From a virus, in the IMG/VR virus record IMGVR_UViG_3300025098_000317, positions 1 to 22,272 of that record: 22,272 bases of DNA, one strand, 5' to 3'. The notes below the pieces were generated by a model that saw nothing but the letters and a program-made list of their open reading frames with translations, made no database searches and was not told the origin of the DNA. A program made the translations under genes and the position numbers. Of the stretch, positions 1 through 22,272 are shown piece after piece; positions within the stretch are counted from its first letter, which is position 1; each line of letters begins with the position of its first letter.

Positions 1-2
1 TC

Positions 3-53
3 CTCCTGCTGGCTGTTGTCGGCATCATTGCCGCCAGAAAAGCCCGGTTGTGA
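3..53 (+). CDS. C-terminal fragment of a plus-strand gene, membrane-like tail
   Basis: The window opens inside a reading frame that runs from position 3 to a TGA at 51-53. The 16 visible codons read LLLAVVGIIAARKARL, a hydrophobic run closed by arginines and a lysine, which is the usual look of a membrane helix with a positively charged cytoplasmic end. The start lies outside the window, so neither length nor function can be given. A small phage membrane protein such as a holin or spanin is possible, but that is a guess. A GC-rich hairpin follows 16 bases later. With so few codons, chance cannot be excluded. Confidence 0.35.
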   Translation, partial: LLLAVVGIIAARKARL

Positions 54-68
54 GCTGTTCAGGCGGCA

Positions 69-84
69 GGGCCATTGCTGGCCC
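69..84. terminator. Possible bidirectional terminator hairpin between convergent genes
   Basis: A perfect 6-bp stem, GGGCCA (69-74) and TGGCCC (79-84), closes a TTGC loop. It sits between the end of the plus-strand fragment (53) and the end of the minus-strand gene (94), where a shared terminator would be expected. The run after the stem on the plus strand is only moderately T-rich, so termination is plausible, not proven. Confidence 0.35.
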
Positions 85-93
85 GGCCTTGTG

Positions 94-234
94 TTATTGT
101 GCGATTGTTTGGATTAGGTGCCAGACTGTGTATTGCTTGCTGTCCTCTACGCCAAATACCCATAGCGTGTCTATCCAGCTAAGCGCGAAGGCAACGAGTA
201 ACAAGTAACCAATTACTGAAAAAGCTTTGTCCAT
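94..234 (-). CDS. Small single-span membrane protein (46 aa), unknown function
   Basis: This 46-residue frame starts with ATG at 234 and stops with TAA at 94-96. A ribosome site GGAGGG lies 7 bases before the start (242-247) and overlaps the end of the preceding gene. The protein begins MDKAF and then has one hydrophobic stretch, SVIGYLLLVAFALSWIDTLWVF (given here in meaning as residues about 6-27), followed by a polar tail of about 19 residues ending HLIQTIAQ. That is the layout of a one-helix inner-membrane protein. It is the last gene of the leftward operon. No family is recognised; small phage membrane proteins of this size include holin-like and host-interaction proteins, and the sequence does not decide between them. 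Confidence 0.6.
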   Translation of the reverse strand: MDKAFSVIGYLLLVAFALSWIDTLWVFGVEDSKQYTVWHLIQTIAQ

Positions 235-237
235 TGC

Positions 238-447
238 TTAGCCCTCCTGCATGTTTTTGAATGGTAAAATATAGCGCTTAAAAAAAGCGTGTTCTAAGCG
301 CTTGTAACGCGTCGGACGGTTTCCAGCGGTATATTGTGCCAGCCATCGCCTGCCGTGCTTGTCAGTGGTCGCGTAACGCCCGGCAAGCCACGCGTTAAGC
401 GTTAGGTAATAATCAGCGGCGTCTTTAAATGTTTTAGGCTGTTTCAT
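238..447 (-). CDS. Hypothetical basic phage protein (69 aa)
   Basis: The ATG at 447 overlaps the TAA of the upstream 104-aa gene by one base (TAATG), and GAGGG lies 7 bases upstream (455-459), so start and operon position are well supported. The product is basic and aromatic-rich, with many Tyr, Arg, Lys and Trp residues, and has no membrane segment or cysteine pair. It ends in Glu-Gly because the ribosome site of the next gene (GGAGGGC) is read as its last codons. I do not recognise a family. Its place in a leftward cluster of small genes suggests an early or accessory protein acting on the host, which is inference only. Confidence 0.7.
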   Translation of the reverse strand: MKQPKTFKDAADYYLTLNAWLAGRYATTDKHGRRWLAQYTAGNRPTRYKRLEHAFFKRYILPFKNMQEG

Positions 448-761
448 TACTCGGCCCTCTCTTTCATTAAATCGCGGTGGTCTACCTCTGCAAGCTTTGC
501 CATCTCTAGGCGTGTCGCTGGCGGGAATAAGTCAAACCATTTACCGTTACCGCAAAACTCATGATGGTATTTTTTCGCGGCTGTTACTGCAAAATAGCCC
601 CATAGCTTCACGGCTTTTTCTTGGTCGTACTTGTCAGCGTCATATTTCTTTTGCAGATTTGCTTCAATTGGCTCGCGCTGTTGCCGGTATAGGTCGGCAT
701 CGTTTAACGCGTAAAAATAAAGCTCTGTAGCTTCGTGTGAATAGTTGTCATAAATTCCCAT
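447..761 (-). CDS. Hypothetical phage protein (104 aa)
   Basis: It starts with ATG at 761, with GGAGGG 7 bases upstream (769-774), and stops with TAA that overlaps the next start. The protein is charged and mainly helical in character. The middle (about residues 30-65) is rich in Lys, Asp and Tyr, and one short stretch, HHEFCGNGKWFDLFPP (about residues 66-81), is rich in His, Gly and aromatics and holds the single cysteine. No known domain or membrane segment is seen. It is the middle gene of the leftward operon and is presumably co-transcribed with its neighbours. Confidence 0.72.
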   Translation of the reverse strand: MGIYDNYSHEATELYFYALNDADLYRQQREPIEANLQKKYDADKYDQEKAVKLWGYFAVTAAKKYHHEFCGNGKWFDLFPPATRLEMAKLAEVDHRDLMKERAE

Positions 762-764
762 TGT

Positions 765-980
765 TTAGCCCTCCAGCTTTGTAATCTGCACCCGCCCTGA
801 TTTGGTGGTGCTTGTTTCAATTTTAATCGTCCGGCCTTCCCATCCCATGCTTACTCTGTACGCGTCAGAGATGTTCGGCTTTGTCTTCATCACTGAACCA
901 TCAGTAAAAGAGAATTGAAACGCCGGGTTTCCCCAAGCTGAGCTATTCAAGCGTTTAATTGATTTGATTGTCTTTTCCAT
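765..980 (-). CDS. Hypothetical small basic protein (71 aa)
   Basis: ATG at 980 is preceded by AGGAGGA (989-995), which overlaps the stop codon of the upstream 185-aa gene, so the two are translationally close. The product is basic and beta-strand-like, with alternating hydrophobic and Thr/Ser/Lys residues, for example the run RTIKIETSTTKSGRVQITK near the C terminus. It ends in Glu-Gly-stop because GAG GGC TAA also forms the ribosome site of the next gene. No family is recognised. A small nucleic-acid-binding or host-interaction role would fit the charge but is unproven. Confidence 0.7.
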   Translation of the reverse strand: MEKTIKSIKRLNSSAWGNPAFQFSFTDGSVMKTKPNISDAYRVSMGWEGRTIKIETSTTKSGRVQITKLEG

Positions 981-993
981 TGTTAAAATCCTC

Positions 994-1551
994 CTAGAAC
1001 AATGTTAGCTGATGAGGCTCGCAGAATAGCGAGCTTGGTAATTCCGTTGCCGGAAAGAGTAGCGCAGGCGCACCCGGCGCAGGTTGTGCGGCCTTTGGTG
1101 CTGTTGCGTGTTTGAATGGTTCTTTGATTAGGTGCGCGCGTTTTACAATCTTACGGCTTCCCCAAAAATTGCCGATTGGCTTCTTGCCTGCTTGGTCGAT
1201 GACTTCCCCATTAAGAACAGCCTGAACGTGCGTTGTGGTTGTGACCATGTAAACACAGTCCCGCTTGGTGTGCTCTCTAACGAACTTTGCAAGCGTTATT
1301 TTCGGGTCTAGGAACCCGCCGGTATTCACAGTCTCATAAGATACCTTGAGCCGGTCCAGCGCTTTGATTTGGTCGCCGGTGTATGTTCCGCCCTTCCAGC
1401 GCTTGCCATACTTGCCCGGGTTGACTGCTTTGAATGTTTGCCAAGCTTTATTAAACGAAACGCCTGTTGTGACTGCCAGAGCTGTGACGCCGCAGTTTGG
1501 ACCTTTGCGCTGGTCTTCCGGGTTTTTGAATAGTTCGGTTAGTTTTGACAT
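994..1551 (-). CDS. Papain-like (C39-like) cysteine peptidase-fold protein (185 aa)
   Basis: This is the first gene of the leftward operon. ATG at 1551 has GGAGGG at 1558-1563 and a promoter-like pair further upstream. Near the N terminus it has GPNCGVTALAVTTG (residues 17-30), in which Cys20 opens a helix, the pattern of papain-like cysteine peptidases. It is followed by His108 in TTTTHVQAVLNGEVIDQ and Asp119 eleven residues later, the expected order Cys-His-Asp. The last 35 or so residues are Pro/Ala-rich and probably flexible. Small proteins of this kind occur in phage genomes and their substrates are mostly unknown. It could be a protease, an amidase, or a transglutaminase-like fold with another activity. 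The gene call is secure; the catalytic assignment rests on motif spacing alone. Confidence 0.78.
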   Translation of the reverse strand: MSKLTELFKNPEDQRKGPNCGVTALAVTTGVSFNKAWQTFKAVNPGKYGKRWKGGTYTGDQIKALDRLKVSYETVNTGGFLDPKITLAKFVREHTKRDCVYMVTTTTHVQAVLNGEVIDQAGKKPIGNFWGSRKIVKRAHLIKEPFKHATAPKAAQPAPGAPALLFPATELPSSLFCEPHQLTLF

Positions 1552-1571
1552 CGTTAGCCCTCCAGCCAGTT

Positions 1572-1600
1572 CTTGCCTCGTTCATCTTATATGAGGCAAG
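1572..1600. repeat. 8-bp inverted repeat spanning the leftward start site (operator candidate)
   Basis: CTTGCCTC (1572-1579) and GAGGCAAG (1593-1600) are perfect reverse complements separated by 13 bases. The arms bracket the -10 box of the leftward promoter, and the left arm covers the predicted start point. This is the usual position of a repressor operator. It could instead form a hairpin at the start of the transcript. Confidence 0.5.
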
Positions 1601-1616
1601 GATTGCCGGTAGTCAA
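1586..1616 (-). promoter_or_regulatory. Leftward sigma70-like promoter for the minus-strand operon
   Basis: On the minus strand a -35 box TTGACT (1611-1616) and a -10 box TATAAG (1586-1591) are separated by 19 bases. The spacing is a little long, but both boxes are good matches. Transcription would begin near 1579, leaving a leader of about 28 bases that contains the GGAGGG ribosome site of the 185-aa gene. The geometry fits a host-RNA-polymerase promoter. Confidence 0.5.
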
Positions 1617-1679
1617 TACCCTGCAGTAAAAAAAGTTTACACCGTGGCAATAAAGCTTTAATCTGTGAGGGATTGCCGG
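1600..1679. repeat. Direct repeat GGATTGCCGG, two copies 70 bp apart
   Basis: The 10-mer GGATTGCCGG occurs at 1600-1609 and again at 1670-1679. The first copy lies in the spacer of the leftward promoter, beside its -35 box. Two identical 10-mers in a short control region suggest a protein-binding site, but chance remains possible. Confidence 0.35.
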
Positions 1680-1722
1680 GCTGTTGATATGCTTGGATGT
1701 TTTGGGATTGGATGCGCGTCAT

Positions 1723-1741
1723 TTATATATGTATATGCATA
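1723..1741. promoter_or_regulatory. AT-rich near-repeat, copy 1 (promoter candidate)
   Basis: The stretch TTATATATGT (1723-1732) is followed by ATATGCATA. An almost identical element recurs 190 bp downstream. TTGGGA at 1702-1707 lies 16 bases before TATATA, so a weak sigma70 promoter reading right is possible. A promoter for a phage-encoded RNA polymerase is the alternative. Confidence 0.35.
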
Positions 1742-1798
1742 CAGCTAACATCACCCTTGCGCGGTATAGCTAGAGCATACAGCCAGCGTGACATCTTG

Positions 1799-1823
1799 GC
1801 AACACTGTTGCGCTACTGCAACA
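1799..1823. repeat. Cluster of three GCAACA half-sites (operator candidate)
   Basis: GCAACA (1799-1804) and TGTTGC (1806-1811) make a 13-bp palindrome around one base, and a third GCAACA follows at 1818-1823. The second and third copies also form an inverted pair around a 6-base spacer. Three half-sites in 25 bp between divergent operons is typical of a cooperative regulator site. Confidence 0.4.
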
Positions 1824-1912
1824 CAGGACAGCGGCACGGTGAATGATAGAACGTACAGAACAGAGGGGGGGATGCATTTAGACCCACCACCCCCAGACGC
1901 GCGGGGCCGTAC

Positions 1913-1931
1913 TTATATATGTTAAATGCTA
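1913..1931. promoter_or_regulatory. AT-rich near-repeat, copy 2, just upstream of the small terminase gene
   Basis: TTATATATGT (1913-1922) is followed by TAAATGCTA, closely matching copy 1 at 1723-1741, with a shared CGT a few bases upstream in both. It ends 17 bases before the small terminase start, where a promoter for the packaging and structural operon would be expected. No good -35 box is seen, which leaves a non-sigma70 promoter as an option. Confidence 0.35.
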
Positions 1932-1948
1932 GGTAAAGACACACAGCC

Positions 1949-2329
1949 ATGACCAAACTCACAAAGCCGAAGACTGACCTAATACTTGCCGGTATCTCAG
2001 ATGGGCATACCATCGTCGATGTTTGCGAGGGCATTGGCATCTCACGCACGGCCTTTTACAAGCGCATGAAGAACGACCCTGAGTTTGATGCAGCGGTAAA
2101 GCAGGCACAGCAGTACAGCGCTGAGAAGGCTCTGGAGGAGCTAGACCAAGTGTTTGACGATGCTCTTCACCGAAGGAAGGATTACGATACGGGGGTGCTG
2201 CGTGACTATGCCCACCATGTCCGGTGGAAGGCCAGCAAGATATTGCCGGAGCGGTTCGGTGATTCTAAGAATAGAGCTGGGGTAGAGATAGGCGATGGTA
2301 CTGTGAAGATATTGTGGGAAACTGACTGA
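1949..2329 (+). CDS. terS: Terminase small subunit (Sf6 gp1-like family)
   Basis: This 126-aa protein recognises phage DNA and hands it to the large terminase. Residues about 19-42 form a helix-turn-helix (TIVDVCEGIGISRTAFYKRM), followed by the DPEFDAAV stretch and a helical middle region for oligomer formation. Near the C terminus, HHVRWKASKILPERFGD matches the KW-x-A-x-K-x-LP-x-x-(Y/F)G signature of Sf6-type small terminases. The ribosome site before the ATG at 1949 is weak. Its stop overlaps the large terminase start (TGATG), which ties the two in translation. Length and position fit the family. Confidence 0.88.
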   Translation: MTKLTKPKTDLILAGISDGHTIVDVCEGIGISRTAFYKRMKNDPEFDAAVKQAQQYSAEKALEELDQVFDDALHRRKDYDTGVLRDYAHHVRWKASKILPERFGDSKNRAGVEIGDGTVKILWETD

Positions 2330-3615
2330 TGGAAGTTAAAATCCCGTACAAGCCTCGCCCGATACAGGCTGACATGCACAAAGAGCTGAAGCGCTGGAAT
2401 GTGCTGGTGATGCACAGACGCTTTGGAAAGACAGTCTGGGCTGTCAATCATATGATAAAGCGGGTGCTAACCAATCCGCTACCTCGTCCTCGCGTTGCTT
2501 TGATTGCTCCTACCTTTACGCAGGCAAAACGTATTGCTTGGGACTATGTGAAGTATTACGCCGGAGTGATACCGGGTACGACATTTAACGAGACTGAGCT
2601 GCGAGCCGACTTTCCTAATGGCGGAAGAATAACTTTATTGTCTGCCGAAAACCCCGATGCGCTGCGTGGTATTTATTTAGATGATTGTTTCTTTGACGAA
2701 TATGGCATGCAAAATCCTCGGGTATGGGGCGAGGTTGTGCGCCCGGCGCTGTCTGACAGACAGGGCTCGGCTACATTTCTGGGCACCCCGGCAGGCCATA
2801 ATCATTTTTATGATATGATGCAAAACGCTAAGCGTGAACTGGGCGAGGGTTCCGAAGATTGGTATTATAGGGTCTGTAAGGCGAGCGAAACAGAGATTGT
2901 AAAGCAAGAAGAGCTGGACGCTGCTCGCGCTTCCATGACGGAAGAACAGTATCAACAGGAATTTGAGTGTTCCTTTACTGCCGCTATTATCGGCGCATAC
3001 TACGCGAAGTTGATTGCGGATGCTGAAGATGCTGGAAAGATAACTAGAGTACCATATGACCCTTCGCTTCCAGTGCATACTGCGTGGGACTTGGGCATGA
3101 ACGACAGCACAGCTATTTGGTTTGCCCAGATATTTCGTGGAGGAGCAGTTAATGTCATTGATTATTATGAGAGCTCTGGAGTTGGGCTCGACCACTACGC
3201 CGAGGTATTACGGCAAAAGGAATACCATTATGGCGACCACCTTGCGCCGCATGATATTGAAGTGCGCGAGCTGGGTAGCGGTAAAAGCCGATTAGAAACA
3301 GCGTACAATTTAGGTATTCGATTCCGTGTTATTCCAAAAATGAAGATTGCGGATGGCATTAATGCGGCACGAATGATGTTGCCCAAGTGTTACTTTGATG
3401 ATGACAAGTGCGCTGTTGGGTTGGAATGTTTAAAACAATACAGGCAGGATTGGGATGACAAAAGACAAATTTTTAGAAATCACCCTAGACACGACTTTAC
3501 TAGCCACGCGGCTGATGCGTTTAGGTACCTCGCGGTTGGACTGCAAAATAGAGAAGCTGGAGTCAGAGCTCCGCAGTCGGTTGCAGAAAATTCGTACAAC
3601 CCCTTCGCGCTATGA
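2329..3615 (+). CDS. terL: Terminase large subunit
   Basis: This 428-aa protein is the ATP-driven packaging motor with a C-terminal nuclease that cuts concatemeric DNA. The Walker A-like loop HRRFGKT is at residues 29-35, the Walker B and catalytic acid FFDEYG at about 121-126 (Asp123, Glu124), and the coupling motif LGTPAG at 151-156. The RNase H-like nuclease domain follows, with Asp254 in AWDLGMNDS, Asp309 in APHDI, and Asp396 in HAADAFRYLAVGL. All key residues of both domains are present and the length is ordinary for short-tailed phages. It overlaps the small terminase upstream and the HlyC-like gene downstream by a few bases. Confidence 0.95.
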   Translation: MEVKIPYKPRPIQADMHKELKRWNVLVMHRRFGKTVWAVNHMIKRVLTNPLPRPRVALIAPTFTQAKRIAWDYVKYYAGVIPGTTFNETELRADFPNGGRITLLSAENPDALRGIYLDDCFFDEYGMQNPRVWGEVVRPALSDRQGSATFLGTPAGHNHFYDMMQNAKRELGEGSEDWYYRVCKASETEIVKQEELDAARASMTEEQYQQEFECSFTAAIIGAYYAKLIADAEDAGKITRVPYDPSLPVHTAWDLGMNDSTAIWFAQIFRGGAVNVIDYYESSGVGLDHYAEVLRQKEYHYGDHLAPHDIEVRELGSGKSRLETAYNLGIRFRVIPKMKIADGINAARMMLPKCYFDDDKCAVGLECLKQYRQDWDDKRQIFRNHPRHDFTSHAADAFRYLAVGLQNREAGVRAPQSVAENSYNPFAL

Positions 3616-4028
3616 CGATGAATAGTGCTAAAGGCTACATGGTAGCAACATACTTGTTGAAAAGAAGTCCGTACCATAAGTATTGGACTGACTGGGACTA
3701 CGAGCTTCTTATTGTTCCTCCTGTTGAGAACGAGACTTTTGTTTGCGACTTTAAAGATGGCTTGCCTTCTATGTTTGCGACATATGCCTTTCCTGATGAA
3801 GGGCATGTTGAGGAATATTTAGAGACTGGAAGGTTCCCGCCTGACGGCTTCTATGGCATAGGCAACACCCCCTGGATTATAGATTTCATATGTCTAGGGG
3901 GCAAACGTGACATTATTAGTGGTTTCAGGTATCTTAAAGACAAGTTTATTGACATGGGATATGATAACGCCCAGTGGTTAAGAACAACCAAACATAAGCG
4001 TGGTTGGCATAAGTTAAAAGGAGTCTGA
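3612..4028 (+). CDS. HlyC-like lysine acyltransferase homologue (RTX toxin-activating family)
   Basis: This 138-aa protein resembles toxin-activating lysine acyltransferases, which move a fatty acyl group from acyl-ACP to internal lysines. Against E. coli HlyC as I remember it, the region aligns without gaps and with a constant offset of one. SPYHKYW (19-25) matches SPLHRNW, so His22 matches catalytic His23; MFATYA matches AYCSWA; EYL matches KYL. GNTPWIIDF (84-92) matches GDRKWFIDW, so Asp91 matches catalytic Asp92. The C terminus is shorter than in HlyC (about 170 aa). The start overlaps the terL stop; no clear ribosome site is seen, and a second ATG is 6 bases on, so translational coupling is likely. 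No RTX toxin is in the window, so the substrate is unknown. The family call is likely; the activity is inferred. Confidence 0.75.
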   Translation: MTMNSAKGYMVATYLLKRSPYHKYWTDWDYELLIVPPVENETFVCDFKDGLPSMFATYAFPDEGHVEEYLETGRFPPDGFYGIGNTPWIIDFICLGGKRDIISGFRYLKDKFIDMGYDNAQWLRTTKHKRGWHKLKGV

Positions 4029-4029
4029 C

Positions 4030-4644
4030 ATGGGCGGCGGTGGCGGCGGCGGTGGCGGTGATGCGAATGACGGGTTCGCTGCACCAAAAGAAGCAGCTCA
4101 AAAAAGAGCTAGAGAAAATCAAGCTAGAATTGAGCGCGGCCTTAGTACCGCTGATGCTTATAGGCAAATAAGCGAAAGACGCGATGCTGCATCAGACGGT
4201 AGCATAAAAGTAGGCAGTGTAAGCATCCCGACAACGGCTGGTGTTGTTGGTGGAGCTATCTCTAAAATGAATTTAAACAACATTGAGAAAGTGCTGAAGG
4301 GTGGCGGCAAGGCTGTTTTCTCAAAGTCTGGTACTTTGATGGGCGCTGTTGATAAATCTGGAAGGTACACTGGAAGGCCAGAAGGCGACCCAAAAGGTGT
4401 GGGTACTACAGTGTTTGGGCAAATAGACCCGCGCTCTATACCTGACGACGAGAACGCTGCCCCTTTTGAAGGGCAACAACAAAAAACACCAGAAGAGGTT
4501 GCGGCGACAGCGGCTGCTGAAGAAGAAACTATTATGACTAGGGGCCGTAAAAGAACTCGCGGTAAAAGAGCGGGACAAGGCGGTACGTTGTTAGAAGGCT
4601 ACGGTTCTCTTTATAGAGGCGGGTCTGGTAAAGGAGTAAGTTAA
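4030..4644 (+). CDS. Hypothetical polyglycine N-terminal head-proximal protein (204 aa)
   Basis: ATG at 4030 has AGGAG 8 bases upstream. After Met come nine consecutive glycines, then a charged helical stretch (about residues 18-50), a mixed beta-like middle, an acidic Gln/Ala/Glu-rich segment (about 140-170), and a very basic tail, MTRGRKRTRGKRAGQGGTLL. Glycine-rich starts like this are seen in uncharacterised phage genes near the portal. Its tail resembles that of the next gene's product (RKRG ... TLLG). It lies between the terminase and portal genes and overlaps the next start (TAATG), so a role in head assembly or DNA packaging is likely from context, but no domain is recognised. Confidence 0.75.
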   Translation: MGGGGGGGGGDANDGFAAPKEAAQKRARENQARIERGLSTADAYRQISERRDAASDGSIKVGSVSIPTTAGVVGGAISKMNLNNIEKVLKGGGKAVFSKSGTLMGAVDKSGRYTGRPEGDPKGVGTTVFGQIDPRSIPDDENAAPFEGQQQKTPEEVAATAAAEEETIMTRGRKRTRGKRAGQGGTLLEGYGSLYRGGSGKGVS

Positions 4645-4853
4645 TGAGTGTTTTTCGCCCGAAGATTCCAATGCCTCCACCGGCTCCGCCAGCTCCACCT
4701 GCCGCAGACCCTGTTGATATGGAAAGAGCCGCTGCTTTATCTGAGGAGGCAACTGCCAAGTCTCGGCGTAAGCGCGGTTCAGGTTCTACAATCGTGGCAG
4801 GTGCGCTAGGAGATTCTGGCGTAACAACCGGCACACCGACATTATTGGGGTAA
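4644..4853 (+). CDS. Small proline-rich protein with RKRG...TLLG tail (69 aa)
   Basis: The ATG overlaps the upstream TAA, and AAAGGAG precedes it. The N-terminal third is a Pro/Ala run (about residues 8-22, PMPPPAPPAPPAA in part). A short acidic helix follows, then a basic Ser-rich turn and STIVAGALGDSGVTTGTPTLLG at the end. Short proteins with a 'R-R-G-x-STI-(L/V)-x-G ... TLLG' tail are common next to the portal in podoviruses and other tailed phages, and their function is not established as far as I know. It sits 2 bases before the portal gene. A head-to-portal accessory role is inferred from position. Confidence 0.75.
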   Translation: MSVFRPKIPMPPPAPPAPPAADPVDMERAAALSEEATAKSRRKRGSGSTIVAGALGDSGVTTGTPTLLG

Positions 4854-4855
4854 AC

Positions 4856-6445
4856 ATGAGTAACTTCACCAAATCGCTTATATCTCGCTTCGATTATATT
4901 AAGGGACGCAGAGATAACTGGGACACCCATTATCAAGAACTTGCGGATTATATGCTTCCCCGTAAGGCGGATATTGTTCGTAAGCGTTCTCGCGGCGAAA
5001 AGCGTATGGAGTTTATTTACGATGGGACTGCTTTACAAGCGGTAGACCTGTTATCAGCTTCTTTGCACGGCATGCTAACCAGCGGCTCAACGCCTTGGTT
5101 CCACCTGAACATGAAAGACGCAGACATTTCTCGTGATGACGACGTTCAGGAATGGCTAGAAGACTCCAGCAATAGAATGATACAGGCGTTTAACCAGTCT
5201 AACTTTGAGACTGAAGTGCATGAAATGTACGTTGACTTGGTTGTGTTCGGTACTGGCTGTATGTTTATTGAAATGGATGATGGTAATCTTCGCTTCAGTA
5301 CACGGCACATCTCTGAGTTTTACGTCCAAGAAAACCAGTTTGGCATTGTTGATACTGTCTTTAGAAAGTACAAGTCCCCGGTTAGGCAGGTCATTCAGCG
5401 TTTCGGAATTGACAACGTAAGCGATTACATTCGCAAGAAGTTTGAAGACAAGCCGGATGAAGAAATAGAAATCCTGCATGCTGTTCTTCCGCGTATTAAC
5501 CGTGACCCGAATAAGCGTGACAACAAGAACATGCCGTATGCGTCATTTTACATTGACGTTGAGTCAGGCATGCTACTGTCAGAGTCTGGGTTTGAAGAAC
5601 TCCCATACATTGTTCCGCGCTTCTTAAAAGCAACAGGCGAAGTGATGGGCAGAAGCCCTGCTATGTCTGCGTTGCCTGATGTTAAAATGCTTAACCTAAT
5701 GTCTAAGACAATTATTCAGGCAGCTCAGAAACAAATAGACCCACCCTTATTGGTTCCTGATGACGGTTTTATTATGCCGGTACGGACACAGCCCGGTGGC
5801 CTTAACTTTTATAGAGCAGGTACAAGAGATACAATCACACCATTGCAGGCAGGTGCTAACATTCCAATCGGTCTAAGCATGGAAGAACAACGGAGAGAAG
5901 CAATCCGCTCTACGTTCTATGTAGACCAGTTACTATCTGGCGGCGCTCCTAATATGACTGCTACGGAAGTTATCCAAAGGCAGGAAGAGCGCATGAGGGT
6001 GATTGGCCCTGTTCTAGGAAGATTGATGAATGAGATGCTTCGTCCGTTAATTGACAGAGTGTTTGGGCTTATGCTGCGTCAAGAGATGCTATCAATCCCG
6101 CCGGAAAGCTTGCAGGGCAGAGATATTGATATTGAATATGTATCACCTCTTGCCAGAGCGCAGAAGTCTACTTCACTTAATGGCACAATCAAAGCCCTTG
6201 AGGTTCTTCTTCCGCTTGCTCAATCATTCCCTGTTGGCGACCATATAGACCCTGATGGTCTTGTTCGTCATATTACTGAATCTCTCGGTGTTCCAAAGAC
6301 AACTCTTCGCTCACAAAGAGAAGTGGACGAGGCAAGGCAACAGAGGGCAGCGCAGGAACAGGAGATGGCAGAGCGTCAACAGACAACTGAAGACGTTGCA
6401 AATATAGCGCAAGGCGCACAAGCAGTAAGGATGTTAGGCGAGTAA
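4856..6445 (+). CDS. Portal (head-tail connector) protein
   Basis: This 529-aa protein matches the T7 gp8-type head-tail connector family, a 12-subunit ring at one capsid vertex through which DNA enters and leaves. Typical features are the N-terminal RRDNWDTHYQELADYMLPRK, the DGTALQAVDLLSASLHGMLTSG segment (about 57-78) containing the conserved S-x-L-x-G-x-L-T pattern, the TPWFHL motif, and the FLKATGEVMGRSPAMSALPD region (about 257-276). The wing and crown region with NMTATEVIQRQEERMRV follows, and the C terminus is Gln/Glu-rich and helical. The length is normal for the family (T7 gp8 is 536 aa). GGGG lies 6 bases before the ATG. The stop overlaps the next start. Confidence 0.93.
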   Translation: MSNFTKSLISRFDYIKGRRDNWDTHYQELADYMLPRKADIVRKRSRGEKRMEFIYDGTALQAVDLLSASLHGMLTSGSTPWFHLNMKDADISRDDDVQEWLEDSSNRMIQAFNQSNFETEVHEMYVDLVVFGTGCMFIEMDDGNLRFSTRHISEFYVQENQFGIVDTVFRKYKSPVRQVIQRFGIDNVSDYIRKKFEDKPDEEIEILHAVLPRINRDPNKRDNKNMPYASFYIDVESGMLLSESGFEELPYIVPRFLKATGEVMGRSPAMSALPDVKMLNLMSKTIIQAAQKQIDPPLLVPDDGFIMPVRTQPGGLNFYRAGTRDTITPLQAGANIPIGLSMEEQRREAIRSTFYVDQLLSGGAPNMTATEVIQRQEERMRVIGPVLGRLMNEMLRPLIDRVFGLMLRQEMLSIPPESLQGRDIDIEYVSPLARAQKSTSLNGTIKALEVLLPLAQSFPVGDHIDPDGLVRHITESLGVPKTTLRSQREVDEARQQRAAQEQEMAERQQTTEDVANIAQGAQAVRMLGE

Positions 6446-6642
6446 TGAACGAAGTAGATAAGCTACGCGAAATGTATAAGCAGGCCTTCACTAGTGACAG
6501 TGGGGTAATAGTGCTAAAGGATTTGGAGGCTCGCTCTAATTGGCGAACTTCAAGTTATGTGGCAGGCGATGCTAATGCCACAGCTTTCGAGGAGGGTAAG
6601 CGTATGGTTATCCTTCACATTTACAACATGATGCAGGAGTAA
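6445..6642 (+). CDS. Bbp19-like small phage protein (65 aa)
   Basis: This 65-residue protein starts inside the portal stop codon (TAATG). The run YKQAFTSDSGVIVLKDLEAR (about residues 11-30) followed by GDANATAFEEGKRMVILHIYNMM (about 41-63) matches the Bbp19-like family found in podoviruses between portal and scaffold genes: Y-x-x-x-F-x-(S/T)-x-x-G, V-L-x-D-L, GD-x-x-(A/T)-x-x-x-EG-(K/R)-R. Its function is unknown. The position suggests a head-assembly accessory protein. It is 2 bases from the scaffold gene and shares its transcript. Confidence 0.8.
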   Translation: MNEVDKLREMYKQAFTSDSGVIVLKDLEARSNWRTSSYVAGDANATAFEEGKRMVILHIYNMMQE

Positions 6643-6644
6643 TT

Positions 6645-7484
6645 ATGTCTGAAGAGAATGTCGAACAGGTAGCCCAGCCAGAAGCTACGTTGGAAACACC
6701 AGCGGAAGTTGCTACAGGCGGGTCTGGTAACGATTTTTTATCAATGATTCCAGAAGAGCTACGGGAAGACCCTAGTTTAACGTCTATCAAAGATGTTTCT
6801 AATCTAGCCCGGTCTTACGTCAACGCACAGAAGTTAATTGGTGCTGACAAGATACCGTTGCCGGTAAACCCTACGGACGAAGACTTAGACCGTATTTATG
6901 GGAAGCTCGGCAGGCCAGAAGATTCCAGCGGGTACAGTATCGAAATTGACGGGAATATTGTTACCGAAGACGTTGCATCTCAGTTTAGTGAAGTAGCCCA
7001 CAGCCTTCGCCTAAACCCAGACCAAGCAAAGGGCATACTTGATTATTACAAGTCTAGCATACAGCAAGGCGTAGAAGCTTCAGCGGATGTTGTCTCGCAA
7101 CGCCGGGAAGAGGCCGAAGGTGCGCTTCGCCAAGAATGGGGCAGAGCATTTGACCAAAAGGTTGAGCAAGCTGCAAAGGCGGCACAAGAATTTGCTGGCG
7201 AAGATGTTTTTAATATCGAATTAGCTGATGGCTCTAAGCTTGGTAACAACACTGATTTTGTCAAAGCATTTGCAAAAATTGCTGATTTTAGGCAAACTGT
7301 CACAAGTGAGGACACTGTTTCTGAAAGTGCGGCAACGGGGATAATGACACCCAAGGCAGCTCAAGCAGAGATTGATGCAATCATGCGTGACAAGTCTCAT
7401 GCTTATTGGGACAAGAAACACGGTGCGGGGCATGAAGAAGCTATCCGCAAAATGCAAGAATTGATGGGTATGGTTCATGGATAA
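6645..7484 (+). CDS. Capsid assembly scaffolding protein
   Basis: This 279-aa acidic, helix-rich protein lies directly before the capsid gene, as T7 gp9 does. The pattern FLSMIPEELREDPSL (about 31-45), then LARSYVNAQKLIGADKIPLP and the LGRPEDSSGY stretch (about 88-97), is characteristic of podovirus scaffolds. The C-terminal part contains SHAYWDKKHGAGHEEAI, seen in the same family, and a helical C terminus that would contact capsid subunits. Scaffold is used during procapsid assembly and leaves before or during packaging. AGGAG precedes the ATG. The last 8 bases overlap the next gene. Confidence 0.9.
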   Translation: MSEENVEQVAQPEATLETPAEVATGGSGNDFLSMIPEELREDPSLTSIKDVSNLARSYVNAQKLIGADKIPLPVNPTDEDLDRIYGKLGRPEDSSGYSIEIDGNIVTEDVASQFSEVAHSLRLNPDQAKGILDYYKSSIQQGVEASADVVSQRREEAEGALRQEWGRAFDQKVEQAAKAAQEFAGEDVFNIELADGSKLGNNTDFVKAFAKIADFRQTVTSEDTVSESAATGIMTPKAAQAEIDAIMRDKSHAYWDKKHGAGHEEAIRKMQELMGMVHG

Positions 7485-7707
7485 GCTAGATAAAATCCAA
7501 ACCCGCCTAGACTGTTTACGTTTGGCAATAGAATTTGGTTCTATGCGAGACGTATTAAATCCGGCCCAACTCGCAGACAATTACTACGATTGGGTTATGA
7601 GGGGTAGCGAGGCAACTCGTCCCGGAGACAATCGGAAAGACGATAGCCACAAGTCGGCTAAAAAGACTAGGAGTGTCCGTGCGTCGGGTAGCACACTGCA
7701 AAGCTAA
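7477..7707 (+). CDS. Hypothetical small protein between scaffold and capsid (76 aa)
   Basis: The ATG at 7477 lies inside the end of the scaffold gene, giving an 8-base overlap, which favours coupled translation. The first half, MDKLDKIQTRLDCLRLAIEF and then LADNYYDWVMRGS, is helical and resembles small phage proteins with an RL-x-x-LRLA ... A-x-x-Y-x-WV pattern. The second half is basic, Ser/Lys/Arg-rich and probably disordered. No function is known to me. The strong ribosome site of the capsid gene begins 19 bases after its stop. Confidence 0.68.
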   Translation: MDKLDKIQTRLDCLRLAIEFGSMRDVLNPAQLADNYYDWVMRGSEATRPGDNRKDDSHKSAKKTRSVRASGSTLQS

Positions 7708-7725
7708 AATGTAAACGTGAAACTT

Positions 7726-7734
7726 AAAGGAGGA
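7726..7734 (+). promoter_or_regulatory. Very strong ribosome binding site of the capsid gene
   Basis: AAAGGAGGA lies 4 bases before the capsid ATG at 7739, the best match to the 16S rRNA anti-Shine-Dalgarno sequence in the window. This fits the need for hundreds of capsid copies per virion. Confidence 0.85.
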
Positions 7735-7738
7735 CATT

Positions 7739-8614
7739 ATGTCCACAGAAGTAACCACCGCGTTTGTACAGCAGTATTCAGCTAATGTGCAGATGCTATC
7801 TCAGCAGATGGGTTCCCGTCTGCGCGACGCAGTTCGCATTGAAAATGTTGTTGGTAAGAACGCTTTTATTGACCAAATCGGTGCAGCAACTGCACAGGTT
7901 CGGACAACTCGTCATGCTGACACACCACAGATTGACACACCACACTCACGGCGTCGTCTAACTTTGGCAGACTACGAGTACGCTGACCTGATTGATGACC
8001 AAGATAAGGTTCGCATGCTGATTGACCCGACTTCATCTTACGCTATGGCAGCAGCAGCAGCTATGGGTCGTGCGATGGATGACGTAATCATTGCGGCAGC
8101 TCTTGGTACAGCAGCAACAGGCGAAACTGGTTCTGGCACACAAGCCATTACTCAGACTGTTGTAGAAGGCAACACTAACTTGACGCTGGCAAAGCTGCGT
8201 GAAGCTAAGTTTAAGCTGGATTCAGGTGACGTTGACCCATCACTTCAGCGCTACATTGCTGTCGGACCAAGCCAGATTCAAGCTCTGCTTGCCGATACTA
8301 ATGTGACTTCAAGTGATTTCAACTCAGTCAAGGCACTCGTTCAGGGTGAGCTAGATACCTTCATGGGCTTCAAGTTCATTATGACAAACCGCCTTGCCAC
8401 ATCTGATGGTTCTGAAACTGATGACATCCGCGATTGCTTTGCATGGGCGGAAGACGGTATCACACTGGGCCTCGGCAAAGACATCTCAGCTCGCATTGAT
8501 GAGCGTGCAGATAAAAGCTACGCAACTCAGGTGTACTACTGCATGTCACTAGGTGCGGTTCGCATGGAAGAAGCAAAGGTTGTTAAAATCCTTTGTGACG
8601 AATCTCCAGACTAA
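7739..8614 (+). CDS. Major capsid protein
   Basis: This 291-aa protein forms the icosahedral shell. Its identity rests on position (after scaffold, with the strongest ribosome site, and before a terminator) and on sequence features of HK97-fold podovirus capsids. These include an N-terminal helix (FVQQYSANVQMLSQQ), the VRTTRHADTPQIDTPHSRRR loop region (about 54-73), LADYEYADLIDDQDKVRMLIDPTS, an Ala-rich spine-helix-like run (AMAAAAAMGRAMDDVIIAA), and a C-terminal stretch AWAEDGITLGLGKDI. It is somewhat shorter than T7 gp10A (345 aa) and has no visible frameshift extension. The terminator follows 7 bases after the stop. Confidence 0.92.
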   Translation: MSTEVTTAFVQQYSANVQMLSQQMGSRLRDAVRIENVVGKNAFIDQIGAATAQVRTTRHADTPQIDTPHSRRRLTLADYEYADLIDDQDKVRMLIDPTSSYAMAAAAAMGRAMDDVIIAAALGTAATGETGSGTQAITQTVVEGNTNLTLAKLREAKFKLDSGDVDPSLQRYIAVGPSQIQALLADTNVTSSDFNSVKALVQGELDTFMGFKFIMTNRLATSDGSETDDIRDCFAWAEDGITLGLGKDISARIDERADKSYATQVYYCMSLGAVRMEEAKVVKILCDESPD

Positions 8615-8620
8615 TATTGC

Positions 8621-8649
8621 GAGGGGGCGAGAAATTGCCCCCTCCTTTT
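8621..8649 (+). terminator. Rho-independent terminator after the capsid gene
   Basis: GAGGGGGC (8621-8628) pairs perfectly with GCCCCCTC (8637-8644) around an 8-base loop, followed by CTTTT. It begins 7 bases after the capsid stop. Placement directly behind the capsid gene parallels the T7 terminator after gene 10. The T-run is short, so partial read-through into the tail genes is likely and would set the capsid to tail ratio. Confidence 0.85.
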
Positions 8650-8661
8650 AAGGGGTGAGAA

Positions 8662-9012
8662 TTGGAATATAACAGCGACTTCCGATACGACTTAAAGGTT
8701 GGTCAAATAGAGGAAGAATGGTTAGGCGAGCTGTTACAATCGAAGACCCTAGAGGTCAAAAGAGATTTCAGGGCTTCACAGACAGGTAATGTGTTTGTGG
8801 AGTTTTTTTGTAGAGGCAAGCCTTCCGGGATAGCTACAACACAAGCTAACCATTGGGCGTTTATATTAGACGACGGAATTGTTATAATGCTGCCAACAGA
8901 ACGTCTGAAAGACTTAGCAAGAGAGGCAGCAAAAGCAGGCGATATAGTTCTTGGTGGTGACAATAACACTAGCAAGGGCGCATTGGTGAAAGTGGCGAGG
9001 TTGATAAAGTAA
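8662..9012 (+). CDS. Predicted PD-(D/E)XK-like nuclease-fold protein (116 aa)
   Basis: The frame starts at TTG (8662), with AAGGGG 6 bases upstream. No ATG occurs until residue 76, so the TTG start is needed. The protein has an acidic first helix (VGQIEEEWLGELL, Glu17-19), TLEVKRD (29-35, with Glu31, Lys33 and Asp35), a strand VFVEFF (Glu47), and GKPSGIATTQANHWAF (52-67). A helix with Glu, an EVK-x-D strand and an S-G-I-x-T-T-x-A-x-x-W block is a combination I associate with small phage members of the restriction-endonuclease-like fold. The exact metal-binding set cannot be fixed by eye. It is the first gene after the capsid terminator and overlaps the next start. A role in DNA processing is possible; a structural role is not excluded. 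Confidence 0.72.
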   Translation: MEYNSDFRYDLKVGQIEEEWLGELLQSKTLEVKRDFRASQTGNVFVEFFCRGKPSGIATTQANHWAFILDDGIVIMLPTERLKDLAREAAKAGDIVLGGDNNTSKGALVKVARLIK

Positions 9013-9608
9013 TGGCATCCGTTGTTGATATTTGTAATGAAGCTATGGACTTGCTGGGCGCGGCAACTATTACCTCGCTAGCAGAAAACTCCAAAGAAGC
9101 GCGTTTGTGTAACCGGCGATTTGAAACAGTCAGAGACACTGTGCTGCGCTCGCACCCCTGGAATGTAGCAATCACAAGAAAACAGCTTGCAAAAGACTCC
9201 GAGGTTCCAGCCTTTGGTTTCTTGAGCCAGTTCACTTTGCCTTCTGACCCTTACTGTTTGCGGGTTATGTCGCTACACACATCAAACGTAGATAACGAAA
9301 TTGCCCCATACGATACGCAATCAATGTTTAAGATTGAGGGACGCAAGGTATTAACAGACGAAGATAGCTGTCGGATTATCTATATAGCTCGCGTAGAAGA
9401 CACTGAGCAGTATGATGCGTCTTTATCTAATGCTATCGCTTACAGATTAGCAGCGGAAACATCCTACGCTATCACTGGGAGCACCAGCGTCTCGCAGCAA
9501 ATGTTTGCTCTTTTTGAGTCAAGATTAAGGGAAGCTCGGTCGATGGATGCTATCGAAGGCAAGCCGGACAGAATTATCACAGAAGACTTTACGAACATAA
9601 GGCTGTAA
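9012..9608 (+). CDS. Tail tubular protein A / head-tail adaptor (T7 gp11-like)
   Basis: This 198-aa protein forms the ring that joins portal and nozzle. The N terminus, SVVDICNEAMDLLGAATITS, followed by ARLCNRRFETVRDTVLRSHPWNVAITRKQL, is the standard signature of gp11-type adaptors (N-E-A-L-x-x-L-G, then RD-x-x-L-R-x-HPWN-x-A-x-x-R). Length is typical (T7 gp11 is 196 aa). The ATG overlaps the upstream stop (TAATG), with GAGGT as ribosome site. The nozzle gene follows 3 bases later. Confidence 0.92.
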   Translation: MASVVDICNEAMDLLGAATITSLAENSKEARLCNRRFETVRDTVLRSHPWNVAITRKQLAKDSEVPAFGFLSQFTLPSDPYCLRVMSLHTSNVDNEIAPYDTQSMFKIEGRKVLTDEDSCRIIYIARVEDTEQYDASLSNAIAYRLAAETSYAITGSTSVSQQMFALFESRLREARSMDAIEGKPDRIITEDFTNIRL

Positions 9609-9611
9609 GTC

Positions 9612-12020
9612 ATGGCAAGAGTTTCGACCATTGTTACCAACTTTAAGTCTGGTGAGCTATCGCCACGGCTGGAAGGTCGCATCGACTTAACAAAGTATAA
9701 CGAAGCTGCCCAGACAATATCTAATATGCTGGTGTATCCTTCGGGCGGCGCAACGCGCAGGCCCGGCACATACTTTGCTGGCAGAAGTAAAGATGGCGGC
9801 AAGGTTAAGCTTGTTAATTTTGAGTTTAGTGATGAGCAAGCATATATCCTCGAGTTTGGCGCAAACTATATCCGTTTTTTCAAAGACGGTGGAATACTGA
9901 CTGAAACAACTACTTCCATAACAGCAATAACCCAAGCAAGCCCCGCTGTCGTAACAGCCGCCGGGCATGGTTTTTCTAACGGAGATAGAGTTTTTATCTC
10001 AGGTGTTGCAGGAATGTCACAGTTAAATAACTTAGAGTTTACTGTTGCAAACCAGACAACCGATACTTTTGAGCTGACCGGCATAGATAGCAGCGGATAC
10101 AGCGCTTACACATCGGGCGGTGCGGTGGGAAGAATTGTTGAAGTAGCTACGACCTACAGCGTTACGGATATATTCGAAATAAACCATGCTCAGTCTGCTG
10201 ATGTTCTTTACATGGCGCACAAGGACCATGCACCAGCAAAGCTAACAAGAACGACGGCAACATCCTTTACCTTAGATGATATTGATTTTGTTGATGGCCC
10301 GTACCTTGATGAGAACATTACAGACACAACTATCTATGCTTCTTCTGATACAGGTAGCGTAACTATTACCGCTTCTGCTGATTTATTTACGAGCGGTGAC
10401 GTTGGCAGGCTAATTCGCCTGAGAGAAGTTCTGGAAATACATTATGATGTTTGGTCGGCAAACACTAGCTATAACAATAACTCTTTTGTTCGGTATGATG
10501 GTCATGTTTACAAGCAAGTTTCTGGCAGCACAGAAACGTCTAATAATACTCCACCTGTCCACGTTGAAGGCACAGAGACTTACGGAGACATAGACTGGCA
10601 ATACAGACACGACGATACAGGTTACGCAGAGATAACAGCTTTTACTAACGCGACTACTGTAACAGCTACTGTTAAGGAAGATGATGGCGGTATCAGTGTG
10701 TTGCCACACAACACGATTGGTTCAGGAAACGCGACAAAGAAGTGGTCACTAGGAGCCTTCGGCGGCGACCAAGGATTCCCAAGGGCTGTGGCATTTTACG
10801 AACAGCGTTTGTACTTTGCTGGCACAACAGGGCAACCGCAAACAATATTTGGTTCTGTTTCTGCTGACTTTGAGAACCACACGCCGGGCACAGAAGACGA
10901 CGCAGGCGTAAACATTACTATTGCTTCTGACCAAGTAAACGTAATCAAACACTTACTGCCGGGCCGGTTCTTGCAGATACTGACAACTAGCGCAGAGTTC
11001 ACCTTATCTGGTGGTACTGGTGCCACGCCTGTCACACCGACTAACGTAAATGTGCTCCGTGAAACCACATTTGGTACATCTCAGGTGCGGCCTCTTCGTG
11101 CAGGTAACTCAACCATTCTTATTCAAAAAGGTCAGGAGAAAGTTAAAGAGATTACCTTTGACTTAGACACCGATGGGTTGCTTGGTATTGATTTAACTAT
11201 TCTAGCTGACCACATACCACGCGGCGGATTAAGTGACATGATATGGCAACAAGAGCCAGAGCTTGTTATCTGGTTTGTACGCAATGATGGAGAGCTTGTT
11301 GGCCTAACTTATGACAGAGCAAACGCAGCTATAGGCTGGCATACTCACAACATTGGTGGAAACGGCTTTGTAGAAAGTGTCTCTGCAATCCCAAGCGGGG
11401 CAGAAGACCAAGTATATGTTTCTGTAAAACGCACAATAAACGGGGCCACTGTCAGGCATATCGAGTACCTGAAAACAATAGACTTTGGAAGCAACACAGA
11501 AGATGCGTTTTTTGTTGATAGCGGCTTAACATATAGTGGCTCAGCTACAACGACCATCAGCGGTCTAAATCATTTAGAAGGTGAAGAGGTAAACATACTT
11601 GCTGATGGCGCAACGCACCCAAACAAAACAGTTACTGATGGCGAAGTTACGCTAGAGAGAAGCGCAAGCAAAGTTCACATTGGGTTTGGTTACACATCTT
11701 TATTAGAGACATTACGCTTAGAAGCAGGGGCTGACGATGGCATCTCTCAAGGAAAGATAAAAAGAATACATGGTGTGACTGTAAGGTTCTTAGAAACTGT
11801 TGGTGCTGAAGTAGGCCCGAACATTAGTAACTTGGACAGAATACCATTCAGAGACAGTAGTATGAGCATGGATGAAGCGGTCCCTAGTTTTTCTGGTGAT
11901 AAGGAAGTGTTCTTTCCTTCCGGGTATGACAATGACGCCAGAGTTGTAGTTAGGCAAACACAGCCTTTACCTATGACTATTACGGCTATTATACGGAGGT
12001 CTAATACATTTGACGTATAA
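9612..12020 (+). CDS. Tail tubular protein B / nozzle (T7 gp12-like)
   Basis: This 802-aa protein forms the distal tail nozzle that gates DNA exit. The N terminus FKSGELSPRLEGRIDLTKY, with SGGATRRPGTYF (44-55), is the hallmark of gp12-like nozzle proteins. Two inserted beta-modules are visible. Residues about 103-172 (GHGFSNGDRVFISGVAGM ... ELTGIDSSGYSAYTSGG) form the FCCH-like module often found in phage tail proteins. Residues about 281-331 (from WSANTSYNNNSFVRY to a DWQY strand) resemble a small carbohydrate-binding module. Length is close to T7 gp12 (794 aa). It overlaps the next start by 11 bases. Confidence 0.92.
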   Translation: MARVSTIVTNFKSGELSPRLEGRIDLTKYNEAAQTISNMLVYPSGGATRRPGTYFAGRSKDGGKVKLVNFEFSDEQAYILEFGANYIRFFKDGGILTETTTSITAITQASPAVVTAAGHGFSNGDRVFISGVAGMSQLNNLEFTVANQTTDTFELTGIDSSGYSAYTSGGAVGRIVEVATTYSVTDIFEINHAQSADVLYMAHKDHAPAKLTRTTATSFTLDDIDFVDGPYLDENITDTTIYASSDTGSVTITASADLFTSGDVGRLIRLREVLEIHYDVWSANTSYNNNSFVRYDGHVYKQVSGSTETSNNTPPVHVEGTETYGDIDWQYRHDDTGYAEITAFTNATTVTATVKEDDGGISVLPHNTIGSGNATKKWSLGAFGGDQGFPRAVAFYEQRLYFAGTTGQPQTIFGSVSADFENHTPGTEDDAGVNITIASDQVNVIKHLLPGRFLQILTTSAEFTLSGGTGATPVTPTNVNVLRETTFGTSQVRPLRAGNSTILIQKGQEKVKEITFDLDTDGLLGIDLTILADHIPRGGLSDMIWQQEPELVIWFVRNDGELVGLTYDRANAAIGWHTHNIGGNGFVESVSAIPSGAEDQVYVSVKRTINGATVRHIEYLKTIDFGSNTEDAFFVDSGLTYSGSATTTISGLNHLEGEEVNILADGATHPNKTVTDGEVTLERSASKVHIGFGYTSLLETLRLEAGADDGISQGKIKRIHGVTVRFLETVGAEVGPNISNLDRIPFRDSSMSMDEAVPSFSGDKEVFFPSGYDNDARVVVRQTQPLPMTITAIIRRSNTFDV

Positions 12021-12447
12021 GTTAGTGCCTCTTGATGAAGAGCATGTTTGGCTAATTGAAACAGACTACGACTTTCCTTTATCTGCAAGGCAGATGTTCG
12101 CCAACCATGAAAGCGTATTTGGTCTTAGTTTGTTTTTGGATGACGAGTTACTTGCTTGTGCAGGATGCCATGTTTTGTGGGAAGGCGTAGCTGAAGGTTG
12201 GATAATCATGGCAAAGAATGGCTACGGTTCTCCTAAAACAGTTGCTAGATATACAGGAAAGCTGTTTGAGACTATAATGAACGACAATGACTTATGGCGG
12301 ATGCAAGCCAGTGTATCCGTGAATGACACTAGAGCTTTACGGTTTGCTGACTGGCTAGGTTTTAAGGATGAAGGACTTATGGAAAAGTTTGGACCAGATG
12401 GCGGCGATTATCGCAGATTGGCGAGGTTAAGATGCCAGAACCAATAA
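12010..12447 (+). CDS. T7 gp13-like GNAT-fold protein
   Basis: This 145-aa protein starts at TTG (12010), with GGAGG at 11995-11999 inside the end of the nozzle gene. It has the outline of a GNAT acyltransferase: LSLFLDDELLACAGCHVLWEGVAEGWIIM gives two central strands, and MQASVSVNDTRALRFADWLGFKDEGLMEKF is the classic C-terminal N-x-x-A-x-(R/K)-(F/W)-x-x-x-LGF-x-x-EG signature. T7 gp13, in the same place in its operon, has this fold and is needed for correct virion assembly, with no proven enzyme activity. Whether this one binds acetyl-CoA cannot be told. It overlaps the following gene by 16 bases. Confidence 0.85.
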   Translation: MTYKLVPLDEEHVWLIETDYDFPLSARQMFANHESVFGLSLFLDDELLACAGCHVLWEGVAEGWIIMAKNGYGSPKTVARYTGKLFETIMNDNDLWRMQASVSVNDTRALRFADWLGFKDEGLMEKFGPDGGDYRRLARLRCQNQ

Positions 12448-12893
12448 CTATGGCAGCAGCAGGTGGTGCAGCTCTTAGTGGCATTATGGGCCTTAAGGGT
12501 TCAAAGGCCGCTGCAAAGGCAGACGCCGCTGTTACTAATTACCGAAACGAAGTAACAGAGCAAGAGCTTATCCTTCTGCAACGCCAGAAGGCAGAGCAGG
12601 AAGCTAACCTACGCACAGAGTCAAAGCGCCTTATAGGACAACAGAGGGTCGCAACGGCTGCGTCTGGGGTGCAGATGTCCGGCAGTGCTTTGCAAGCGTT
12701 AGCTGACACACATTTTAATACAGAGATGGACGCCCTGAAAATACAGTACGCAGGAGACATAGCTGAGACTAAGGCGGAGGCAGACATGGCGCTGAACTCC
12801 ATAGAAAGTAGAGCTAGGCAGAGTGCCTTTAAGATGCAGGGCTATCAGGCGTTACTTTCTGGCGGTACCCGCGCAGCAACATTGTTAGGATAA
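12432..12893 (+). CDS. Internal virion protein, T7 gp14-like (ejection protein)
   Basis: This 153-aa Ala-rich protein corresponds to T7 gp14, which leaves the virion first and forms a channel in the outer membrane. A hydrophobic N-terminal stretch (MAAAGGAALSGIMGLKG, residues about 6-22) precedes a long charged helix with an AAKADAAV ... QELILLQRQKAEQEANLR pattern. The family motif GQQRVATAASGVQMSGSAL follows (about 69-87), then another helix, ending SGGTRAATLLG. GAGGT precedes the ATG by a few bases inside the upstream gene. The length is close to that of gp14-type proteins in marine podoviruses (T7 gp14 is 196 aa). Confidence 0.87.
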   Translation: MPEPITMAAAGGAALSGIMGLKGSKAAAKADAAVTNYRNEVTEQELILLQRQKAEQEANLRTESKRLIGQQRVATAASGVQMSGSALQALADTHFNTEMDALKIQYAGDIAETKAEADMALNSIESRARQSAFKMQGYQALLSGGTRAATLLG

Positions 12894-12896
12894 GAG

Positions 12897-15485
12897 ATGC
12901 CCAAAATACCGTTATATGGAAAAGGCCTTGGTACTACAGTCCAGTTAGAAGCAGGCCAGCTATCTCGTAGACCCGATATGAACGCATTTACTGCGGCTGG
13001 TCGCGGCATGATGGGCCTTGCTGAAACTGCTGGGCAGATTGCTTTTCAGTTTGGGCAAGAGCAAAAAAAGAATACTACGGACCGACTCACCAGCGAAATG
13101 ACAGCACAAGCCTTTGAGGAAGCTGAAGCATATAACTTAGGGCTACAGGAAACGAATACTGAGGCAGCGGCAGCAGGTTTGCGCGACACAGTAGAGAAGC
13201 CTTTACTTAATAAAGTAGATGGCATGAATTTAACGAGCTCCCAGAAGGCGGCTATCAAACAGAACATATCCCGCACCATGCTGACCAAGGCAGTAGACGC
13301 TAAGAAGGTTGCGTTTAGGAATGACTTGACGCTAACAAGCCAAGCCCGAAACGCAGAGCTGGAGACGCTAAAGACTCAGTACAGCTCTACGGCTGACCCA
13401 GAAATGCAAGCCGTGTTACAGTCACGGGCAAACGACATAATCAATCAAATGCAACAGAGGGGTCTTAGCTCCAACTACAGCATAAATTCGTGGGCTAAAG
13501 CTGCTGGCCTAGAAAATGTTTCTGTGGCCCTTAGTGCTGCAACATCACTGTCAGACTTTGATGAAATATCTGAGCAAGTAAAAGGCATGGATTTAAATGC
13601 AAGCCAAAGGCTCGCATACCAAACTTCAATTACGCAACGTCGCAATATACTTATTAGTGAAGAGTCTGACCGTATTTCTGGCGAAGTGTTTATGGCAGAT
13701 TTAAGTGATGACGAGTTTAACGATGCTATAGAACAAACCCAAAAAGGGCAGAACATTACTATAGAACGTAACGGCGAGGTAATGACCATTTCCACTGCCA
13801 ATATTCCTGACAGCAAACTAAAGGCATTGGCTACGTCATTACGCACATCCAGAGATGTGCAGTCTGGTGAAAATGAACGAGTGATGACAGACAGCATTGC
13901 CAAGCAAATACCCGACATGACACTAAGCGATATACAAGAATTACGCGAAGCTACCGAGCGTGGCGAAGGTGAGCTTGGCTCGATGGGGCTCCCTGCAAGA
14001 AATGTTGTAGAGCGGATGCTTCAAGCAGAAATTTCTACTAGGGAACCAAAAATAAAAAATGAGATATCTACAAACTCAACAGCTATTTTGGACATACTAC
14101 AGCGCAGTAACGGTCAACCTGATGAGGCAACCCAAAAGTTAATAGCCGACACTTCTGAACTATACACAGAAATAGGTGATGAAGCAGGAGCACAAGCATT
14201 TCAAGATAGCTTAGTTTCCATTAAAGCGGCAGGCGCGGAGTATTCTGCTTTGAAATACGCACCCCCGGGCGCAATAGCCACAGCAAGAGCGGAGCTTGTA
14301 AATGCAAAGAACGACCCTAGTTTGTCACCTCGAGAACGAGTGAACGCTATAAATACTATAAAGAACTTTGATGCAATGATGGCTGCTCGCTCTGAAGCAA
14401 TAACTTCTGACCCAGCAGCTTTTATCACCAGTGAATACAGAAAAGAACAGAATGACGAAACGGCTACGTTAAGCACTAGGCAGCTTATTCAGAAGCAAGC
14501 CAACATGGGCATCGCGTCTATGGATATTCGTATTTTGTCTAATAAGCAGGTTCTTGACTTCAAGAATGAATATGCCGGAGCAAAGGATTACAACGAAAAG
14601 TCTGAGATTGCCAACAAGCTTTTTGCTCAGTTTACTGAAGACGAGAAGAAGGTTGTCATGCGTAACCTTGCAAAGCAAGATGTTCTTTCACTTGCTGACC
14701 AGCTTATTACAGGTTCTCCACAGAACGCTAAGAACTTTGCTCTTGATGCGGCGAACAATCCTGAAGTTGTAAAGTCTTACAATGAAGCCTTTACCGCGAA
14801 AGAGAGAAGAGAGTTTACGGCTGCGGTATCAGCTACTAATACAGAGTATGGTTCTAGTATCGTTGGTGGGCAAATCGGTGGGGTTATGTCCCGTGCCGCT
14901 ACGGACTCTCGCATGCTTCATGTTGCCTCTATGAACAAGATTGTTGCAAACACTGCCATGTACTACAAGATGGCGGATGACAGCCTTAGTGTTGATGACG
15001 CTGTAAAGATGGCGGTGGACAACGTAGTGGGTAGCCGGTTTTCATTTGGCGAGGTAAACGGTCAAACATTTAGAATGAAGAAGGGGTACGAGGGCAGAGC
15101 GAATGAGATGGCCTCAATCCTAGAAAAGTCTTTGAATAGAAATTCAGAAAAACTTGCTAGCATAATTGAGCCGCCAGAAGCAGGCAACCTTGTCTCAGCA
15201 CAAGTGTACGCAAACGAAATATCGCAGGAAGGTTACTGGGTAACAAACACAGACAATAGCGGTGTTTATCTCGTAGATAAAGAAGGTAATATGGTTCAAA
15301 GAAAGTCTGACCCTGAAGCTCCGTTTTCTTCTGCTAAAGATGCTTTTGTAATGGTTAAGTTTGAGGAAGTATTCTCGATGGCATCTGAGGCAGGCGAACT
15401 TAGGGACGAATCTTTCTGGTTCGGTACAGAGCGTAAGGAGCGCTTTGAAGCGGCGAAAGATATTGAGCGCAAGGAAATATTCTAG
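12897..15485 (+). CDS. Internal virion protein, T7 gp15-like (ejection protein)
   Basis: This 862-aa, mostly alpha-helical, polar protein follows the gp14-like gene by 3 bases. It starts IPLYGKGLGTTVQLEAGQLSRRP, which matches the N terminus of many podovirus gp15-like proteins. The rest is repeated helical material rich in Ala, Glu, Asn and Thr with no membrane span, as expected for a protein that lines the periplasmic part of the ejection tunnel. T7 gp15 is 747 aa. AGGA precedes the ATG. Its TAG overlaps the next gene's GTG (TAGTG). Individual domains cannot be drawn from sequence alone. Confidence 0.85.
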   Translation: MPKIPLYGKGLGTTVQLEAGQLSRRPDMNAFTAAGRGMMGLAETAGQIAFQFGQEQKKNTTDRLTSEMTAQAFEEAEAYNLGLQETNTEAAAAGLRDTVEKPLLNKVDGMNLTSSQKAAIKQNISRTMLTKAVDAKKVAFRNDLTLTSQARNAELETLKTQYSSTADPEMQAVLQSRANDIINQMQQRGLSSNYSINSWAKAAGLENVSVALSAATSLSDFDEISEQVKGMDLNASQRLAYQTSITQRRNILISEESDRISGEVFMADLSDDEFNDAIEQTQKGQNITIERNGEVMTISTANIPDSKLKALATSLRTSRDVQSGENERVMTDSIAKQIPDMTLSDIQELREATERGEGELGSMGLPARNVVERMLQAEISTREPKIKNEISTNSTAILDILQRSNGQPDEATQKLIADTSELYTEIGDEAGAQAFQDSLVSIKAAGAEYSALKYAPPGAIATARAELVNAKNDPSLSPRERVNAINTIKNFDAMMAARSEAITSDPAAFITSEYRKEQNDETATLSTRQLIQKQANMGIASMDIRILSNKQVLDFKNEYAGAKDYNEKSEIANKLFAQFTEDEKKVVMRNLAKQDVLSLADQLITGSPQNAKNFALDAANNPEVVKSYNEAFTAKERREFTAAVSATNTEYGSSIVGGQIGGVMSRAATDSRMLHVASMNKIVANTAMYYKMADDSLSVDDAVKMAVDNVVGSRFSFGEVNGQTFRMKKGYEGRANEMASILEKSLNRNSEKLASIIEPPEAGNLVSAQVYANEISQEGYWVTNTDNSGVYLVDKEGNMVQRKSDPEAPFSSAKDAFVMVKFEEVFSMASEAGELRDESFWFGTERKERFEAAKDIERKEIF

Positions 15486-17290
15486 TGGTTGATTACTATA
15501 TCCCAGAACAAAGTTTTGATGCGACTGCGAGGGACGAGTATTTTAAAAACTCCAAGGTTGGCACTATGGATGTTCTCGGAGCCACGCTAGAGGACACGCT
15601 TTACTATAATCCCTTGAGTGCAGCCGGGCGTTTCTTCGAGCAACAGACCGGCAAAGGTCGCCGGGGACAGTTACTTACCAAGCAGGAATACCAAGAGAGC
15701 GAGTTCTTCCGCGAAGGTATAGAGGTCAATGACGACGGTATTACTGAGGGACTTGCGGAGCTGTTAGCTGAAAGCAAGGACCGGCGAGAAGAGATAAACC
15801 TTACGTTAAGCCGCTCGAGAGGTGGCATGGGTTTGATGGCTGCACAGTTTGGTGTTGGGCTTGCTGGGAGTATGCTTGACCCGCTAAACGTGGCTGCCGG
15901 TGTTTTCTTTCCGAATGTAAGTATTGCTCGAGCAGCACTGATGATGCAGAAGTACGGCAAGAATGGAGGCAGGTTTGTCGCCGGGGCTATTGATGGAGCG
16001 GCACAGGCAACCCTTATAGAGCCACTTATTCTTGGGCAAGCAACCTTAGAGCAGGATACCGACTATAACTTGATGGACAGCTTTATGAACGTGACCTTTG
16101 GCACTGTTCTGGGTGGTGGGCTTCATGCTGGGTTTGGTAGAATATCCGACACTATAGAAAAATCAAAATCTAAAAGAGAGGCGTTAGCTGTCGCAACGGG
16201 ACAAGCTCTTAGTGGCCAGCCGATTAGGGCCGGTGAGTTACACGCTCAAGCCGAAAGGCAAGCAGACATTGAGATAATACAGAGGGCTAACGAAAGAATA
16301 GCGGCCCGTGAAAGCGAGCTTGCCTCTACCGTCGAAAGAACGGTTGACCCTGAAACTGGTCAGATACTAACACAGAAGATAGTTGACCAGCCGCGTCGCT
16401 TGTACGACCTTGAAACCGGTGTGCCTATAGATGCGAAGTATAAGCGCAAAGGCAACGCTATCCCGTCTGTACTCAAAGCAACTATGCCCAAAGGGTTGCT
16501 ATCATTTCTTCGGAAGTCTGGAAATAAAATAGACCCGAATAGCGCCGGGGCAGATGACCTTAAAAAGCGGGTGCCTTTCTTTGGAGGGAACATATACAAG
16601 AAAGGCGGCTTGACCGTTGAGCAAGCGCTTACATCAGCAAGGGAAGAGGGGTTTTTTCCAGAAGCGGTTCCAGATGCCCCGGACACTTTGGGTATTAACG
16701 ACCTTATAGATGCTGTTGCAGACGAGTACGAAGGTGGTTCGCCAAAGCTAAGAGCGGGTGACGAGGGCGCATTAGTCGCATTTGAAAAAGCCCAAGAGCT
16801 ACGCACTTTAGCAGAAAAATACGGCATCGACCCCAAAGGGATGACAAACGAGGACTTTGATGGTGCCCTCCGTGAAATAGAAGAAAACTTAATCAAGATT
16901 GATGCGAACACAATGGACCCGTATGGCGACATGGAAGAAGTGGACGCTTTGCCAGTAGACGATGGCGGGTCGATTACCTTGGAAGAGTCAGAAGCCTTGA
17001 TGCAGGAAGGTAGAACTAAAGACTATCTTCTTGGCGAAGATGCAGACATGAAGCCGAAGCTAGCTGAACAGGACGCGGCAGGCGGCGACATAGAAGAGCT
17101 AGAGCTTTCCCGGGTTGCAGAAGAGAACAGGTTGCTTGAGTTGGACATAGATACAATGCGTGGCACAATACGGCAGGACTTACTGGACGATATTGAATCT
17201 GCTGATGAGCTTATACAAAAAGCAGAGACAGGCTACGATGAAGTTGCCCGGGCCGGTGCCGTTTGTATGAACAGAAATTACAGAGGTTAG
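15485..17290 (+). CDS. Internal virion protein, probable N-terminal part of a gp16-like function (601 aa)
   Basis: The start is GTG at 15485, overlapping the upstream TAG, with AAGGAA 8 bases before it. After a charged N-terminal region, there is a hydrophobic, Gly/Ala-rich segment (GMGLMAAQFGVGLAGSM and DPLNVAAGVFFPNVS, about 115-145) and another at about 203-219 (VTFGTVLGGGLHAGFG). These are suited to membrane insertion during ejection. The second half is acidic and helical. The C-terminal ETGYDEVARAGAVCM pattern recurs in ejection proteins of related podoviruses as I recall them. No lytic transglycosylase motif, such as that at the N terminus of T7 gp16, is seen. The next gene follows after 1 base. 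Together the pair is about the size of T7 gp16. Confidence 0.8.
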   Translation: MVDYYIPEQSFDATARDEYFKNSKVGTMDVLGATLEDTLYYNPLSAAGRFFEQQTGKGRRGQLLTKQEYQESEFFREGIEVNDDGITEGLAELLAESKDRREEINLTLSRSRGGMGLMAAQFGVGLAGSMLDPLNVAAGVFFPNVSIARAALMMQKYGKNGGRFVAGAIDGAAQATLIEPLILGQATLEQDTDYNLMDSFMNVTFGTVLGGGLHAGFGRISDTIEKSKSKREALAVATGQALSGQPIRAGELHAQAERQADIEIIQRANERIAARESELASTVERTVDPETGQILTQKIVDQPRRLYDLETGVPIDAKYKRKGNAIPSVLKATMPKGLLSFLRKSGNKIDPNSAGADDLKKRVPFFGGNIYKKGGLTVEQALTSAREEGFFPEAVPDAPDTLGINDLIDAVADEYEGGSPKLRAGDEGALVAFEKAQELRTLAEKYGIDPKGMTNEDFDGALREIEENLIKIDANTMDPYGDMEEVDALPVDDGGSITLEESEALMQEGRTKDYLLGEDADMKPKLAEQDAAGGDIEELELSRVAEENRLLELDIDTMRGTIRQDLLDDIESADELIQKAETGYDEVARAGAVCMNRNYRG

Positions 17291-17291
17291 C

Positions 17292-19835
17292 ATGAGTATT
17301 AAGGTTTGCGCTCAAGAGCTGTTAGATGTTGCCAGTAAGTTTGGTACACAACTAGGTAAAGACGAAATCAACGACATCCTTGCTAGGGTGCAGGACAAGA
17401 TAGACAAAAGGTCTACTCCTGTTGTTGGTGAAGCTGCGCTAAACGAGCTTATAGAAGAAGCTCAGAATATATCCCAAGGCGCTAAGCTAAATGCAGCTCT
17501 TCAGAAAAGAAACGCGCTAATCAACGCCCGTGTTTACGGCACACTAAAGACAGCTCTGGACTCAGACCCAGACAACCCTAGTAAGGTTCTTTCCTCTATC
17601 ATGGTAGGTGATGCTCGCCGTGGTTTGTATAGTGTTGATGCAAAAGGTAAAGCAATCCTCGGAGATACAGCCGGTGTGTTTTTAGCTGACCTAAGGCGCT
17701 CCGACACTCTTGAGCTGTTTAAGTCTGGTGAGCTTGATGCACAAATATATAAAGAACTGTTTGATGGCCTCGGTACGAGCGGAGACGCAAATGCCCGGAA
17801 GATAGCAGAGGCTATCAGAAACATGCAAAAGACAGGCATAGACAGAAAGAACAGGGCAGGCGCAAACATCGGCACACTGGCAAACTATGTAGTTAGGCAG
17901 GCCCATGATGTATTGTTGATGCGCGGCAAGGGTACGCTAGAAGACAAGAATAAGTGGATTAACTTTATAAAGCCGCTCTTGGATTTAGAAAAGACCCTAG
18001 AAGACATGCCTGCGAGAGCCAGAGATGGTTCAGCTATGACCGAAGAAAAGTTCTTGGGTGATATATATGACAATCTTGTTAGCGGCGACCATCGCAAGAC
18101 AGATGCATTATATGGTGCAGACGGTGTTGAGTCCCGGCTATCTGCGTACAGAGGTGCAGGAAACCTTGCAAAGAAGATGAGCGCGGAAAGAGTGTTGCAC
18201 TTCAAGGACGGGGAATCTTCATTCGCATATGCAAACGAGTATAGCAGGCAGCCATTAAGGGACTCTGTGTTCTCAGCTTTGTCACACGATGCCCAGTCAA
18301 TAGCGCTATTAGAAACATTCGGAACTAACCCGAAGAATATGTTTGATATGCTTATTGACGATGCTACTCAACCATTGAAGGCCAAGCCTAAACTAAGAGA
18401 AAAGTTTAGTGAACGGGTACTAAGGAACCAGTTTGCCGAACTGGATGGAACGACCCGAGCTATCGGTGCCGGCACACCAATCTTGGGAACAAGTGTCACA
18501 GCAGCAGGGATTGCATCAGGGTTCAGGGCTGTTCAGGCAATGTCTAAGCTTGGATTTGCTACAATATCATCGTTTTCTGACATAGCAACTAAGGCCGCTT
18601 TCATAAACTCTAATACTGATAGAAATATATTTCAGTCATACGGTGTGGCGATGCGCGATACGTTTCGCATCTTCAACAGCAAGGAACAGAAAGAGCTGGC
18701 CCTGTTGCTTAACATTGGGTTTGAGAACGAGCTCGCAGAAATACACGCACGGTTCAGCGCAAACGATAGCGCACCGGGTGCAATATCTCGAGCTCAGCAA
18801 GTGTTCTTTAAATTAAACGGTATGCAATGGTGGAACAGCACACAAAAGGTTGGCGTGGCCCGTATGCTGGCGGCTGATTTGGCGAACTATGCGACCAAAG
18901 ACTTTTCTAACGTCCCAGCTTCAACACAAAGACTGCTAAAGCTTTACGGTATAACAGAGCTAGAATGGCCTTTGTTTAAAGACTTAGACATGACAATGGC
19001 AGACGGTAACAAGTATCTGACAACTGACATTATAGACACACTGACAGATGCCGCGATTGACCCGGTTATATCTAGGCAACTAGGAACAATTAACATAACA
19101 GACAATATGCGAGCCACGTTCAGAACGGAGCTACGCACTAAAATATCCTCGTACTATACTGACAGCGCAGACTCAGCAATTCCTACGCCGGGCGCAAGAG
19201 AACGGGCCATAATGAACCAAGGTTTACCACGCGGAACTGTTGCCGGTGAAGCTATTAGAATGATAATGCAGCTTAAAGGATTTCCAATTACCTATGTAAC
19301 AAAAGGTCTTGGTCGTCAGTACGTCTCAGGTGGCAAGGTTGGAATTGCTAAGATGATGGTGGGTACGACCATGATGGGGTATCTAGCAAACGCAACGAAG
19401 GACATACTTAAAGGCAAAGAGCCTATGGATGTGTTCGACGATGAGACATTTATTGATAAAAGCACTTTGCTCCGGGCATTTACACAAGGCGGGGGTTTAG
19501 GTATTTACGGTGATTTTATCTTTGGAGAGTTTAACCGATACGGTCAGTCCCCACTGGAAACATTTGCCGGTCCTTCACTTGGAACTGCCGGTGATATACT
19601 AAAGTTGTTTGCTAAGTGGCGTGATGGAGATGATGCAGCGGCAGAGTCTGTTCGCCTTATGTTACGGAATACGCCGTACATGAACCTGTTTTACAGCAAG
19701 CTCGCTCTGGACCACCTGTTCTTGTATGAGCTTCAGGAGTTTGCAAGCCCGGGTTATTTCAGGCGTATGGAAAAGCGCATGAGAGACGACACTAATCAGG
19801 AGTTTTACATCCCGCCGAGCGGTGTAGTGAGATGA
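17292..19835 (+). CDS. Large internal virion protein, probable second part of a gp16-like function (847 aa)
   Basis: This 847-aa helical protein begins 1 base after the 601-aa gene, with AGAGG as ribosome site. Hydrophobic, Gly/Ala-rich stretches lie at about residues 393-437 (LGTSVTAAGIASGF, MSKLGFATISSFSD) and 683-706 (VGIAKMMVGTTMMGYLANATK), again consistent with membrane-interacting ejection proteins. The C-terminal third contains QGLPRGTVAGEAIRMIMQLKGFP and YGQSPLETFAGPSLGTAGDI, motifs I have seen in C-terminal regions of T7 gp16-type proteins. That supports a split-gp16 reading. The last protein of the ejection core, it ends 48 bases before the fibre gene. Confidence 0.82.
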   Translation: MSIKVCAQELLDVASKFGTQLGKDEINDILARVQDKIDKRSTPVVGEAALNELIEEAQNISQGAKLNAALQKRNALINARVYGTLKTALDSDPDNPSKVLSSIMVGDARRGLYSVDAKGKAILGDTAGVFLADLRRSDTLELFKSGELDAQIYKELFDGLGTSGDANARKIAEAIRNMQKTGIDRKNRAGANIGTLANYVVRQAHDVLLMRGKGTLEDKNKWINFIKPLLDLEKTLEDMPARARDGSAMTEEKFLGDIYDNLVSGDHRKTDALYGADGVESRLSAYRGAGNLAKKMSAERVLHFKDGESSFAYANEYSRQPLRDSVFSALSHDAQSIALLETFGTNPKNMFDMLIDDATQPLKAKPKLREKFSERVLRNQFAELDGTTRAIGAGTPILGTSVTAAGIASGFRAVQAMSKLGFATISSFSDIATKAAFINSNTDRNIFQSYGVAMRDTFRIFNSKEQKELALLLNIGFENELAEIHARFSANDSAPGAISRAQQVFFKLNGMQWWNSTQKVGVARMLAADLANYATKDFSNVPASTQRLLKLYGITELEWPLFKDLDMTMADGNKYLTTDIIDTLTDAAIDPVISRQLGTINITDNMRATFRTELRTKISSYYTDSADSAIPTPGARERAIMNQGLPRGTVAGEAIRMIMQLKGFPITYVTKGLGRQYVSGGKVGIAKMMVGTTMMGYLANATKDILKGKEPMDVFDDETFIDKSTLLRAFTQGGGLGIYGDFIFGEFNRYGQSPLETFAGPSLGTAGDILKLFAKWRDGDDAAAESVRLMLRNTPYMNLFYSKLALDHLFLYELQEFASPGYFRRMEKRMRDDTNQEFYIPPSGVVR

Positions 19836-19836
19836 C

Positions 19837-19865
19837 TTTAATGTTCAGCCTAAATGCAGTATAAT
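19837..19865 (+). promoter_or_regulatory. Possible sigma70 promoter of the tail fibre gene
   Basis: A perfect -10 box TATAAT (19860-19865) sits 17 bases after TTTAAT (19837-19842), a half match to the -35 consensus, in the only gap of the tail region (19836-19882). The start point would fall next to the AGGAG ribosome site, so the leader would be only about 10 bases. That makes the promoter possible but not certain. T7 also has a promoter before its fibre gene. Confidence 0.42.
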
Positions 19866-19882
19866 CTCCGTAGGAGCAAAAA

Positions 19883-21319
19883 ATGACAGTTAGCAGTACA
19901 CTTACAAAGAATAGCTATGACGGTGACGGGGTAACGCCCGACTTTACCTATGGCTTCAAGATATTCGATGATGATGACATTACGGTTATCATCCGAACTA
20001 TTGCTACAGGCACTGAAACTGTTAAGACCAAGGGAACGCATTACACTGTTTCAGGCGTAGGCAACGCAGGCGGTGGAACGGTTACGTTTACTGTTGGAAA
20101 CATCCCCGCTGCTACGGAAAAGGTTTTCCTTGTAAGAAGCACTGCTCTGACACAGGCTACTGACTACACACCGAATGACCCCTTTCCGGCAGAAAGCCAT
20201 GAAAACGCGCTTGATAAGCTTACCTTTATGGCGCAGGAAATCCAGGAGGAGCTAGACCGCTCGATTAAGGTTTCCAAAACAAACACCATAACGACAACAG
20301 AGTTCACAACGGACGCAGCAACTAGAGCAAATAAAGTGTTCGCGTTTGATAGCTCTGGTGATTTAGCTGTAACGCAAGAGCTTGGCGTTAATCGAGGGAG
20401 CTGGGCTGCCGGGGTAAGCTATCAGCAACGTGACCTTGTTAAAGACACAACCACCAGCAACATCTTTATGGCAAACACAGCCCACACATCTTCAGGGTCT
20501 GAGCCACTTACGACAAACGCTGATAGCGCAAAATGGGACTTAATAGTAGATGCTGCGGCAGCGGGGACTTCAGCAAACACTGCAAGCGACCACCGAGAAG
20601 ACGCGGGTAAGTACGCTGTAACAGCACACAACACACCCTTTACCTTAACAGCTACTAATGGTGGCACAAGCGGCCTGTATTCTGCACTCCACTACGCAAC
20701 AGAAAGCGCAGCTAGTGCATCGGCGGCGGCTACATCAGAAACAAATGCCAGCACATTCGAGGATACCGCAGAGCTATGGTCTATCAAAGTTGACGGGGCT
20801 GTAGCTGGTGGTAACTATTCTTCTAAAGCTTGGGCAATAGGCGGTGTTGGCGTAACAGACGCGGCTGGTTCTGGTGCCGCAAAAGAATGGGCAACAGAAA
20901 CTTTGTCTAGCGTAGATGGAAGTGAATATTCTAGTAAAGAATATGCTATCGGCTCACAAGCTGGGAACACTAGCGGCTCCGCTAAACAATGGGCGTTGGG
21001 TGGCGGCGGTTCTTATTCGTCTACCACTACGGTTGATGGCTCTAACTTCTCAGCAAGGTATTGGGCAGAAAAAGCAGAGTCATATGTTCAGCAAGAATTT
21101 GAAAATAAATATCTTGGAGCACATTCTTCTGACCCAACACAAGACCCATACGATGAAGACCCTTCAGATAGTCAGGCGTTAGATGCGGGTGATTTATACT
21201 TTAATACAACCAATAACATACTTCGTGTTTATGACGGTGCTAATTGGAATGATGCTGTCCAAGACACAACAAACTTTGCCACTAATGGCTTTTCAATAGC
21301 AATGGCTATCGCTTTATAG
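19883..21319 (+). CDS. Tail fibre protein with T7 gp17-like N-terminal domain
   Basis: This 478-aa protein binds the tail through its N terminus and the host surface through its distal part. Residues about 1-130 are the T7 tail-fibre N-terminal domain: YDGDGVTPDF, GTHYTVSGVGNAGGGTVTF, and the strong signature TDYTPNDPFPAESHENALDKL. Residues about 172-226 (SWAAGVSYQQRDLV ... AKWDLIV) look like a small carbohydrate-binding module. An imperfect 40-residue repeat follows (303-398), then LGAHSSDPTQ ... AGDLYFNTTNNILRVYDGANW (411-455), a common fibre module. There is no T7-like distal receptor tip. Further fibre proteins follow, so this is probably an adaptor for them. AGGAG precedes the ATG. Confidence 0.9.
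   Translation: MTVSSTLTKNSYDGDGVTPDFTYGFKIFDDDDITVIIRTIATGTETVKTKGTHYTVSGVGNAGGGTVTFTVGNIPAATEKVFLVRSTALTQATDYTPNDPFPAESHENALDKLTFMAQEIQEELDRSIKVSKTNTITTTEFTTDAATRANKVFAFDSSGDLAVTQELGVNRGSWAAGVSYQQRDLVKDTTTSNIFMANTAHTSSGSEPLTTNADSAKWDLIVDAAAAGTSANTASDHREDAGKYAVTAHNTPFTLTATNGGTSGLYSALHYATESAASASAAATSETNASTFEDTAELWSIKVDGAVAGGNYSSKAWAIGGVGVTDAAGSGAAKEWATETLSSVDGSEYSSKEYAIGSQAGNTSGSAKQWALGGGGSYSSTTTVDGSNFSARYWAEKAESYVQQEFENKYLGAHSSDPTQDPYDEDPSDSQALDAGDLYFNTTNNILRVYDGANWNDAVQDTTNFATNGFSIAMAIAL
20789..21076 (+). repeat. Imperfect 40-residue repeats inside the tail fibre
   Basis: The triplet VDG recurs at residues 303, 344 and 384, spaced 41 and 40 apart. After each comes a (Y/F)-S-(S/A)-(K/R)-x-(W/Y)-A block, and the first two units also carry an AK-x-WA block (333-337, 367-371). 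This gives two full units and part of a third. Such repeats usually build the shaft of a trimeric fibre. Confidence 0.7.
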
Positions 21320-21329
21320 GAGTTATAAG

Positions 21330-21719
21330 ATGGCACAGAATTTTCACAGATACGCAGTAAGAAATGTTGGCACAGCAGCAACAGATATTCCTGATGGTGC
21401 AAACTTCGACAGCGTGGATACTATTGTAGGTATTCATTGCGCTAACAGAGCGACAAACGCAATTACTGTAGATATCTTTATAACAGACAACACTACTTCT
21501 GAAGGTGGCGCTGGTTCTACCGACTCTGCTGGAAGCCAAGAATATTATTTAGTAAAGGGTGCCCCTATACCTGCTGGCGGTGCTTTGCAGATTATGGATG
21601 GCGGAGCAAAGATTGTAGTAAAATCTGGGGACAGATTATTTGTTAAATCTGATACAGCAAACTCATTAGATGTTTGGGTTTCTGTAGTTGATTCAATCAG
21701 TACGCCAGTAATAACATAG
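21330..21719 (+). CDS. Hypothetical small beta-rich tail-associated protein (129 aa)
   Basis: ATG at 21330 has AGGAG 7 bases before it. The protein alternates hydrophobic and polar residues throughout, as in a beta-sandwich: DSVDTIVGIHCANRATNAITVDIFIT near the middle, and then PIPAGGALQIMDGGAKIVVKSGDRLFVKSD. A Gly/Ser/Thr loop (about 54-67) separates strands. Proteins of this pattern are common beside fibre genes in marine phages and are usually annotated as hypothetical or structural. It lies between the two fibre genes and is 7 bases from the next start. A fibre-tip or capsid-decoration role is possible; no specific function is shown. Confidence 0.8.
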   Translation: MAQNFHRYAVRNVGTAATDIPDGANFDSVDTIVGIHCANRATNAITVDIFITDNTTSEGGAGSTDSAGSQEYYLVKGAPIPAGGALQIMDGGAKIVVKSGDRLFVKSDTANSLDVWVSVVDSISTPVIT

Positions 21720-21726
21720 GTGACAC

Positions 21727-22272
21727 ATGGGATATGTAGGTAATCAAAGCACTAACGCTTATAGCAGTCTACCTGCCAAGCAAGACTTGACTGGTGCTAC
21801 AGGTACCACGCTCACACTGAGCCATGCTGTTGCTGGACCTGAGAGCATTGACCTGTTTATCAATAATGTGCGGCAAGAGCCGACTACAGCTTATAGCGTA
21901 TCAGACACAACTGTAACGCTGACTGGTTCTGTGGTGGCAACTGATGACATCTATGTGGTCTATAACGGTCTGGCTTTGCAAACTATCGTGCCGCCAGATG
22001 GCAGTGTGACATCAGCCAAACTAGACACAAACATCGAAGTTTCTGGAATACTAACAGAGCCTAACAAAGAATACTTCCAAGTTGACCTAACAACTACACA
22101 GTCAGGCATCGTTGATGGCGCTCATGCGGTTGTTGATTTTAACACTAACGGCACTGTTAAATATGACACTAAATCAAACTTTGACGCTTCTACCAACAGC
22201 TACGAATTAGATAGTTCAGACGGAGTGTATTGGGTTGAATATTCTTTGGCAATCACTTCAGACACAGCAGGT
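21727..22272 (+). CDS. Tail fibre / receptor-binding protein with C1q-like region, incomplete at window end
   Basis: ATG at 21727 follows GGTGA and opens a frame of 182 codons that reaches the window end without a stop, so the C terminus is missing. The N-terminal part (SSLPAKQDLTGATGTTLTLSH, AGPESIDLFINNVRQEPTTAYSV, then DDIYVVYNGLALQTIVPP) is a short module widely used at the start of phage fibre proteins. After a DGSVTSAKLDTNI link, the last 60 or so residues (VVDFNTNGTVKYDTKSNFD, NSYELDSSDGVYWVEYSL) look like the first strands of a C1q/TNF-like trimeric jelly roll, a receptor-binding head in other fibres. This is likely the distal adhesin. The C1q call is tentative because the domain is cut off. 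Confidence 0.8.
   Translation, partial: MGYVGNQSTNAYSSLPAKQDLTGATGTTLTLSHAVAGPESIDLFINNVRQEPTTAYSVSDTTVTLTGSVVATDDIYVVYNGLALQTIVPPDGSVTSAKLDTNIEVSGILTEPNKEYFQVDLTTTQSGIVDGAHAVVDFNTNGTVKYDTKSNFDASTNSYELDSSDGVYWVEYSLAITSDTAG

Follow-up and report, generated by a model that had tools for sequence, protein, structure and literature searches.

What might a small protein with a papain-like Cys-His-Asp signature do during infection when its gene lies opposite the terminase genes of a virus? We addressed this question in a virus record of 22,272 bases (IMGVR_UViG_3300025098_000317; GC 46.9%), hereafter the window, meaning the whole stretch of DNA that was analysed. The reading to which we give about even weight is that the protein is a papain/C39-like cysteine peptidase, or a close cysteine hydrolase, carried to the DNA replication fork by the beta clamp of the host. 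The first-pass annotation had seen in the same gene a papain-like protein that could act on host proteins early in infection. It read the observation correctly and its interpretation is partly supported; it missed a C-terminal clamp-binding motif, in view of which a link to replication is more likely than action on host proteins in general. The features of the gene are collected in Table 1.

Table 1. Features of the cysteine protein gene and its downstream neighbours in the window.
Feature	Positions	Strand	Basis
Papain-like cysteine protein gene, 185 aa	994..1551	-	ORF with ATG at 1551 and ribosome-binding-like GGAGGG at 1563-1558, 6 nt before the ATG; relatives in viral contigs
Predicted papain/C39-like core, residues 8-142	1126..1530	-	AlphaFold model; VIA Z of about 10 to C39 and staphopain chains
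Cys20 codon, putative nucleophile	1492..1494	-	93/93 members; N-terminus of helix 20-29 in the model
His108 codon, putative general base	1228..1230	-	93/93 members; directly before strand 109-113 in the model
Asp119 codon, putative third triad residue	1195..1197	-	93/93 members; end of strand 116-119 in the model
Pro/Ala-rich linker (residues 143-180); flexibility presumed from about residue 151	1012..1125	-	pLDDT block means 55-70 from residue 151
C-terminal QLTLF, residues 181-185, beta-clamp (DnaN) binding motif by sequence	997..1011	-	Motif defined according to PMC11139829 and PMC9690074 (passages)
Three small genes (71, 104 and 69 aa) downstream of the peptidase-like gene	238..980	-	Same strand; neighbours of the gene in some relatives as well (tblastn, loci partly overlapping)

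The open reading frame was confirmed, with Cys20 (in GPNCGVTALAV), His108 (in THVQAV) and Asp119 at the positions first assigned to them. The plus strand of the window carries terminase and head-tail adaptor genes, and the TerL DNA is nearest to that of Pelagibacter phages such as HTVC010P (70% over 207 nt). The peptidase-like gene is on the strand opposite the terminase genes in the window, as it is in all 28 loci with a C-terminal QLxLF in which both terminase genes were located and in two more in which only TerS was located. Downstream, the 71-aa protein has a weak match to phrog_20597. Phages use papain-fold enzymes for lysis or maturation, and this favours a virion structural, processing or lysis enzyme; we regard such a role as very improbable for a gene that runs against the terminase strand, lies among replication genes in the relatives of clade 3 and encodes a clamp motif.

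The gene had also been pictured at the head of its operon behind an operator-like promoter, and here the data disagree. The promoter signals are not above chance (one sigma-70-like site against 0.8 expected, and an inverted repeat of 75%), and the first position is not general, with an ORF of 74-78 aa just upstream in L002, L003, L008, L010-L013, L015 and L019. The nearest upstream ORF in the window and its near-twin L001 has 46 aa. The early timing that went with this picture is likewise not supported. Separately, we observed TTATATATGT at positions 1913-1922 of the window and again at 1723-1732, 190 bases apart, between divergent genes.

A query with the protein alone brought up three close relatives among the viral contigs, and tblastn found seven phage records, those of Roseobacter phage CRP-902 and of Sphingomonas phages, in which the protein is annotated as hypothetical. 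Two profile scans of viral contigs confirmed 112 and 97 relatives, mostly on the same contigs; 80 from each were kept, and 9 new ones were added from the second. Bacterial genomes (one per species, 84,980 species) yielded two loci, both in Devosia (L085 and L086) and both without the tail, and no relatives were found in plasmids. The resulting alignment comprised 93 members, namely 87 contig loci, the window, three phage proteins and two Devosia proteins. L014 and L142, truncated by contig ends, were left out. The start codons of the relatives were chosen by a script and may be wrong in places. A core tree was built from residues 8-142, excluding the tail, and held 68 rows after reduction at 97% core identity.

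C20, G21, G54, Y101, H108, D119 and Q120 are invariant in all 93 members, none of which lacks Cys20. For Cys20 and His108 this result is in part a product of the search, because the patterns used to scan the contigs covered the peptides around them. Neither Asp119 nor Gln120 belonged to any scan pattern, yet both are invariant, and C20, H108 and D119 are also kept in the relatives from Sphingomonas and Roseobacter phages, which tblastn had found. Among family profiles, the unannotated phrog_3754 was matched by 48 of the 54 scanned members, and by the window protein at 1.3e-6. The window protein had no match to a Pfam family or in PADLOC and only chance-level matches in NCBIfam (E 0.11 and 0.15). 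The Pfam family Peptidase_C39_2 matched a single member of the 54 (E 0.072), which does not place the proteins in the C39/papain sequence family. A sequence search of solved structures returned only antibody chains for the single protein (E 0.16 or worse) and nothing for the profile.

AlphaFold, run on an alignment of 54 members, gave a model of the window protein with a pLDDT of 87.8 and a pTM of 0.78, in which 138 residues score at least 90, residues 71-90 average 81-84 and the tail from residue 151 falls to 55-70. Cys20, His108 and Asp119 fall at or next to the ends of the helix and strands listed in Table 1, as in papain-like enzymes. In VIA-align, the model scored Z 10.2-10.4 against C39 and staphopain chains, among them the C39 protease domain of PCAT (6mpz; Z 10.4, 120 aligned, 3.3 A), ComA (5xe8; Z 10.4, 116 aligned, 2.9 A) and staphopain C (8oig; Z 10.3, 127 aligned, 3.3 A), and the papain/C39-like fold with its Cys-His-Asp order, as first proposed, is thus supported at the level of a model. 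A second model, of a clade 3 member, has the same predicted fold (pLDDT 80.5; 6mpz Z 10.9, 122 aligned, 3.1 A). Foldseek against the PDB had no row at E 0.001 or better; its top rows (E 3e-3 to 8e-3) were the phytochelatin synthase Alr0975, in first place, the ComA C39 domain and staphopains. Among viral models (BFVD), the Sphingomonas phage Kharn relative ranked first (E 1.3e-10); in 12th place came a Bacillus phage protein that is labelled Peptidase C39.

C39 and papain enzymes usually use an oxyanion Gln six residues before the Cys. The corresponding position 14 is Q in the window protein but in only 25 of the 93 members, most of which have Ala, so that peptidase chemistry is not assured. 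We regard the predicted fold as a known one and file the protein as a papain-like variant, not as a C39 member, because the oxyanion Gln is not conserved and the family profiles do not recognise the protein.

Papain-like folds carry out many reactions, and the enzyme might act on DnaN or on a client of the clamp as a deamidase, a transferase or a de-conjugating hydrolase, modifying its target without cleaving it. The variable oxyanion position fits this alternative, as does the top Foldseek row of Alr0975 (E 3e-3); the highest VIA rows are C39 peptidases and staphopains, but these are near ties, and the fold says little of the chemistry. We consider other cysteine chemistry unlikely overall, and still a serious competitor of the peptidase reading.

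The C-terminus of the protein bears on where such an enzyme would act. The bacterial beta-clamp motif is described, in passages of reviews and a transposase study, as QL(S/D)LF or QLxLF, often C-terminal, with QLNLF in Pol V (PMC9690074, PMC4549789, PMC11139829), and one of these passages defines it as Q-aliphatic-x-[LM]-[FL] in a disordered segment (PMC11139829). The QLTLF that ends the window protein fits this definition by its sequence and sits in the low-confidence tail. On the core-only tree, two groups around the window (20 and 5 rows) have a C-terminal QLxLF in all 25 rows, and no other row has it; in the full alignment it is present in 31 of 93 members. The 17 QLxLF members that share less than 90% core identity have T, S, M, L, A or N in third place and use varying synonymous codons for Q, L, L and F. 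An ending of the form Q[LMIF]xLF was found in none of 1904 other ORFs (at least 80 aa, mechanical six-frame calls in the family loci). The linker before the motif is 27-65 residues long, with a median identity of 38% against 49% for the cores in the 16 members compared; the linkers have diverged just somewhat further than the cores, and common descent thus explains part of the presence of the motif. We read these patterns as suggesting a motif kept by selection, with shared descent not fully separated from it and a single origin possible. The window and L002 have almost identical tails on less similar cores, which may reflect a recent exchange.

The tails hold further elements. A second conserved motif, [ST]LFP[ASH]LF, lies 10-12 residues before QLxLF in L015, L019, L022, L023, L028, L029, L030, L036, L043 and L070, and might perhaps be a second docking site; the tail of the window protein has only possible remnants of it (LLFP and SSLF). 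In two of the 93 rows, L015:4007-4621 and L030:1352-1978, and in these alone, the linker before QLxLF contains a zinc-ribbon-like CxCG-x9 or x12-CxC.

The distribution of QLxLF also bears on whether the protein is an ordinary peptidase of host proteins, acting early and bearing no relation to replication, with an incidental C-terminal motif. The fold, the triad and the position of the gene in a cluster of small genes would all suit such an enzyme. We nevertheless judge it improbable, for it leaves aside the constancy of the motif across the two tree groups, with synonymous codons and no counterpart among the other ORFs, as well as a similar N-terminal motif in one relative, L069, and the polymerase III gene upstream in clade 3.

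L069 lacks the tail; it starts with MSRTKFQIEQFDLFDF behind AAGGAG and has QFDLF near its N-terminus. This motif has Phe in second place, where the published definition calls for an aliphatic residue, and no motif is present in L133, the neighbour of L069 on the tree. An N-terminal position has a precedent in Hda, whose clamp motif is also N-terminal according to a passage of PMC11139829.

Members of clade 2 (L049, L058 and L078; also L117, L143 and L150) have tails that end in Q[TV]FGLPLF (HVFGLPLF in L150) and a few further residues, across divergent cores. The FGLPLF tail is present in 20 of the 22 rows of its core-tree group, and the two exceptions are CRP-902-like. As a clamp motif FGLPLF is a plausible candidate on which our reading does not rely, with Gly in place of Gln, a replacement that lowers affinity according to the part of PMC11139829 that treats this position. 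Among 115 alphaproteobacterial genomes, Q.FG[LF]P[LF]F had four matches; no recognisable clamp client was among them, and three fell in short frames (17-36 residues). The shorter pattern FG[LF]P[LF]F had two matches in two Devosia genomes, one of them inside a permease-like ORF.

Members of clade 3, a sister clade, carry an extra C-terminal domain and no clamp motif. The extra domain has no Pfam or PHROGs match. Its model resembles winged helices of RPC39 (2yu3; Z 7.3 over 63 residues) and PriA (4nl4; Z 6.6 over 61 residues), weakly and below the caution level of 8 given for the tool, and a predicted likeness of this kind with Z under 8 can be a common arrangement. In the window protein, no DNA-binding domain was seen. 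By eye, the winged-helix-like domain of clade 3 seems to recur in a protein of L179 (7692-8261).

We then compared the ends of the proteins with the polymerases encoded beside them. Matches to PF00476, PF00136 and PF07733 were sought in 53 records (50 viral-contig relatives, the window, CRP-902 and Kharn), many of which are fragments. A polymerase was found in none of the 16 QLxLF records, nor in the single QFDLF record or the 17 FGLPLF records; the records without a match include three QLxLF records of 33-34 kb and the 35-kb record of L069. The window, itself one of the 16, is a 22-kb record that may be a fragment. In clade 3, polymerase III alpha was found in all 12 records (L032 assigned by hand). 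All 13 clade 3 contigs, some of them near copies, have its gene upstream of the peptidase-like gene and in the same orientation, at a distance of 90-113 nt in six and 724-1294 nt in seven.

L179 has PF07733 together with finger and PHP domains, and an exonuclease-like gene (PF00929) precedes its polymerase; its region 607-11762 (phage record G018) encodes a replication set of Pol III alpha, a DnaQ-like exonuclease, a UvrD-like helicase and an AEP primase. A simple pattern search found no clear clamp motif in this Pol III alpha or in the neighbouring exonuclease. Among other members without a motif, PolA was found in L046 and L047, and the annotation of Sphingomonas phage Kharn lists a polymerase of the PolB family, although the PF00136 match falls below the cut-off, as well as a beta clamp of its own. 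Neither motif nor polymerase was found in L082, L133, L156 and CRP-902, the last of which has a Prim-Pol protein. The beta-clamp family PF00712 was matched in none of 40 records, Kharn being outside the 40.

Counted by record, a polymerase is thus found in 0 of 34 with a motif and 15 of 19 without (Fisher p 6e-10), where the 34 include the 17 doubtful FGLPLF records and Kharn is counted by its annotation. The contrast is not phylogenetically independent: the tree holds 3-4 independent contrasts, and a sign test on them is not significant. A published passage on pelagiphages describes Skadi-1 as without a DNA polymerase and HTVC010P-type phages as predicted to rely on that of the host (PMC10504331), and this reliance agrees with the three QLxLF records of 33-34 kb in which no polymerase was found. 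By its TerL DNA match, and with no polymerase found in what may be a fragment, the window may belong to a phage of this type.

Taken as a mechanism, our preferred reading is that the QLTLF on its flexible tail would dock in the partner pocket of host DnaN. Such phages appear to lack a DNA polymerase of their own, so that the host replisome would copy the phage DNA; with that replisome apparently in use, the enzyme would travel with the clamp and cleave proteins that it encounters at the fork. Candidate substrates would be host proteins tightly bound to DNA, other clients competing for the clamp, or defence proteins. Since these phages could not use a host in which Pol III is disabled, the range of possible substrates is limited. 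The gene, the conserved Cys, His and Asp, the predicted fold, the terminal motif and the polymerase III gene upstream in clade 3 can be read from the sequences, and from these we infer the clamp binding, the proteolysis, the substrates and the timing.

The same tail could serve a protein that cuts nothing, filling the DnaN pocket while the core adds bulk and thereby excluding the replication and repair clients of the host. Such blockers have precedents: phage DnaN binders that shut off host replication, Twort gp168 and G1 gp240, are tabulated in the relevant part of PMC3594737, and the toxin SocB acts in this way in Caulobacter according to a passage of PMC9690074. A canonical clamp motif is what such a blocker would need, but it would not explain a Cys/His/Asp/Gln site kept in 93 of 93 members, those without a motif included, and it would suit poorly phages that appear to need the host polymerase. 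We hold a non-proteolytic blocker to be rather unlikely; together with other cysteine chemistry on a clamp client, a plain blocker in the manner of Twort gp168, as tabulated in that part of PMC3594737, is nonetheless a chief rival of the tethered-peptidase reading.

The nearest known systems share either the core or the anchor of the protein. The C39 domains of PCAT1 and ComA and the staphopains, of clan CA, have the same predicted core fold and the Cys-His-Asp order. Unlike them, the phage protein has no useful sequence match in the PDB or Pfam and no conserved oxyanion Gln, and where they are part of a transporter or a secreted enzyme, it has a clamp motif instead. As for the anchor, Pol II, Pol IV, Pol V, Hda and IS transposases are described in the passages we drew on as having QLxLF at a disordered terminus, as in the phage protein, and the QLNLF given there for Pol V also occurs in L022, L030 and L070. 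The clamp binders named in these passages are polymerases, regulators and transposases, with no cysteine peptidase among them. Twort gp168 and G1 gp240 are likewise phage proteins aimed at the host clamp, and the part of the source that lists them mentions no enzyme domain for either. The Kharn relative, the nearest viral model, has no clamp motif, unlike the window protein.

The closest likeness of function is with the eukaryotic proteins SPRTN and FAM111A, which, as passages of PMC7067828 and PMC9240642 describe them, join a protease, a clamp-binding box and a DNA-binding domain. The phage proteins would resemble them in pairing a predicted protease domain with a putative sliding-clamp box, which in clade 3 is replaced by a DNA-binding-like domain. 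SPRTN and FAM111A are metallo- and serine proteases of unrelated folds that bind PCNA, not DnaN, and the likeness is one of function only; we claim no homology. A literature search among open-licence papers did not find a papain-like enzyme combined with a clamp anchor in a phage.

More tentatively, and with somewhat less confidence than we place in the window protein alone, we propose a family of replisome-tethered cysteine peptidases. One module would be joined to interchangeable anchors, namely QLxLF at the C-terminus, QFDLF at the N-terminus, perhaps the FGLPLF tail, or a winged helix where a phage Pol III is encoded upstream, and would strip host proteins from replicating phage DNA. It would be the third independent clamp-anchored protease, after SPRTN and FAM111A.

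To conclude, if the proposal is true, the unannotated phage family phrog_3754 would gain a testable role, and a phage would be seen to reach the host sliding clamp by means of an enzyme and not of a plain blocker. The family would then parallel, in prokaryotes, the human proteases SPRTN and FAM111A, which work at the fork, and from its substrate one could tell which proteins of the host stand in the way of phage replication there.

Follow-up and report, generated by a model that had tools for sequence, protein, structure and literature searches.

The window analysed here, an IMG/VR virus record of 22,272 bases, carries a gene for a HlyC-like protein within a phage structural region. The gene order is terL, hlyC-like gene, X204, P69 and portal, with the following features:

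1949..2329, plus strand: terminase small subunit (Pfam Sf6_terminase, 1.4e-9)
2329..3615, plus strand: terminase large subunit (TerL), 56% identical to TerL of Pelagibacter phage HTVC034P
3612..4028, plus strand: HlyC-like acyltransferase (P0001), 138 aa; PF02794 1.4e-7, ApxC by sequence and by fold
3666..3677, plus strand: codons of Ser19-Pro-Tyr-His22, equivalent to HlyC Ser20/His23; His in 30/31 clusters, Ser19 and His22 nearly invariant
3882..3884, plus strand: codon of Asp91, equivalent to HlyC Asp92; invariant in 31 clusters
4030..4644, plus strand: X204, variable low-complexity protein starting MGGGGGGGGG, the proposed substrate; its gene follows the hlyC-like gene in related loci
4030..4038, plus strand: Met1-Gly2-Gly3 of X204, the proposed acceptor end after Met removal
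4531..4617, plus strand: conserved basic C-terminal motif of X204 (RGRKRTRGKRAGQGGTLLEGYGSLYRGG), common to many X204
4644..4853, plus strand: P69, small Pro-rich protein before the portal (phrog_831, 7e-7)
4856..6445, plus strand: portal, head-to-tail connecting protein (PF12236, 1e-152)

The enzyme gene starts with ATG and overlaps the TerL stop codon as ATGA. Downstream, the portal is accompanied by a scaffold-like protein, the major head protein and an internal virion protein, an arrangement as in T7-like podophages. The initial annotation had placed the gene in a packaging operon, and this linkage was confirmed, since the enzyme adjoins TerL and its neighbours are phage structural genes. 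TerL of the window shows 56% identity to the HTVC010P group of Pelagibacter phages. In isolates of this group, the interval between TerL and portal holds small ORFs only, and a search of their genomes for a HlyC match gave none; the same search of T7 was also negative. P69 occurs also in relatives without the enzyme. A six-frame scan of the window revealed a single, isolated RTX-like nonapeptide, which lies within the scaffold gene. An RTX toxin was therefore rejected, as the initial annotation had stated.

Some further observations concern the window and its closest relatives. A second GNAT-like protein is encoded between the tail tubular B and gp14-like genes (12010-12447); it matches phrog_308 (internal virion protein) and, weakly, phrog_4470 (acyl-CoA N-acyltransferase). 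On the minus strand, positions 994-1551 encode a protein of 185 aa whose GPNCGVTALA motif is similar to the active site of cysteine peptidases; a Pfam match was not obtained for it. The related contig L003/L012 (IMGVR_UViG_3300048104_000450) has a TerL gene with an in-frame stop that is otherwise 98% identical to that of the window; its X204 also appears shortened, which may reflect error or decay. Two contigs (L126, L363) contain an 89-aa ORF (MSKTIMAR...) between TerL and the HlyC-like gene.

Family, fold and catalytic residues of the enzyme

In the Pfam search, the window enzyme matched PF02794 (HlyC) with an E-value of 1.4e-7 and 31.9 bits (cut-off 25), and no other family. The PHROG match was to PHROG 20210, a group of unknown function, and the sole match of a PDB sequence search was ApxC (4WHN, E 5e-4). 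An AlphaFold2 model calculated with 31 relatives as input reached a pLDDT of 91.7. When it was submitted to Foldseek, three ApxC chains ranked first (E 7e-9 to 1e-7, TM 0.74-0.75; best single match 4WHN, E 7e-9, TM 0.75), followed by GNAT acetyltransferases. Membership in the HlyC family PF02794 is thus confirmed, and the predicted structure is an ApxC-like GNAT fold. The HlyC-like identity of the product, originally proposed from a comparison with E. coli HlyC, has thereby withstood two of the checks suggested at that time, the profile search against the HlyC family and the comparison of a predicted structure with ApxC.

His22 and Asp91 align to the catalytic positions of ApxC, with a spacing of 69 residues in both proteins. 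The alignment contains one compensating gap pair between the two motifs; hence the earlier description of a match to HlyC "without gaps" was slightly too strong, while the His-Asp spacing was correct. In HlyC, the reaction proceeds through an acyl-His23 intermediate with acyl-ACP as donor, and roles for both His23 and Ser20 have been described (PMC8339906). Scans of IMG/VR with TerL and the enzyme yielded more than 100 loci in which the enzyme gene is placed as in the window. After clustering at 80% identity, 31 clusters of the window type were obtained; they share about 33-54% identity with the window protein, and Ser, His and Asp are kept across them. The equivalent of His22 is present in 30 and that of Asp91 in all 31 clusters of these terL-linked relatives. 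PF02794 was matched by 11/11 relatives tested and by 30/31 cluster representatives. The claim of an intact catalytic pair therefore holds for the window, where Ser19, His22 and Asp91 correspond to the HlyC catalytic residues, and also for its terL-linked homologues, whose inspection had been recommended. A tblastn search with the window protein against a collection of isolated phages (50,697 phage records) gave no relatives, even at an E-value of 10, and an alignment-based scan of bacterial genomes did not confirm any relative of the enzyme.

The window enzyme shares with HlyC and ApxC (toxin-activating acyltransferases, TAAT, PF02794) the sequence profile, the GNAT-like fold and the Ser-His-Asp residues. 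It also shares the position directly upstream of the substrate gene, here a proposed one, comparable to hlyC before hlyA. By contrast, it has only 138 aa and belongs to a phage morphogenesis operon in which genes for an RTX toxin or for type I secretion are absent, and the protein type encoded downstream starts with MG[G/S] and can be free of lysine. The functional class of RTX toxin activation goes along with a linked RTX protoxin, which is absent from the window, and the enzyme is not placed in this class.

X204 and its association with the enzyme

X204 was found directly 3' of the HlyC-like gene in roughly 80 loci examined. The length of the protein ranges between 97 and 429 aa; it is rich in Gly, Pro or Lys, has a variable middle part and is probably disordered. 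Its starts are of the MGGGG or MGSGGG type, and MG[GSA] is present in 52 of 53 distinct members; the exception, MAAVYRP, was found in two enzyme-positive contigs. X204 did not give any Pfam match. Judging from position and composition, it is probably a virion protein. Six loci (L019, L131, L361, L367, L378, L381) encode two consecutive MG[G/S/A] proteins downstream of the HlyC-like gene; the additional protein has 70-101 aa and a basic C-terminus.

X204 resembles gp7.3 of T7 (PF11653) in being encoded upstream of the portal, in its MG start and basic C-terminus and, in its short forms, also in a Lys-rich N-terminus. Homology of the two proteins was rejected, as there was no Pfam match and the best BLAST E-value of 0.05 is not significant. 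T7 gp7.3 is anchored by its C-terminus at the adaptor-nozzle junction while its N-terminus is disordered in the tail channel; infection leads to its ejection, and phage particles lacking gp7.3 are unable to adsorb (PMC11784390). By analogy with gp7.3, the basic C-terminal motif of X204 is perhaps a tail anchor.

To count X204, a motif-free definition was applied, namely an MG[GSA] gene encoding 85 aa or more within the interval between TerL and portal, and contigs with distinct TerL were considered (75 with and 28 without the enzyme). A PE-V-TPE motif was rejected as a label of presence, because it missed true X204. An MG[GSA] gene occupied the slot in 73/75 enzyme-positive but only in 9/28 enzyme-negative contigs. 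L013-L018, close relatives of the window with a TerL identity of about 90%, contain neither the enzyme nor X204. The presence of the enzyme changes about nine times on the TerL tree. Among six independent, well-supported pairs, a mean of 5.2 changed in the same direction and none in the opposite one (sign test p 0.03-0.38, median 0.06). Enzyme and MG[GSA] gene thus co-vary on the TerL tree, at a level that is suggestive, not decisive. The idea put forward initially, acylation of a phage structural or ejection protein, has gained support in so far as the enzyme precedes a probable virion protein and both are gained and lost together.

Three of the nine enzyme-negative exceptions have a GNAT acetyltransferase in the enzyme slot, and the other six form one clade. 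In the former (L386:2666-3133, L387:5250-5717 and L389:2731-3198), the GNAT gene (PF00583) is followed by that of an MGGFCSGP or MGGACAAV protein, as though another acyltransferase had taken over the task. The clade (L321, L324, L343, L348, L369, L370) keeps an MGG X204, and no HlyC match was found in its six contigs, one of which has 31.7 kb. HTVC010P-type phages without the enzyme also possess small MGG or MGS proteins. The background of MG[GSA] starts among annotated CDS, HlyC-linked ones set aside, is about 5/153. MG alone was rejected as a signature, since tail-tip proteins of enzyme-negative phages, T7 gp7.3 and P69 also start in this way. In the same slot, Rhodoferax phage P26218 encodes gp40, which looks GNAT-like by eye but has no Pfam match and was not counted.

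A second branch of HlyC-like proteins in phages

Whether phage members of the family had been described was a question left by the initial annotation. They are known, by annotation only, in Pelagibacter phages, where genes are designated "toxin-activating lysine-acyltransferase" (HTVC115P gp46, HTVC103P gp34, HTVC104P gp36, HTVC026P gp47, HTVC111P gp50, HTVC112P gp46); our literature search did not reveal any paper describing phage HlyC-like members. These genes have in common with that of the window the Pfam family, the occurrence in marine phages and, mostly, a position beside structural genes. They differ in that the catalytic His is replaced by Tyr or Trp, the operon position is another one and the similarity is only distant. 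This second branch, which includes freshwater phages, scores higher against PF02794 (47-62 bits in the Pelagibacter phages) than the window protein, and ApxC is the best fold match of its model too, but the catalytic His is changed to Tyr, Trp or Phe. Among the His-less members (L141, L143-L147, L148-L227), many have another His two residues before Asp (WHID), so that catalytic function was perhaps either re-established or given up.

The second-branch enzyme precedes proteins of families other than X204. These are tail-tip proteins (HTVC026P gp48, HTVC111P gp51, HTVC112P gp47) or members of the HTVC115P gp45 family; they start with MGG, MGS or MGA, and in many of them basic or hydrophobic residues come next. 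In HTVC103P and HTVC104P the enzyme gene is displaced, and the gp45 homologue located elsewhere still starts with MGSVFKR. Tail-tip proteins were counted in a scan made irrespective of the enzyme, pooled with enzyme-selected loci. MG[GSA] was present in 60/64 proteins with the enzyme upstream versus 0/50 without it, the latter mostly having F, L, W or I after MG. This contrast is partly phylogenetic and its numbers overstate the independent evidence, because the enzyme state changes only about four times on the tail-tip tree, twice on strong branches, and other alignment columns separate the two groups as cleanly. In a large freshwater clade (L391-L470), His-less HlyC-like genes (His to Tyr) precede tail-tip proteins that have hydrophobic N-termini (MGFDPIT.., MIDLFNS..) and lack MG[GSA]; the starts are MGF (49), MID/MIN/MTN (19), MGL and others. 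This clade is the chief exception to the MG[GSA] start. MG[GSA] is therefore not universal, and the assumption that a small residue 3 tracks the enzyme everywhere was rejected. In Phage DSL-LC06 (L235:1387-1872), the gene next to and upstream of that for the tail-tip (baseplate hub) protein encodes a GNAT enzyme, a position held in pelagiphages by the HlyC-like gene; the hub protein starts with MSKVLGK.

Proposed acylation of X204

On balance, we infer that the window gene probably encodes an active HlyC-type fatty-acyltransferase that lipidates the adjacent X204, a putative tail-channel or ejected virion protein, with Gly2 as the favoured site. Removal of Met by methionine aminopeptidase would expose Gly2 of X204, and the acyl chain would be taken from acyl-ACP via His22, probably as in HlyC. 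The chain would be placed on the alpha-amine of Gly2, an epsilon-lysine being the alternative. With a fatty acid on its free end, X204, which probably lies in the tail channel or is ejected like T7 gp7.3, could more readily insert into the host membrane when the phage adsorbs or ejects its DNA.

An internal lysine in the basic C-terminal patches of X204 or P69 could be acylated instead by the chemistry known from HlyC, which we consider unlikely. It is true that His22, Ser19 and Asp91 are conserved as in the lysine-specific HlyC, and that lysines occur in the basic patch of most X204 and of all P69 seen with the enzyme. However, X204 of two contigs (L090, which is the same contig as L339, and L094) is devoid of lysine, and the enzymes beside them keep His and Asp; five further X204 carry a single lysine. 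Nor was a gained lysine column detected in the tail-tip proteins of enzyme-positive phages. The feature shared by the downstream proteins is Gly2 followed by a small residue 3, i.e. MG[G/S/A]. Because of this common start and the X204 proteins without lysine, the N-terminal glycine is favoured. The family assignment behind the term "lysine acyltransferase" in the initial annotation stands, whereas the Lys-free X204 make lysine doubtful as a general acceptor. A review notes that human NMT, an N-terminal Gly myristoyltransferase, acylates lysine as well (PMC8339906). Acceptance of both amines by one enzyme makes a change from lysine to N-terminal glycine chemically plausible.

A non-catalytic role of the HlyC fold, as chaperone or assembly partner for the protein encoded downstream, is rather improbable. 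This idea would fit the pelagiphage and freshwater branch, in which the genomic link is kept without the catalytic His, but not the window branch with its Ser, His and Asp retained across such divergent clusters. Equally hard to favour, and quite improbable in our opinion, is a host protein or lipid as target, where the adjacency of X204 would merely reflect a shared expression slot. The displaced copies in HTVC103P and HTVC104P do sit among early-type genes. On the other hand, the order of hlyC-like gene and X204 is strict, the enzyme is gained and lost together with the MG[GSA] gene, and the neighbourhood is of the late structural type.

If the favoured lipidation of X204 at Gly2 is right, the enzyme would resemble NMT in acylating an N-terminal Gly that is followed by a small residue and often by basic ones. 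It would differ from it as a single short GNAT-like domain whose donor is presumably acyl-ACP; NMT was absent from the best 50 Foldseek matches listed for the window enzyme, and there was no NMT Pfam match. To our knowledge, the intact terL-linked branch, the X204 cassette and the N-terminal signature are new. We know of no phage virion protein that is lipidated by a phage-encoded acyltransferase, and a literature search for a description of such a protein gave none. It is conceivable, though still a tentative generalization, that phage HlyC-family enzymes are N-terminal glycine fatty-acyltransferases and attach a lipid to ejection and tail-tip proteins with MG[G/S/A] starts, so that these can enter the host envelope. 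The system offers a sharp test, as there is one enzyme, one adjacent candidate substrate and one predicted site. If lipidation proved true, it would provide short-tailed and other phages with a way to seat ejected proteins in the host envelope. It would also extend HlyC-type enzymes beyond toxins and represent a prokaryotic-virus counterpart of N-myristoylation.
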